From the NCBI GenBank assembly GCA_025451275.1, contig JANWKR010000023.1:1-64000 (forward strand): a DNA stretch of 64,000 bases, written 5' to 3'. The notes beneath the pieces are model-generated. The model saw only the letters and a program-made list of their open reading frames with translations. It had not been told where the DNA came from and did no database searches. Shown piece after piece: positions 1-64,000 of the stretch. The position numbers were made by a program, and so were the translations under genes. Source of the stretch: Steroidobacteraceae bacterium (GTDB lineage Bacteria; Pseudomonadota; Gammaproteobacteria; Steroidobacterales; Steroidobacteraceae). How positions within the stretch are numbered: the first letter of the stretch is position 1; every line of letters begins with the position of its first letter.

Positions 1-2
1 GC

Positions 3-824
3 GCGAAGCCGGCAGCGCAGGCGGCGGTGCGCGCCCACCCGCTCGACCTCACCGCCATCGTCAATGCACACCTCGCGGGGGTGGCGCCCCAGGCCACGCC
101 CGACGGCCAGGACGTGCGCCCCTCGAACATCCCGCTGGTGCTGACCGGAACCATTGCCGGTAATGATCCTCAAAATGGCCTGGCGATCCTCGGACAGACT
201 CCACAGACCGCCAAGGTGTATGCGGTCGGAGACAACGTGCCGGGTGGGGCCAAGCTGCATTCGGTGTACAGCGACCGGGTGGTGATCGACCGCAACGGGC
301 AGCTCGAATCGGTCGCCCTGCCCCGCCAGATCAATGCCGGTAACGCGCCGCCGCCGTCGGCTGCGGTGCTGCAGGGCGACAATCCGCAGATCGAGCGGAT
401 GCGGCGCATGATCACCGAGCAGCCGGGCCTGCTGGCCGACGTCATGCGTCCCCAGCCGGTCATGGACCATGGCCGGATGAACGGCTTTCGCGTCTATCCG
501 GGCCGCAACCGCATGGCCTTCATGCGTCTCGGACTGCGTCCCGGGGACCAGGTGACGGCCATCAACGGCACGCCGCTCGATGATCGCGACCGCGGTGAGC
601 AGATTCTGCGCACCCTGGGTTCCTCCAGTGAGGCGCGCGTCACGGTCATTCGCAACGGACAGCAGCAGGATCTCACATTGAACATAGCCCAGGTCGAGCA
701 GGAAGCGGACAGCCTGGCCAATCAGGCGGCGCAGTCCGGGGCCGCGGCACCGAGCATTCCGGCCGAGCCGGCTCCGGCGCCCCCGCCCCCTGAGCCGCCA
801 GACGGCAATCCCGGCGGCCAGTAG
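3..824 (+). CDS. gspC: Type II secretion protein GspC, 5' end missing
   Basis: Inner-membrane/periplasmic clamp of the type II secretion system that links the cytoplasmic platform to the secretin. The frame is open to the left edge, so the N-terminal membrane segment is outside the window. The visible part has the homology-region domain (LTGTIAGNDPQNGLAIL, near nt 150-185) that contacts the N0 domain of GspD. It is followed by a PDZ domain (GFRVYPGRNRMAFMRLGLRPGD, here split, nt about 484-545; then AINGTPLDD). The C-terminal tail is Ala/Pro-rich and probably disordered. Only 7 nt separate it from gspD. The family call is firm; the true start cannot be seen. Confidence 0.93.
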   Translation, partial: AKPAAQAAVRAHPLDLTAIVNAHLAGVAPQATPDGQDVRPSNIPLVLTGTIAGNDPQNGLAILGQTPQTAKVYAVGDNVPGGAKLHSVYSDRVVIDRNGQLESVALPRQINAGNAPPPSAAVLQGDNPQIERMRRMITEQPGLLADVMRPQPVMDHGRMNGFRVYPGRNRMAFMRLGLRPGDQVTAINGTPLDDRDRGEQILRTLGSSSEARVTVIRNGQQQDLTLNIAQVEQEADSLANQAAQSGAAAPSIPAEPAPAPPPPEPPDGNPGGQ

Positions 825-831
825 GCCGCGG

Positions 832-3051
832 GTGTTTTTTTCGGGGGGTCGATTGCTTAAGACAGGCTTACGTTCCCTTGCAGTCTGCGCGCTCGCGGTG
901 CTTCTGGCCTCGCTCGCCTCGGCGCAGCAGGCGCAGCGCATCACGCCGAACTTCAAGGACGCGGACATCACCCAGATCGCGGAAGCGGTGAGCGCCGCCA
1001 CCGGCAAGAACTTCATCATCGATCCGCGCGTGCGTGCCCAGGTGACGATGCTGTCCTCGACGCCGATGTCGCCCGCGGCGTTCTACGAGGCGTTCCTGTC
1101 GATCCTGCAGGTGTACGGCTTCATCGCCGTCCCCTCGGGAAACAACGTCGTCAAGATCCTGCCCGACGCCAATGCGCGCCAGATCCCCTCGGTCGACCTG
1201 CCCGACCACGTCAGCTCCACCTCGGACGAGATCGTCACGCAGGTGCTTGACGTCAAGAACATCAGCGCGCCACAGCTGGTGCCGATCCTGCGGCCGATGA
1301 TCCCGCAGTACGGCCACCTGGTGGCCTACCCCGCTTCCAACATCCTCATCATCACCGACCGCGCCAGCAACGTGCACCGCATGATGCGCATCATCCAGCG
1401 CATCGACCAGGTCGGGAACCAGGACGTCGAGATCGTGCCGCTGCAGAACGCCGGCGCGGCCGAGGTGGTGCGCGTGGTGAACTCCCTGTACCAGGGGGCC
1501 GCGGCGGCCGAGGGCGCGGCGGTGAAGGTGGTGGCGGATGAGCGCTCCAACAGCGTGCTGATCGGCGGCGAGCAGTCGCAGCGCCTGCGGCTGCGGGCCC
1601 TGATCGCCCACCTCGACACCCCGCTCGAGGCCGGCGGCGACACGCGCGTGCGCTACCTGCACTACGCCGACGCCGAGAAGCTGGCGCCGAAGCTCAAGGA
1701 GCAGATCACCGGCATCGCACAGACCACCGGTGGCGGCGGCGCCGCGGGTGCCGGCGGCGCGCAGGGCGGCTCGCCCATCACGCAGGCCGAGAAGAACGCC
1801 ATGGTGTGGGCCGACCCGACCAACAATGCACTGGTGATCACCGCGCCGCCGAAGATCATGCGCGCGGTGATGGACATCATCGACAAGCTCGACATCCGCC
1901 GCCCGCAGGTGCTGGTCGAGGCGATCATCGCCGAAGTAGACGAGGACAAGGACGCCGAGCTCGGCATCAACTGGGCCGCCTTCTCCAACGGCACCAATAT
2001 CCCGGCCGGCTCCTTCGTCAGCCCGATCGGCGGCACCAGCATCGTCGACCTCGCCGGCGCCATCCAGAACCCGGCCAATGCCACGACCACCCTCCTGCAG
2101 GGCACCACGCTCGGCATCGGGCGCATCGCCGGCACGGGCGTCAATTTCGCCGCCATGCTCCGCGCCATCCGCGGCGACACCGACACCAACGTCATCGCCA
2201 CGCCTTCGGCGGTGACCATGGACAACCAGGAGGCCGAGCTCAAGGTGGCGCAGGAGGTGCCGTTCGTCACCGGCCAGTTCACCAATACCACGGCGGTCAC
2301 GGGCGGCACGGTCAACCCGTTCCAGACCATCCAGCGCGAGGAGGTCGGCACCATTCTCAAGGTGACGCCGACCATCTCTCCGGAAGGCTCCGCCGTCATG
2401 CTCAAGATCTCGATCGAGAGCTCGAGTATCGGCCAGAAGCCGGCCGGCGCCGTCGACCTGGTCACGAACAAGCGCACCATCACCACCACGGTGCTGATCG
2501 AGGATGGCGGCGTAGTCGTGCTCGGCGGCCTGATCGAGGACAACAGCGTCAAGGGCGAGAACCGCGTGCCCTACCTCGGCAACATCCCGATCATCGGGCT
2601 GCTGTTCAAGACCCGCAACGCGACCTCGACCAAGAACAACCTGATCATGTTCATCCGGCCGAAGATCCTGCGCGACCAGGCGCAGGCCGCCTACGAGACG
2701 GATCTCAAGTACAACTACATGATCGATCAGCAGAAGAAGCTGAACACGCGCGAGGCGCTGCCGCTGCTGCCGGGCGTGTCGCGCGGCAAGATGCCGCCGG
2801 CGCCGCCGCAGCCGCCGCCGGGCACCAACCCCGCGCCCAAGGGCTCGGACGCGCCGGGCAACTCCGGCAGCGCCGCGCCCGCGAGCGCGGTGGCCGCCCC
2901 GCCGCCGGCCCCGGAGCCGGCGCCGGCTGCCCCGGCGCAACCGGGCGTCCCGGCGCCCGACAGCACCGCCTCCCCGGCCAACACGCCCAGCCCGCAGCCT
3001 GGCGCACCGCCGACTTCGCAGGGCACCCAGTCACCGCAGGGCCAGCGATGA
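832..3051 (+). CDS. gspD: Type II secretion outer-membrane secretin GspD
   Basis: Forms the multimeric outer-membrane channel through which folded exoproteins leave the cell. The 739-residue product starts with an SPase I-type signal peptide ending near SLASAQQ, with no lipobox. N0 (about 35-105), N1-N3 and the secretin core (about 365-620) follow. A glycine-rich loop ([14 protein letters not shown], about residue 300) interrupts N3, as in many GspD proteins. The C-terminal 90 residues are Pro/Ala-rich and replace a normal pilotin-binding S-domain. The GTG at 832 is given as start. An in-frame TTG at 853, preceded by a GGGGGG run at good spacing, is an equally plausible start and still leaves a signal peptide. 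The stop overlaps gspE by 4 nt (ATGA). Confidence 0.95.
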
Positions 3052-4553
3052 GCGATCCCATGCCCGTGGCTCCCGCCAGCGGCAACGGCGCTGCCGAACG
3101 ACGCCTGTCGTTCGCCTTCGCCAAACGCCACGGAGTGCTGGTGAACCGCGTCGTGGATGGGATCGCCGAGTGTACCTACCGCGATACGGCGACGCCGCAG
3201 GCGCTCGCCGAGGTACGCCGCTACCTGCGCCGCTCGCTCAAGCTCGAACGCGTGCCGGAGGGCCGGTTCGAGGAGCTGCTGCGCCAGGCCTATGAGGCGG
3301 GCTCGGACGCCATGGAGGCGATGGGCGGACTCGATGACACCACCGATCTGGCACACCTGGCTCAGGATCTGCCCGAGCAGGCGGACCTCCTCGACAGCGA
3401 GGACGACGCGCCGATCATCCGCCTGATCAACGCGGTGCTGACCCAAGCGGTGAAGGAAAACGCCTCCGACATCCACATCGAGCCGTTCGAGAACCGCCTG
3501 GTCATCCGCTTTCGCGTCGACGGGGTACTGCGCGAGGTGCTGCAGTCGAAGCGCGCGGTGGCCCCGCTGGTGGTGTCGCGCGTCAAGGTGATGTCGCGCC
3601 TGGACATCGCCGAGAAGCGCCTGCCGCAGGACGGGCGAATCAGCCTGAGGATCGCCGGCCGCGCGGTCGACGTGCGCGTCTCCACCATCCCCTCCGGCCA
3701 CGGCGAGCGCGTGGTGCTGCGTATCCTCGACAAGCAGGCCGGCAAGCTGGACCTGAACTCGCTCGGCATGGACGCGCGCACCCAGGGTGCCATGGACGAG
3801 CTGATCCACAAGCCGCACGGCATCCTGCTGGTCACCGGGCCCACCGGCTCGGGCAAGACGACGACCCTGTACGCGGCGCTCGAGCGGCTGAACGACAACA
3901 CCCAGAACATCATGACGGTCGAGGACCCGATCGAGTACTACATCGACGGCATCGGCCAGACCCAGGTCAATACCAAGGTCGAGATGACCTTTGCCCGCGG
4001 CCTGCGCGCCATCCTGCGCCAGGACCCGGACGTGGTGCTGATCGGCGAGATCCGCGACCTCGAGACGGCCCAGATCGCCGTGCAGGCGAGCCTCACCGGC
4101 CACCTGGTGCTGTCGACGCTGCACACCAACACCGCCGCCGGTGCCATCACCCGCCTGCGCGACATGGGCATCGAGCCGTTCCTGCTGTCCTCGAGCCTGA
4201 TCGGCGTGCTGGCGCAGCGCCTGGTGCGCGTGCTGTCCCCGGACAGCAAGCAGCCCTTCACCGCCGGTGAGTATGAGCGGCGCCTCCTCAACCTCGGGCC
4301 CAACGATCCCTCGCCGACCCTGTACCGCCCCGGCCGCGACGCCAGCGGCGGTTACCGCGGCCGCTCCGGCATCTACGAGCTCATCATCGTGGACGACACC
4401 ATGCGCACCATGATCCATGACGGCGTCTCCGAGCAGGAAGTCGAGCGCCACGCGCGTCTCAGCACCCCTTCCATCCGCGACGACGGCCGCGCCCGGGTGC
4501 TGCGCGGCGAGACCACCATCGAGGAAGTGCTGCGCGTCACCCGCGAGGACTGA
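3048..4553 (+). CDS. gspE: Type II secretion ATPase GspE (lacks zinc cysteines)
   Basis: Cytoplasmic hexameric ATPase that powers the pseudopilus. The 501-residue product has the N1E/N2E region, then the RecA-like core with Walker [10 protein letters not shown] (about residue 264), Asp box and Walker [10 protein letters not shown] (about 329), and the His box [10 protein letters not shown]. In most GspE/PilB proteins a CxxC...CxxC zinc module follows. Here the same places read LSPDSKQPF (about 396) and [14 protein letters not shown] (about 426), so all four cysteines are gone although flanking motifs are intact. ATG at 3048 overlaps the gspD stop, and gspF follows after 3 nt, so C-D-E-F are one operon. 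Confidence 0.96.
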
Positions 4554-4556
4554 TCC

Positions 4557-5771
4557 GTGGGTGCCTTCGAATACACCGCCCTTGACGCGGCCGGCAAGGA
4601 GCGCAAGGGCATCCTCGAGGGCGATACCCCGCGTCAGATCCGCCAACAGCTGCGCGAGCAGCAGCTGCTGCCGGTGGTGGTGGCGGAAGTGGCGCAGAAA
4701 GAGGCCCGGCGCCAGCGCTCCTTCAGCCTGCTGCGGCGGGTCTCGCCGTCCGACCTCGCGCTGTTCACCCGCCAGCTGGCGACCCTGGTGCGCGCGGGAC
4801 TCCCCCTCGAGGAGTCCCTGCTCGCCGTCTCGCAGCAGACCGAGAAGCAGCGCGTGCAGTCGATCGTGCTCGGGGTGCGCGCGCGGGTCATGGAGGGCCA
4901 CACCCTCGCGGCTGGTTTTGCCGAATTTCCGCGGGTGTTCCCCGAGATCTACCGCGCCACGGTGGCCGCCGGCGAGCAGGCCGGCCACCTGGACAACGTG
5001 CTGGAGCGGCTCGCCGACTACACCGAGAGCCGCGAGCAGATCCGCCAGAAGGTGCTGGCAGCCATGCTCTATCCGATCGTGCTCACGGTCATGTGCTTCG
5101 CGATCGTCTCGGGGCTGCTGGTGTTCGTGGTGCCGAAGGTCGTGGCCGTCTTCGAGACCAGCAAGGCCAAGCTGCCGCTGATCACCCGCGTGCTGATCGC
5201 TACCAGCGACTTCCTGCGCGCCTACGGCATCTACCTGCTGATTGCCGGGATCCTGGTGTGGATCCTGGTGGGGCGCTGGCTGCGCGACCCCGCAGCGCGG
5301 CGCCGCTTCCACCGGCTGCAGCTGCATATGCCGATGCTCGGCAAGCTGTCGCGCGGCTTCAACACGGCGCGCTTCACCCGCACCTTCAGCATCCTCAGCG
5401 CGAGCTCGGTGCCGGTGCTGGAGGCGATGCGCATCGCCGGCGAGGTGGTCACCAACCTGCCCATGCGGGATGCGGTGACGGATGCCGCGGCGCGCGTGCG
5501 CGAGGGCGCCCCCATCGGCCGCTCCCTGGCCGCGAGCCGCATGTTTCCGCCGATGACCATCCACCTGATCTCGAGCGGCGAATCGAGCGGCGAGCTCGAG
5601 AGCATGCTGGAACGCGCCGCCATCAGTCAGGAACGCGAGCTCGACGGCCTGATGGCTGCCATGGTGGGCCTGCTGGGACCCCTGCTGATCATCCTCATGG
5701 GGGCATTCGTCATGGGCATCGTGTTCGCCATGCTGCTGCCCATCTTCGAGATGAACCAGCTGATCCATTAG
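4557..5771 (+). CDS. gspF: Type II secretion inner-membrane platform protein GspF
   Basis: Polytopic inner-membrane protein that couples GspE to pseudopilus assembly. The 404 residues contain two T2SSF domains (about 70-195 and 270-395). Membrane segments are near 170-195 (VLTVMCFAIVSGLLVFVVP), 220-240 and the C-terminus (LLGPLLIILMGAFVMG). The N-terminal MGAFEYTALDAAGKERKG is typical of GspF and supports the GTG start at 4557. It is the last gene of the visible T2SS operon. Pseudopilin genes gspG-K do not follow and would have to lie to the left of the window or elsewhere. Confidence 0.96.
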   Translation: MGAFEYTALDAAGKERKGILEGDTPRQIRQQLREQQLLPVVVAEVAQKEARRQRSFSLLRRVSPSDLALFTRQLATLVRAGLPLEESLLAVSQQTEKQRVQSIVLGVRARVMEGHTLAAGFAEFPRVFPEIYRATVAAGEQAGHLDNVLERLADYTESREQIRQKVLAAMLYPIVLTVMCFAIVSGLLVFVVPKVVAVFETSKAKLPLITRVLIATSDFLRAYGIYLLIAGILVWILVGRWLRDPAARRRFHRLQLHMPMLGKLSRGFNTARFTRTFSILSASSVPVLEAMRIAGEVVTNLPMRDAVTDAAARVREGAPIGRSLAASRMFPPMTIHLISSGESSGELESMLERAAISQERELDGLMAAMVGLLGPLLIILMGAFVMGIVFAMLLPIFEMNQLIH

Positions 5772-5818
5772 CCTGAGGACCCCAAACCGGCACCGCTTCA
5801 CAAAGCGCGCCGCCCACG

Positions 5819-5846
5819 TTGCAGTCGTCACGCAATCTGTTCTAAG
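5819..5846 (+). promoter_or_regulatory. Candidate promoter for small acidic protein gene
   Basis: TTGCAG (5819-5824) and TCTAAG (5841-5846) are separated by 16 nt. They lie in the 113-nt gap after gspF, ending about 39 nt before the next ATG. This is a moderate sigma-70 match found by eye. Confidence 0.35.
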
Positions 5847-5884
5847 TTCGCGCCGTCAAACTCCCGCAGGACCGCCGTCTGCGT

Positions 5885-6157
5885 ATGAGCGAGAAGCCGG
5901 AATCAGACGAATTCGAGGACGAGGAGCCCGAGGAGCCCGTCGTCGGGGACGGCGACGTCGACCTCGATCAGGTCATCAAGGACCTGGACCTCGCCAAACG
6001 ACGCGGCCAGAAGGCCGGTGACCCGGCCTGGCGCCGCCTCGAGCGCCTGCTCGAGGACAAGCACACCGCGGAGCTGACCAGCGATTTCGAGGACTACGAG
6101 ATCGGCCTGGACGGGGACAGCCCGCGCAAGCCGCGCCGCAAGCCACACGGCGGCTGA
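5885..6157 (+). CDS. Small acidic conserved hypothetical protein
   Basis: The product is 90 residues. It has an extremely acidic N-terminus (about 25 of the first 45 residues Asp/Glu-rich), a helical middle (LDLAKRRGQKAGDPAWRRLERLLEDK) that here spans residues about 36-61, a second acidic stretch (SDFEDYEIGLD) and a basic tail (RKPRRKPHGG). It has no signal peptide or membrane segment. The charge pattern resembles small gammaproteobacterial proteins of unknown function. No enzyme motif is visible. It sits between the T2SS operon and the convergent GGDEF-EAL gene, 12 nt away, and probably has its own promoter. Function is unknown. Confidence 0.75.
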   Translation: MSEKPESDEFEDEEPEEPVVGDGDVDLDQVIKDLDLAKRRGQKAGDPAWRRLERLLEDKHTAELTSDFEDYEIGLDGDSPRKPRRKPHGG

Positions 6158-6169
6158 GTCCCCAGCCCG

Positions 6170-8271
6170 CTAGCCGTGGGCGCCGGCATTGCGCAGCGCA
6201 CCAATGTCACCGACCGCCGCCGGCTGCGCCGCGCGCACCAGCTCCATGAAGCTGGCGGCCGGCAACGCGCGGCTCATCAGGAACCCCTGCACCAGGTCGC
6301 AGCGCTCGCCGCGCAGGAACTGCAGCTGCTCGAGGCTCTCCACGCCCTCGGCCACGATCTTCAGGTCGAGGTTGTGGCCGAGGCCGATGATGGCGCGCAC
6401 GATGGCGGCATCCTCGGCGTCCACCGTGAGGTCGTTGATGAAGGCGCGGTCGACCTTGAGCGTGTCGAGCGGGAAGCGCTTGAGGTAGTTGAGCGAGCAG
6501 TAGCCGGTGCCGAAGTCATCGACGGCCAGGGCGAAGCCGAATTCCTTGAGGGCCTGCAGCGATCGCTGCCCGCTCTCCACGTCCTGCATCAGCACCCCTT
6601 CGGTGAGCTCGAGCTCGAACAGCGAGGGCGGCAGGTGTGACTCCTCGACGACCTGTGACAGGCGCAGCAGCACGCCCTGGCGCATGAAATCGCGCCCCGA
6701 GACATTCACGGCGATCTGCGGCACCGCCACGCCCGCGGCGCGCCACTGCCGCAGGTGCGCGCACACCTGCGTCAGGGTCCAGCGGCCGATATCGCCAATG
6801 AGACCGGTCTCCTCCGCCACCGCCACGAAGTCGCCGGTCGGGATCTGGCCGCGCTGTGGGTGGAACCAGCGCAGCAGGGCTTCAGCGCCCGCCACCTGCA
6901 GGCTGTGCGCGTCGTACTTGGGCTGGTAGTGCACCTCGAGCAGCTGGTTCTCGAACGCTCGCCGCAGCTCCATCTCGAGCGACAGTCGCTTGACCGCGCG
7001 CGCGTTCACGGCGCTGGTGTAGAGACGGAACTGGTTGCGGCCGGCGGCCTTGGCCTCGTACATGGCGAGGTCGGCGTTCTTCATCAGTGCCTGAGCGTCG
7101 GCGCCGTGCTCGGGAAACAGCGCGATGCCGATGCTCGGCGTGACCACAAACTCATACCCGCCCTGGATGAACGGTGCGGCGAGGGAGTTCTGGATGCGCT
7201 GCGCCGCCTGCTCGGCGTCGCCGGCGGTCGGCTGGCCGGTGAGCACCACGATGAACTCATCGCCGCCGACCCGCGCCAGCTGGCCGCCGGCGCCGGTGTA
7301 GGCGAGCGCGCCGCTGAGTCGCTCGGCCACCTGGCTGAGGAGCGCATCGCCGGTCTCGTGGCCCAGGGTATCGTTGATGCGCTTGAACTGGTCTAGGTCG
7401 ACGAACAGCAGCGCCACCGGACGCTGGCGCTCGAGCGCCTCGCGCAGCGAGGCGGACAGGTACTCGCCGATCCACTCGCGGTTGGGCAGCCCGGTGAGGG
7501 CGTCGAAGTACGCCAGGCGGTGGATGTGCGCCTCGGTGTGCTTGCGCTGCGAGATGTCGCGCACGATGGCGAGCACCTGGCCGCCGGCATTGGGCAGGTA
7601 ACGGCACTCGAAGTGGCGCTGCGCCTCGCCCGCGCCGTGCGCGAACTCGAAGGCGGCCGGCGTACCGCGCAGCGTGGCATCGAGGCACTGCATGGCGCGC
7701 GCCAGCGTGCCCGGGGGCAGCAGCTGATTGAGGTGCGGGGCGCCGGCCGGCGCGGCCAGGGCCGGCAGCCCCGCCAGTGGCGAGAACCAGTGGCTGATGC
7801 AGCCCGCGGCGTCGACCAGGAACAGGCCGTCCGGGATGGCGCGCAGCAGCGCCGAGTTCTTCTGCTCCGACAGGCGCAGCGCCTCGATGGTGCGGGCGCC
7901 GCGCAGCACGTAGCGGATGCGGTGCACCAGCAGCGGCCAGTTGATGGGCTTGACCACGAAGTCAGTCGCGCCCGCGTCGTAGGCGAGGTTGATCGACATC
8001 GGGTCATCGAGACCGGTCACCATGACGATCGGCACGTCGAACCCGCCGGGCAGCGCACGGATGTTGGTGCAGGCCTGGTAGCCGTCGCCGTCCGGCATCT
8101 CGACGTCGAGCAGCACCAGATCCGGGCGCTGCCGCACGTAGGCGGCCACCGCGGCATCCCCGCTCGCCACGGCCTCGACCGCAAAGCCCGCCGCCTCGAG
8201 CGTGGCGCAGGCGATGTCGCGCAGCAGCCGGTCGTCGTCGGCCACCAGCACCCGCACCGCGGTGGCGCCGC

Positions 8272-8275
<4 letters not shown>
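6170..8275 (-). CDS. Response regulator with PAS-like, GGDEF and EAL domains
   Basis: Probable bifunctional c-di-GMP enzyme controlled by phosphorelay. The 701-residue product has a receiver domain ([10 protein letters not shown]; phospho-Asp in [12 protein letters not shown]; Lys in VVKPINWP), a short coiled linker, a PAS-like domain (about 145-260), a GGDEF domain with intact RVGGDEF (about 345) and an EAL domain. The EAL domain has AEALLRW, NVSGRDF, ELTEGVL and DDFGTGY, so both catalytic halves look intact. No RxxD inhibitory site precedes GGDEF. The ATG at 8275 overlaps the stop of the upstream hybrid kinase by 4 nt (ATGA), which makes that kinase the obvious partner. Net cyclase versus phosphodiesterase output cannot be told from sequence. 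Confidence 0.93.
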
Positions 8276-12741
<4,466 letters not shown>

Positions 12742-12771
12742 CGCGCTGCCTGGAGGTGCGGTGCCATGAGG

Positions 12772-14646
12772 TTACTGCTGAGCGGGCACGTTGCCGACTC
12801 CGGTGTAGCCGGCGCTCGTCGAGCTGCCGCTGCTCCACGTATAGCCGCTGCTCCAGGTGTAGCCGCTGCTCCAGGTGTAGCCGCTGCTCCAGGTGTAACC
12901 ACTGCTCCAGGTGTAGCCGCTGCTCCACGTGGCGACATTGCCCGGGTTGTAGCTGCCATTCCACAGCAGTCCGTCGCCCAGCTGGATTACACCCCACAGC
13001 AGATGCCCAAGGAGCGACACGACGTTGCCCACCAGGCTGCCGAGCGTGCCGAGAAGGCCTCCGCCACCGCTCGAGCCGCTGCTCGTGGCCATGATGTAGT
13101 AGTTTCCGGTGGAGGGATCCTGGTTGGCGCGCCCGCCGTAGTGCTGAAAGCCTGCGAGGTCCAGCGCCACGTTCAGTCCCTGGTTGGCGCAGCCGCTCGC
13201 GGTGCTGTAGGTCGCGTCGTGCGCGTTGACGAGCCCCGCGCCCTGCTGGAACACCGAGTAGGCGAGCGTGCCGTTGGAGTTCACTGCCGGATGCGCGCCG
13301 GACATCAGCCGGCACTTCACGTCATTTGGACTGAGCCGCGGGCTCACCTGCAGCATCAGAGCCGCGACCCCGCTCACCACCGCGGTGGCCTGCGACGTGC
13401 CCGACATGGTGAAGTCGTTGGCACCGGGCAGGACCCACTGCGGAAACTCCTGAGCCAGCGTGCCGTCGTCGGGCGCGTAGGCGAGCATGTGCCCGCCCAT
13501 CGACACCACTTCCGGCTTCACGAACCCCTCGTAGGTCGGGCCCACCGAGGAGAACGAGGCGAGCGTGTACTTGCCCGGCTGCATCGGGTAGTAGTTGTCG
13601 GTGACCGCACCGACCGTAATCACGTACGGCACGTTACCGGGCACGCCAATGCTCATCGGCTGCGGACCGCGGTTGCCGGCCGCCACGACCACGACGATGC
13701 CGGAGCCCCACGCCGCCATCACCGCCTGGTTGAGCGGGTCCTGCCAGTACGGCGAGTTGGGGGGCGCGCTCAGCGACAAGTTCATGACGCGGATGTTGTA
13801 ACGCGCCTTCTGCAGGAGCACCCACTGGATGCCCCGGATCACGTTCGAGTAGCTGCCCTGTCCAGTGCTGTCCAGCACACGCACCGCGACCAGGTTCACC
13901 CCCGGCGCCACGCCCTGGAAGTTGCCCGTTGTAGCGACGCCGCTACTGGCAATGATCGATGTGACGTGGGTGCCGTGGCCGAACGGATCGTCGATGTTGG
14001 TGGCCGCGGACGTGACCCCGGAGACAAGTTGATTCGTCGCCGGCTGCTGGCTCGCCGCAATCACGTCGTACTGCGCCAGCACGCGGCTGCTGGTCTGGCC
14101 GGGCGCACTCTGGTCCGGCCCGCGCTGGTTCCACAGCCCCGAATCCACGACCGCCACGGTCACACCGGCGCCGGTCACGCCGCCGACCTGCAGATCCTTG
14201 GCCGCGACCTCGCTCGGGTAGTAGGTCTCGGGCAGGGTGCCCTGCACCGAGGTCGCGCCCACTGGCGCGTCCGCGTACACCTGCAGGCCCGGCAGGCTGC
14301 GCAGCGCTCCGACCTCAGCATCGCTCAGCGAGGCGCTCACCGCGTGAATGATCGACAGGTCGCCGGTGACGTTGCCGCCGACACGCACCACGGCGCTGCC
14401 CGCCGCGCCGGCGCTCATGGCCTGCACGATGTAGCTCTGCCGCTGCGGCGGTGCGAGCGGCCGCGCCGGGGCCGGGGCCGTCGCGCTGCGCACGGCGCTG
14501 AACGGCGCCGCCGGGAGCGGCGGCGCGGACGCGCTGGCGTGCGGTTCGGGCGGCACGCCGCCGCGCAGCAAAAACAACACTGCCAGCAGTGCGCCGAGCA
14601 CACCCGCCGCCAGCATCCAACGATTCGTCTGGTCCTTCATCGACAT
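12772..14646 (-). CDS. S8 subtilisin-like protease with WSSGY-repeat tail
   Basis: Secreted or membrane-anchored serine protease of 624 residues. It has an N-terminal hydrophobic helix (about 10-28), an Ala/Pro-rich linker, an I9-like propeptide region (about 70-140) and a peptidase S8 domain. Catalytic residues are Asp168 (VAVVDSGLW), His227 (GHGTHVTS) and Ser418 (SGTSQATA), with Asn325 of the oxyanion hole (AAGN). After the catalytic domain there is a Gly/Leu-rich hydrophobic stretch and six TWSSGY units at the extreme C-terminus. ATG at 14646 is chosen because a GGA lies 8 nt upstream and it directly precedes MKDQTNRW. A longer frame starts at 14703. It lies 30 nt before the hybrid kinase gene in the same direction, so co-transcription is likely. 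Type II secretion is a plausible export route (inference). Confidence 0.92.
   Translation of the reverse strand: MSMKDQTNRWMLAAGVLGALLAVLFLLRGGVPPEPHASASAPPLPAAPFSAVRSATAPAPARPLAPPQRQSYIVQAMSAGAAGSAVVRVGGNVTGDLSIIHAVSASLSDAEVGALRSLPGLQVYADAPVGATSVQGTLPETYYPSEVAAKDLQVGGVTGAGVTVAVVDSGLWNQRGPDQSAPGQTSSRVLAQYDVIAASQQPATNQLVSGVTSAATNIDDPFGHGTHVTSIIASSGVATTGNFQGVAPGVNLVAVRVLDSTGQGSYSNVIRGIQWVLLQKARYNIRVMNLSLSAPPNSPYWQDPLNQAVMAAWGSGIVVVVAAGNRGPQPMSIGVPGNVPYVITVGAVTDNYYPMQPGKYTLASFSSVGPTYEGFVKPEVVSMGGHMLAYAPDDGTLAQEFPQWVLPGANDFTMSGTSQATAVVSGVAALMLQVSPRLSPNDVKCRLMSGAHPAVNSNGTLAYSVFQQGAGLVNAHDATYSTASGCANQGLNVALDLAGFQHYGGRANQDPSTGNYYIMATSSGSSGGGGLLGTLGSLVGNVVSLLGHLLWGVIQLGDGLLWNGSYNPGNVATWSSGYTWSSGYTWSSGYTWSSGYTWSSGYTWSSGSSTSAGYTGVGNVPAQQ
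12823..12930 (-). repeat. Six tandem 18-bp repeats encoding the (TWSSGY) tail
   Basis: Six head-to-tail 18-bp units fill 12823-12930 exactly (plus-strand consensus GTAGCCGCTGCTCCAGGT). Each encodes TWSSGY on the minus strand, the first-translated unit following Ala and the last ending in SGS. Units 2-4 are nearly identical at DNA level, which points to recent slippage or unequal exchange. The array stays in frame. Confidence 0.95.
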
Positions 14647-14757
14647 AGTGGCATCCAGTGTTGTTGTTGGTGCCTGGCGACATTGTCCCGGCAGGCGCGC
14701 CACGGATATGCGATCTGCGTCGCAACATTCGGCGGCCCGGTGCTTATGTCATCGTCA

Positions 14758-14785
14758 ATAAGACAGCGGCAAAAATACCGCTCAA
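14758..14785 (-). promoter_or_regulatory. Weak candidate promoter for the subtilase gene
   Basis: On the minus strand TTGAGC (14785-14780) and TCTTAT (14763-14758) are 16 nt apart, about 110 nt before the ATG at 14646. The match is modest. No better pair was found in the gap between dnaE2 and the protease gene. Confidence 0.25.
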
Positions 14786-14800
14786 CATAAGCGCTGCGCA

Positions 14801-14833
14801 GCGTGGCGTGCGCGTGGCGTGCGCGTGGCGTGC
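14801..14833. repeat. Three tandem copies of an 11-bp GC-rich unit
   Basis: GCGTGGCGTGC occurs three times in a row (14801-14811, 14812-14822, 14823-14833) in the 209-nt gap between the ends of dnaE2 and the subtilase gene start. It is non-coding, and no function is evident. Confidence 0.85.
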
Positions 14834-14855
14834 GCGCCGTGTGCGACTGTAGCGC

Positions 14856-17800
14856 TCAGTGAAAATCGCGCGAGCGCGTCAGCAGCTGCCCGAGCAGTGC
14901 CGAGCGGTCGATGAGGCGGCGGGCGATGAGATGCATGACGCCGTCCTGCTGCTGCAGCTCGCCGTGCACCTCGAGCAGGCGCGACTCGAGCAGCGCGCGC
15001 CGCTGCTCGCGCCCCACCCGCTCCCAGACGATGACGTTCACCTGGCCGCTCTCGTCTTCGAGCGTGAGGAAGGTGACGCCGCTGGCGGTGGCGGGACGCT
15101 GGCGCATGAGCACGATGCCGGCGGTACGCACGCGCGCGCGGTCTGGCGCCGCGCGCAGCCGCTGTGCCGGCAGCAGCGCCTCGGCCTCGAGCCGGGTGCG
15201 CAGCAGCGCCAGCGGGTGCCGCCCGAGGGTGAGCCCGAGGGCGGCGTAGTCGGCGACGAGCGCCTCCCCTTCCGTGGGCGCGCGCAGGAGCGGCTGGCCT
15301 TCGCTGCGGCTCGCCGGGGACAGCGCGGCCGGGGCGAGTGGCAGGGCGCGGTCGGTGCCGGCGACCTCCCAGAATGCGAGGTGCCGGTTACCGCTCAGGG
15401 CCGCGAGCGCCCCGGCGGCGGCGAGCGCCTCGAGATCGCCGCGATCGAGCGCGGCGCGTGCGGCGAGATCCTGGACGCTGGCGAAGGGGCAGCTGCCGCG
15501 CGCTGCGCCCAGGCGGCCGGCGCCGGCCTGCGACAGCGACTTCACCATGCGCAGCCCGAGCCGCAGCGCCGGCGCGCCGTCGGCGCGCCGCTCGAGCGAG
15601 GAGTCCCAGCCGGAGGCGCACACGTCGACCGCGCGCACCTCGACGTCGTGCGCACGCGCATCGCGCACCAGCTGCGCCGGGGCGTAGAAGCCCATGGGCT
15701 GGCTGTTGAGCAGCGCGCAGGTGAAGGCCGCCGGCTCGTAGCACTTCAGCCATGCGGAGTCGTATACCAGCAGCGCGAAGCTCAGACTGTGGCTCTCGGG
15801 GAAGCCGTATTCACCAAAGCCCAGCATCTGCTGGTAGATGCGTTGCGCGAACTCCTCGGGGTAGTTGCGCGCACGCATGCCCTGCAGCAGCCGCTCGCGG
15901 AACGGATCCAGGCCGCCGGTCTTCTTCCAGGCACCCATCGCGCGGCGCAGCGCGTCCGCTTCCCCCGGCGTGAAGCCGGCGGCGACGATCGCGATCTGCA
16001 TCACCTGCTCCTGGAAGATCGGCACACCGAGTGTCCGATGCAGCACCGCGCGCACTTCCTCGCCGGGATAGTCGACGGCCTCCGCGCCGCTGCGGCGGCG
16101 CAGGTACGGATGCACCATGTCGCCCTGGATGGGCCCGGGGCGCACGATCGCCACCTCGATCACCAGGTCGTAGTAGCAGCGCGGCTTGAGGCGCGGCAGC
16201 ATGGCCATCTGCGCGCGCGACTCGATCTGGAACACACCGACCGTGTCGGCGCGGCCCAGCATGTCGTAGACCCCGGGATCCTCGGCGGGCAGCTCGCCGA
16301 GTGCGTGCCGGGTGCCGCGGAATTCGTTCACCAGCACGAATGCGCGCCTGAGAGCGGTGAGCATGCCGAGGGCCAGCAGGTCGACCTTGAGCAGTCCCAG
16401 GTCATTGAGATCATCCTTGTCCCACTGCACCACGGTGCGCCCGGGCATGGCGGCGTTCTCGATCGGCACCAGCTCCTCGAGCAGGCCCTCGGCGATCACG
16501 AAGCCGCCGACGTGCTGCGACAGATGGCGTGGAAAGCCCGGCAGGGCCACCAGCTCCGCCGCCAGCGGCAGCAGGCGTGCCAGCCACGCGCAGTCAGTGT
16601 CGAAGCCCGCCTCGCGCAGCCGCTCGGGGATGGCCGCGCGCCCGTCCCACCACTGCATGACCTTCGCCAGGCGGGCACTGTCAGCGAGCGTAAGCCCGAA
16701 TGCCTTGCCCAGATCGCGCAGCGCACTGCGCGGGCGGTAGGTGATGACGGTGGCGGCGAGCGCCGCGCGCGCGCGGCCGTACTTGTCGTAGACGTACTGC
16801 AGCACCTCCTCGCGCCGCTCGTGCTCGAAGTCGATGTCGATGTCCGGCGGCTCGTTGCGCTCACGCGAGATGAAGCGCTCGAACAGCAGCGCCGCGCCGC
16901 GCTGCGGGTCGACCGAAGTGACGCCCAGGCAGTAGCACACGCGCGAGTTGGCGGCCGAGCCGCGCCCCTGGCACAGGATCCCGTGGCGGCGCGCGAACGC
17001 CACGATGTCCTGCACGGTGAGGAAGTACGGCTCGTAGTGCAGCTCCTCGATGAGTTCCAGCTCATGCTCGAGTGCCCGGCGCTCGGCCGGCGGCATGCCC
17101 CCGGGCCAGCGCCGCCGCGCGCCCTCCTCCGTCAGCCGCCGCAGGTAGCTGCCCGGCGTCTCCCCCGCCGGCACCAGCTCGCGCGGGTACTCGTAGCGCA
17201 GCTCATCGAGCGAGAAGTGGCACTCCTGCGCCAGTTCCACGCTCGCCGCCAGCAGCGGCGGCGGATACAGCCGCGCCAGCCGCGCACGCTCGCGCAGATG
17301 GCGCTCGCCGTTGGGGTACAGGCGCGATCCCAGCTGCGCGATCGGCACGTTCAGGCGGATGGCCGTCAGCGCATCCTGCAGCTGCCGCCGGGCGCGCACG
17401 TGCATGTGCACGTCGCCGCTGGCGACGAGCGGCACGCCGCGCTGCGCACCGAGCGCCGCCAGCGTGGCGAGCCGCGCCCGGTCCGCGCCCCCGCACAGCA
17501 GCTCGACGGCGATGCGCACGCGCGGCGCGAAGCGCTCGTGCAGCCAGTGCAGCTCCTCGGGCTGCGGCTGCGGCGCCGGCAGCCATAGGACGAAGCAGCC
17601 CGCGGGGCCTGCGGCCTCGAGATCGGCACGCGTCAGCGCGTACCCGCCCTTGGCGGCCGCGCGCCGGCCGCGGCTGATCAGGCGGCACAGGCGCGCGTAG
17701 CTGGAGCGCCCGGTGGCGAGCGCCACGAACCTGAGGCCGCAGGCCAGGCGGAATTCGGCGCCGACGATGAGCCGCAGCTGACGGTTCTTGGCCGCCATGT

Positions 17801-17972
17801 GCGCGCGCACCACGCCCGCCACCGAGCACTCGTCGGTGAGGGCGAGCGCGCGGTAGCCGAGCGCATCCGCCTGCTCGATGAGCTCGTGCGGATGCGAGGC
17901 GCCGCGCAGGAAGGTGAAGTTGGAGAGGCAGTGCAGCTCGGCGTACGCCGGCGCCGCCCCGCCGGCGGTCAT
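14856..17972 (-). CDS. dnaE2: Error-prone DNA polymerase III alpha subunit DnaE2 (ImuC)
   Basis: Translesion DNA polymerase of the ImuA-ImuB-DnaE2 mutasome. The product is 1038 residues. The N-terminal PHP domain starts YAELHCLSNFTFLRGASHP. The polymerase core includes CQGRGSAANSRVCYCLG, the acidic catalytic stretch PPDIDIDFEH, and the little-finger/OB region near the C-terminus (GIVLMRQRP, VTFLTLEDE). Length and motifs fit DnaE2 rather than replicative DnaE (about 1160 residues). The ATG at 17972 overlaps the imuB stop (ATGA). It is the last gene of the lexA-imuA-imuB-dnaE2 operon and should be induced by DNA damage through the SOS boxes upstream of lexA. Confidence 0.97.
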   Translation of the reverse strand: MTAGGAAPAYAELHCLSNFTFLRGASHPHELIEQADALGYRALALTDECSVAGVVRAHMAAKNRQLRLIVGAEFRLACGLRFVALATGRSSYARLCRLISRGRRAAAKGGYALTRADLEAAGPAGCFVLWLPAPQPQPEELHWLHERFAPRVRIAVELLCGGADRARLATLAALGAQRGVPLVASGDVHMHVRARRQLQDALTAIRLNVPIAQLGSRLYPNGERHLRERARLARLYPPPLLAASVELAQECHFSLDELRYEYPRELVPAGETPGSYLRRLTEEGARRRWPGGMPPAERRALEHELELIEELHYEPYFLTVQDIVAFARRHGILCQGRGSAANSRVCYCLGVTSVDPQRGAALLFERFISRERNEPPDIDIDFEHERREEVLQYVYDKYGRARAALAATVITYRPRSALRDLGKAFGLTLADSARLAKVMQWWDGRAAIPERLREAGFDTDCAWLARLLPLAAELVALPGFPRHLSQHVGGFVIAEGLLEELVPIENAAMPGRTVVQWDKDDLNDLGLLKVDLLALGMLTALRRAFVLVNEFRGTRHALGELPAEDPGVYDMLGRADTVGVFQIESRAQMAMLPRLKPRCYYDLVIEVAIVRPGPIQGDMVHPYLRRRSGAEAVDYPGEEVRAVLHRTLGVPIFQEQVMQIAIVAAGFTPGEADALRRAMGAWKKTGGLDPFRERLLQGMRARNYPEEFAQRIYQQMLGFGEYGFPESHSLSFALLVYDSAWLKCYEPAAFTCALLNSQPMGFYAPAQLVRDARAHDVEVRAVDVCASGWDSSLERRADGAPALRLGLRMVKSLSQAGAGRLGAARGSCPFASVQDLAARAALDRGDLEALAAAGALAALSGNRHLAFWEVAGTDRALPLAPAALSPASRSEGQPLLRAPTEGEALVADYAALGLTLGRHPLALLRTRLEAEALLPAQRLRAAPDRARVRTAGIVLMRQRPATASGVTFLTLEDESGQVNVIVWERVGREQRRALLESRLLEVHGELQQQDGVMHLIARRLIDRSALLGQLLTRSRDFH

Positions 17973-19360
17973 CCGAACACTCCGTGCAGGAACCAGCCGT
18001 GCGGCGCGCGACGCTCGCGGAACACCCACAGCCGCACCCCGTGCGCGTCGACGGCGGTGTAATAGTCGCGCGCGATCTCCGCCCCGTCCCACCAGCCGCT
18101 CTCGATGCGCTCGGGCTCGCTCACCAGACGCAGCGGCCCGCGGCGCCGCGGCCAGCCCTGCGACGCGGCGAGCGGCTGCGGCGGCGCGAGGAGCCACAGG
18201 GGCCGCGGCGTGGGTGGCGCCGCGGCCGCGGCGTGGCTGCGGGCCTGCGCGCCGAGCGTGGCGGGCGGCGGCCCCAGCGACCAGGCGTGCTCGGGCCGGT
18301 GGCCCTCGAGGAACGTCAGGCCGTGTATGGCCTCGGGGCCCAGGCGGGCGCGCAGCCGCTCGATGAGACCGCAGGCCTCGCGCGCGAGGCTGCCGCCGTG
18401 CTCGCCGGGCTGCCACAGACACGCGGCCTGCGGCGGCTGCGCCACCACGCGCGCGGCGCGCAGCTCGCAGGCACGCACCGCCTCGGGCAGCGGCAGCGCC
18501 GCGAGGTGCTCGCCGAGCAGCGCGATAAAGCGCTGCGCATCAGCGCTCGGCGCCGCCAGACGCACCAGGCAGCACGTCGCGGGATGCTGGCGGTGCACGA
18601 GGCGACACTCGAACTCAGTCACGCCGCACTGGCGCGCGTCCAGAAAGGCGCCGAGCTCGGCGCACAGCGGCGTGAGCGCCGCGAGCAGCCGCGCGTGGCT
18701 CGTCAGCTCGCAGTCGAGCTCGCGCCGGCGGCGGAAGCGCACCCCGGGCGCGAACGCGGCACGCACTTCCGGCGCGCGTCCGGTGAGCCGGTCGAGCGTG
18801 GCGAGCGCTGCAGGTCCGAAGCGGCGCGCAAAGCCGGCACGTGGCAGGCGCAGCGCCGCGCCTACGGTGCGCACGCCCAGGCGCCCGAGCCGCGCCACGG
18901 TGTCTTCCGGCCAGCGCAGCACGGTGAGCGGCAGGGGCGTGAGCTGCCCGATGAGCTGTGCCGGCTCGAGGATCTCGAACGACCGGCCGGCGCGTGCGCC
19001 ACAGAGCGCCGCGAATGGCGTGGGCGCGCAGGCGAGCTGCGCCTGCAGCTGCAGGCCGCGGCACTCGCCGAGGAGCGCCGCGCGCAGCGCGCCGATGCCG
19101 GCGAATAGGTGCAGGCTGCCGCGCACCTCGAGCAGCAGCCCGTCCGGTGGCTCGAGGCTCACGCGCGGAGTGAAGCGCTGCGCGCGTTCGGCCAGCGCGG
19201 CGAGCTGCGCCCCCGCGGCACCGCCCGGCAGATGCACGCCCAGCCACAGCTCGGCCGCGGTGCGCGCCGCACCCGTGGCCAGCGCCACCCCGCGCAGCGG
19301 CACCGCGCACGGCGCCGGTGCGGCGGGGACCAGGAGCGGAAGGGATCGGCGCGGCCGCAT
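17969..19360 (-). CDS. imuB: Y-family polymerase-like protein ImuB
   Basis: Non-catalytic Y-family homologue that bridges DnaE2 to the sliding clamp in SOS mutagenesis. The product is 463 residues. Family marks are the start of the polymerase region (LWLGVHLP), the helix-hairpin-helix-like part (LRWPEDTVARLGRLGVRTVGA) read as residues about 165-186, and the conserved C-terminal strand (RLWVFRERRAPHGWFLHG). The acidic active-site residues of true Y-family polymerases are not evident, as is usual for ImuB. It overlaps dnaE2 by 4 nt and follows imuA after 7 nt. Confidence 0.94.
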   Translation of the reverse strand: MRPRRSLPLLVPAAPAPCAVPLRGVALATGAARTAAELWLGVHLPGGAAGAQLAALAERAQRFTPRVSLEPPDGLLLEVRGSLHLFAGIGALRAALLGECRGLQLQAQLACAPTPFAALCGARAGRSFEILEPAQLIGQLTPLPLTVLRWPEDTVARLGRLGVRTVGAALRLPRAGFARRFGPAALATLDRLTGRAPEVRAAFAPGVRFRRRRELDCELTSHARLLAALTPLCAELGAFLDARQCGVTEFECRLVHRQHPATCCLVRLAAPSADAQRFIALLGEHLAALPLPEAVRACELRAARVVAQPPQAACLWQPGEHGGSLAREACGLIERLRARLGPEAIHGLTFLEGHRPEHAWSLGPPPATLGAQARSHAAAAAPPTPRPLWLLAPPQPLAASQGWPRRRGPLRLVSEPERIESGWWDGAEIARDYYTAVDAHGVRLWVFRERRAPHGWFLHGVFG

Positions 19361-19367
19361 GTGCTGC

Positions 19368-19979
19368 TCAAAGCTCCAGGCAGAACGCCGTGCGCGGCGC
19401 GCCGCGTGCTTTCAGCAGCGTGACGCGCACGCCGCCAGCCTGCGGTTCCAGGCCGAGCCGCAGCACCGCGCTCGAGGCTTCACGCGCCGCGCGGCGCGGT
19501 CGGAACAGCACCCCGAGCGTACGCCCCTGCTCGGCGGCCAGCTGCAGGCGGCGGATGTTGCGGGCACTGGGCTGCCGCGCCCAGGCGAGCACTGCATCGC
19601 AGGCGCCCGAGCGCAGCGTCTGCTCGAAAGCCCACAGCGGCCGCGCGCCTCCTACCACCGCCACCCGCTCGAGCACGATCCCGCCGGCGACCAGGGCCGG
19701 TGCAAAGGGCAACAGCGGCGGCGTCACCCACACGCACCAGCGCGCCGTGGCGGCGCGCGTCAGCGCGGCGAGTACCGGCAGCAGCAGGCGCAGCTCGCCG
19801 CTGCCGAAGCGGGGGACCAGGATTTCGATCAGGCCGCTGCGGGGCCAGCCGCGACCGGGCAGGTGCTCATCGAGTGCGGCGAAGCCGCTCGGGAGCCCCG
19901 GCGGCTGCGCCGCCGCGCTGCGGCCGCGCCAGATGGCCGGATGCTCGAGCAACCGAGCGATGTTCGGATCCCCAGCCAC
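19368..19979 (-). CDS. imuA: SOS mutagenesis accessory protein ImuA
   Basis: RecA-like accessory protein of the ImuABC mutasome. The product is 203 residues, near the usual size. It keeps the conserved region GLPSGFAALDEHLPGRGWP followed by LIEILVPRFGSGELRLLLP, the degenerate counterpart of a RecA Walker A, and a late segment LEPQAGGVRVTLLKARGAP. Together with imuB and dnaE2, and 55 nt downstream of lexA, it forms the well-known LexA-regulated mutagenesis cassette of proteobacteria. Confidence 0.92.
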   Translation of the reverse strand: MAGDPNIARLLEHPAIWRGRSAAAQPPGLPSGFAALDEHLPGRGWPRSGLIEILVPRFGSGELRLLLPVLAALTRAATARWCVWVTPPLLPFAPALVAGGIVLERVAVVGGARPLWAFEQTLRSGACDAVLAWARQPSARNIRRLQLAAEQGRTLGVLFRPRRAAREASSAVLRLGLEPQAGGVRVTLLKARGAPRTAFCLEL

Positions 19980-20034
19980 GACTCAGCGACGAACAGGATG
20001 CCACCCTCTGTGCTTCATGCGCGCGATGCGCAGC

Positions 20035-20658
20035 TCACATCAGGCCGCTCGCACGGCCGCGGCGCACCACGCCGACGACGATCCCCTCGATGAGCAGCGG
20101 CTCCTCTTTAAGATCTACCTTGATCGGCTCGAACTCGGGATTCTCCGGCAGCAGCCATACCACCGAGCCTTCCTGGCGATAGCGCTTCACCGTGACCTCG
20201 TTGGTGAGGCGCGCGACCACGATCTGCCGGCTGCGCACTTCGGAGGTGCGGTGCACCGCCACCAGGTCACCGTCCAGAATGCCGGCGTCCTTCATGCTCA
20301 TGCCGGTGACCTTCAGCAGGTAGTGCGGCCGCGGCTGGAACAGCCCCGGATCGATCTGCAGCCGCGCCTCGAAATTCTCTTCGGCAAAAATGGGCTTGCC
20401 GGCCGCTACCCGGCCAATGAGCGGCAACCCCATCTGCTCGCGGATGGTGTCCTTCAGCTGGATCCCCCGCGAAGTGCCCGGCACCAGCGCAATGACGCCC
20501 TTGCGGGCCAGGGCGCGCAGGTGCTCCTCGGCGGCATTGGCCGAGCGAAAGCCCAGCTCGTGCGCAATCTCGGCGCGCGTGGGCGGCATGCCGGTCTCGG
20601 CGATGACACGCTGGATGAGGCGCAGGATCTGTGTCTGACGGGGGGTGAGGTCGGACAT
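20035..20658 (-). CDS. lexA: SOS response repressor LexA
   Basis: Repressor of the SOS regulon that cleaves itself when RecA filaments form. The product is 207 residues. Its winged helix-turn-helix recognition region ([20 protein letters not shown]) matches the E. coli type, which agrees with the CTGT-N8-ACAG box found upstream. The cleavage site is Ala86-Gly87 (VAAGKP), and the catalytic dyad is Ser121 (GMSMKD) and Lys158 (VTVKRY). The start is ATG 20658, giving MSDLTPRQ. A longer frame reaches 20982 but runs through the operator, so it is not coding. LexA heads the imuA-imuB-dnaE2 operon and so represses its own operon. Confidence 0.98.
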
Positions 20659-20670
20659 TTTTGAGCCTAC

Positions 20671-20686
20671 CTGTTTATATATACAG
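20671..20686. promoter_or_regulatory. SOS (LexA) box 1
   Basis: CTGTTTATATATACAG is a full match to CTGT-N8-ACAG with an alternating TA core. It lies 12 nt upstream of the lexA ATG, just downstream of the predicted transcription start. Confidence 0.93.
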
Positions 20687-20689
20687 TTA

Positions 20690-20705
20690 CTGTAATTATA
20701 TCCAG
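20690..20705. promoter_or_regulatory. SOS (LexA) box 2, one mismatch
   Basis: CTGTAATTATATCCAG fits CTGT-N8-ACAG with one mismatch in the right half. It lies 19 bp from box 1, on the same face of the helix within about two turns. It overlaps the lexA -10 element. Two adjacent boxes are also found at E. coli lexA. Confidence 0.7.
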
Positions 20706-20722
20706 AGAAGGCATGCCCGCAA
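20695..20722 (-). promoter_or_regulatory. lexA promoter
   Basis: On the minus strand TTGCGG (20722-20717) and TATAAT (20700-20695) are 16 nt apart. The perfect -10 is inside SOS box 2, and transcription should start near 20688, between the two boxes. The promoter would therefore be blocked by LexA. Confidence 0.75.
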
Positions 20723-21199
20723 GCATTTTTGCTCATCCCGTGCAGCTCCAGCTTTCGAGCGCTGCCGTAACCGTCACGGCCGCCACGGACGCCATGCCGC
20801 ACGCCCCCGCAGGCACGACGGCAGCGCCCCAGCACCGCCCCGCGACTTGCGGCATACGCCGGACATGAATGAGCACTGAAGCAGCGATTAAAAATTCTTA
20901 AGGAACACCACACATGCTGACACCACGCCGCGCACACACTGAATGCGACGCGCGAAACCAACGAGTGCGCGCGTAAATTCACGCTCCAACCGCGCGACGC
21001 GGTGCAAACACGCGCTGCACATCGTGTTTGAACCGCTCATACACCTGTCGCGGCCCGAAGACATAAGTACATGTCAGCAGTTGCATTCCCGAGTCAAATT
21101 TGGTGCAGTGGCGCGCGGCGACTACGGCGGAACTTGCCCACCGGACTCGCATATCGGTTATCAGGACTTCCCGAATCAACAACCCAGAAGGGGACGTTT
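20723..21199. other. Non-coding gap between lexA and the lipoprotein gene
   Basis: About 480 nt without a credible gene; the short open frames here have no family marks. It is more AT-rich in patches (for example 20888-20902) than the coding DNA. A GGAACTT at 21129-21135 is a perfect sigma-E -35 on the plus strand, but no good -10 follows at the right distance (TCGGTT 18 nt on). No tRNA, riboswitch or repeat was recognised. Confidence 0.5.
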
Positions 21200-21514
21200 A
21201 TGAAGTGCGCGAGCGTTGTGGCGGCGGCGGCCGCCGTGGTAGTGATGGGATTGGCAGGCTGCACGGATCTGAAGCCCATTCAGGCTCAGATCGATGACCT
21301 GAAGGCTCAGCTGGCGAAGGCACAGGGTGACGCGTCGGGCGCGAAGAGCTCGGCCGATGCAGCCAACAGTGCCGCTCAGTCGGCCGGCCAGGCGGCCAGC
21401 GGTGCGCAGAGCACGGCCAACCAGGCGTTGGCGGCGGCGCATGCCAGCCAGTCGTGCTGCGATGCGACCAACGAGAAGATCGACCGCATGTTCAAGCGGT
21501 CCGTTTCGAAGTAA
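21200..21514 (+). CDS. Alanine-zipper outer-membrane lipoprotein (Lpp/OprI-like)
   Basis: Small lipoprotein of 104 residues. It has a lipoprotein signal peptide with lipobox LAGC at Cys21. A heptad-like helix (LKPIQAQIDDLKAQLAKAQG) is followed by a long Ala-rich coiled-coil segment (SSADAANSAAQSAGQAASG) typical of alanine-zipper OprI/Lpp-type proteins. The end (IDRMFKRSVSK) carries a Lys, which in Braun lipoproteins can be linked to peptidoglycan; whether that happens here is inference. The start at 21200 is chosen for the strong AGAAGGGGA ribosome binding site 6 nt upstream. A longer frame exists but has no such site. It is monocistronic, ending at a clear terminator. Confidence 0.88.
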   Translation: MKCASVVAAAAAVVVMGLAGCTDLKPIQAQIDDLKAQLAKAQGDASGAKSSADAANSAAQSAGQAASGAQSTANQALAAAHASQSCCDATNEKIDRMFKRSVSK

Positions 21515-21534
21515 CAGCACTTCGAAGACAGAAA

Positions 21535-21564
21535 AACGCCGCGCAGATGCGCGGCGTTTTTTTT
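21535..21564. terminator. Bidirectional intrinsic terminator
   Basis: AACGCCGCGC (21535-21544), loop AGAT and GCGCGGCGTT (21549-21558) form a perfect 10-bp stem followed by T-run to 21564. Upstream of the stem is a run of A residues (21532-21536), so the minus strand also has hairpin plus T-tract. It ends both the lipoprotein gene and the oncoming yceD-rpmF-plsX-fabH operon. Confidence 0.93.
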
Positions 21565-21603
21565 GCGTGGCCGAAAGTGCCAGCCGTTGCCGGCGGCGTA
21601 CCG

Positions 21604-22560
21604 CTAGTAGCGCACCAGTGCCGAGCCCCAGGTGAAGCCACCGCCGAAGGCTTCCAGCAGCAGCAGCTCGCCGCGGCGGATGCGCCCGTCGCGCACCGCG
21701 ACATCAAGCGCCAGCGGCACCGAGGCCGCCGAGGTATTGCCGTGCTCCTGGACGGTGACGATCACCCGCTCCATGGGAATGTCGAGCTTGCGGGCGGTCG
21801 CCTGGATGATGCGGATGTTGGCCTGGTGCGGCACCAGCCAGTCGAGCGCGCTGCGGTCGAGGCCGTTGGCGGCGAGCGCCTCATCGACGGTCTCGCCGAG
21901 CTTGGTGACCGCGACTTTGAATACCTCGCTGCCGGTCATGGTAATGGCGAGTTTGCCCGTGAAACCCTTCGATACGCCGACGGCGCAGTAGAGCATGTCC
22001 TTGTACTGGCCGTCGGCATGCAGGTGTGTGGACAGCACCCCGGGAGTGGCGCTCGGCTCGAGCACCACCGCGCCCGCGCCGTCGGCAAACAGCACGGCGG
22101 TGGCCCGGTCACTCCAGTCGGTGATGCGCGAGAGCGTCTCCGCGCCGATGACCAGAGCGCGCTTTGACTCCCCGCAGCGCACGTACTTGTCGGCGATCGA
22201 GAGCGCGTACATGAAACCGGCGCAGGCGGTCTCGACGCTGACGGCCGGCCCGCCGCGGCAGCCGCGCCGCTGCTGCAGCAGCACCCCGCAGTTGGGAAAG
22301 ACCAGGTCCGGGGTGGTGGTGCCGAAGGCGATAAAATCGACGTCGCCGGGAGCGAGGCCCGCGGCCTCGAGCGCGCGGCGCGCGGCGTGTTCGGCCAGGT
22401 CGACGGTGGTCTCGCCGTCGGCGGCCACGTGGCGGCGCTCGATGCCGGTGCGGCTGCGGATCCACTCGTCGGACGTGTCGACGATCTTCTCGAGGTCGAA
22501 GTTGGTGACGACCTTCTGCGGCAGGTACGAGCCGGTGCCGGCGATGCGCGAATAGATCAA
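21604..22560 (-). CDS. fabH: 3-oxoacyl-ACP synthase III (FabH)
   Basis: Starts fatty-acid synthesis by condensing acetyl-CoA with malonyl-ACP. The product is 318 residues. The catalytic Cys is in VETACAGFMYAL, with His in VPHQANIRI and Asn in HGNTSAAS; the N-terminus MIYSRIAGTGSYLP is canonical. That N-terminus begins at a TTG codon (22560) that overlaps the plsX stop in a TTGA junction; no ATG or GTG would preserve it. fabH is the last gene of yceD-rpmF-plsX-fabH. The usual downstream fabD-fabG-acpP genes are not here, since the bidirectional terminator follows after about 40 nt. Confidence 0.97.
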   Translation of the reverse strand: MIYSRIAGTGSYLPQKVVTNFDLEKIVDTSDEWIRSRTGIERRHVAADGETTVDLAEHAARRALEAAGLAPGDVDFIAFGTTTPDLVFPNCGVLLQQRRGCRGGPAVSVETACAGFMYALSIADKYVRCGESKRALVIGAETLSRITDWSDRATAVLFADGAGAVVLEPSATPGVLSTHLHADGQYKDMLYCAVGVSKGFTGKLAITMTGSEVFKVAVTKLGETVDEALAANGLDRSALDWLVPHQANIRIIQATARKLDIPMERVIVTVQEHGNTSAASVPLALDVAVRDGRIRRGELLLLEAFGGGFTWGSALVRY

Positions 22561-23567
22561 CTGGCCGCCCCTTGCGCGTGCAATGCCTGCGCGATGTGCG
22601 CGGTCAGTCCGCGCCGCGCCGCGAGTGCCGCCGTGCCGATCGCACGTGCGAAGGCGACGCGGTCAGCGCGCCCGTGGCTTTTTACCACGATCCCGGTCAG
22701 CCCGACCATGCAGGCGCCGTTGTAGCGGCGCGGATCGATGCCGGCCGCGGTCCGGCGCAGCACCGGGCCGGCGACGAGGCCGGCGAGCCGGTCGAGGAGC
22801 GAGGCCTGGAATTCCTGGCGCAGGCGGTCGACGATCAGCCCGGCGACGCCCTCCATGGTCTTGAGGGCGACGTTGCCGGTGAACCCATCGGTGACCACGA
22901 CGTCGACGTCGCCGGAGAAGATGTCATCACCCTCGACGAAGCCCACGTAGTTGAGTCCGGTGCCGGTGAGCAGCGCGTGCGCGGCCTGCACACCCTCGTG
23001 TCCCTTCATCTCCTCCTCGCCGATATTGAGCAGGCCGATGCGCGGATTGGCCAGGCCGTACACGTCGCGGGCGACGATGGCGCCCATGGCGGCGAACTGC
23101 TGCAGCTGCTCGGGGGTCGCCTTGGTGTTGGCGCCGAGATCGAGCATGTGCGTCAGGCCGTGCGCCGCGGGGATGGCGGAGATGATCGCGGCGCGCTCCA
23201 CGCCGGGCAGCGTCTTCAGCACGAAGTGAGCGATCGCGGTGAGCGCACCGGTGTTGCCGGCGCTCACGGCGGCGCTGGCGCGACCCTCGTACACCAGGTC
23301 GACGGCCAGGCGCATCGAGGAGTCCTTCTTGCGCCGGATCGCCTCACGCGGCTTCTCCTCCATGGTCACCACCTGCGAAGCCGCGGTGGTCGTGGCCCGC
23401 GCGCGCAGGTCTTCCGGCTGGGTGGCGAGCTCGCCCTGGATCAGCTGCGGGTCACCGACCAGCAGCGCGCGCAGCTCCGGGTCGTCGGCCAGCGCGCGCA
23501 GCGCGCCGGCCACGTATTCGCGCGGCTCGTTGTCGCCGCTCATCACATCGATCGCGATCGGCAGCAC
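22557..23567 (-). CDS. plsX: Phosphate acyltransferase PlsX
   Basis: Makes acyl-phosphate from acyl-ACP for phospholipid synthesis; it is a peripheral membrane enzyme. The product is 336 residues. Family stretches include IAIDVMSGDNEP at the N-terminus (the common MGGD is MSGD here), VSAGNTGALTAI, LDLGANTKATPEQL, GLLNIGEEEMKGHE and VVTDGFTGNVALKT. The start is GTG 23567. It sits between rpmF (35-nt gap) and fabH (4-nt overlap). Confidence 0.97.
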   Translation of the reverse strand: MLPIAIDVMSGDNEPREYVAGALRALADDPELRALLVGDPQLIQGELATQPEDLRARATTTAASQVVTMEEKPREAIRRKKDSSMRLAVDLVYEGRASAAVSAGNTGALTAIAHFVLKTLPGVERAAIISAIPAAHGLTHMLDLGANTKATPEQLQQFAAMGAIVARDVYGLANPRIGLLNIGEEEMKGHEGVQAAHALLTGTGLNYVGFVEGDDIFSGDVDVVVTDGFTGNVALKTMEGVAGLIVDRLRQEFQASLLDRLAGLVAGPVLRRTAAGIDPRRYNGACMVGLTGIVVKSHGRADRVAFARAIGTAALAARRGLTAHIAQALHAQGAAS

Positions 23568-23602
23568 GCAGGCCCTTTGGGTGCGGCGCGGACTCTAGGC
23601 GA

Positions 23603-23797
23603 CTATTCCTTGTCCTCGTTCTCGGCCGGCTTCTCGATGACGCGCCGGCCGCGATAGAAGCCATCGGGAGTGATCCGGTGGCGCAGATGGGTCTCACCCG
23701 ACTGTCCGTCAACCGACAGTGCCGGCTTGGCCAGCCCGTCGTGCGAGCGATGCATGCCGCGTCGCGAGGGCGTCTTGCGGCTCTTTTGAACGGCCAT
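23603..23797 (-). CDS. rpmF: 50S ribosomal protein L32
   Basis: Large-subunit ribosomal protein of 64 residues. The start [20 protein letters not shown] is the canonical L32 N-terminus, followed by the family segment [15 protein letters not shown]. It lacks the zinc-binding cysteines of zinc-ribbon L32 forms, as in other proteobacterial L32. It is the second gene of the yceD operon. Confidence 0.98.
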
Positions 23798-23831
23798 GTG
23801 TCTTTAAGCTCCTGAATTCGAAAATTGGATC

Positions 23832-24347
23832 CTAACGTTTCATCAGCTCCGCCAGCCGCGCGAACGGCTTGTGCGTCTCGCCCGCCGCCGGCGGCGGCTC
23901 CCGCACGCTCGCGCACGGCTCGCTGCCGGCATGCGCGGGCACGATGGGCAGGCTCAGCAGCAACTCCTCCGTGACGAGCTCGCCGATGCTGATGCGGCCA
24001 CCGGGAGCCAGCACCGGCTCGAAGTCGGCGGGTACGCTCGCCGCGTCCGCCTCGGATGCGATGAGCGCCACATCCGCCGCCGCCTGCAGCGGCAGCTGCA
24101 GCGGCTGCATGCAACGCTGGCACTGTAGCGTCGCCGTGCCGTCGAGGGTCAGCGCCGCCACCGCGGTACCCGAGCGGCGCCCGAAGTGCACCCGCCCTGC
24201 GACCTTGCCGGCCACCCCGCCGCGCAGTGAGCGCAGACCAGGCAGCTCCGCGAGCTCGATCTCATAGTCGAGGTCGGCCTGGCTCTCGGCCAGCCGGTCC
24301 ACCTCGAGTGGCTTCGACCAGGGCGCCATTTCCCGGGGGCCCGACAT
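23832..24347 (-). CDS. yceD: YceD/DUF177 family protein (large ribosomal RNA accumulation)
   Basis: Conserved partner of rpmF implicated in 23S rRNA accumulation. The product is up to 171 residues. The family mark is a CxxC pair (LQCQRCMQPL), with an acidic region and the C-terminal HKPFARLAELMKR. The start is uncertain. ATG 24347 lies only about 10 nt after the strong -10, so the mRNA would be almost leaderless. ATG 24329 (MAPWSKPLEV), preceded by GGGAA, is at least as likely. It is the first gene of the yceD-rpmF-plsX-fabH operon, divergent from yceF exactly as in E. coli. Confidence 0.9.
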   Translation of the reverse strand: MSGPREMAPWSKPLEVDRLAESQADLDYEIELAELPGLRSLRGGVAGKVAGRVHFGRRSGTAVAALTLDGTATLQCQRCMQPLQLPLQAAADVALIASEADAASVPADFEPVLAPGGRISIGELVTEELLLSLPIVPAHAGSEPCASVREPPPAAGETHKPFARLAELMKR

Positions 24348-24356
24348 GGGGCGCGT

Positions 24357-24385
24357 ATAATAGGTAGCGAGTCCGCCCAAGTCAA
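24357..24385 (-). promoter_or_regulatory. yceD-rpmF-plsX-fabH promoter
   Basis: On the minus strand TTGACT (24385-24380) and TATTAT (24362-24357) are 17 nt apart, the best sigma-70 match in the window. The predicted start is near 24349. A TATAAT also reads on the plus strand at 24356-24361, which may serve yceF, but it has no recognisable -35. Confidence 0.85.
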
Positions 24386-24440
24386 AGCCGGATTTGGGCC
24401 TAAGCCATTGTTTCTCGAAGGCGATTCGCAAGGCCGCCGC

Positions 24441-25019
24441 GTGCCACCGCTCATCCTCGCCTCCACGTCCCCATATCGCCGCGAGCTGCTCACGCGGCTG
24501 GGCGTGCCCTTCGAGGCGCACCCGCCCGGCGTGCCCGAGGAGGTCATCGCCGGCGAGTCAGCGACCGATCGGGCCCTGCGCCTCGCACAGGCCAAGGCCC
24601 AGGCGGTGGCGCGGCGCTTCCCGGATGCGATCGTCATAGGCAGCGACCAGGTGGCGGCGGCGGGCGAGCGCGTGCTCGGCAAGCCCGGCGATGCGGCCGC
24701 CTGCCGCGCACAACTGACTTCACTCAGCGGCAGGACCGCGCTGTTCCATACCGCCTGCACGCTGGCCGGCACCGGCGCGGGCGTGCACGCCGCGCACGTC
24801 GATACCACCACGGTAGTGTTCCGCTCCCTCGGTGCCGAGGAGATCGAGCGCTACGTGGCGCGCGAGCAGCCGTTCGATTGCGCCGGGGGCTTCAAGGCCG
24901 AGGCGCTCGGCATCACGCTGTTCGAGTACATCGAGAGCCGCGACCCCACGGCGCTCATCGGCCTGCCGCTCATCTGGCTGGCCGGGGCGCTGCGCGGCGC
25001 CGGCTACCGCCTTCCCTAG
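24441..25019 (+). CDS. yceF: Maf-family nucleotide pyrophosphatase YceF
   Basis: House-cleaning enzyme of the Maf family; the YceF branch is known to hydrolyse m7GTP. The product is 192 residues. The N-terminal PLILASTSPYRRELLTRLG carries the Ser-Arg signature of the family. VIGSDQVA, LGKPG, and FDCAGGFKAEALG with FEYIESRDPTALIGLPL complete the fold. GTG 24441 gives the canonical N-terminus and has AAGG 7 nt upstream. An in-frame TTG at 24408 would add 11 atypical residues. It is convergent with rluC, whose end it overlaps by 50 nt. Confidence 0.92.
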   Translation: MPPLILASTSPYRRELLTRLGVPFEAHPPGVPEEVIAGESATDRALRLAQAKAQAVARRFPDAIVIGSDQVAAAGERVLGKPGDAAACRAQLTSLSGRTALFHTACTLAGTGAGVHAAHVDTTTVVFRSLGAEEIERYVAREQPFDCAGGFKAEALGITLFEYIESRDPTALIGLPLIWLAGALRGAGYRLP

Positions 25020-25995
25020 CGGCGCGCCGGGTCGCGCGCGGCTTGCCGCTCCCCGCCAGGGCATCGAGTACGGTCGCCAGGTCCGCCGGCAGCGGCGCAT
25101 TCACGCTGAATTCCGCGCCTCCGGGCCACTGGAAGCTGAGGCTGCTGGCATGCAGGAACATGCGCCGCAGACCGAGCGCGCGGAGCGCCTGGTTGAATTC
25201 CGGGTCGCCGTACTTCTCGTCTCCCGCCACCGGGTGGCCCGCGTGCTGGGCGTGCACGCGGATCTGGTGCGTGCGCCCGGTCTCGAGCGAGACCTCCATC
25301 AAGGTGGCCGTCCTGCCGAAGAACTGCACCGGTCGGAAGGCGCTGAGCGAGGGCTTGCCGCGCGCCGCCACACGCACGGTGCGCTCACCACCCACGCGGG
25401 CATCGGTGACGAGCGGCGCGTCGATGCGCTTGGCACCGAGATTCCACGGCCCCTTGAGCAGCGTGAGATAGCGCTTTTCGAAGCCGTCCTCGCGCAGCAG
25501 GGCATGGAGGATGCGCAGCGCCGGGGCGCGGCGCGCGATCACGAGACAGCCGCTGGTGTCGCGGTCGAGCCGGTGCGCCAGCTCCAGGTACTCCCCGGGG
25601 CGCGCCGCCCGCAGCGTCTCGATCACGCCGAAGCTCACGCCGCTCCCGCCGTGCACGGCGACGCCCGCGGGCTTGTCCACCACCAGCAGCCGCTCGTCCT
25701 CGTGGATGATGGCCGCTCGCATGCGCTCGATCAGCTCGGCCGAGGGCTTGCCCGGATCGGCCGCCGGCATGACCCGCACCGGCGGGACGCGGATCCGGTC
25801 ATTGAGGCTCAGCCGGGTCGCCGGATCCGCCCGCTTGCCGTTCACCCGCACCTCGCCCTTGCGGATCACGCGGTAGACGCGGCTGCGGGGCACCCCGAGC
25901 CGTCGCTGCACGTAGTTGTCGAGGCGCTGTCCGGCCTCGTCCTCGGTGACGTCAAAATGCTGGACGGCGGTGCGGGTTTCGGGGGCTTCGACCAC
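24970..25995 (-). CDS. rluC: 23S rRNA pseudouridine synthase RluC
   Basis: Pseudouridine synthase of the RluA family, by similarity modifying 23S rRNA positions 955/2504/2580. The product is 341 residues. An S4 domain (RLDNYVQRRLGVPRSRVYRV) precedes the catalytic domain with the Asp motif HRLDRDTSGC, then TGRTHQIRVH and FLHASSL. The basic C-terminal tail (ATRRAAREGG...) exceeds the usual end and forms the part that overlaps yceF on the other strand. The start is GTG 25995. It is divergent from rne, with which rluC is also paired in E. coli. Confidence 0.94.
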   Translation of the reverse strand: MVEAPETRTAVQHFDVTEDEAGQRLDNYVQRRLGVPRSRVYRVIRKGEVRVNGKRADPATRLSLNDRIRVPPVRVMPAADPGKPSAELIERMRAAIIHEDERLLVVDKPAGVAVHGGSGVSFGVIETLRAARPGEYLELAHRLDRDTSGCLVIARRAPALRILHALLREDGFEKRYLTLLKGPWNLGAKRIDAPLVTDARVGGERTVRVAARGKPSLSAFRPVQFFGRTATLMEVSLETGRTHQIRVHAQHAGHPVAGDEKYGDPEFNQALRALGLRRMFLHASSLSFQWPGGAEFSVNAPLPADLATVLDALAGSGKPRATRRAAREGGSRRRAAPRPAR

Positions 25996-26023
25996 GAGAT
26001 TTCGGCTGCAGTCGCGTAAGGCA

Positions 26024-26053
26024 TTGTTTCTACAACGGTCTGTCGAGTATACT
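26024..26053 (+). promoter_or_regulatory. rne promoter
   Basis: TTGTTT (26024-26029) and TATACT (26048-26053) are 18 nt apart. Transcription would start near 26060, leaving a leader of about 325 nt before the rne ATG, close to the length of the E. coli rne leader. Confidence 0.65.
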
Positions 26054-26059
26054 CTTTGA

Positions 26060-26385
26060 GTCGTCCGTCAAGCGGACGCACCAGCGGTGACGGCGGATGC
26101 CGCCACCCGTTTTGTTGGACCTCTTGAATCGAGGCCATCGCTTGGGCCGTCAAGATCGCGCCAGCTGCGTCGAATCTCGCAGTTCGAGACTTCCGCAACC
26201 GGCGCCGTCGGTCGAGTTCACCGAAGGTTTCCTTTGCATACCGCCCGTAACGAGGCGGTCATAAAACGTGAATTACGAGACTCGCTCTCATTCGCCAGGT
26301 TTAAGGAAGCTTCGTTGCCGCGGACAGCATCTGCCGCGGACTACTGCCGTGCGCTTGCCGGCCCCTCACTGCACAGTAGGGGCAC
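26060..26385 (+). promoter_or_regulatory. Long structured 5' leader of rne
   Basis: About 325 nt without a gene. Two strong hairpins stand near the 3' end. One is at 26318-26339: CCGCGG, bulged A and CAG pair with CTG and CCGCGG around a CAT loop. The other is at 26362-26382, where CCCCT and ACTG pair with CAGT and AGGGG, with C26367 bulged. AGGGG (26378-26382) is the ribosome binding site, so the second hairpin would hide it. E. coli RNase E autoregulates through hairpins in its leader. A similar role here is inferred. Confidence 0.6.
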
Positions 26386-28866
26386 ATGAAGAGAATGCTT
26401 GTAAATGCAACTCAGGAAGAGGAGTTGCGCGTCGCTCTGGTTGATGGCCAGAAGCTGTTCGACCTCAGTATCGATCTACCTTCCCGCGAACAGAAAAAAG
26501 CCAACGTCTACAAGGCCCGGATTTCGCGCGTCGAGCCCTCGCTCGAGGCCTGCTTCGTCGACTACGGCGCGCAGCGCCATGGCTTCCTGCCGCTGAAGGA
26601 GGTCTCCAAGGAGTACTTCCGCCAGCAGCCGCAGGGCGGACGGATGAACATCCGCGAGCTCCTGACCGAGGGGCAGGAACTCATCGTCCAGGTCGAGAAG
26701 GAGGAGCGTGGCACCAAGGGCGCAGCCCTCACCACCTTCATCAGCCTGGCGGGCCGCTTCCTCGTACTCATGCCGAACAACCCGCGTGCCGGCGGCGTGT
26801 CGCGGCGCATCGAGGGCGAGGACCGCGATCAGATGCGCGAGGTCATGAGCCAACTGCAGATTCCCGACGGCATGGGCGCGATCGTGCGCACCGCCGGCGT
26901 CGGCCGCTCGGTCGAGGAGCTGCAGTGGGATCTCGACAACCTCAAGACGCAGTGGGAGCAGATCGACGTGGCCGCCCGCGATCGCGCGGCGCCGTTCCTG
27001 GTATTCCGCGAGAGCGATGCCGTCACCCGCGCGATGCGCGACTACCTGTCGGACGACGTCGGCGAGCTGCTGGTCGACAGCCCGGCGGCCTTCCAGAAGG
27101 CGCAGGAGTACATGCAGCGCTTCATGCCGGCGGACGCGCAGCGCAAGCTCAAGCTCTACACCGACGACATCCCGCTGTTCACCCGCTTCCAGATCGAAAG
27201 CCAGATCGAGTCGGCGTACGCGCACAAGGTGCAGCTGCCCTCCGGCGGTAGCATCGTCATCGACTACTCCGAGGCGCTGGTCTCGATCGACATCAATTCG
27301 GCGCGCGCCACGCGTGGCAGCGATATCGAGACCACCGCCACCAATACCAATCTCGAGGCGGCCGACGAGATCGCACGCCAGCTGCGAATCCGCGACATCG
27401 GCGGTCTGATCGTCATCGACTTCATCGACATGGAGTCGCCGAAGAACCAGCGCGACGTCGAGGACCGGCTGCGCGATGCCATGAAAATGGACCGCGCCCG
27501 CATCCAGATCGGGCGGTTGTCGCGTTTCGGCCTGCTGGAGATGTCGCGGCAGCGCCTGCGGCCCTCGCTCGGCGAGTCGAGCCATATCGTATGCCCGCGC
27601 TGCGTCGGCATCGGCAGCATTCGCAGCGTCGAGTCCATGACGCTCGCGGTACTGCGCCTGATCGGCGAAGAGCTGCGCAAGGACCGCACTGCGCGCGTCA
27701 TCGCGCAGGTGCCGGTCGCAGTCGCCACCTATCTGATCAACGAGAAGCGCGAGTGGCTGCGTACCCTCGAGGACAAGAGCAGCGCCGAGCTCCTCATCGT
27801 GCCGAACGAGAACATCCAGACCCCGGAGTACTCGATCAAGCGCGTGCGCGACGACGAGATGGACCTGCCGGAGAACAGGCAGGCGACCTACCTCATGCCG
27901 ACCGCGGTCGAGACCGTCGAGCCCGGCACCGAGAAGAAGCCACAGTCGGAGGCGCCCGCGGTGGCGACGCTGCTGCCGGCCACTTCCGCCCCGGCCGCGC
28001 CCATACCGGCCGCGGCCGCGGCGCCGGCCACCGCGGCGACGGCGCACGGCGGCGGCTTCTGGTCACGCTTCAAGAAACTGCTCGTGGGCGAGCCGCAGGC
28101 CGCAGGCCACGAGCCGCCCGCCGCCGCGGCGCCCTCCTCGTCCGCCCCGGCGCGTGCGCCGCGCCGCGATGAGGGCCAGCGGCGCGACGGCCGGCGCGAG
28201 CACGGCCGCCAGAGTCGCTATGCCGACGGCGCGCGCCGCGATCGCGGCGAGGGGCGGCGTGATGGCCGGGATCGCGATCGGGACCGCGCCCGCGACGGGC
28301 GCGATCGCGATCGTGATCGCAGTCGCGATGCGGGCCGCCGGCCCGAGCGCTCCGCCGTGCGCGGCAGCGAGCGCAACGGCAGCCCGCGTGCCGAAGGGCA
28401 GGCACCTGCCGAGTCGGCGCCGCGCCAGGAAGGAGTTGCCGCCGGTGGGGCGCCGGGTGAGGCGCGCCTCGAGCGCCCGGAGCGCAGCGGCCGTGGCCGC
28501 CGTGGCCGGCGGCGCGGGCGGCGCGGCGGCGGCGGGACGCGTGAAGGCGCCCCGCAGCAGACGCTCACCGGCGCGCCGGAACACGACAGCGGCGCGGAAG
28601 GTGCCGGTCCGTCAGCCACCGCGGAGCCGCGCGGCAATGGGTCACACGAGGCCCCCGCACCCTCGCTTGAGCGTCCCCCGGAGCCGCGCGAGTATCACAC
28701 CGAGCCGGCGCCGCGCGAGGCGCCGCTGGCGCACTTCGAGCCGGCACCCAAGCCCGATGCCGGCGCGGCGCCGAGCAAGCCTTACGTAGTGTGGTCCTCG
28801 ACGCCGTCGCAGGGTGACGGTGACGGCGGTGCGCCGGGAGGCGGCGGACGCGGCTCGGAAGAGTAG
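26386..28866 (+). CDS. rne: Ribonuclease E
   Basis: Endonuclease that starts most mRNA decay and processes rRNA and tRNA. The product is 826 residues. It has an S1 domain (about 39-120), a DNase I-like catalytic core with Asp near 302 ([13 protein letters not shown]) and near 346 (VIDFIDM), and the zinc link CPRCVGIGS. The C-terminal half is disordered. It has an amphipathic membrane-binding segment ([14 protein letters not shown], about 552), an Arg-rich RNA-binding region of RDRD type repeats (about 590-665) and the end motif KPYVVWSS. At 826 residues it is shorter than E. coli RNase E (1061). Its ATG at 26386 is 3 nt after AGGGG. Confidence 0.97.
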
Positions 28867-28884
28867 GCGCCGCTCAGGCGGCGC
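28867..28884. terminator. GC hairpin between convergent rne and phosphatase genes
   Basis: GCGCCGC, loop TCAG and GCGGCGC make a perfect 7-bp stem at the junction of the two convergent stops. There is no T-tract, so any terminator role is weak or depends on other factors. Confidence 0.35.
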
Positions 28885-29353
28885 GCGGCTGGCGGCGCAG
28901 GTGCGCGAGCAGGCCGCGGGCCGCGGCCTCCACCAGGTCGAGCACTTCTTCGAAGCCGTTCGCTCCGCCGTAGTACGGATCCGGCACGTCCTCGGCGGCG
29001 TGCCCGTGGGGAGCAAACTCGAGGAACAGCCGCAGCCGCTCGTGCGCGTCGGCCGGTGCCCGGCGCCGCAGCACGCGCAGGTTCTCGCGGTCCATCGCCA
29101 GGATCAGGTCGAAGCGCTCGAAATCGCCCGGCTCCACCACGCGCGCGCGCAGCGTGCTGAGGTCATAGCCGCGGCGCGCCGCGGCGGCGCGCGTGCGCGG
29201 GTCCGGCGGCTCACCGATGTGATAGCCGGCGGTGCCGGCCGAGTCGACCTCGAGCGTCAGGTCGGGCGCTTCGCGTGCCGCCAGTGCGCGCAGCACACCC
29301 TCGGCGGTGGGCGAGCGGCAGATGTTTCCCAGACAGACGAACAGTACCCGCAC
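28874..29353 (-). CDS. Low-molecular-weight protein-tyrosine phosphatase
   Basis: Cytoplasmic phosphatase of the LMW-PTP/arsenate reductase fold, 159 residues. The P-loop is FVCLGNICRSP near the N-terminus, with the general acid in VPDPYYGGANGFEEV and helix DRENLRVL. Bacterial relatives often act on tyrosine kinases of exopolysaccharide export. No such genes are visible here. The start is GTG 29353, 5 nt after the DUF6515 gene, so it is the third gene of a three-gene unit. Confidence 0.94.
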   Translation of the reverse strand: MRVLFVCLGNICRSPTAEGVLRALAAREAPDLTLEVDSAGTAGYHIGEPPDPRTRAAAARRGYDLSTLRARVVEPGDFERFDLILAMDRENLRVLRRRAPADAHERLRLFLEFAPHGHAAEDVPDPYYGGANGFEEVLDLVEAAARGLLAHLRRQPRAA

Positions 29354-29358
29354 CGCGT

Positions 29359-30009
29359 CTATCTTACGCTATAGCCGCGGCCCTCGAGGCAGGCGCGGAT
29401 CGCGCGCTGATAGTCAGCACGCTTGGCGCCGGCCTGATCAGGCGGCACGCCGCCGGCGGCCTGGGTCGGATCGTAGCCGGTCTGCGAGTTGGCCCACTTG
29501 TGGCACTCGTACTTGTCGTTTGACTGCTGCTCATCGCTCTGGCCGTTCTGCGGATAGATGAACACGTTGTCATTCGGCGGCGCCTGCGTGCTCGCCACCC
29601 CCGGTTCGGCCATCGGGTCGACCACTTCGTAGCCGTTCTGGTCGGCTCGCCACGCATAGTAGGTATCGTCGGCGTAGTAGTACGGTGCACCGCCGACCCA
29701 CACCGTGGTGTAGTACGGGGGCAGCACCGGCACGAACACACCGACCGGCGCGCCGATGACCACGAAGCCGGGGCCGCGCGGCGCATACCACACCCCGCCC
29801 GAGTACCAGTAGCGCACGCCGCCGCGATACACCGCGTACGGCCGTCCCGGCACCGAGCGCACGACCATGCCGCGCTCGGAGTAATAGTGATCGTGGCCGT
29901 AGCGGCCGTCGAAATGCCCCGGTCCCGGCCCGTGATGCGGCTCCTGCGCCACGGCAGCCGTGCCGCACAGCATCAGCGCCGCCAGCGCGGCGCGACCCAC
30001 TCGCCTCAT
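29359..30009 (-). CDS. DUF6515-type secreted Tyr-rich protein
   Basis: Exported protein of unknown function, 216 residues. It has a signal peptide (cleavage near AVAQEP), a His/Gly/Tyr-rich segment, then a beta-rich DUF6515-like part (YAVYRGGVRYWYSGGVWY; VFVPVLPPYYTTVWV). The last 75 residues (YECHKWANSQTGYDP ... RAIRACLEGRGYSVR) are clearly paralogous to the tail of the gene just upstream. ATG 30009 is preferred over 30015 because GAGAGG is 7 nt upstream of it. There is an 11-nt gap after the lipoprotein gene. Confidence 0.8.
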   Translation of the reverse strand: MRRVGRAALAALMLCGTAAVAQEPHHGPGPGHFDGRYGHDHYYSERGMVVRSVPGRPYAVYRGGVRYWYSGGVWYAPRGPGFVVIGAPVGVFVPVLPPYYTTVWVGGAPYYYADDTYYAWRADQNGYEVVDPMAEPGVASTQAPPNDNVFIYPQNGQSDEQQSNDKYECHKWANSQTGYDPTQAAGGVPPDQAGAKRADYQRAIRACLEGRGYSVR

Positions 30010-30020
30010 ATTCATACCTC

Positions 30021-30620
30021 TCACCGTACGCTGTAGCCGCGGCCGTCGAGGCACGCGCTCAGCGCGCGCCGGTAGTCGCCGGCCTTCTGGTCCTGCAACG
30101 CCGCGGCACGCCGGTTCCGCGCCGCGGCAGCCTGCGCGGCCTGGAAATTAGCGGCGTTGGCCTGGGCGTTGGCGGCGTCGCCGGCACTGCCGATGGCGCC
30201 GCCGACCACCGCGCCGGCGAGCGCGCCGCCGGCAGACTGCCAGCGCGGCGCGATGGCCGCGCCGATGATGGCGCCGGCGACGGCGCCGATGGCGGTGTTG
30301 GTTCCGGGCGGCGGCCCGGCTGACACGACGCGCATGCGGTCGTGTGGCGGCACGCCGGGCGCGCTCGGATCAAACCCGGTCTGCTGCGTGGCCCATACGC
30401 TGCACTCGTAGTGATCGCGGTCCTGCTGCTCCGGCGGCTGGTTGTGCAGCGGGTAGGCGTAGACGTCGGTGTTGGGCGGCGGCGCCTGCACCGTCGGCGG
30501 CGGCGGTGGCGGCGGGCGTGGCGGAGGGGCTGCGACGCACGCGGCCAGCAGGCCCGCGGCGGCTACGACGGCCGCCCCGCGGAGCGCGCCATGAACGATC
30601 ATTAAGGTTCGGTTCAGCAT
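30021..30620 (-). CDS. Glycine-zipper envelope lipoprotein
   Basis: Probable outer-membrane lipoprotein of 199 residues. It has a lipobox LLAAC, a polyproline stretch, then a conserved YECSVWATQQTGFDP segment. A glycine-zipper region of two membrane-like helices follows (AIGAVAGAIIGAAIAP; GGALAGAVVGGAIGSAG), then an Ala/Asn/Gln-rich helix and the tail RALSACLDGRGYSVR shared with the next gene. It resembles YMGG/glycine-zipper stress lipoproteins. ATG 30620 is chosen for GGGA 6 nt upstream; ATG 30632 is possible. It is preceded by a sigma-E-like promoter, so an envelope-stress role is suggested. Confidence 0.8.
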   Translation of the reverse strand: MLNRTLMIVHGALRGAAVVAAAGLLAACVAAPPPRPPPPPPPTVQAPPPNTDVYAYPLHNQPPEQQDRDHYECSVWATQQTGFDPSAPGVPPHDRMRVVSAGPPPGTNTAIGAVAGAIIGAAIAPRWQSAGGALAGAVVGGAIGSAGDAANAQANAANFQAAQAAAARNRRAAALQDQKAGDYRRALSACLDGRGYSVR

Positions 30621-30712
30621 CGGGAATCCCATGGTTGGAGCGCAGTACCGCTACTTCGCAGAACGCTGCTTGCGGGCGCGAGGTTGACAGTTCAAGGCGT
30701 TCTCCGCCCCGG

Positions 30713-30741
30713 TTAGACGCCACCCGCAAGCGCCGAGTTCC
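30713..30741 (-). promoter_or_regulatory. Candidate sigma-E promoter of lipoprotein-DUF6515-phosphatase unit
   Basis: On the minus strand GGAACT (30741-30736) is followed after 18 nt by TCTAA (30717-30713) and CC. With the seventh -35 base counted, the spacer is 17. Consensus is GGAACTT, 15-19 nt, then TCTAA or TCnnA. It lies about 95 nt upstream of the chosen ATG. Confidence 0.5.
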
Positions 30742-30807
30742 AGCTGTGCAGCGGTGTGAAAAACTGTTAATGCGCGCCGTCCGGCACGCCCCGGGCACCG
30801 GAAGAGT

Positions 30808-31581
30808 CTAGCCTGCTCCGGGCCGTCGCGCAGCGAGCAGCGCGGCGACGCGCTCCAGGTCCGCGGGCGTGTTCACGTCCGGACCGGGCTGTTCCTGCGC
30901 GTCGGCCACGCAGATCACTAGGCCGTGCTCGAGGGCGCGCAGCTGCTCGAGTTTCTCGCGTACTTCGAGCGCACCGGCAGGCAGGCCCGCCAGGCGCAGC
31001 AGCGCTCCCACGCGATAGGCGTAGAGACCGATGTGGCGCCGAGCCCCGCCGCAATCGAGCTGACTCGCCAGCCCCTGCGCGGCGCCGTCGCGATTCCAGG
31101 GGATCGGCGCGCGGCTGAAGTACAACGCCAGGCCGGCGGCGTCGGTCACCACCTTTACGACGTTCGGATCCATGAGGTCGGCGAGCGAGGTGAGCGGTGC
31201 GGCGAGCGTGCCGATATGCGCACGCGGCTGCCCGGCCAGCAGCGCCGCCACCTGGCCGATGAGCGCGGCGGGCATGAGCGGCTCATCGCCCTGAACGTTG
31301 ACCACGATGTCCTCGGCGCCCCAGCCGCGCTGCGTGGCGACTTCGGCGATGCGGTCGGTGCCCGAGACGTGGCGCGGCGAGGTAAGCAGTGCGGTGGCGC
31401 CGAAACTCGAGGCGGCCCGCAGGATGCGCTCATCGTCGGTGGCGATGAGCACCTCGGGTGCGCCCGCGGCGCACGCGCTCTCATATACCCACTGCACCAG
31501 CGGCTTGCCGGCAAGCGGCAGGAGCGCCTTGCCCGGCAGGCGGGTCGAGCCGTAGCGCGCCGGAATGACTACCCGGAACAG
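30808..31581 (-). CDS. kdsB: CMP-KDO synthetase KdsB, apparent CTG start
   Basis: Activates KDO with CTP for lipopolysaccharide core synthesis (cytoplasm). The product is 257 residues. The nucleotide-binding N-terminus FRVVIPARYGSTRLPGK is followed by VQWVYE, NVQGDEPLMPAALI, YFSRAPIPWNRD, HIGLYAYR and GPDVNTPADLERV. No ATG, GTG or TTG lies between the in-frame TGA at 31593-31591 and the FRVVIPAR motif. CTG 31581 gives (M)FRVVIPAR and has GAGGT 6 nt upstream. The first ordinary start (GTG 31497) would remove the essential P-loop-like motif. The gene is in the same frame as, and 9 nt after, the trm112-like gene. Confidence 0.92.
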   Translation of the reverse strand: MFRVVIPARYGSTRLPGKALLPLAGKPLVQWVYESACAAGAPEVLIATDDERILRAASSFGATALLTSPRHVSGTDRIAEVATQRGWGAEDIVVNVQGDEPLMPAALIGQVAALLAGQPRAHIGTLAAPLTSLADLMDPNVVKVVTDAAGLALYFSRAPIPWNRDGAAQGLASQLDCGGARRHIGLYAYRVGALLRLAGLPAGALEVREKLEQLRALEHGLVICVADAQEQPGPDVNTPADLERVAALLAARRPGAG

Positions 31582-31593
31582 TCGCAGACCTCA
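31581..31593 (-). promoter_or_regulatory. Stop/RBS/CTG junction fixing the kdsB start
   Basis: On the minus strand the sequence reads TGAGGTCTGCGACTG (31593-31579). The stop TGA of the upstream gene shares bases with a GAGGT Shine-Dalgarno, then six bases and CTG (31581-31579). An upstream in-frame CTG (31587) sits too close to the SD. Confidence 0.6.
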
Positions 31594-31779
31594 GCGCTCG
31601 AGCAGCGCGTCGTCGGCGGCCAGCTGCCGCGCTTCCTCCTCGAGCATCACCGGCACCGAGTCGCGGATCGGATAGGCGAGGCGGTCGAGGCGGCACACCA
31701 GTAGCTGTGCATCGCGCTTGAACAGCAGCGGCCCCTTGCACACGGGGCAGGCGAGGATCTCGAGCAGGCGCGGGTCCAT
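31591..31779 (-). CDS. Trm112-family zinc-ribbon protein (YcaR-like)
   Basis: Small protein of 62 residues with the Trm112 pattern: [18 protein letters not shown], then [21 protein letters not shown]. Such proteins (YcaR in E. coli) lie between lpxK and kdsB in many gammaproteobacteria; the exact role is unclear. ATG 31779 is preferred over upstream codons for a GGAGGT site 5 nt before it. There is a 10-nt gap after lpxK. Confidence 0.92.
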
Positions 31780-31789
31780 CTGACCTCCG

Positions 31790-32815
31790 TCAGGCGTTGC
31801 GATCACGGATGCGTCTCAGCACGCGCTCGAGCAGCACCGCGGCATCGGCGGCGCCGAGCTGCGCCGCGACCGGTACGTACCAGAGCCGCGCATCGGCAAA
31901 GCTGGCGCATTTTACGGCATCCTTCTCCGTCATGAGCACCGGCCGCGGATCGCCGAAATCGAGTTCCCGCGCGCTCAGAGGATGATGGTCCGGAAAGGGA
32001 TGCTCCTCGAGCTCGAGTCCCTGGGCGCGCAGCATGGCAAAGAAGCGCTGCGGATTGCCGATCCCGGCGACCGCGTGCACGCGCTGCCCGCGGAAGGCCG
32101 GCAGCGGGCGCGGGGCAGCAGCGGCGTCGAGGCGCACGGCCTCGCCCGCCACCAGACTCATGGTGAGCGGACCCGGCCCGGGCGGCGGGCGCGCCAGCGA
32201 GCCGTGCGTGGCGGCCCCGTTCGTGACCACGACATCGGCGCGCGCCAGGGCCGCGAGCGGCTCGCGCAGGGGGCCCGCCGGCAGCAGCCGGCCGTTGCCG
32301 AAGCCGCGCGCTCCGTCGACCACCACGATCTCGCAGGCGCGCCCGAGACGCAGGTGCTGCAGCCCGTCGTCGGCCAGGATCACCTGCACGCCGCGCGCGG
32401 TGAGCGCCCGCGCGCCCGCCACGCGGTCGGCGGCGACGAAGGTCGGACAGGCGCTGTGGCGCGCCAGCAGCAGCGGCTCGTCGCCGACCTCGCGCCAGTC
32501 GCTCCCCACCAGCACCTCGCGCGGCGCGCGCTCGCGCCGCCCGTAGCCGCGCGACAGGATCCCCACCCTGAGCCCGCGACCGACCAGCTCGCGCGCCAGC
32601 CAGATGGTCAGCGGCGTCTTGCCGGTGCCGCCCACCGTGAGATTGCCGATCACTACCACCGGGCAGCCGGCGCGCTCGGTGACGATGAGCCCCGAGCCGT
32701 ACGCCGCGCGCCGCAGCCGCACCACGGCCCCGTACAGCCACGCCAGCGGCTGCAGGAGCGACGCCCGGTCGGGCTCGCGATACCACAGGTCGGTGAGCCG
32801 CTGTTGCGCGCCCAT
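31790..32815 (-). CDS. lpxK: Tetraacyldisaccharide 4'-kinase LpxK
   Basis: Adds the 4'-phosphate to the lipid A precursor at the inner membrane. The product is 341 residues. The N-terminal hydrophobic/amphipathic helix ([17 protein letters not shown]) precedes Walker A VGGTGKTP in [30 protein letters not shown] (Walker B) and the late PDHHPLS and [10 protein letters not shown] motifs are all present. It is downstream of msbA with a 10-nt gap. Confidence 0.97.
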
Positions 32816-32825
32816 GGCGCCGCCC

Positions 32826-34640
32826 TCAGTCGGAGAACTGCAGCCGGTGCAGCTGCGCGTACAGTCCGTCCTGCGCGAGCAGCTGCGCGTGTGTGCCGGC
32901 CTCGGCCAGGCGGCCGCCCTCGAGCACGATGATGCGATCGGCCTGTTCCACGGTCGACAGGCGATGCGCGATGACGAACGTGGTGCGGTTGCGCAGCAGC
33001 TGCGCCAGCGCCTCCTGGATGTGGCGCTCGGCCTCGGTATCGAGAGCCGACGTGGCCTCGTCCAGGATCAGGATCGGCGCATCCTTGAGCAGCGCGCGCG
33101 CGATGGAGATGCGCTGGCGCTGTCCGCCGGACAGCAGCATGCCGCGGTCGCCGACCCGGGCGTCCAGCCCGCCCGGTTGGCGCTGCACGAACTCGAGAAT
33201 GTGTGCGGCCTCGGCGGCGCGCTCGATGGCCGCATCGGACACGTCGCGCCCGAAGGTGATGTTGTTGCGAATGCTGTCGTTGAACAGCACCACGTCCTGG
33301 CTCACCACCGCGATCTGTTCGCGCAGGTTGGCGAGGTCATAGTCGCGCACGTCGCGGCCGTCGATGCGCACGCTGCCGGCGCCGACGTCGTAGAAGCGCG
33401 GCAGCAGGTTGACCAGCGTCGACTTGCCGCTGCCCGAGCGTCCGACGATCGCCAGACTCTCCCCGGCGGCCACCTCGAGCGAGATGTCCGACAGCGCTGC
33501 CGGCCGGCCGCGCGGCGCCAGCGCACCGTCCTGCGCCTGGGTGCCGGCCGGATACGCGAACGACACCTGCTCGAAGCGCACCGCGCCGTGCGCCCGCGTG
33601 GTGCGGAACGTGCCCCCCGGCGGGTCGAGCGGCTCGTCGAGCACCTCGAACAGGCTCTGGCCGGCGGCGATGCCCTGCTGCAGGGGCCCGGCCACGCCGA
33701 CCAGGTCGCGCAGCGGCTGGGCGATGCCGACCAGCGCGGTGATGAAGCCCAGCAGCTCACCCATGTTCATGCGCCCGTGTATGGCGTCCGCGATGGCGAT
33801 CGAGAGCACGAACGCGCCGCCGAGCGCCGCCAGCATCTGCACCACCGGGTTGGAGACGCCGCGCGTCAGGATGAGCTTCATGTTGGAGCGCAGGTTGTGC
33901 GCGTTGACCGCGTCGAACTGGCGTCCGAGGTGGTCCTCGGCGTTGTAGAGCTTGATGAGACGCGGCGCCTCGAAGCTCTCCTTGGCGACCCGCGTCACGT
34001 CTCCCATCGAGTCCTGGATGCGGCGGCCGTAGCGGCGGAACAGCCGGTTGATCACCGACACCAGCCAGCCCATCAGCGGCCCGACCATGAGCGCGATGAG
34101 TGCCAGGCGCACGTTGAGGTACAGCAGGTAGCCGACCGAGCCGATAATGGTGAGCGCGGTGCGCAGCAGCATGCTCACCGAGTCGGTGGTCGCCTGCCCG
34201 ACCAGCTCGCTGTTATAGGTGAGGCGCGACAGCAGGTTGCCGGACGAGGAGCGGTCGAAGTAGCCGACCGGCAGGCGCAGCACGTGCCGGAATACCTCGG
34301 CGCGCAGCTCACTGACGATGTGACGCCCGACGTAGCCCATGAAGTAGGTCTGGGTGAAGTCGCCCAGCCCGCGCACCAGGAACAGGCCCACCAGCGCCAC
34401 CGGCACCCAGACGATGGTGGCCGGATCCTGGTGCACCAGGGTGCCCTCGCCGAAGCGCGTCATGAAGTACGCGAAGCTCACCATGCTGGCGGAGAACAGC
34501 GCACCGCCCAGCAGCCCGAGGATGAAACGGCCGCGGTACGGGGCAAGGTATCCGAGCAGGCGCCGGTAGGCGCGGCGCGCGCTGCCGCGGGCGGCACGCT
34601 CGGCACCGCGCTCGCTCAGCGCTCGGTTGCCGTCGTTCAA
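32826..34640 (-). CDS. msbA: Lipid A flippase, ABC transporter MsbA
   Basis: Homodimeric ABC exporter that flips lipid A-core across the inner membrane. The product is 604 residues. A six-helix membrane domain (about 25-330) is followed by an ATPase domain with Walker A VGRSGSGKSTL, Q loop VVSQDVVLFND, signature LSGGQRQRISIARA, Walker B LILDEATSALD and His switch VIAHRLST. It overlaps exbD by 4 nt and precedes lpxK, the common order. Confidence 0.97.
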   Translation of the reverse strand: MNDGNRALSERGAERAARGSARRAYRRLLGYLAPYRGRFILGLLGGALFSASMVSFAYFMTRFGEGTLVHQDPATIVWVPVALVGLFLVRGLGDFTQTYFMGYVGRHIVSELRAEVFRHVLRLPVGYFDRSSSGNLLSRLTYNSELVGQATTDSVSMLLRTALTIIGSVGYLLYLNVRLALIALMVGPLMGWLVSVINRLFRRYGRRIQDSMGDVTRVAKESFEAPRLIKLYNAEDHLGRQFDAVNAHNLRSNMKLILTRGVSNPVVQMLAALGGAFVLSIAIADAIHGRMNMGELLGFITALVGIAQPLRDLVGVAGPLQQGIAAGQSLFEVLDEPLDPPGGTFRTTRAHGAVRFEQVSFAYPAGTQAQDGALAPRGRPAALSDISLEVAAGESLAIVGRSGSGKSTLVNLLPRFYDVGAGSVRIDGRDVRDYDLANLREQIAVVSQDVVLFNDSIRNNITFGRDVSDAAIERAAEAAHILEFVQRQPGGLDARVGDRGMLLSGGQRQRISIARALLKDAPILILDEATSALDTEAERHIQEALAQLLRNRTTFVIAHRLSTVEQADRIIVLEGGRLAEAGTHAQLLAQDGLYAQLHRLQFSD

Positions 34641-35071
34641 GGCTTGCCCGCCGGCGCTTCCTTGATGGTGGCGATGTTGACCTCGGCGAAGCCGAGGCGT
34701 CCGAGCACGTCCATGGCGGTGATCACGGACTGATGTGTGGCACGCGCGTCGGCGCGCAGCGTTACGCGCATGCCACGGTTGCTACCGGCTTCCTTCAGCA
34801 GCGCCGCACGCAGCGTTTCGGGGCTGGAGTTGATCAGTTCGCGCTGATTGACGAGATAGGTGCCGGCCTGGGTAACACTCACCACCAGCGGCTCGCTGCC
34901 GACCTTCTCGAGCGGCACGGCGCTGGCCGAGGGCAGGTGCACGCGCAGCCGCCCCTCGTCGGTGAAGCGGCTGGAGAGGATGAAGAACACCACCAGCAGC
35001 AGCACCACGTCGATCAGGGAGACCACGTTGATCTCCGGCTCCTCGTGGCCGCGTTTGGAGGCGAGGTTCAT
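34637..35071 (-). CDS. exbD: ExbD/TolR-family biopolymer transport protein
   Basis: Periplasmic-facing partner of ExbB that couples the proton gradient to envelope work. The product is 144 residues: short N-terminus, one membrane helix with the functional Asp (VVSLIDVVLLLVVFFILS) and a periplasmic domain (VHLPSASA ... LRADARATHQSVITAMD). The start is ATG 35071, overlapping the exbB stop. No TonB gene is adjacent. In lipid A operons this pair is common, but its target is unsettled. Confidence 0.93.
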   Translation of the reverse strand: MNLASKRGHEEPEINVVSLIDVVLLLVVFFILSSRFTDEGRLRVHLPSASAVPLEKVGSEPLVVSVTQAGTYLVNQRELINSSPETLRAALLKEAGSNRGMRVTLRADARATHQSVITAMDVLGRLGFAEVNIATIKEAPAGKP

Positions 35072-35706
35072 GCCACCGCCGCGGGGCTCGAGCGCTCGCG
35101 CCCGCGCGCCGCCTCCAGCGCGTCCGCCATGCGGATCGCCTGCTTCTCCATCTCGACCACGATGCCTTCGACCCGCCCGCGCAGGTAGCGATAGAAGATG
35201 AGCGCCGGGATCGCCACCACCAGGCCCGCGACCGTGCAGATCAGCGCCTCGGCGATCCCGCCCGACAGCGCGCGCGGGTCGCCCATGCCGCCGGCTTCGA
35301 TGGCGTTGAAGGAGCGGATGATGCCGGTGACCGTGCCCAGCAGGCCGAGCAGCGGTGACACCCCGGCGATGGTGCCGAGGGTGTTGATGAAGCGCTCCAG
35401 CTCGTGCACCACGTGCCGACCGGTGTCCTCGAGACGCTCCATGAGGATCTCGCGCGGGCGGTGACGGTTGGCAAGGCCCGTGGCCAGCAACCGCCCGAGC
35501 GGCGAGTTCTGCTCGAGCGCCGCGATCACCTTGTCGTTGATCTGGTTGGCCTCGATCAGCTGCCACACCTTCTGCGGCAGCTCGCGCGGCAGCACACGCT
35601 TATCCTGCAGCGTCCACAGCCGCTCGAGAATGATCGCTGCCGCGATGATCGAGCACAGAATGATCGGCCACATCAGCGGGCCGCCGGCTCGCACTATTTC
35701 CCACAT
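35068..35706 (-). CDS. exbB: ExbB/TolQ-family proton channel protein
   Basis: Inner-membrane proton-channel subunit of 212 residues. Membrane helices are near 12-30 (PIILCSIIAAAIILERLW), 110-130 (TIAGVSPLLGLLGTVTGII) and 152-172 (ALICTVAGLVVAIPALIFY), the family arrangement. It is the first gene of exbB-exbD-msbA-lpxK-trm112-kdsB, behind a good promoter. Confidence 0.93.
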   Translation of the reverse strand: MWEIVRAGGPLMWPIILCSIIAAAIILERLWTLQDKRVLPRELPQKVWQLIEANQINDKVIAALEQNSPLGRLLATGLANRHRPREILMERLEDTGRHVVHELERFINTLGTIAGVSPLLGLLGTVTGIIRSFNAIEAGGMGDPRALSGGIAEALICTVAGLVVAIPALIFYRYLRGRVEGIVVEMEKQAIRMADALEAARGRERSSPAAVA

Positions 35707-35745
35707 CCGTCGCGACCCCGCAGGACGTCAAAACTGCAGCCCGGC

Positions 35746-35773
35746 ATCATACCGGAGGGGCGCGGCCGCTCAA
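35746..35773 (-). promoter_or_regulatory. exbB operon promoter
   Basis: On the minus strand TTGAGC (35773-35768) and TATGAT (35751-35746) are 16 nt apart. The expected start is near 35739, about 33 nt before the exbB ATG. Confidence 0.65.
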
Positions 35774-35841
35774 GGCAGGGGCCGCCGATGGGGGCCGGCG
35801 CACATCCCCGCCAGGGGCCTTCTGGTAGAGTCATCGGCCCG

Positions 35842-36363
35842 ATGCCCCGGCGGTTCCTGAAAAAGATCCTGCCCGCTCCCCAAGCCCTGCGGGAGCGCTG
35901 GGCCGTACGGCTGTTCGGCGATCGCATGGCCGATCCGCAGCTGTGGACCCTGCACCGGCGCGGCGTCACCTATGCCTTCGGCGCCGGCATCGCCATCTGC
36001 TTCGTGCCGCTGCCGGTGCACCTGCTGCTGTGCGTGTGCGTGGCGCTGCTGTGGCGGCTCAACCTGCCGGTCATGTACGGCGCCACCTGGATATTCACCA
36101 ACCCCTTCACCGCGGTGCCGGTGTACTACATGGCTTACCGGGTCGGTGCCGCGCTCATGCACCTGCCGCGTCAGCATTTCCGCTTCGTCGCCGATGTGCA
36201 CTGGTTCCGTCACGGCCTCGAGCCGGTGTGGCAGCCCTTCGTCCTCGGCTGCTTCACCTGCGCGGTGGTGGGCGGACTGCTCGGCTGGCTGCTGCTCGAG
36301 GGCGTGTGGCGCTGGCAGGTGGCGGCCCGCTACCGCGCGCGCCACAGCACGCAGTCAGCCTGA
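35842..36363 (+). CDS. DUF2062 membrane protein
   Basis: Small membrane protein of 173 residues and unknown function. The N-terminal basic part ([11 protein letters not shown]) is followed by the DUF2062 core. This has helices near 45-72 ([20 protein letters not shown]), 75-97 ([21 protein letters not shown]) read across residues about 80-100, and a last helix near 135-153. ATG 35842 gives the usual N-terminus. It is divergent from exbB and convergent with lolD, overlapping its end by 9 nt. Confidence 0.88.
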
Positions 36364-37044
36364 GGGGCGCGCGGCCAGCTCGCCGCGTTCGAGCTCGTAA
36401 ACGCGGTCCATGCGCTGCGCGCGGCGCAGGTCGTGGGTCACCACCACCAGACTCGTGGCGTGCTCGCGATTGAGCTCGAGCATGAGCGCGAACACGCTCT
36501 CGGCGTTGGCGCCGTCGAGATTGCCGGTCGGCTCATCCGCCAGCACGATGCCGGGGCGCGTCACCAGCGCGCGGGCCACCGCGGCACGCTGCCGCTCGCC
36601 GCCGGAGAGCTGGTGCGGGCGATGGCTGAGGCGCGCGCCCAGGCCGACGCGCTCCAGCAGCGCCTGCGCCGCGGCGCGCGCCTCGGCCACGCGGGTGCGC
36701 CGCACCAACAGCGGCATGGCCACGTTCTCCAGCGCCGAGAACTCCGGCAGCAGATGGTGGAACTGATAGACAAAGCCGAGCGCGTGGTTGCGCAGCATGC
36801 CGCGCGCCCGCTCGCCGAGTGCGTGGATGTCTTCGCCCGCCACCCGCACCGTGCCCGACGTGGGCGCATCCAGTCCACCCAGGATCTGCAGCAGCGTGGT
36901 CTTGCCCGAGCCCGAGGCGCCGACGATGGCGACGCGCTCGCCCGGTGCCACCGTGAGCGCGACGCCCTGCAGCACTTCCAGCAGCACCGGGCCCTGGCGG
37001 AAGCTCTTGTGCACCGCGCGCGCTTCCAGGACGTAGTCACTCAT
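36355..37044 (-). CDS. lolD: Lipoprotein-releasing ABC ATPase LolD
   Basis: ATPase of the LolCDE complex that releases outer-membrane lipoproteins from the inner membrane to LolA. The product is 229 residues with Walker [12 protein letters not shown], the LolD-type Q-loop region [18 protein letters not shown], signature [15 protein letters not shown], Walker [12 protein letters not shown] and VTHDL. The ATG at 37044 overlaps the lolE stop by 8 nt. Confidence 0.96.
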
Positions 37045-38284
37045 GGCGCAGAGCCTCCGCTGGGGCGGTGCGCGCCGCGCGCCACGCCGGGTAGATGGTC
37101 GCCAGGACACACAGCAGGAACGCCACGGCGCCTACCCTGAGGACGTCGCCGACCTCGACGTAGGCCGGCAGATCGCTCATGTAGTAGACGCGCGCGTCGA
37201 GGAACTGGGTGCCGAGCAGGTGCTCGAGCGCACCCACCAGCGTCTCGAGGTTGGTCGCCAGCAACGTACCGAGCGCGGCGCCCGCCACAGTGCCGGCCAG
37301 GCCGATCAGCACGCCCTGCACGGCAAACGTCAGCAGCACGCTGCGCGGCGAGGCCCCGAGCGTGCGCAGGATGGCGATGTCGGTCTGCTTCTCCTTCACG
37401 ATCATGACCAGCGTCGCGACGATGTTGAAGGCCGCGACCGCCACCAGCATGAGCAGGATCATGAACATCATCGACTTGGTGATCTCGATGGAACGGAAGA
37501 AGTTGGCGTGATCTTCGGTCCAGTCACTGACGTAGAAGCCGGGGCCGCCGAGCGCGGCCGCCACCTGCTGCACCAGCGTGTGGGCGCGCAGCGGCTCATC
37601 GAAGGCCAGGCGCAGGCCGGTGATGTCGCTGCCGAGGCGAAACAGCCGCGCCGCGTCCGCCATGTGCACCAGCGCAAGTCCGCGGTCGAACTCGTACATG
37701 CCCGAGTGGAACGTGCCCGCGACGCGGAAGCGGCGCATGCGCGGCACCACGCCGGTCGGGGTGGCCGTGCCCTCGGGCGCGATCAGTACCACACTGTCGC
37801 CGCGCCGCACGTTGAGCTCGTGGGCGAGCGCACTGCCGAGGATGACGCCATAGCCCCCGGGGGTGAGGTCGGCAAGGCTGCCCGACTCGACCCGCTGCGC
37901 CAGCCCGGTCGCGGTGCGCTCCTCCTCGGGCAGCACGCCGCGCACGCTGGCGCCGGCCATGCGCGTGCCGTTGGCAAACATCGCCTGGCTCTCCACGTAG
38001 GGCACCGCGGCCTGCACGTGCGCCTGGCGGCGCACCTGGCTCTGCAGCGCCTGCCAGTCGGTGAGCGAGCCTGACAGGCCGCTCAGGGTGGCGTGTGCGG
38101 TCACCGCCAGCATGCGGCTGCGCAGTTCGCGCTCGAAGCCGTTCATGACCGACAGCACCACGATCAGGGTGGCGACCCCCAGCATCAGGCCGCACACCGA
38201 CATGACCGCCACGAACGACACGAAGCCGCGCCGATGCGTCGAGCGCAGGTAACGGGTGCCGATCGACCACTCGTAGACGCTCAT
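37037..38284 (-). CDS. lolE: Lipoprotein-releasing permease LolE (LolC/E family)
   Basis: Inner-membrane permease of LolCDE, 415 residues. It has the family N-terminus ([11 protein letters not shown]), a first helix near 25-50 ([19 protein letters not shown]), a large periplasmic domain, and three C-terminal helices starting [20 protein letters not shown]. The [12 protein letters not shown] loop that contacts LolD is present. It ends [13 protein letters not shown]. It is paralogous to the preceding gene, and the LolE rather than LolC label rests on gene order. Confidence 0.88.
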
Positions 38285-38288
38285 GCGG

Positions 38289-39560
38289 CTATTCGTAGCG
38301 CAGCGCTTCCGCGGGCGCGGTGCGCGCGGCGCGGATCGCAGGGTAGACGGTGGCGAGCGCGGTGAGCGCCAGCGCCGCCACGGCGATGACGATGATGTTG
38401 CCCGGGTGCACCTCGGAGGGAATGGTAGTGATGTAGTAGACGTCGGAGTCCAGGATCTGAAAGCCGAAGGTGTGCTCGAGGAACGGCACGATGGTGTCGA
38501 CGTGCAGCGCCAGCGCCAGCCCCAGCACTACCCCGAGCGCCACGCCGAGCCAGCCGATCACCAGCCCCTGGGTGATGAAGATGTTCATGACGCGCCCGGG
38601 GGCGGCGCCGAAGGTGCGCAGGATGGCGATGTCGGTGCGCTTGTCGGTGACCACCATCACCAGCATGGCCACGATGTTGAAGGCCGCCACCGCCACGATC
38701 AGCAGCAGGATGAGGGACATCATGGTCTTCTCGATGCGGATGGCACGGAAGTAGTTGGCGTTGTCCTGCGTCCAATCGCTCACCTCGAAGCGCCGCGGCA
38801 GCAGGGCCCGCAGCCGGGCGGCCACCTGCGGGGCCCCCAGCACGTCGTGCACGCGCACCCGCAGCCCCTCGCTGGCGGCGGCCGCGGTACTGAGCGCGCG
38901 CACGTCCTCGAGGTGCGCGAACACCAGCGTCGCGTCGTGGTCCTGCAGGCCCACCTCGAACACCCCGGCCACGGTTACCTCGCGCAGCTTCGGGGCCGGC
39001 GCGCCGTCGGCGGTGACGGTCGGCACCAGCACAGTGAGGGCATCCCCGGGGCTGAGGCCGAGGCGCTCGGCGATCACCTCCCCGACGATGACGCGGTCGG
39101 AGCCGGGCGTGAGATCGCTCAGATGACCCTGGGTAATGGCGTGCGCGAGCTCGGTGACGGACGCCGCCGCCCGCGGGTCGATGCCGCGCAGCAGTACCGG
39201 CAACATCTCCGGCTGGCGCACCGCGAGCGCCTGCAGCTCGACGTAGGGAGCGACGTCAGCCACACCCGCGACGCTGGCCACCTGCCGGGCGGCCTGTTGC
39301 CACTCCTGCGGAGTCGGAGCCGCTGCTGCCTGCCCCCCCGGGGTGCTGGCCGCGGTCACCCGCACTTGGGCGCTGAGCGACAGCAGCCGCTCGCGCAGCT
39401 CGCCCTCGAAGCCGTTCATCACCGACAGGATGACGATGAGCGCGGCGACCCCGACGCACACCCCGACGAGCGAGGCCCAGGTGATGAAGGAGACGAAGAA
39501 TTTGCTCGAGCGGGCGCGCACGTAGCGCAGCCCCACGTAGACCGACAGGGGGTGAAACAT
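38289..39560 (-). CDS. lolC: Lipoprotein-releasing permease LolC (LolC/E family)
   Basis: First gene of lolC-lolE-lolD, 423 residues. It shares the four-helix FtsX-type layout: N-terminal MFHPLSVYVGLRYVRAR, helix [19 protein letters not shown], periplasmic domain, then [20 protein letters not shown] and the DIAILRTFGAAPG coupling loop. Only 4 nt separate it from lolE. The two C-termini are nearly the same ([13 protein letters not shown] here), showing tandem duplication. Confidence 0.88.
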   Translation of the reverse strand: MFHPLSVYVGLRYVRARSSKFFVSFITWASLVGVCVGVAALIVILSVMNGFEGELRERLLSLSAQVRVTAASTPGGQAAAAPTPQEWQQAARQVASVAGVADVAPYVELQALAVRQPEMLPVLLRGIDPRAAASVTELAHAITQGHLSDLTPGSDRVIVGEVIAERLGLSPGDALTVLVPTVTADGAPAPKLREVTVAGVFEVGLQDHDATLVFAHLEDVRALSTAAAASEGLRVRVHDVLGAPQVAARLRALLPRRFEVSDWTQDNANYFRAIRIEKTMMSLILLLIVAVAAFNIVAMLVMVVTDKRTDIAILRTFGAAPGRVMNIFITQGLVIGWLGVALGVVLGLALALHVDTIVPFLEHTFGFQILDSDVYYITTIPSEVHPGNIIVIAVAALALTALATVYPAIRAARTAPAEALRYE

Positions 39561-39634
39561 CGTCGCGATTTAACCACACTTGCGGGCCTTTTCAGACCTG
39601 CGTCACAAATCCGCGGCGCCGCCGGCCGCCCGGG

Positions 39635-39662
39635 CTTTGACAGATTCCTCCGGTGTTATAGT
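39635..39662 (+). promoter_or_regulatory. Candidate promoter for the small periplasmic protein gene
   Basis: TTTGACA is followed by TATAGT (39657-39662), the latter a good -10. The spacing from the TTGACA hexamer is only 14 nt, so the real -35 may be shifted to the overlapping upstream bases. It lies 25 nt before the ATG. Confidence 0.4.
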
Positions 39663-39687
39663 TGCACGGGTGTGTGAGGAGAGTGGC

Positions 39688-39984
39688 ATGCAGATCAGAT
39701 TTCTCGCAGCGCTCCTGTGCGGCTGCGCTGCCTCGAGCGCCGCGCTGGCCGACACGATCGTGGTCAACGATCAGGTACAGGTGCGTCAGGCGCAGGCGCC
39801 CGTGCCGAAGCGCGGCCTCACCATGGGTGAGGTCGAAAAGCAGTTCGGCGCACCGGTCACGCGCCACCCGACCGTCGGCGGCGCCTCGGCGCACCAGCCG
39901 CCGATCACGCGCTGGGACTACAACGGCTTCACGGTGATCTTCGAGCGCGACCGCGTGGTCGATTCGGTCGGCCTCTCCGGCTGA
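39688..39984 (+). CDS. Small exported protein, conserved hypothetical
   Basis: The product is 98 residues with a signal peptide (cleavage near AALADT). The mature domain GLTMGEVEKQFGAPVTRHP ... PPITRWDYNGFTVIFERDRVVDSVG has the feel of the SmpA/BamE-like small alpha-beta fold, where a helix ending in FGxP is followed by strands. Similar small periplasmic proteins occur in many gammaproteobacteria without assigned function. The start at 39688 is supported by GAGGAG 7 nt upstream. There is a possible sigma-70 promoter just upstream. Confidence 0.8.
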   Translation: MQIRFLAALLCGCAASSAALADTIVVNDQVQVRQAQAPVPKRGLTMGEVEKQFGAPVTRHPTVGGASAHQPPITRWDYNGFTVIFERDRVVDSVGLSG

Positions 39985-40007
39985 TCCCTGTCTGAGATCC
40001 CGCCTTC

Positions 40008-40026
40008 GGCGCCGGGACCCGGCGCC
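40008..40026. terminator. GC-rich inverted repeat after small exported protein gene
   Basis: GGCGCCGGG, A, CCCGGCGCC is a perfect 9-bp inverted repeat 24 nt after the stop. It lacks a T-tract, so terminator function is uncertain. Confidence 0.35.
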
Positions 40027-40050
40027 GCCGCCTGTCTGCGTCCGGCGTCG

Positions 40051-40079
40051 CTGACGACACTTAATGCAGATGTGATAGT
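40051..40079 (+). promoter_or_regulatory. Candidate promoter for the cyclase gene
   Basis: CTGACG (40051-40056) and GATAGT (40074-40079) are 17 nt apart, ending 35 nt before the GTG start at 40115. Confidence 0.45.
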
Positions 40080-40114
40080 CTCAAGCTTAAGAGAATAATT
40101 TCGTTGGGGATCCT

Positions 40115-40930
40115 GTGGCTGCAGATGAGCCTCTCAGAGAGCGCATCGAAGCACTGGTGCGCGCCGGAGCGTTGCGCCGGAAGACCGCCGCGGTTCAGCT
40201 CGAGGCCGAAATCAAGCGGCGCGAAGAGCTGCTGCGCCAGACGTTCCGACGCTACGTGTCACCGCGCGTCGCCGACAAGATTCTCGAGGACTCGCAGTTG
40301 CGCGACACGCTGCTCGCGCCGACCGATGCACGCGCCCACGCCGTCGTGCTGTTCGCCGACCTGCGCGGCTTCACCAGCATCTCCGAGCAGCTCGACCCGC
40401 ATCGGGTGGTGCCGCTGCTCAACGAATACTTCTCGCTCCTCACCGAGATCACCTTCCGGCACGAGGGCACGGTGTTCCACATGGCCGGCGACTGCCTGAT
40501 GCTCGGCTTTGGCGTGCCGCTCGCCCAGCCGGACTGCGCCGAGCGCGCGGTGCGGGCCGCGCGCGAGATGCTCGCGAGCTTCGGTGCGCTGGCGCGCTCC
40601 TGGAAGGAGCGCTACCAGATCGAGGCCGGACTCGGCATCGGCATCAACGAGGGCGACGTGGTCGCCGGCAACGTCGGCTCGTCCTCGTACATGAGCTACA
40701 CCCTCATAGGCGACACGGTCAACATCGCCGCACGCCTGTGCCAGCGGGCCCGCGCCGGCGAAATGCTGTTCTCGAGCGCCCTCAAGCGCTCGCTCGATGC
40801 GCACGGGCTGGACGTCGGCGCGACCGCCCTGCCGCCCCTGCAGCTGCGCGGCCGCTCGCATCCGGTCGACATCTTCTGCGTACCGCTGGCGCGGCGGCTG
40901 CAGGTGACGCCCGGCCCGTTGGCCGCCTGA
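40115..40930 (+). CDS. Class III adenylate/guanylate cyclase-like protein
   Basis: Soluble nucleotide cyclase of 271 residues. A coiled N-terminus (about 1-45) is followed by the CHD catalytic domain. Metal ligands Asp82 (LFADLRGFTS) and Asp126 (MAGDCLMLGFG), the transition-state pair Asn203 and Arg207 (VNIAARL), and Thr196 (YTLIGDT) are present. The position that is normally the purine-selecting Lys (as in VDKFIGD) is His122 here (VFHMAGD), so base preference is uncertain. The GTG start has GGGGAT 5 nt upstream. No sensor domain is fused. Confidence 0.88.
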   Translation: MAADEPLRERIEALVRAGALRRKTAAVQLEAEIKRREELLRQTFRRYVSPRVADKILEDSQLRDTLLAPTDARAHAVVLFADLRGFTSISEQLDPHRVVPLLNEYFSLLTEITFRHEGTVFHMAGDCLMLGFGVPLAQPDCAERAVRAAREMLASFGALARSWKERYQIEAGLGIGINEGDVVAGNVGSSSYMSYTLIGDTVNIAARLCQRARAGEMLFSSALKRSLDAHGLDVGATALPPLQLRGRSHPVDIFCVPLARRLQVTPGPLAA

Positions 40931-41012
40931 AGCCTCGGCTGCGCGCCGCGGCTCCGCCGGCGGCGTCCTCGGGTAAGCTGGCGTTTTTTTGGCGACCCCG
41001 CGCAGCGCACCG

Positions 41013-44000
41013 ATGCCCCCCCTCCTGCAGCCCCCGCTTCCGAGCGCGGCCACCCCGCGCCTGCGCTGGCATCAGCTGTATGGCAGCGCCGCGGCGCTGG
41101 CGCTCGCCGAGGCGACGCGTGCCGACCGGCGGCTCTACGTCATCGTCGTCGACGCGGCACGCGAGCTCGAGCGGCTCACCGCCGAGCTGCGCTTCTTCGC
41201 CGGTGCGGACCTGCCGCTGCTGCGCCTGCCCGACTGGGAGGTGCTGCCCTACGACCTGTTCTCGCCGCTGCCGGACATCACTTCGGAGCGGCTGAAGACG
41301 CTCTATGATCTGCCCGCGGCGCGGCGCGGCTGCCTGATCGTCACGGCCGACACGCTCATGCAGCGCCTGCCGCCGCGCCAGTACGTGCAGGGCCGCGCCT
41401 TCGACCTCGCCAAGGGGCAATCACTGGCGCTCGAGCCGTTCCGGCAGCGCCTGAGCGAGGCCGGTTACGCGAGCGTCAGCCAGGTGGTGAGCCCCGGGGA
41501 GTTCGCGGTGCGCGGCTCGCTGCTCGACGTGTTCCCGATGGGCAGCTCGGCACCGCTGCGCATCGACCTGTTCGATGACGAGATCGAGGCCATCCGGCGC
41601 TTCGACCCGGAGACGCAGCGCTCACTCGATGCGCTCGACACGGTACGGCTGCTGCCGGCACGCGAGGTGCCGCTCGATGCCGACGCCGTGCGCGAGTTCC
41701 GCCGCCGCTGGCGCACGCGCTTCGAGGGCGACCCGACCAAGACCACCATCTATCGCGGCGTGAGCGAAGGCCTGGCACCGGCGGGCGTGGAGTTCTACCA
41801 GCCGCTGTTCTTCGACACCACGGCGACGCTGTTCGATTACCTGCCGCGTGATGCGGTGATCGTGCATGACGCGGCGCTCGCGCAGACGCTGCACAAGTCC
41901 TGGCAGGACATCGGCGCGCGCTACGAGGATCGCCGCCACGACCTCGAGCGCCCGGTGCTGGCGCCGGCGGAACTGTTCCTCGACCCCGAGCAGCTCGCGG
42001 CCGGCTTCGCGGCGTTCTCCTCCGTCACGCTCGATGCCTTCAAGGCGGACACCGAGCTCGCCGGTCCATCGCCTGCGGTGCACAACTTCCCGACCACCGC
42101 CCCGCGCGAGCTGCGCCTGGATGTGCGCGCCGGCGAGCCGTTCGCACCGCTTGATGAGTTCCTGCGCGCCTTCGAGGGGCGCGTGCTGCTGGCGGCGGAC
42201 TCCGGCGGCCGGCGCGAGGTCCTGAGCGAGATGCTGCGCGCGCATCACCACGCGGTGCAGCTCGTGCCGTCATGGAGTGCCTTCCTCGCCGCCGAGGCGC
42301 GCCTGGCGCTGACGGTCGCGCCTGACATCGAGGGTCTCACCCTCACCACCGTGCCGCCGATCGCGGTGATCTCCGAGGCGCAGCTGTTCGGGCCGCGCGC
42401 GCGCCAGGAGCGTCGCCGCAAGCGCGCCGTCGACCCCGAGGCAATTCTGCGCGACCTGCAGGATCTCAATCCCGGGGCGCCGGTGGTGCACGAGGAATAC
42501 GGCGTCGGCCGCTACCAGGGGCTGATGCCGATGGAGGTCGGCGGCCAGCCGGGTGAATTCCTGGTGCTCGAGTACCAGGACGGTGACCGCATCTACGTGC
42601 CGGTGCAGGCGCTGCATCTGGTCAGCCGCTACACCGGCGCCGCCCCCGAGCACGCGCCGCTGCACAAGCTCGGCACCGACCAGTGGGCGCGGGCACGCCG
42701 GCGCGCCGCCGACCAGATCCGCGACGTCGCCGCGGAACTGCTCGACCTGTACGCGCGACGCAAGGCGCAGCAGGGCCTCGCGCTCGCGGCCACCGAGCTC
42801 GACTACCAGGCCTTCGCCAGCGCCTTTCCGTTCGAGGAAACCGAAGACCAGGCACAGGCGATCCGCCAGGTGCTGGCGGATCTGGGCGCCGAGCGGCCCA
42901 TGGACCGCATCGTGTGCGGCGACGTCGGCTTCGGCAAGACCGAGGTGGCGATGCGCGCAGCCTTCGTCGCCACGCAGGCCGGCAAGCAGGTGGCGGTGCT
43001 CGCGCCCACGACTCTGCTGGTGCAGCAGCACCTGACCAACTTCCGCGACCGCTTCGCCGACTGGCCGGTGCGCATCGAGGCGCTGTCGCGCTTCGGCAAT
43101 ACGCGCGAGACGCAGACGGTGCTCGAGGGGCTCGAACAGGGTACGGTCGACGTCGTGATCGCCACCCATCGCCTGCTGCACGCCCACGCGCGCTTCAAGG
43201 ACCTGGGGCTGCTGATCATCGACGAGGAGCACCGCTTCGGCGTGCGCGACAAGCAGCGTCTGCAGGCGCTGCGCGCCAACGTGCACGTGCTCACCCTGAC
43301 CGCGACCCCCATCCCGCGCACCCTCAACATGGCGCTCGGCGGGCTGCGCGACCTGTCGCTCATCACCACCGCACCCGCGGCGCGGCTGCCCATCAAGACG
43401 TTCCTGATCGAGTGGCATGCGCCGACACTGCGCGAGGCGGTACTGCGCGAGCTGCGCCGCGGCGGCCAGGTCTACTTCGTGCACAACGAGGTACGCACCA
43501 TCGACAAGACCGCCGCCGAGCTGCAGGCGCTGGTGCCCGAGGCCAGCGTGCGCATCGGCCACGGGCAGATGCGCGAGCGTGACCTGGAGCAGCTGATGGT
43601 GGACTTCTATCACCGCCGCTTCAGCGTGCTGGTGTGCACCACCATCATCGAGAGCGGCATCGACGTGCCCACCGCCAACACCATCATGATCAACCGCGCC
43701 GACCACATGGGGCTCGCGCAGCTGCACCAGCTGCGCGGCCGCGTCGGCCGCTCCCACCACCGCGCCTACGCCTATCTGATCGCGCCGCCGCGCCAGGCAC
43801 TCGCCCGCGACGCCGCCAAGCGTCTCGAGGCCATCGAGTCGATGGAGGAACTCGGCGCCGGCTTCGTACTCGCCACCCACGACCTGGAGATCCGCGGCGC
43901 GGGCGAACTGCTCGGCGAGCAGCAGAGCGGTCAGATGACGGAGGTCGGCCTGGCGCTGTACCTCGACATGCTCGAGCACGCAGTCCAGGCGCTCAAGTCC

Positions 44001-44486
44001 GGCCGCGAGCCGGTGCTCGATCAGCCGCTCGCCGCCGCCACGGAGGTGGAGCTGCGCCTGCCGGCCTTCCTGCCGGAGAGCTACGTCGGCGACGTGCACG
44101 TGCGGCTCTCGCTCTACAAGCGCGTCGCCGCCGCCGCCGACGACGCCGAGCTCGATGACCTCACCGCCGAGCTGCACGACCGTTTCGGGCCGCTGCCGCC
44201 GCCGGCGCACAACCTGCTGCGCATCGCCAAGCTGAAACTGGTGGCCCGCCGCCTCGGCGTGCGCCGGCTCGACCTCGGACCCCAGGGCGGCACGGTGCTG
44301 TTCGAGGAGCATGCCAGGATCGACCCGGGCACGCTGGTGCGCATGGTGCAGAAGGGTGCGCGCGAGTACCGCCTCGACGGACCGCTGCGCCTGCGCGTGG
44401 CACGGCAACTGCCGGCCGAGAGCGCGCGCTTCGAGTTCGCGGCCGAGCTGCTGCGGCGCCTCGGCGAACCGGCGCGTCTCCGCTAG
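41013..44486 (+). CDS. mfd: Transcription-repair coupling factor Mfd
   Basis: DNA translocase that removes stalled RNA polymerase and recruits UvrA. The product is 1157 residues. It has a UvrB-like N-terminal region (LRLPDWEVLPYDLFSP), an RNA polymerase interaction domain beginning GAPVVHEEYGVGRYQG, a RecG-like motor with Walker A CGDVGFGKTEVAM, DEEH box IIDEEHRFGV, TATPIPRTL and QLRGRVGRS, and a C-terminal UvrA-masking domain. ATG 41013 is preferred; the frame extends to a TTG at 40989 without gain. The next gene starts 1 nt after the stop. Confidence 0.98.
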   Translation: MPPLLQPPLPSAATPRLRWHQLYGSAAALALAEATRADRRLYVIVVDAARELERLTAELRFFAGADLPLLRLPDWEVLPYDLFSPLPDITSERLKTLYDLPAARRGCLIVTADTLMQRLPPRQYVQGRAFDLAKGQSLALEPFRQRLSEAGYASVSQVVSPGEFAVRGSLLDVFPMGSSAPLRIDLFDDEIEAIRRFDPETQRSLDALDTVRLLPAREVPLDADAVREFRRRWRTRFEGDPTKTTIYRGVSEGLAPAGVEFYQPLFFDTTATLFDYLPRDAVIVHDAALAQTLHKSWQDIGARYEDRRHDLERPVLAPAELFLDPEQLAAGFAAFSSVTLDAFKADTELAGPSPAVHNFPTTAPRELRLDVRAGEPFAPLDEFLRAFEGRVLLAADSGGRREVLSEMLRAHHHAVQLVPSWSAFLAAEARLALTVAPDIEGLTLTTVPPIAVISEAQLFGPRARQERRRKRAVDPEAILRDLQDLNPGAPVVHEEYGVGRYQGLMPMEVGGQPGEFLVLEYQDGDRIYVPVQALHLVSRYTGAAPEHAPLHKLGTDQWARARRRAADQIRDVAAELLDLYARRKAQQGLALAATELDYQAFASAFPFEETEDQAQAIRQVLADLGAERPMDRIVCGDVGFGKTEVAMRAAFVATQAGKQVAVLAPTTLLVQQHLTNFRDRFADWPVRIEALSRFGNTRETQTVLEGLEQGTVDVVIATHRLLHAHARFKDLGLLIIDEEHRFGVRDKQRLQALRANVHVLTLTATPIPRTLNMALGGLRDLSLITTAPAARLPIKTFLIEWHAPTLREAVLRELRRGGQVYFVHNEVRTIDKTAAELQALVPEASVRIGHGQMRERDLEQLMVDFYHRRFSVLVCTTIIESGIDVPTANTIMINRADHMGLAQLHQLRGRVGRSHHRAYAYLIAPPRQALARDAAKRLEAIESMEELGAGFVLATHDLEIRGAGELLGEQQSGQMTEVGLALYLDMLEHAVQALKSGREPVLDQPLAAATEVELRLPAFLPESYVGDVHVRLSLYKRVAAAADDAELDDLTAELHDRFGPLPPPAHNLLRIAKLKLVARRLGVRRLDLGPQGGTVLFEEHARIDPGTLVRMVQKGAREYRLDGPLRLRVARQLPAESARFEFAAELLRRLGEPARLR

Positions 44487-44487
44487 A

Positions 44488-45177
44488 ATGCGCCGCATGG
44501 ATCGCATTACCCGCAGGGATGCCGCACGCCTGGTGCTGCGCAGCCTCGCCCTGGCGCTGCCCCTGGCGGCACTCCTGACCGGCCCGCGCCCGCTCGCGGC
44601 CCAGGACGCCGCAGCTGCTGCCGCCGCCACCCCGGGCGGCACCGTCTACAACATCGAGGTCATCGTGTTCCGCGCCGCAAGTCCGCTGGGTGGCGCCGAG
44701 AACTGGAGTGCCGAGACCGGCGAGCGCAGCGTCGCCGGGGACGAGGGCGCGAGCGGCTCGTCCCAGGTCGGCCACTTCGTGGCGGCGCTCCCCTCCTCGG
44801 CCTGGCAGCTCGGCGAACTCGAGAGCCGCCTGCGTGCCAGCGGTGCCTACGTGCCGGTCGCGCACGCCGCCTGGTCGCAGACGGCGAGTTCCTGGGGCAC
44901 GCGCGCGGGGTTTGCCGTGCAGCGGCTCGGCATCGACGTGCCGGGGCTGTCCGGCACCGTGTTCCTCGAGCGCGGCCAGTTCCTGCATCTCGGCGTCTCG
45001 CTCACCTACTCGATAGCCGAACCGCCGGCCGGCCTCGGCGCCGCCGCCGGGACGCCCTTCAGCCTCAACGAGAGCCGCCGCATCCGCTTCTACGAGCGCA
45101 ACTACTACGACCACCCGGCGTTCGGCGTCATCGCGCTGGTCACCCCGGCGCAGGGAGCACGGCCCCCGGGACGCTGA
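44488..45177 (+). CDS. CsiV-like periplasmic protein
   Basis: Exported protein of 229 residues downstream of mfd, where CsiV homologues usually lie. It has a signal peptide (cleavage near PLAAQDA), then the CsiV pattern YNIEVIVFRA ... ENWSAETG, LESRLRASGAYVPVAHAAW, and a final strand HPAFGVIALVTPA after IRFYERNYYDHP. Vibrio CsiV binds peptidoglycan and activates LpoA/PBP1A; no lpoA is visible here. ATG 44488 starts 1 nt after the mfd stop; ATG 44497 is a possible alternative. Confidence 0.8.
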   Translation: MRRMDRITRRDAARLVLRSLALALPLAALLTGPRPLAAQDAAAAAAATPGGTVYNIEVIVFRAASPLGGAENWSAETGERSVAGDEGASGSSQVGHFVAALPSSAWQLGELESRLRASGAYVPVAHAAWSQTASSWGTRAGFAVQRLGIDVPGLSGTVFLERGQFLHLGVSLTYSIAEPPAGLGAAAGTPFSLNESRRIRFYERNYYDHPAFGVIALVTPAQGARPPGR

Positions 45178-45195
45178 GGCCGCCGCTCCCGCCGG

Positions 45196-45957
45196 CTATT
45201 CTTCCGGCGTGCTGCCGAGCAGCTGCGCGCCCGTGAATTCCCAGGTGGCGCCGCCGCGCTCGTCGCGCGCACAGCGCACGCGCTCGCGCGAGGCGGCGAT
45301 GAACCAGGTCTCCTGCGCGCGCGGCTTGCCGCGCCCGAACACGGCCGGATCGAGCACGGCTGCACACGCGGCGTGCTCCGGGTCGCGCACCGATTCGTAG
45401 CGGATGATCTGCAGCTGCGCCGCGCGGGCCGCCGCCGCGAGTACCTGTGTGTCCGCATAGCTGGTGCGGTCGGTCCACAGCGCGCGCTCGCGCGCGAGCG
45501 GTGGCCGCGTCAGATCGAGCGCGGCGCGGGTGCGCACCGCGGCCTGGAAGGCGGTGTGGGGCACGGGCTTCAGCGCCGGGGTGGCGGGCGAGTCGAGCAG
45601 GAAGCGCAGCCGCCAGTAGCTCTTCTCGGCGAGCGCGGTGCGCAGCGCCTCGGCGCCGTACCATACCCCCGCCTCGAGCGCGGCGCGAAAGCGCGAACCA
45701 TGGTACGGGCGGTAGCGGAACGGCGTCGCCAGCAGGTAGTGCAGGCGGCGCGCCGCCGGCGGCAGTTGCGGCTTGCTGTCCTCGAGCACGGTCTCGAGCA
45801 GTGCCTGCTCCTCGAGCGAGTCCGCCAGGCGCATGGTGGAGGCGGTGTGCTGCGCCTCGACCACGCGCCATAGCGTGCGCGCGTAGGTGCGCGCCTCAGA
45901 TGCGAGCGCGCGCAGCGTCCAGGTAGTCAACGGTCCGCACCAGGCCCGCCGGCTCAC
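45196..45957 (-). CDS. RES-domain toxin (NAD+ phosphorylase family)
   Basis: Toxin of the RES/Xre family; characterised members degrade NAD+. The product is up to 253 residues. Family marks are LWRVVEAQH ... MRLADSLEEQALLE, YLLATPFRYRPYHGSRFR, GVWYGAEALRTALAEKSYWR and the later TSYADTQ. The frame opens at GTG 45957, 62 nt inside the antitoxin gene; TTG 45930 is an alternative. Either start overlaps the antitoxin, as expected for coupled translation. It is convergent with the CsiV-like gene. Confidence 0.88.
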   Translation of the reverse strand: MSRRAWCGPLTTWTLRALASEARTYARTLWRVVEAQHTASTMRLADSLEEQALLETVLEDSKPQLPPAARRLHYLLATPFRYRPYHGSRFRAALEAGVWYGAEALRTALAEKSYWRLRFLLDSPATPALKPVPHTAFQAAVRTRAALDLTRPPLARERALWTDRTSYADTQVLAAAARAAQLQIIRYESVRDPEHAACAAVLDPAVFGRGKPRAQETWFIAASRERVRCARDERGGATWEFTGAQLLGSTPEE

Positions 45958-46282
45958 GGATCAGCGCGAGCGGCACGCCGCCGAGGGCCTGGTTGTCGCC
46001 GCGCAGCCAGGCCTGCGCGGCGGCATCGTCCGAGCCGACGATGGCATCGAGGGAACGGAACAGCCGCACGAACAGCGCCGCCAGCTGCCAGGGCTTGGAG
46101 CCGGGGTCGAGGTACTTCTGGCCGTTGGCGAGGCGCGAGAGTGTCGCGTCGCTGACGCCGATGACCTGCGCTAGATCCGCCTGGGCGACGCCGAGAAAGC
46201 GCGCGGCCCGCACCGTGGCGCGCGACAGGACCTCGCGCGAATCGGCGGCGGTGCGGGCTCGGGCGCTGCGCGGACGGCTCAT
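45896..46282 (-). CDS. Xre/MbcA/ParS-type antitoxin (DUF2384)
   Basis: Antitoxin and probable autorepressor, 128 residues. It has an N-terminal helix-turn-helix (QADLAQVIGVSDATLSRLA) and a C-terminal DUF2384/MbcA-type toxin-binding part (WLRGDNQALGGVPLALIREPAGLVRTVDYLDA, residues about 92-123). The order antitoxin then toxin with overlap is the standard RES/Xre layout. Its ATG lies only about 10 nt after the -10 hexamer, so the mRNA is nearly leaderless. Confidence 0.92.
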   Translation of the reverse strand: MSRPRSARARTAADSREVLSRATVRAARFLGVAQADLAQVIGVSDATLSRLANGQKYLDPGSKPWQLAALFVRLFRSLDAIVGSDDAAAQAWLRGDNQALGGVPLALIREPAGLVRTVDYLDAARARI

Positions 46283-46292
46283 TTCACTAGAA

Positions 46293-46321
46293 ATAATACA
46301 TCACTATTGTTTCCATAGCAA
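46293..46321 (-). promoter_or_regulatory. RES/Xre promoter and likely operator
   Basis: On the minus strand TTGCTA (46321-46316) and TATTAT (46298-46293) are 17 nt apart. CACTA direct repeats (46285-46289 and 46302-46306) flank the -10 at 17-bp spacing. They are a reasonable binding site for the Xre antitoxin (inference). Confidence 0.7.
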
Positions 46322-46387
46322 AAATGCAGCGGGGCGCCGGTGCCGCCTGATTGCGGCCCGCGCACGGCAGGGAATCGCCGCCGGGCT

Positions 46388-47320
46388 TTAGTTGAAGTCG
46401 GGGGCTTCGGCGTTGACGATGCCGGCCTTGCCGTTCTTCTTGGCGCGCTTCAACGCGGCGCGGCAGGCTTTCAGCAGGCCCTCGAGGGCGAGCGTGCGCG
46501 GCGGTACCAGGCTCGCCACGCCGGCGCTGATGGTCACGTAACGCCCTGCCCCGGCGGTCGGGTGGTGCATCAGCAGGTCGCGCACGCGCTGGCCCACGAT
46601 GTGGGCGTAGTCCGAGGCCTTGGCGGCGGCCTCACCCTGGGTCAGCACTGCAAACGTGCCGCCGTTGAGCCGGCCGACCAGATCGCCCCCGCGGCGGTAG
46701 GAGGCGTCGATGACGCGCGCGACGCGGCGGATGCAGGCATCGCCGGCCGAGCGGTCGAACTTCTCGTTGTAGGCACCGAGGTCGTCGATATCGAAGAGCG
46801 TCAGCCCGATCTCGTGCGAATCGCGCTGTGCCACCTGCCAGTCGCGCTGCAGCAGCTCCTCGAAGTAGGCCCGGGAGTGCAGCCCGGTGAGCCGGTCCTC
46901 CCGCAGCCACGTGGGCAGCCCGGCCGGCGCGCGCTCGGCAGTCTTCAGCCGCTCGCTGGCATCGCGGTGGTAGCCGACGAAGTGCGTGAGCTTGCCGGCC
47001 GTGTCGCGGACCGGCTGGATCACGCTCTCGTTCCAGAACAGCGAGCCGTCGGGGCGGTAGTTGCGCACCAGCACGCGCGCCGGTTCACCCTTGCTGATGG
47101 CGTCCGCCATGCGGGTGCGCGATTCCTGGTCGCGGTCGGCACCTTGCAGGATGCGCAGGTTGCTGCCGAGCAGCGCCGCCGGCGAATAGCCGCACATCTG
47201 AGCGAAGGCGGCATTCACGAACACCACCGGACAGTCTGGCGCCACGGCATCGCAGATCACGATGCCTTCGGGGGTGCTCTCCACCACGCGCCGCCAGGCG
47301 TCGGCGGACCAGTTATTCAT
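46388..47320 (-). CDS. LOV-like PAS plus degenerate GGDEF protein
   Basis: Signalling protein of 310 residues. The N-terminal domain (1-125) is LOV-like: GSNLRILQG (52-60), Asn87 (VRNYRPDG), Asn97 (LFWNES) and FVGYHRD. The photoactive Cys of GxNCRFLQG is Leu55, and the usual late Gln is His118. The GGDEF domain (about 135-300) keeps DRLTGLHSR and FDIDD, but the active-site motif is NGGTF (209-213) in place of GGDEF. The inhibitory RxxD site is intact (Arg200-Asp203) at the correct 5-residue distance. It is therefore more likely a c-di-GMP receptor than a cyclase. ATG 47320 overlaps the nagZ stop, and it is the last gene of the rpoE-to-GGDEF array. Confidence 0.88.
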   Translation of the reverse strand: MNNWSADAWRRVVESTPEGIVICDAVAPDCPVVFVNAAFAQMCGYSPAALLGSNLRILQGADRDQESRTRMADAISKGEPARVLVRNYRPDGSLFWNESVIQPVRDTAGKLTHFVGYHRDASERLKTAERAPAGLPTWLREDRLTGLHSRAYFEELLQRDWQVAQRDSHEIGLTLFDIDDLGAYNEKFDRSAGDACIRRVARVIDASYRRGGDLVGRLNGGTFAVLTQGEAAAKASDYAHIVGQRVRDLLMHHPTAGAGRYVTISAGVASLVPPRTLALEGLLKACRAALKRAKKNGKAGIVNAEAPDFN

Positions 47321-48378
47321 GCACTGCCGCCCGGATCGAGGGTCAGGGACGGCGCGGCGGTGACCCGGGCGAGGAGCTCACGGGCGCGCTGCCAGTCGGC
47401 CGAGGCCTCCAGCGCCGGGCGCAGCGCCGCCCCGGCGCGGCCGTGCAGGCGCACCAGACGCAGGCTCGAGGCCGGCTCCGGCTCGTGGTCGAGCCCGGAC
47501 AGCAGCTCCAGGACACTCGCTCGGTTGTTGCAGACCGGTAGCATGTCGCAGCCCGCCGACAGGGCCTGCCGGGCGCGGGCGACAATGTTCCCGTACGCGG
47601 CAGCGGCCCCTCCCATGGACAGATCGTCGGCGAACACTACCCCCTGAAACCCCAGCTCTCCGCGTAATACGTCGCGAATCCAGCGGTTAGAGAGGCTGGC
47701 GGGGGTCGAATCCACGTCCGGGAACAGCACGTGGGCCACCATGACCGCCGCCAGGCGGTTGGCGATCAGGCGCCGGTAGGGGGTCAGGTCCGGGGTCAGG
47801 TCGGGGAGCGGACGCCGGTCCACCGGCAGGGTGAAATGGGAGTCGGCCACGACGGCCCCGTGCCCCGGAAAGTGCTTGGCGGTGGCCGCCATGCCGGCTT
47901 CCCGCATGCCGTGCATGTAGGCCCCGGCGAGCTGGGTGACCGCCTCGGGGTCGGCGTGGAAGGCGCGGTCGCCGATCGCCTCGTTCACCCCCAGATCGAG
48001 GTCCACGCACGGCGCAAAGGAGATGTCGACCCCGTGGGCACGCAGCTCCGCGGCCATCAGCCAGCCCACGCTGCGGGCGAGCGCGACACCGACGCGGGGG
48101 TCGAGATCGTACTCGTGCCCGATGCGGCGCGCCGGCGGCAGGCGCGAGAAGCCATCGCGGAAGCGCTGCACGCGACCGCCTTCCTGGTCGACGGCCACGA
48201 TGAGCGGCGGAGAACGCGCCGCGTGCACCGCCTCCACCAGGGCGCTGAGCTGCGGCGGGTCGACGTAGTTGCGGGCGAAGAGGATCACCCCGCCCACCAG
48301 GGGGTGGCGCAGCAGCTCGAGCTCGTCGGCGGCGACGCCGGTCCCCGCCAGGTCGATCATCAGCGGCCCGAGGCTCAT
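47317..48378 (-). CDS. nagZ: Beta-N-acetylhexosaminidase NagZ
   Basis: Cytoplasmic peptidoglycan-recycling enzyme that removes GlcNAc from GlcNAc-anhydroMurNAc-peptides. The product is 353 residues of the GH3 family. It has VGGVILFARNY, AVDQEGGRVQRF, KHFPGHG with the nearby ADSH (catalytic His region), and FADDLSM carrying the nucleophile Asp. Both junctions are 4-nt ATGA overlaps, with rlmD upstream and the LOV-GGDEF gene downstream. Confidence 0.96.
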   Translation of the reverse strand: MSLGPLMIDLAGTGVAADELELLRHPLVGGVILFARNYVDPPQLSALVEAVHAARSPPLIVAVDQEGGRVQRFRDGFSRLPPARRIGHEYDLDPRVGVALARSVGWLMAAELRAHGVDISFAPCVDLDLGVNEAIGDRAFHADPEAVTQLAGAYMHGMREAGMAATAKHFPGHGAVVADSHFTLPVDRRPLPDLTPDLTPYRRLIANRLAAVMVAHVLFPDVDSTPASLSNRWIRDVLRGELGFQGVVFADDLSMGGAAAAYGNIVARARQALSAGCDMLPVCNNRASVLELLSGLDHEPEPASSLRLVRLHGRAGAALRPALEASADWQRARELLARVTAAPSLTLDPGGSA

Positions 48379-49721
48379 GTGCGGGTGGCCGCAGCCGCCG
48401 CGGACGCCCCTTGCCGGCTGAGCAGTGCCAGGGATTCGACGTGCGCGGTGTGCGGAAACATGTCGACTACGCCTGCCGCCTCGAACGCAAAGCCGTGCTC
48501 ATGCACCAACACCCCCAGATCACGCGCCAGACTTCCCGGGTGGCAGGAAATATACAACAGCCGCTGCGGCGCGAGCGCCGCCACGGTCTCCAACACCGCG
48601 CGCGCGCCGAGTCGCGGCGGATCGAGCAGCACGTGCGTGTAGGGGCCCTGCCGCCACGGGGCGGTCGCAGCCGGCGCCGCGGCGAGGTCGGCGACGTGGA
48701 ACTCGGCGTTGCCGAGGCCGTTGCGGCGCGCGTTGCCGCGGGCGCGCTCGATGAGCGCCGCATCGCCCTCGACGCCGACGACGCGCGCCGCCCGCCGCGC
48801 CAGCGGCAGCGTGAAGTTGCCGAGCCCGCAGAACAGGTCGAGCACGGTGGAGGAGGCAGCTGGCGCGAGCAGCTCGAGCGCGCGCTGCACCAGCGCCGCG
48901 TTGATCGCCCCGTTCACCTGGATGAAGTCGGTGGGCGCGAACTCCAGCTCCACACCGGCCTGCGGCAGCGCGTAGCGCAGCGGTTCGCCGGGGGAGCCGA
49001 GTTCGCGCACCGAATCGAGCCCGGCGCTCTGCAGGTACAGGCGCACGCCGTGCGCGGCGCCGAACGCGGCCAGCAGCTGCAGATCGGCAGCCGTCGGCGC
49101 AGCCAGCACGCGCAGCACCAGCGCGGTGCCATTGTCGGCCACCGCCACCTCGATCTGTGGCAGCTGCTCGCGGATGCTCAGGGCGTTGAGGAGCTCGGCC
49201 AGCGGCGTGATCAGTGCGCCGGCCGGCGGGGCCAGCACCTCGCAGTGCCGCAGCTGCGCCACGTAGGGCGCGGCGCGCTCGCGGAAACCCACCACCGCGG
49301 TACCCTTCTTGCGAACGTACTTGGCGCCGAGGCGCGCGCGGCGGCGGTAGCCCCACACCGGGCCCGCGAGCGGTGCGAGCCAGGCGGCGGGGGCGGCGCG
49401 CGCGACGCGCGTCAGGGTGTCGCGCAGCTCGGTTTCCTTGGCGGCCAGCTGGGCTTCGCCCGAGAGATGCTGCAGCGCGCAGCCGCCGCACACGCCGAAG
49501 TGCTCGCAGCGCGGGGTGACGCGGCTGGCGGACGGGTCGAGCACCTCGAGCAGCTCGCCGTCATCGTGCTGGCGGTGGCGGCGGGTGCGGCGGAAGCGCA
49601 CGCGCTCCCCGGGAAGCGCGCCGGCGACGAACACGGTCTTGCCGCCATGCACCACGCCCTCGCCCTCGTGGGTCAGGCCGTCGACGAGTCCCTGCTCCTC
49701 GGCGGCCGGCGCACGCGTCAA
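48375..49721 (-). CDS. rlmD: 23S rRNA (uracil-5-)-methyltransferase RlmD
   Basis: Iron-sulfur SAM-dependent methyltransferase acting on U1939 of 23S rRNA. The product is 448 residues. It has a TRAM domain (about 8-65), 4Fe-4S cysteines in CEHFGVCGGCALQH plus a later Cys (HCEVL), SAM motif DLFCGLGNFTLPLA, Asp/Pro motif LLDPPRLGAR and the catalytic Cys in YISCHPGSLARDL. TTG 49721 forms a TTGA overlap with the stop of the exonuclease gene. The frame extends further upstream, but only through that other gene. Confidence 0.93.
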   Translation of the reverse strand: MTRAPAAEEQGLVDGLTHEGEGVVHGGKTVFVAGALPGERVRFRRTRRHRQHDDGELLEVLDPSASRVTPRCEHFGVCGGCALQHLSGEAQLAAKETELRDTLTRVARAAPAAWLAPLAGPVWGYRRRARLGAKYVRKKGTAVVGFRERAAPYVAQLRHCEVLAPPAGALITPLAELLNALSIREQLPQIEVAVADNGTALVLRVLAAPTAADLQLLAAFGAAHGVRLYLQSAGLDSVRELGSPGEPLRYALPQAGVELEFAPTDFIQVNGAINAALVQRALELLAPAASSTVLDLFCGLGNFTLPLARRAARVVGVEGDAALIERARGNARRNGLGNAEFHVADLAAAPAATAPWRQGPYTHVLLDPPRLGARAVLETVAALAPQRLLYISCHPGSLARDLGVLVHEHGFAFEAAGVVDMFPHTAHVESLALLSRQGASAAAAATRT

Positions 49722-50494
49722 GCGGCGGCCTGCCAGGCGCTCAGGAACGCAGCGAGGTGCGGGTCCCGGGCCGCGGCCAGGTAGGTGCGCACGCGCTCCA
49801 GCTCCTCGGCGTGCTGCTCGCGCGTCAGGGCGCCGCGCAGCTGCGCGAAACGCAGGTAGATGAGCCAGGTGTTGAGCACGTCGGTCTCGCAGTAGTTGCG
49901 GATGCCGGCGATGTCGCCCGCCTGCCAGGCATCCCACACCTGGCTGCCGTCGAAGCCGAGCTTGCCGGGCAGGCCGAGCAGCAGCGCCATGTTCGTCAGC
50001 GACACGCGGCCGCGGTGCTGGAACCCGGACAGCACGTCCATGAGGTCGGTGTGGCGCCAGTGGTAGCGGCTCAGGTAGTTGTTGTAGCGGAACGCCTGGT
50101 CCTGGTCGCCGGTCTCCCAGAAGCGCCGCGCCTGCACCCCGGCGAGCAGGCCGCGGTAGGTCAGCACCGGCAGGTCGAAGCCCGAGCCGTTCCACGACAC
50201 CAGGTCGGGCGAGAACTTGTCGATGCCCTCGAAGAAGCGCTGCACCAGCTCGCCCTCGGGCGAGTCGTGATCGCCGAGGCTCCACACCTTCAGGCCGTCG
50301 GCACTGCGCAGCAGGCAGGAGATGGCGACTACCCGGTGCTGCTCGAGCGGCAGGAACTCGCCGCCGGTATCCTGCCGGCGCAGCGCGAACATCGCCTTGG
50401 CGACCTGCGCATCGGCGAGGCCCTCGAGGTTGTGGAGCCGCCGCCCGAGCGCCACGTCCGGCACGGTCTCGATGTCGAACACCAGGGTATTCAT
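49718..50494 (-). CDS. Predicted 3'-5' exonuclease (PolB-like, DEDD type)
   Basis: Exonuclease-like protein of 258 residues, related to the proofreading domain of family B polymerases. Exo I is LVFDIETVPD, Exo II is LVSWNGSGFDLPVL, and Exo III is YCETDVLNTWLIYLRF. The middle segment HTDLMDVLSGF also carries conserved Asp residues. The substrate is unknown. Its start overlaps the acpS stop (ATGA), and it overlaps rlmD at the other end. Confidence 0.92.
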   Translation of the reverse strand: MNTLVFDIETVPDVALGRRLHNLEGLADAQVAKAMFALRRQDTGGEFLPLEQHRVVAISCLLRSADGLKVWSLGDHDSPEGELVQRFFEGIDKFSPDLVSWNGSGFDLPVLTYRGLLAGVQARRFWETGDQDQAFRYNNYLSRYHWRHTDLMDVLSGFQHRGRVSLTNMALLLGLPGKLGFDGSQVWDAWQAGDIAGIRNYCETDVLNTWLIYLRFAQLRGALTREQHAEELERVRTYLAAARDPHLAAFLSAWQAAA

Positions 50495-50874
50495 GCCGCC
50501 TTCATCAGTACCGCGACTGCCACCACCAGGCCCGCCTCGTCGGTGAGCGTCACGTGCCCCTCGCCGATCCCGAGCGCGCGGCGCACGCGCTCGCCGCGCG
50601 GCGAGAACACCACTTCCGGTTTGCCCCAGGGGTTCTGCACCACGCCCACGTCGCGGATCCACACGCCGTGGCCGAAACCGGTGCCCATCGCCTTGACGAT
50701 CGCCTCCTTGGCGGCAAAGCGCATGGCGAGGAAGCGCGCCGGGCGCTGGGTACGCTCGAGCTGGGTGCGCTCCTCGGGCATCAGCAGCCGCTCGATGAAG
50801 TGGGCACCGAAGCGCTCCAGGGTGCGCGTGACGCGTGCGCTCTCGAGCACATCGACGCCGATGCCGAAGATCAC
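50491..50874 (-). CDS. acpS: Holo-ACP synthase AcpS
   Basis: Transfers 4'-phosphopantetheine from CoA to acyl carrier protein. The product is 127 residues, the usual length. It starts [11 protein letters not shown] and carries [20 protein letters not shown], the metal/CoA-binding helix, then the [14 protein letters not shown] end. It overlaps pdxJ by 4 nt, the pairing seen in many gammaproteobacteria. Confidence 0.97.
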
Positions 50875-51605
50875 GCGCGCGCCTCGTCCATGAGCGCCTT
50901 CATGGCGCGCACCGCCTGCGGCAGCCCGACAAACAGGGCGTGGCCGATGAGGGCATGGCCGATGTTGAGCTCGACCACCTCCTTGAGCGCCGCCACCGGC
51001 TTGACGTTGTGGTAGTTGAGGCCGTGGCCAGCGTGCACCTCCAGACCGAGGCTGGCGGCGAGGCGCGCGCCGGCGCGCAGCCGCTCCAGCTCGGTCGCCT
51101 GGCGCGCGCCGTTCGCCTCGGCGTACTGACCGGTGTGCAGCTCCACCACCGGCGCGCCGCAGCGCGCCGCGGCCTCGATCTGGCGCGGCTCCGGGTCGAT
51201 GAACAGCGCCACGCGCACGCCCGCCCCTTGCAGGTGCTGCACCGCCTCGGCGATGCGCACCGCCTGGGCGCCGACGTCGAGGCCGCCCTCGGTGGTCAGT
51301 TCCGCGCGCCGCTCCGGCACCAGGCAGCAGTCCTGCGGACGCACTTCGGCGCCGATGCCGAGCATCTCATCGGTGACCGCCATCTCCAGGTTCATGCGGG
51401 TCTGCAGCAGGCCGCGCAGCGTGCGCACGTCCTGGTCCTGGATGTGGCGGCGGTCCTCGCGCAGGTGCAGCGTGATGTTGTCGGCGCCGGCGGACTCGCA
51501 GGTCAGCGCGGCGTGCACCGGGTCGGGATAACGCGCGCGGCGCACCTGGCGCAGCGTCGCGACGTGATCGATGTTGACCCCCAGAGCAATGCCACCCGCG
51601 CTCAT
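50871..51605 (-). CDS. pdxJ: Pyridoxine 5'-phosphate synthase PdxJ
   Basis: Last ring-forming step of vitamin B6 synthesis. The product is 244 residues. It has [93 protein letters not shown] and [13 protein letters not shown]. All are canonical, including the phosphate-binding and catalytic His/Glu residues. Both junctions are ATGA overlaps. Confidence 0.98.
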
Positions 51606-52330
51606 CGCGCCACCTTTCGTACCATCGCCCGGGCCACCGCGCGCGTCGCCAGCGGCCGGCCCTCGAGGCAGGCGCCGAGCGCTGCCTGCAGCAGTCGCCG
51701 CGCGTCCTCGAGCGTGCGCGTATCGCTCAGCTCCTCGCGCGCCAGCGCCAGCAGCGAGCGGCCGGCGAGCGCCCCGGCGGCTCCCGGCAGCGTCGTGGTC
51801 AGGCCGTGCCCGGCACGGAAATGATAGTAGCCTTCGGCGCGCAGCGGCTCACCGCCGTCGGCCTCGCAGGCGAGCTCGACACCGTAGCCGAGCATCTCCA
51901 GCAGGCGCTTCTCGAACAGCCGCAGGCAGCCCTCGAGCGGCGCCCCGCCGCGCAGGCGCACGAGCGTGGCGTGGTAGTCGTCGAACAGCTGCGGCAGGGG
52001 ATCGTGCCGCGTCGTCAGGCGTATCAGCAGCTCGTTCAGGTAGAAGGCGCCCAGCAGGCAGGCTGGCGGCAGCGGCGCGCAGGCCTCGGCGCGCTCCGCG
52101 CCGGTCAGCTGCGGTGCCTCGCCGCGCCCGCTCCAGGACAGCAGCAGCGGCTGGAACGGCTGCAGCAGCGGGGCGAGCCTGGCGTGCGGACCGCGCACGG
52201 CACGCGCGAACAGCGTGAGGCGACCGTGCTCACGCGTCAGCACCTCGAGGATGCGGCTGGTGTCGCGCCACGGGCGGTGATGCAGCACGTAGCCGGGGGC
52301 GAGCGCCACGCGGTGCGGGCTGCGGCTCAT
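51602..52330 (-). CDS. recO: DNA repair protein RecO
   Basis: Loads RecA on SSB-coated gaps together with RecR. The product is 242 residues. It has an N-terminal OB fold ([27 protein letters not shown], residues about 11-37), [30 protein letters not shown] and [20 protein letters not shown]. The cysteines of zinc-containing RecO proteins are mostly absent, as in E. coli. The start at 52330 overlaps the era stop. Confidence 0.96.
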
Positions 52331-53226
52331 TCGACTCCCAGCTCCCTGAGCGCGCGCGCGTTGTCGGCCCAGTTCTCGCGCACCTTGACCCACAGATTGA
52401 GGTGCAGGCGCCGGCCGAGCAGGCCGTTGAGCGCCAGCCGCGCCGCGCGCCCGACGCGCTTCAGGCGCTCGCCGCGCGCGCCGATGACGATCGGCTTCTG
52501 CCCCTCGCGATCGACCCAGATGGCGGCATCGACACTCAGCTGGCCGTCCTCTTCGGCGAGGCGTTCCACCTCGACCGCGATGCCGTAGGGGACCTCCTGG
52601 TTGAGTTCGAGGGTCAGCTTCTCGCGGATCATCTCGGCGATGCGGAAGTTCAGGCCGCGGTCGGTGAGCTCGCCGTCCGGAAACATGGCCGGCGCGACCG
52701 GCAGGTGCGCGGCGATGGTGGCGCACAGGTCCGGCACGTTGTCGGCCTTGAGGGCCGACAACGGCACCAGGGCGAGAAAGGGATGGCGCGCGCCCAGCTC
52801 ACCGAGATACGGCAGCAGCTGCGCGCGCGGCCGCACGCGATCGATCTTGTTGACCGCGGCGATCGCCGGCCGACCGGAGCGCGCCAGGCGCGCGAGCACC
52901 AGCTCATCCTCGGACGTCCAGGCGAGCGCCTCCACCACCAGCACCACGAGGTCGGCGGCCTCGAGGGCGGCGGCCGCGGTACGGTTCATGGCCTTGTTGA
53001 GGGCGCGGCTCGCCCGGGCGTGCAGCCCCGGGGTGTCGACGAACGCGATCTGCGCCTGCGGCAGGGTCACGACGCCCAGGATGCGATGGCGGGTGGTCTG
53101 CGGACGCGGCGTCACGATCGAGAGCTTGGTCCCGACCAGCGCGTTGAGGAGCGTCGACTTGCCGACGTTCGGCCGCCCCACCAGGGCGGCGAAACCGCTG
53201 CGAAAATCCGGAGCCGGGGCACTCAA
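52327..53226 (-). CDS. era: GTPase Era
   Basis: Ribosome-assembly GTPase that binds 16S rRNA. The product is 299 residues. It has G1 GRPNVGKSTLLN, G2/G3 region TRHRILG and FVDTPGLH, G4 NKID and G5 SALK, followed by a KH domain with the RNA-binding segment VIGARGERLKRVG. The start is a TTG (53226) forming a TTGA overlap with the rnc stop. No ATG or GTG is available before the G1 motif. Confidence 0.97.
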   Translation of the reverse strand: MSAPAPDFRSGFAALVGRPNVGKSTLLNALVGTKLSIVTPRPQTTRHRILGVVTLPQAQIAFVDTPGLHARASRALNKAMNRTAAAALEAADLVVLVVEALAWTSEDELVLARLARSGRPAIAAVNKIDRVRPRAQLLPYLGELGARHPFLALVPLSALKADNVPDLCATIAAHLPVAPAMFPDGELTDRGLNFRIAEMIREKLTLELNQEVPYGIAVEVERLAEEDGQLSVDAAIWVDREGQKPIVIGARGERLKRVGRAARLALNGLLGRRLHLNLWVKVRENWADNARALRELGVE

Positions 53227-53924
53227 CTGGGTCTGTCCGGGGGCGTTTCGATCTCCTCGAGCATGCGGCGGGCGGCGTCCTGCTCGGCGCGGCGCCGGCT
53301 CGAGCCGCGACCCTCGCAGCGCAGCCCCAGCCCCGGCACCTCGCAGCTGACGCGGAAGGTCTGCTCGTGATCCTCGCCCTCGATGTGCAACACCGCGTAG
53401 CGCGGCAGGCTAAGACTGCGCGACTGCAGGTACTCCTGCAAGCGCGTCTTGGGGTCCTTGAGTGCCTCGGGCGGTGGCAGCGCCGCGATGCGCGGCGCGA
53501 ACAGCCGCGCGATGAGGGGCGCCGCCGCACCGTGCCCGCCGTCGAGATAGATGGCCCCGCACAGCGCCTCGAACGCATCCGCCAGGATTGACTGGCGGCG
53601 GAACCCGCCGCTCTTGAGCTCCCCGGAGCCGAGCTGCAGCACCGCCCCGACACCGAGATCGAGCGCCACCTCGGCGAGCGGCTCGCGGCTCACCAGGCGG
53701 GCGCGCAGGCGGCTCAGGTCCCCTTCGGTAGCGTGCGGGAAGGCGCTGTACAGCTCGTGCGCGATGAGCAGGTTGAGGACCGCGTCACCGAGGAACTCGA
53801 GCCGCTCGTTGTTGGGGCCGGCGGCGCTGCGATGGGTCAGCGCGGCGCGGAACAGCGCCAGGTCTTGCGGCGCGTAGCCGAGGCGGTCACGCAGCCACGG
53901 CGCCGGCCAGTCGGCGCTCATCAT
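53223..53924 (-). CDS. rnc: Ribonuclease III
   Basis: Double-strand-specific endonuclease for rRNA and mRNA processing. The product is 233 residues. It has signature NNERLEFLGDAVLNLLIA, DAFEALCGAIYLDGG with the second acidic metal ligands, and a C-terminal dsRNA-binding domain (DPKTRLQEYLQSR ... GRGSSRRRAEQDAARRML). The start may be ATG 53924 or the adjacent ATG 53921. There is a 14-nt gap after the DUF4845 gene. It begins the run of 4-nt overlapping genes. Confidence 0.97.
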   Translation of the reverse strand: MMSADWPAPWLRDRLGYAPQDLALFRAALTHRSAAGPNNERLEFLGDAVLNLLIAHELYSAFPHATEGDLSRLRARLVSREPLAEVALDLGVGAVLQLGSGELKSGGFRRQSILADAFEALCGAIYLDGGHGAAAPLIARLFAPRIAALPPPEALKDPKTRLQEYLQSRSLSLPRYAVLHIEGEDHEQTFRVSCEVPGLGLRCEGRGSSRRRAEQDAARRMLEEIETPPDRPS

Positions 53925-53938
53925 GTCCGGCACAAGAG

Positions 53939-54316
53939 TTAGAGATTGCCTCCGCTGCTGATCTTCACGACCTTGTCGAAGGTGACGTGCAGCGACACAT
54001 TCGCGAATAGCGGTGCCTCGTCCTCGTACTGGCACTCGAGCACCCAGTCGGCGCCGTCCTTGGTGATCTTCATGTCCTTGGTGCTGGGGTACTCCACCAT
54101 GTCGATCTCGAAGTGCTTGTCGATCGCGGTCTTGATCGCGGTCGGACTGGCACCGCCGGCCTTGACTTCGTTGCCGGACTGGTCCATGGCCTTGGCGACT
54201 TTCATGTAATTGAGGTAGATCGGCGCCAGGCGGATGCCGGCATAGATGACTATGGCAAACGGCGTGAGCAGGATCAGCCAGCCGATTGCGGTGACGCCGC
54301 GTTGCCTGCTTTGCAT
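53939..54316 (-). CDS. DUF4845 membrane protein
   Basis: Protein of 125 residues with one N-terminal membrane helix (GVTAIGWLILLTPFAIVIYAG) and a small extracytoplasmic domain. The start MQSRQRGVTAIGW resembles a prepilin-type leader in outline but lacks the G/Phe-Glu cleavage motif. DUF4845 proteins lie between lepB and rnc in many beta- and gammaproteobacteria; their function is unknown. Confidence 0.9.
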   Translation of the reverse strand: MQSRQRGVTAIGWLILLTPFAIVIYAGIRLAPIYLNYMKVAKAMDQSGNEVKAGGASPTAIKTAIDKHFEIDMVEYPSTKDMKITKDGADWVLECQYEDEAPLFANVSLHVTFDKVVKISSGGNL

Positions 54317-54338
54317 CGCTGTAACCCCCTGTGCCCCG

Positions 54339-55481
54339 TTACGGAATCGCCGCGCCAATGCGGCTCCAGATCGGGCCGCCGGAGCGGCGCGGGTCCCAAT
54401 TGAACCAGATCCGGGTGGCCTTGCCGACCAGGTTCTCCTCCGGCACGTAGCCCCAGGAGCGCCCGTCGTCGCTGTTATCGCGGTTGTCACCCATCATCAG
54501 ATAATGCCCCGGCGGCACATCGCCGACAAACGGCGGCGCGCGCATCCCGCCCGGGGCGTCCTCGTCGCCGCACACGTAGCCGCGCAGGCCGCTGCGCTTG
54601 CACGAGGGCAGGAGCGGTGCGCGGTCGAGCGCCACCGGGCAGAAGATCGCCTCGTGCTGGTGGGCGCCGAGCTGCTCGCGCGCCAGCGACAGGTTGACGT
54701 AGCAGCCGTCGTTGAAGCGCTGCGGCCCAACATAGAACTGCACCGGCTTGCCGTTGATCACGATGAGATTGTCGTGCACCTCGACATGATCCCCCGGCAG
54801 GCCCACCAGGCGCTTGATGAAGTTCACAGATGGGTCGACCGGCCAGCGGAACACCACCACATCGCCGCGCTGCGGCTCGCCGATACCCACTACCTTATAG
54901 TTGAGGACCGGCAGGCGCAGCCCGTAGGTGTACTTGTTGACGATGATGAAATCGCCGTCGAGCAGCGTCGGCATCATCGAGTCGGAAGGGATGCGGTACG
55001 GCTCGAACACGAACGAGCGCAGCAGCAGTACCACCAGCGCCACCGGAAAGAAGCTGCGGGCGTAGTCGACGGTGCCGGGCTCGGCGACGGCCTCGGGACT
55101 GCGGCCGACGCCGCGGGCGGCGGCGGCGCGCTGGGGGCCGAGCCACAGGGCATCCAGCGCCCACACCAGCCCCGTGACCACGGTGATGCCGAGCAGCACG
55201 GCGCTGAAGTCGAGCCGCTCGGCGAGCAGCAGACGCAGCACCGCGGCCGCGATCAGCACCGGCAGCACGTTGTACAGCAGGTTCATGACCGGCGGATCGC
55301 GGGGCGCGGGCGGCGGCGCGGGCACGGCCGCGCCGTCGGCGGCGCCGGTGGAGGTGGCGGGCGCGGCGACGGCGGCCAGCGTGCGGCGCGGCCGCAGGAA
55401 CCAGTCATCGAAGATACAGACGATGAGCACCGGCAGCGACAGCCAGGAGAGGAACACGACGATCGGCATCAGCTGTGACAT
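54339..55481 (-). CDS. lepB: Signal peptidase I LepB, with extra membrane segments
   Basis: Cleaves signal peptides at the periplasmic face. The product is 380 residues, longer than E. coli LepB (324). Hydrophobic segments are about 6-24, 67-87, 92-114 and 143-157, two more than the usual two. The catalytic part is intact: Ser168 (RIPSDSMMPTL), Lys near 221 (VNFIKRLVGLPGD) and GDNRDNSDDGRSWGYVP. A Pro/Ala linker (about 35-64) separates the first two hydrophobic segments. ATG 55481 has AAGGAT 5 nt upstream. There is a 23-nt gap after lepA. Confidence 0.95.
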   Translation of the reverse strand: MSQLMPIVVFLSWLSLPVLIVCIFDDWFLRPRRTLAAVAAPATSTGAADGAAVPAPPPAPRDPPVMNLLYNVLPVLIAAAVLRLLLAERLDFSAVLLGITVVTGLVWALDALWLGPQRAAAARGVGRSPEAVAEPGTVDYARSFFPVALVVLLLRSFVFEPYRIPSDSMMPTLLDGDFIIVNKYTYGLRLPVLNYKVVGIGEPQRGDVVVFRWPVDPSVNFIKRLVGLPGDHVEVHDNLIVINGKPVQFYVGPQRFNDGCYVNLSLAREQLGAHQHEAIFCPVALDRAPLLPSCKRSGLRGYVCGDEDAPGGMRAPPFVGDVPPGHYLMMGDNRDNSDDGRSWGYVPEENLVGKATRIWFNWDPRRSGGPIWSRIGAAIP

Positions 55482-55504
55482 GGGAATCCTTACGTACCCT
55501 TGCG

Positions 55505-57301
<1,797 letters not shown>

Positions 57302-57358
57302 GAATCCGCTGAGCTGCCGCCGCTGGCTTGCCGCGCACCCAAGTCCAGCGGCGGGCGG

Positions 57359-57364
57359 ATTATA
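57359..57364 (-). promoter_or_regulatory. Possible internal lepA promoter (-10 only)
   Basis: A perfect TATAAT reads on the minus strand in the 79-nt gap before lepA, the largest gap in the 16-gene array. No recognisable -35 lies 15-19 nt upstream. Confidence 0.3.
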
Positions 57365-57380
57365 TAGGGAAGTTCAGCAC

Positions 57381-57650
57381 TTAGGCGCGCGTGGCCGCGT
57401 GCGGCCCGGGCTGCAGCAGCCGCAGCAGCTCGCCGCGGTCGAGCCGGTGCCGGCACACCACGGTGCCCTCCAGGAGCAGCACCGGCACGTCGAGGCCGTG
57501 GCGGCGCTTGAGCACCGGGTCGGCGTCGACGTCGACCACGTCGATGGGGGGCAGCGCCAGTGTGCGGCCGAGGGCGGTGAGCTCGGCGAGCATCTCGTCG
57601 CAGAGCTGACAGTCGTGCCGGTGCACGACCGTGAGGCGGGCAGCCGACAC
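57381..57650 (-). CDS. Glutaredoxin-like protein (DUF836)
   Basis: Small thioredoxin-fold protein of 89 residues. LTVVHRHDCQLCDEMLAEL carries the CxxC pair. DVPVLLLEGTVVCRH holds the cis-Pro and an extra Cys, the DUF836 pattern. Such genes sit next to the rpoE-rse operon and lepA in several gammaproteobacteria. The start is GTG 57650, 4 nt after rseB. Confidence 0.9.
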   Translation of the reverse strand: MSAARLTVVHRHDCQLCDEMLAELTALGRTLALPPIDVVDVDADPVLKRRHGLDVPVLLLEGTVVCRHRLDRGELLRLLQPGPHAATRA

Positions 57651-57654
57651 GCGC

Positions 57655-58656
57655 TCAGCGGCCCCGGGCGCCGACCGGCGCAGGCCCCTGCGCGCGGACC
57701 TGCGAGGCGATGAACCTGACGGTCTGCGGCGGCACTTCGCCGACCGCGGTCACCTTGTGGCCGTCGACCATGGTCGAGAACGCCGACGAAGAGCCGACGG
57801 CGGCGGACTCCGGCTCGGTGCTCTGCGCGCCGGCCGCCTGCTGCGTCTCGACGAACACCGACACCGAGGCGAAGCCGTCGGTGAACACCATGTGATCGAC
57901 CAGTGCCGGCGAGCCCGGCAGCGTCTGGGCCGAGCGCATGGTCATGCGGAACCCGGGGGGCAGACGCATGGCGCTCCAGGCGAGCGCCGCGGCCGTCGGC
58001 GGCGGCTGCGGCGGGGCGTCGTTGCGCAGCCACTGGAAACCGGCGGTTGACACGTCGGGCTTGAATTCCGCATCAGCGATGCGCGAGGACAGCTTGAGCT
58101 CCGCGAACACGATCTGCTCGATCACGTGGCCGCGCGCATCGCACAGCTGCGTCCTGAGCGGCATAGCCGTGGAGTCATCGATCCACAGCCGGTAGCCGTA
58201 GCGGTACTCGTCCTTGGGCGACACGGTGATGACGTGGGTGTCGCGGCGGTTGTAGCGCGTGCGCCCGACCTCGCGGATGTCGTAGAAGCTCGCGGTCTGG
58301 TCGTTGACCGTGGGGAAGCCCACCAGCGGCTCCTGCGGTGGGCGCTGCTCGACCAGCACCGTGCGCCGGTCGGGCAGATAGCAGGTGAGGTTGGCGCCGG
58401 TGCGGATGAATTCGCGCCCCGAGCCGTCGAGCGAGGCTAGGCGCTCGGAGACGACGCCGTCCTCGACGCGGTGGATGATGCGCAGCATTTCCACGCGTCC
58501 GCCCTGCCAGTGCGTGAAGGTGCCGTCGTAGTTGCGCGTGGTGAGGGCATGGTTCATGCGCTCCAGCCACTGCGCCGGGGCCGGATCGTCGGCGAGCGCG
58601 ATGCCCGCAGCGCCGCAGGCCAGCAGCACGGCGGCGACGCGCTCGCTAGTGCGCAT
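57655..58656 (-). CDS. rseB: Sigma-E regulatory protein RseB (MucB)
   Basis: Periplasmic protein that shields RseA from DegS and senses lipid/LPS signals. The product is 333 residues. It has a signal peptide (cleavage near GIALADD) and MucB/RseB N-terminal domain (WLERMNHALTTRNYDGTFTH, WQGGRVEMLRIIHRVEDG). The C-terminal domain runs about 220-330 (LPPGFRMTMRS, VFTDGFASVSVFVE). The start at 58656 overlaps the end of rseA by 11 nt. Confidence 0.94.
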   Translation of the reverse strand: MRTSERVAAVLLACGAAGIALADDPAPAQWLERMNHALTTRNYDGTFTHWQGGRVEMLRIIHRVEDGVVSERLASLDGSGREFIRTGANLTCYLPDRRTVLVEQRPPQEPLVGFPTVNDQTASFYDIREVGRTRYNRRDTHVITVSPKDEYRYGYRLWIDDSTAMPLRTQLCDARGHVIEQIVFAELKLSSRIADAEFKPDVSTAGFQWLRNDAPPQPPPTAAALAWSAMRLPPGFRMTMRSAQTLPGSPALVDHMVFTDGFASVSVFVETQQAAGAQSTEPESAAVGSSSAFSTMVDGHKVTAVGEVPPQTVRFIASQVRAQGPAPVGARGR

Positions 58657-59296
58657 CGACCTTGGCGTCCATCTTGGCATCCTCCGGCGGCTCCTCGGTG
58701 CCGGCGGCGGCCGGATCACTGGTCATGAAGGCCGACAGCAGGTTGCGCCGCGCCACCGGGGTGGAAAACATGCTGTGCGCCACGACGTAGTTGGCGAGCT
58801 CGGTGCTCGGCACCACCAGCGCGCGGGTGGCGGGCGCGGGCGGCGTCACGTAGCTGTCGTGCGCGCCGGCAGTGTTGATATTCACGACGTTGACCGCATG
58901 CGCAGCGGCCGGTGGCTGCGCCGCCGCGGTGAGCGCCGTCGGTGCCAGCGGCACCTGGGCGCGCAGCCACAGAATGGAGGCGGCCGCGACCCCGGCGGCG
59001 ACCGCGCCGCCGGCGAGCGGCTGCCACCAGCGCACGCCCGCGCGGCGGGCGGGGACGGCGGCGGAGGCGCCCAGCTCCGGCTCGGCGAGCAGCACGGCAC
59101 TCACGCGGTGGGCGAGCGGGGCGTTGAGGCGCACGCCGCGCTCGGCGCGGATGACCGCGCCCATGACCGCGTACCGGCCCCAGCGTGCCTTGAGCTCGCC
59201 GTCGCGCGACAGGCGCCGCGCCAGCAGCTCGCACTCCTGCGGCAGCAGCTCGTCATCGAACATCGCCGACAACTGACTGTCGAGTTCCTCGTTCAT
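58646..59296 (-). CDS. rseA: Anti-sigma-E factor RseA
   Basis: Inner-membrane anti-sigma factor that holds RpoE until cleaved by DegS and RseP. The product is 216 residues. It has the N-terminal sigma-binding domain (EELDSQLSAMFDDELLPQEC, LKARWGRYAVMGAVIR), a membrane helix near 95-112 (GGAVAAGVAAASILWL), and a periplasmic part ending in an acidic/basic tail. It starts in a 4-nt overlap with rpoE. Confidence 0.94.
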   Translation of the reverse strand: MNEELDSQLSAMFDDELLPQECELLARRLSRDGELKARWGRYAVMGAVIRAERGVRLNAPLAHRVSAVLLAEPELGASAAVPARRAGVRWWQPLAGGAVAAGVAAASILWLRAQVPLAPTALTAAAQPPAAAHAVNVVNINTAGAHDSYVTPPAPATRALVVPSTELANYVVAHSMFSTPVARRNLLSAFMTSDPAAAGTEEPPEDAKMDAKVDAH

Positions 59297-59901
59297 CCCA
59301 GTTCCTCCGCGCGGCCGAGGCCGCCCTCGAACACCTCCCGCAGGCGGCGGTCGATGGCCTCGCGAGCTCTGAAAATGCGCGACCGCACGGTGCCCACCGG
59401 GCAGTCCATGGCGGCGGCGATCTCCTCATAAGACAGGCCCTCGAGTTCGCGCAGCACGATGGCGGTGCGCAGGTCCTCGGGCAGGGCGTCGATGGCGGCG
59501 TTCACGGTGGTGCGGATCTCGTCGGTGAGCACCAGCCCCTCGGGGGTCTCGGCATCCTTCATGCGGCCTTGCATGTCGTAGGACTCTTCGCTGTTGTTAC
59601 GGTCGAGGTCATATTCAATCGGGCTGCGGTCACGCGAGACCACGGCGTTCTTGGCGGTGTTGATCGCTATGCGGTACAGCCAGGTGTAGAAGGCGCTGTC
59701 GCCGCGAAACTGGGGCAGCGCCCGGTACGCCTTGATGAAAGCCTCCTGGGCAATGTCCTCCGCCTCGGCCGGGTTGCGCACATAGCGCATGACCAGCTTG
59801 ACAAGTTTGTGCTGGTACTTGAGCACCAGCGCATCGAATGCCCCCTTGTCTCCGCGCTGTACGCGGCGTACCAGACTCAGATCACTTGCATCGGCGCTCA
59901 T
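59293..59901 (-). CDS. rpoE: RNA polymerase sigma factor RpoE (sigma-E/AlgU)
   Basis: ECF sigma factor for envelope stress. The product is 202 residues. It has region 2 (DALVLKYQHKLVKLVMRY, EAEDIAQEAFIKAYRAL, FYTWLYRIAINTAKN) and region 4 (LPEDLRTAIVLRELEGLSYEEIA, CPVGTVRSRIFRARE, the latter being the -35 reader). It is the first gene of rpoE-rseA-rseB, preceded by two sigma-E-type promoter matches that imply autoregulation. Confidence 0.98.
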   Translation of the reverse strand: MSADASDLSLVRRVQRGDKGAFDALVLKYQHKLVKLVMRYVRNPAEAEDIAQEAFIKAYRALPQFRGDSAFYTWLYRIAINTAKNAVVSRDRSPIEYDLDRNNSEESYDMQGRMKDAETPEGLVLTDEIRTTVNAAIDALPEDLRTAIVLRELEGLSYEEIAAAMDCPVGTVRSRIFRAREAIDRRLREVFEGGLGRAEELG

Positions 59902-59919
59902 GCGCGCCCTCTACTCCCG

Positions 59920-59947
59920 TCCAGAAGGCCGCCGCGCTGTGAGTTCC
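59920..59947 (-). promoter_or_regulatory. Downstream candidate sigma-E promoter of rpoE
   Basis: On the minus strand GGAACT (59947-59942) and TCTGGA (59925-59920) are separated by 16 nt. The -35 directly abuts the -10 of the upstream promoter. It ends 19 nt before the rpoE ATG. Confidence 0.45.
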
Positions 59948-59975
59948 AATAGACTGTGACCTCTTGTGAAAGTTC
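59948..59975 (-). promoter_or_regulatory. Upstream candidate sigma-E promoter of rpoE
   Basis: On the minus strand TGAACTT carries GAACTT at 59975-59970. It is followed by 16 nt and TCTATT (59953-59948). The E. coli rpoE autoregulated promoter has GGAACTT, 16 nt, TCTAA, so spacing is identical and both elements nearly match. Confidence 0.65.
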
Positions 59976-60007
59976 AGACCCGCCCGCGGTGGGGCCGGCA
60001 CCTCCTC

Positions 60008-60298
60008 TCAGAATACAGCCGCCGCGCCGCCCGATCGACATAAGGCCCGGATTCGGGCCGTGAGGCCCGCCAGACGGGCCTGCGGGGGGGTGGCCTCCCC
60101 CAAAAGCCAGGCTGCCAGGAGCGGATCGGGCTGGGCGAGCAGCTCCGACAGCAGCGCCCGCTCCTCGGCCCCGGCACCGGGCAGCGTCGCCCGGGCGAAC
60201 CGCTCGAGCATGACGTCGAGCTCCTTCATGCCACGGCGGCAGCGCCACAGGAGGCGGCGCGCCTGCGCATCGCAGCCGGCGGACGTGACGGCGTTCAC
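60008..60298 (-). CDS. sdhE: Succinate dehydrogenase assembly factor SdhE
   Basis: Helps attach FAD covalently to SdhA. The product is 96 residues of the YgfY/SdhE family, with the key RRGMKELD motif at residues 21-28 and helix LAQPDPLLAAWLLGE. It starts 3 nt after sdhB, so it is the last gene of the sdh operon. The C-terminal ten residues (RSGGAAAVF) are atypical. Confidence 0.92.
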   Translation of the reverse strand: MNAVTSAGCDAQARRLLWRCRRGMKELDVMLERFARATLPGAGAEERALLSELLAQPDPLLAAWLLGEATPPQARLAGLTARIRALCRSGGAAAVF

Positions 60299-60301
60299 AT
60301 T

Positions 60302-61084
60302 TCAGCCCTGGCGCTCGACCAGCATTTTCTTGATCTCGGCAATCGCGCGCGCCGGATTCAGGTCCTTGGGGCACACGTCGGTGCAGTTCATGATGGTGTG
60401 GCAGCGGTACAGCCGGAACGGATCCTCGAGGGCATCCAGGCGCTCCCCGGTGGCCTCGTCGCGGCTGTCGATGATCCAGCGGTAGGCCGCGAGCAGCGCC
60501 GCCGGCCCGAGGAAGCGGTCACTGTTCCACCAGTAGCTCGGACAGGCCGTCGAGCAGCAGGCGCACAGGATGCAGGCGGCCGGGCGGTCGATGCGCTCCT
60601 CCTCCTCCTTGGACTGCAGCCGCTCGCTGTCCGGGGGCGGCGGCGTGGTCGCCTGCAGCCAGGGCTTTACCGAGGCGTACTGGGCGTAGAACGTGGTGAG
60701 ATCGGGCACCAGGTCCTTCACCACCGGCATGTGCGGCAGCGGGTAAATGCGGACGTCGCCCTTCAGGTCGTGCATGTGCGTGGTGCAGGCCAGGCGGTTG
60801 ATGCCGTTGATGTTCATGGCGCACGAGCCGCAGATGCCCTCGCGGCAGGAGCGGCGGAAGGTGAGCGTCGAGTCCGTCACCGCTTTGATCTGGATCAGGG
60901 CGTCCAGCACCATCGGGCCGCAGCTCTTGGTATCCAGGGTGAAGGTGTCGATGCGCGGGTTCTCGCCCGAGTCCGGGCTGAAGCGGTAGATGCGGACGGT
61001 GCGTGCCTCGCGCACGCCGGGCGGCGCCGGGTGCGTGATGCCCTTGACGGGGCGGGAGTTGGCGGGCAGGCGGAATTCGGCCAT
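60302..61084 (-). CDS. sdhB: Succinate dehydrogenase iron-sulfur subunit SdhB
   Basis: Electron-transfer subunit of complex II. The product is 260 residues. It has 2Fe-2S ligands in [22 protein letters not shown], here residues about 79-100; 4Fe-4S and 3Fe-4S ligands in [16 protein letters not shown] and [18 protein letters not shown]. Length and motifs are standard. It is 11 nt after sdhA. Confidence 0.98.
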
Positions 61085-61095
61085 CGCTGTCCCTG

Positions 61096-62880
61096 CTAGT
61101 AGGTGCGTGCCTTGGGCGGGATCGATTCGACCTCGCCCGTCATGGTGTGCAGGTGCACCGGGCGATAGTCGAAGCGCACCCGTCCGGGCCCTTCGACCCA
61201 GGCGAGCGTGTGCTTCATCCAGTTGACGTCGTCGCGCTGCGGGAAGTCCTCGCGTGCGTGAGCGCCGCGGCTCTCGGTGCGATTGGCCGCCGAGTGGATG
61301 GTGGCGCTCGCCTGCAGCAGCAGGTTCTCGAGCTCGAGCGTCTCGATGAGGTCAGTGTTCCAGACCAGCGACCGGTCGGCCACCGCGACCTCGGCGAAGG
61401 AGGCGAAGGTCGCGCCGATGCGCTCGATGCCCTGCGCCAGGCTTTCGCCGGTGCGGAACACGGCGGCATCGAGCTGCATGGTCTTCTGCATCTCGAGGCG
61501 GATGGCGGCGGTCGGCCGGCTGCCCCGCGCGTTGCGCAGCCGCTCGACGCGTTCGAGCGCCGGCGCGCCGGCGTCGGCCGTGAGCGGTCGCTGGCGCTCA
61601 CCGGGCCTGATCACCTCGGCACAGCGCCGCGCCGCCTCGCGCCCGAACACCACCAGGTCGAGGAGCGAATTGGATCCGAGACGGTTGGCGCCGTGCACGG
61701 ACACGCAGGCGGCCTCGCCCACCGCCATGAGGCCGGGCACGACGCTGTCGGCATCGCTGTCCTTCGGACACACCACCTCGCCGTGGTAATTGCAGGGGAT
61801 GCCGCCCATGTTGTAGTGCACGGTCGGCTGCACCGGGATGGGCTCGCGGGTGACGTCGACACCGGCGAAGATGCGTGCCGTCTCGGTGATCCCCGGCAGG
61901 CGCTCATGGATCACCGAGGCGCCGAGATGCTCCAGATGCAGCTCGATGTAGTCGTGCTCCGGCCCGGCACCGCGACCCTCACGGATCTCCACGGTCATGG
62001 CGCGGCTCACCACGTCGCGCGAGGCCAGATCCTTGGCGTTCGGGGCGTAGCGCTCCATGAAGCGCTCGCCCTTGGCATTGGTCAGGTAACCGCCCTCACC
62101 CCGCGCACCTTCGGTGATGAGGCAGCCGGCGCCGTAGATGCCGGTGGGGTGGAACTGCACGAACTCCATGTCCTGCAGGGGCAGTCCGGCGCGCAGCACC
62201 ATGGCGTTGCCGTCGCCGGTGCAGGAGTGGGCCGAGGTGCAGGTGAAGTAGGCGCGGCCGTAGCCGCCGGTGGCGAGGATGGTGGTATGGGCGCGGAAGC
62301 GGTGCAGCGTGCCGTCGTTGAGGTCGAGTGCCACTACGCCGCGGCAGGCGCCGTCCTGCATGATGAGATCGATGGCGAAGTACTCGACGAAGAAGGTGGC
62401 GGCGTGGCGGATCGACTGCTGGTAGAGGGTGTGCAGCAGCGCGTGCCCGGTGCGGTCGGCGGCCGCGCAGGTGCGCTGCGCGACGCCCTTGCCGAAGTGC
62501 GTGGTCATGCCGCCGAAGGGGCGCTGGTAGATGCGCCCGGCCTCGGTGCGCGAGAACGGCACGCCGTAGTGCTCGAGCTCGATGACCGCGCCGGGTGCTT
62601 CCTTGCACATGAGCTCGATGGCGTCCTGATCGCCCAGCCAGTCCGAACCCTTCACGGTGTCGTACATGTGCCAGCGCCAGTCGTCCTCGCCCATGTTGCC
62701 GAGCGCGGCGGAAATGCCGCCCTGGGCCGCGACGGTATGGCTGCGCGTCGGAAACAGCTTGCTGATGCAGGCGGTCGACAGGCCGCTCTCGGCCAGACCG
62801 AGCGTGGCGCGCAGCCCGGCCCCGCCCGCGCCCACCACGATGACGTCGTAGCTGTGGTCGATGAAGCGCGCGGCGCTCAC
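61096..62880 (-). CDS. sdhA: Succinate dehydrogenase flavoprotein subunit SdhA
   Basis: Catalytic flavoprotein oxidising succinate to fumarate, 594 residues. It has the Rossmann motif [19 protein letters not shown], the FAD-attachment His in [12 protein letters not shown], the active-site segments [20 protein letters not shown] and RDVVSRAM, and [21 protein letters not shown] 62880 overlaps the sdhD stop (GTGA). Upstream extension of the frame lies inside sdhD and is not coding. Confidence 0.98.
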
Positions 62881-63263
62881 GCGGTGACCCCGAAGGCCAC
62901 CCTCAGCACCGCGAACACACCGGCCGCCGCCGCCAGTACGTGCACGAAGGTGAGCAGCACGAGCGTGAGCGTGCGCACGCCATTGCCGTGCACGTAGTCC
63001 TCGACCACGACGCGTACGCCGAGCTGCGAGTGCCAGGCGGCCACCAGCAGGAACAGGATGAGCAGCAGTGCCGTGGAGCCCTGGCGCAGCCAGGCCACCA
63101 CGGTGGCGTGGTCCAGGGCCGGCAGGGCGAGCAGCGACACGACGAACCAGACCGACAGCGGCAACAGCGCGACCGAGGTGAGGCGCTGCGCCCACCAGTG
63201 GTGCACGCCCTGCTTCGCCGCCCCGAGCCCGAGTACCCGCCCGAGAGGACTGCGCAGGCTCAC
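62877..63263 (-). CDS. sdhD: Succinate dehydrogenase membrane anchor SdhD
   Basis: Membrane anchor helping bind haem b and quinone, 128 residues. It has three helices (about 25-50, 57-78, 95-120) and the family segment [17 protein letters not shown] with the haem His and the Asp-Tyr pair. The start is GTG 63263 in a GTGA overlap with sdhC. Confidence 0.93.
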
Positions 63264-63652
63264 GGAGCGTGCGCTCCGGCGAAAGCGCACCAGCCGAGCA
63301 CGAGCATCAGCACGATGCTGACCAGCACCACGAGCCACGCACTGCGCTGCGACTGGGCGCGCTCCAGGCCGCGGCCGGTGTCCCACACCAGATGACGGAT
63401 GCCGGCGACGAAGTGGTAGCAGTAGCCGATGATGAGCGCGGCGTAGACGAGCTTGGCGACCGGCAGCGACAGCAGGTGCGTGGCGCGCGCCTGGGCCTGC
63501 GCCCCGCTCGCGACCGCCGTCAGCCAGTAGACGAGCAGCAGCAGCCCGAGCGACAGGCCGAGGCCGGTGAAGCGGTTGAAGATGGACGTCGCCAGCGTGT
63601 AGCGGGACATCCTGTACACCGACAAGTGAGGCGAGAGGGGTCGCGTCGGCAT
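63260..63652 (-). CDS. sdhC: Succinate dehydrogenase cytochrome b556 subunit SdhC
   Basis: Membrane cytochrome b subunit, 130 residues. It has [27 protein letters not shown], here residues about 4-30, with the conserved Ser/Arg of the quinone site, three helices, and the haem ligand in [14 protein letters not shown]. It follows the SdhAF4-like gene by 3 nt. Confidence 0.96.
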
Positions 63653-63655
63653 AGA

Positions 63656-63850
63656 CTAAAAATCGATGCAGCGACCGTTCTTTTCCCAGTCGCCGAAGCG
63701 CGTGGGCTCCGGTCCCGGCGGTCCGCCGATCTCGCGCGGCGGTGGGGTCGGCGGCGTGCCGACGGTGGCGGCGGCTGGGTGTGCGGGGACTGGAGCGGGG
63801 TTCAGCTCGGGCGCGGGCGCGCTCTTGCTATGCGGCGTCGACATACCCAT
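63656..63850 (-). CDS. SdhAF4-like protein (DUF1674)
   Basis: Small protein of 64 residues: a low-complexity Pro/Ala N-terminus and the DUF1674 end PEPTRFGDWEKNGRCIDF. In mitochondria the homologue Sdh8/SDHAF4 binds free flavinated SdhA and promotes its assembly with SdhB. The bacterial position as first gene of sdhCDAB supports the same role. ATG 63850 or 63844 may be used. No clear promoter was found in the 63-nt gap to ygfZ. Confidence 0.88.
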   Translation of the reverse strand: MGMSTPHSKSAPAPELNPAPVPAHPAAATVGTPPTPPPREIGGPPGPEPTRFGDWEKNGRCIDF

Positions 63851-63913
63851 TTAGTTTGACAGAATTCGCGCCCGGCGGCCACGGAAAGTTAAGCAAAAAC
63901 AACGGTCAACTTC

Positions 63914-64000
63914 ATGCCATCGTCATGGACAACAGTGCCGCAGAACCAACTCGGCGTACTGCGTGCCAGCGGACCCGACGCCGTGCGCTTCCTGCAGGGA
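63914..64000 (+). CDS. ygfZ: YgfZ/GcvT-like folate-binding protein, 3' end missing
   Basis: Only 29 codons are visible. NQLGVLRASGPDAVRFLQG is the canonical start of YgfZ, a tetrahydrofolate-binding protein needed for some iron-sulfur enzymes. It is divergent from the sdh cluster. TTGACA at 63856-63861 could be its -35, but no -10 at the proper distance was seen. Confidence 0.85.
   Translation, partial: MPSSWTTVPQNQLGVLRASGPDAVRFLQG

Follow-up and report, generated by a model that had tools for sequence, protein, structure and literature searches.

CUG is a rare and weak start codon in bacteria. It is reported to account for 0.024% of bacterial starts and to yield 0.86% of the output of AUG (PMC11497404). 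Among 5,080 ancestral GUG starts, a single switch from GUG to CUG was described, and stronger Shine-Dalgarno signals were reported with the weak starts GUG and UUG (PMC5622118). The closest parallel to the case presented here is the rep gene of IncFIB plasmids, in which, as at kdsB, a CTG stands behind a good ribosome-binding site (PMC11983097). The literature matches listed for the kdsB start codon, for CTG or CUG starts and for start-codon selection contained, in their titles and abstract openings, no report of a CTG-started kdsB. A further article treats other non-ATG starts, with neither CTG nor CUG in the passages considered (PMC11445065).

Here we describe a kdsB gene for which a CTG start is proposed. 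It lies in a stretch of 64,000 nucleotides (hereafter the window) from a draft genome of a Steroidobacteraceae bacterium (2.49 Mb in 149 contigs, 81% complete, 2% contaminated). The features of the locus are as follows.

30808..31581, minus strand: kdsB, CMP-Kdo synthetase (3-deoxy-manno-octulosonate cytidylyltransferase); read from the CTG, 257 codons plus stop
31579..31581, minus strand: CTG, the proposed kdsB start codon, aligned with ordinary starts in 37 of 52 loci of the same genus
31588..31592, minus strand: GAGGT, Shine-Dalgarno-like; overlaps the trm112 stop and is separated by 6 nt from the CTG at 31581
31585..31587, minus strand: second in-frame CTG, a rival start two codons upstream; it abuts GAGGT, a poor spacing
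31495..31497, minus strand: GTG, the first ordinary start in the kdsB frame, giving a 229-aa product without the first 28 residues
31591..31779, minus strand: trm112/ycaR-like gene, from ATG 31779 to TGA 31593-31591 (PF03966)
31790..32815, minus strand: lpxK, upstream neighbour of kdsB and trm112 (PF02606, 365.2 bits)

The kdsB frame extends from stop to stop over positions 30808-31590 and begins GLRLFRVVIPARYGSTRLPGK. From the trm112 stop onwards, the minus-strand codons are TGA (31593), GGT, CTG (31587), CGA, CTG (31581), TTC, CGG, GTA, GTC, ATT and CCG, the conserved N-terminus of KdsB opening with the TTC. A sequence-only reading of this DNA had noted a CTG at 31581, spaced 6 nt from GAGGT, as the apparent kdsB start, with no ordinary start between the preceding stop and the conserved N-terminus. 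Both observations hold: no ATG, GTG or TTG occurs in frame from the TGA at 31593-31591 to the GTG at 31497 (the 29th codon if the CTG is the first), and reading the minus strand confirmed that the CTG at 31581-31579 follows GAGGT after 6 nt. Two details needed amendment. The gene lies on the minus strand, so that the codon reads from 31581 down to 31579, and the frame contains two CTG codons (31587 and 31581); comparison with relatives favours the one at 31581. A list of open reading frames beginning with ATG, GTG or TTG holds only the 229-aa frame 30808-31497 for kdsB.

The identities proposed earlier for the trm112-like and kdsB genes were borne out by Pfam and NCBIfam profiles. The longest trm112 frame, read from GTG 31806, scored 61.1 bits against PF03966 (cut-off 22). 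Within its start region (31777-31806, minus strand), the ATG at 31779 lies directly behind GGAGGT and is a likelier start than GTG 31806. An ABC transporter gene beyond lpxK is taken for msbA, judged by its place. Downstream of kdsB, two adjacent minus-strand reading frames (29359-30054 and 30021-30632) have near-identical ends, RACLEGRGYSVR and SACLDGRGYSVR, and from these sequences look like tandem paralogues.

Read from the CTG, the KdsB protein matched TIGR00466 with 226 bits (cut-off 155.2) over profile positions 3-241 of 241, which places it in this equivalog family, and PF02348 with 160.1 bits from profile position 2. Searches against the PDB returned KdsB chains (best E 6e-77), and the best-matching chains align from residue 2. 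When the protein was read from GTG 31497, the matches began at position 31 of TIGR00466 and position 28 of PF02348. As stated in the sequence-only reading, a start at this GTG would remove conserved residues: the first 28 codons would be lost, including IPARYGSTRLPGK, which we take to be part of the nucleotide-binding site.

Ordinary start codons yield the 229-aa frame only. This is what would be expected if the kdsB start had been lost and the gene were silent, decaying or expressed just as a truncated protein from GTG 31497. A single kdsB match was found in the assembly, and a second copy could sit in the missing part of the genome. Against such a loss, the frame is intact to its end and carries no change at 86 columns that are invariant in 30 other full-length loci, all but one of them from the same genus (L024 is from another); the other loci carry 0 to 4 changes each at these columns. 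Codon-position identity between the window's kdsB and the relative L002 was 0.82/0.86/0.61, and third positions were the least alike in all five relatives compared. Frame, invariant columns and codon positions thus gave no sign of decay, and the frame from GTG 31497 would lack roughly 30 positions at the start of the TIGR00466 profile. We regard a silent or truncated kdsB as very unlikely.

To place the start among homologues, kdsB was searched in 119 genomes including that of the window. It was found in 111, that is, in 110 of 118 relatives; in the genus, 54 of 58 genomes (the window's included) gave a match. Three of the 110 were excluded: G013 and G045, with matches covering the 3' part only, and G079, with a weak match (E 2e-6). 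The start region was read in 189 loci, comprising the window, 108 loci of relatives (30 + 78) and 80 named loci, the best 80 of 577. Removal of four duplicates left 185 distinct loci, window included. The nearest relative shows 76% protein identity to the window in KdsB. One draft genome (G017, 4% contamination) holds two kdsB genes, on contigs C459 and C314, with 74% and 73% identity to that of the window, possibly from two organisms.

All 52 other loci of the genus (51 genomes) have an ordinary start. In 37 of them it falls exactly at the codon occupied by the CTG in the window (GTG in 26, TTG in 6, ATG in 5), and in the remaining 15 it lies one to nine codons upstream. Across the 184 other distinct loci, 183 have an ordinary in-frame start, and the nearest one ranges from 28 codons upstream to one codon downstream of the CTG position; it is exactly at this position in 52, 9 to 12 codons before it in five and 28 codons before it in one (L082). 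A start in another frame, the pattern in relatives that would have spoken against the CTG, was not seen in the genus, where all 52 loci start in frame. The choice of CTG 31581 is well supported by the starts of 37 of 52 genus loci, by the well-spaced Shine-Dalgarno-like site and by the conserved residues that a start at GTG 31497 would remove. Conservation of the CTG in relatives, proposed earlier as a check, was not found: the position is kept (37 of 52), the CTG itself is not. It occurs in none of the 52 genus loci and is private to the window's genome. Judged from these alignments, the CTG position is most likely the ancestral kdsB start position, and the ordinary start appears to have been lost in the window's genome, most simply by a change from GTG to CTG.

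The second CTG, at 31587, would give a product beginning M-R-L-FRVV. It is in frame two codons upstream, within the range of the 15 relatives that start one to nine codons upstream of the CTG position. It directly abuts GAGGT with zero spacing, and the start codon of 37 of 52 relatives coincides with 31581; initiation at 31587 is judged very unlikely.

The sequence-only reading had also raised readthrough of the trm112 TGA, by which Trm112 and KdsB would be made as one fused protein. The two genes do share a frame, and the codons that separate the trm112 stop from the CTG encode just GLR. This arrangement is found no more often than by chance: among the loci of the genus, family and order with an adjacent trm112 (n = 65, window included), 25 share the frame, against 21 and 19 in the other two. 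A simple motif detected a neighbouring trm112 in 119 of the 185 loci, and in 38 of these 119 the frame is the same. Genus relatives, moreover, carry an ordinary start of kdsB's own. On these frame counts and relatives' starts, readthrough was judged extremely improbable.

The duplex predicted between the Shine-Dalgarno-like site and the 16S tail has an energy of -6.3 kcal/mol and ranks 9th of 66 loci, window included; 67 loci were considered and L030, which starts nine codons upstream, was dropped. By this sequence-based ranking the site is good but not exceptional, and is no proof of compensation for the CTG. Folding of the start region (61 nt) gave a z-score of +1.5, slightly weaker than shuffled sequence, and the values for three relatives (+1.1, -0.2 and +0.5) neither contradict nor sharpen this result; no distinctive RNA fold was found at the kdsB start within these 61 nt and these comparisons. 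The gap between the trm112 stop and the CTG at 31581 is 9 nt. In tested gene pairs, reinitiation is reported to drop steeply with distance and to be nearly gone at about 20 nt (PMC10666635). Given the 9-nt gap, some translational coupling between trm112 and kdsB is possible. Three features used to recognise bacterial CUG starts are found at kdsB: the lack of an ordinary start, a CTG at the position where homologues start, and a usual Shine-Dalgarno spacing.

To ask whether starts are missing elsewhere, we surveyed 263 open reading frames (32 from the window and 231 from stretches of ten relatives), all of which had three or more homologues sharing 40% identity or higher. A frame was flagged if, in at least 80% of its homologues, an ordinary start preceded the frame's own first ordinary start by eight residues or more; the rule is blind to shifts of under eight residues and, for this genome, covers the window's reading frames only. 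Two of the 263 were flagged: the window's kdsB, with three homologues, and one frame of G010 (L199). The latter we read as a false alarm, since an ATG at index 22 fits its start. A looser version of the survey flagged dozens of frames, open frames running into upstream genes, and was discarded. Within the window, none of the 32 conserved frames other than kdsB was flagged. Of 12 tRNAs recovered from the assembly, at 81% completeness, none was recognised as an initiator tRNA. The sole tRNA with a CAT anticodon opens with a G-C pair and lacks a run of G-C pairs in its anticodon stem, and by these marks we take it to be an elongator.

The main rival explanation is that the organism, like its relatives, has an ordinary start and that the CTG reflects one wrong base in the draft consensus. 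Because the CTG is private to one genome (0 of 52 genus loci), such a one-base error has to be weighed, and no close species vouches for the codon because KdsB identity to the nearest relative reaches just 76%. The fragmented and incomplete state of the assembly, with its 149 contigs, 81% completeness and 2% contamination, adds to this concern, and so does the frequency of similar cases: two of the 184 other kdsB loci (L170 and L082) also have no plausible ordinary start, compared with about 0.04 expected at a CUG rate of 0.024%. This excess over the published CUG share may stem from draft errors or from starts that annotation misses, and cuts both ways. Against an error, kdsB alone was flagged among the 32 conserved reading frames of the window, and none of the 86 invariant columns is altered. 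By rough arithmetic, if draft errors occurred at 1e-5 per base, the loss of a start by error would be about tenfold rarer than a true CUG; at 1e-4 the two would be about equal, and an error giving CTG specifically would be rarer still. Taken together, a consensus error is a realistic possibility, though an unlikely one.

In L170, from a genome of the same family and another genus (G059), the kdsB frame contains no ATG, GTG or TTG ahead of the N-terminus as far back as the previous stop. At the place where one would look for an ATG, four codons upstream and preceded by GGAG, stands an ATC; this is possibly a second non-canonical start, or a draft error. In L082, from an uncultured Luminiphilus (CALKNZ010000084.1), the codon aligned with the window's CTG is likewise CTG; it is preceded by AAAGGGAG and lies in a region that overlaps the apparent end of lpxK. 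The only ordinary in-frame start of L082 is a TTG 28 codons upstream, within this apparent lpxK end, and is judged implausible as the kdsB start.

We consider it probable that the window's kdsB uses a real, isolated and weak CUG start. A first-base change, most simply from GTG to CTG, would have removed the ordinary start. The CUG at 31581 would be decoded by the initiator fMet-tRNA, with GAGGT 6 nt upstream, overlapping the trm112 stop, positioning the ribosome on it. Ribosomes that end trm112 nine nucleotides upstream may assist by reinitiation. The product, fMet-FRVVIPARYGSTRLPGK, would be an ordinary CMP-Kdo synthetase, and its output is probably lowered. The weakness of CUG counts against this reading, KdsB being an enzyme that we presume to be essential. 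A bolder extension is that the CUG has been selected in this lineage for its low output, so that Kdo activation for lipopolysaccharide is throttled at initiation and perhaps tied to trm112 termination; the CTG of L082 would then be a parallel, independent case, and kdsB would tolerate or even favour very weak starts concealed by gene callers. We regard this extension as improbable.

CUG starts are already known, and kdsB seems to be a single new case in which the relatives use an ordinary start. If real, it would offer a clear instance from nature of a housekeeping gene that runs on a codon reported to give about 1% of AUG output, and would show how start-codon annotation rules can strip the record of a protein of a conserved motif. 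Both the study of start-codon evolution and the design of gene callers could profit from it, while no general rule would change.

Comparison with the IncFIB rep gene brings out both shared and distinct features. Most IncFIB records are said to show a downstream GTG, so that annotation misses the true N-terminus; that GTG lies 14 codons downstream, compared with 28 in kdsB. For rep, N-terminal analysis and mutation support the CTG, and closely related replicons are argued to share it, whereas the CTG of kdsB is a proposed start, private to one draft genome. Low expression suits rep as a replication initiator, while kdsB is a chromosomal biosynthesis gene (PMC11983097). The GUG to CUG switches described in prokaryotes involve the same change from the same kind of ancestral start as proposed for kdsB; they were identified in triplets of close genomes, whereas the kdsB switch is deduced from more distant relatives, the nearest at 76% (PMC5622118). 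Compared with the ordinary KdsB of Gammaproteobacteria (TIGR00466), the protein, its gene neighbourhood and the start position are alike, and the difference lies in the first base of the start codon.
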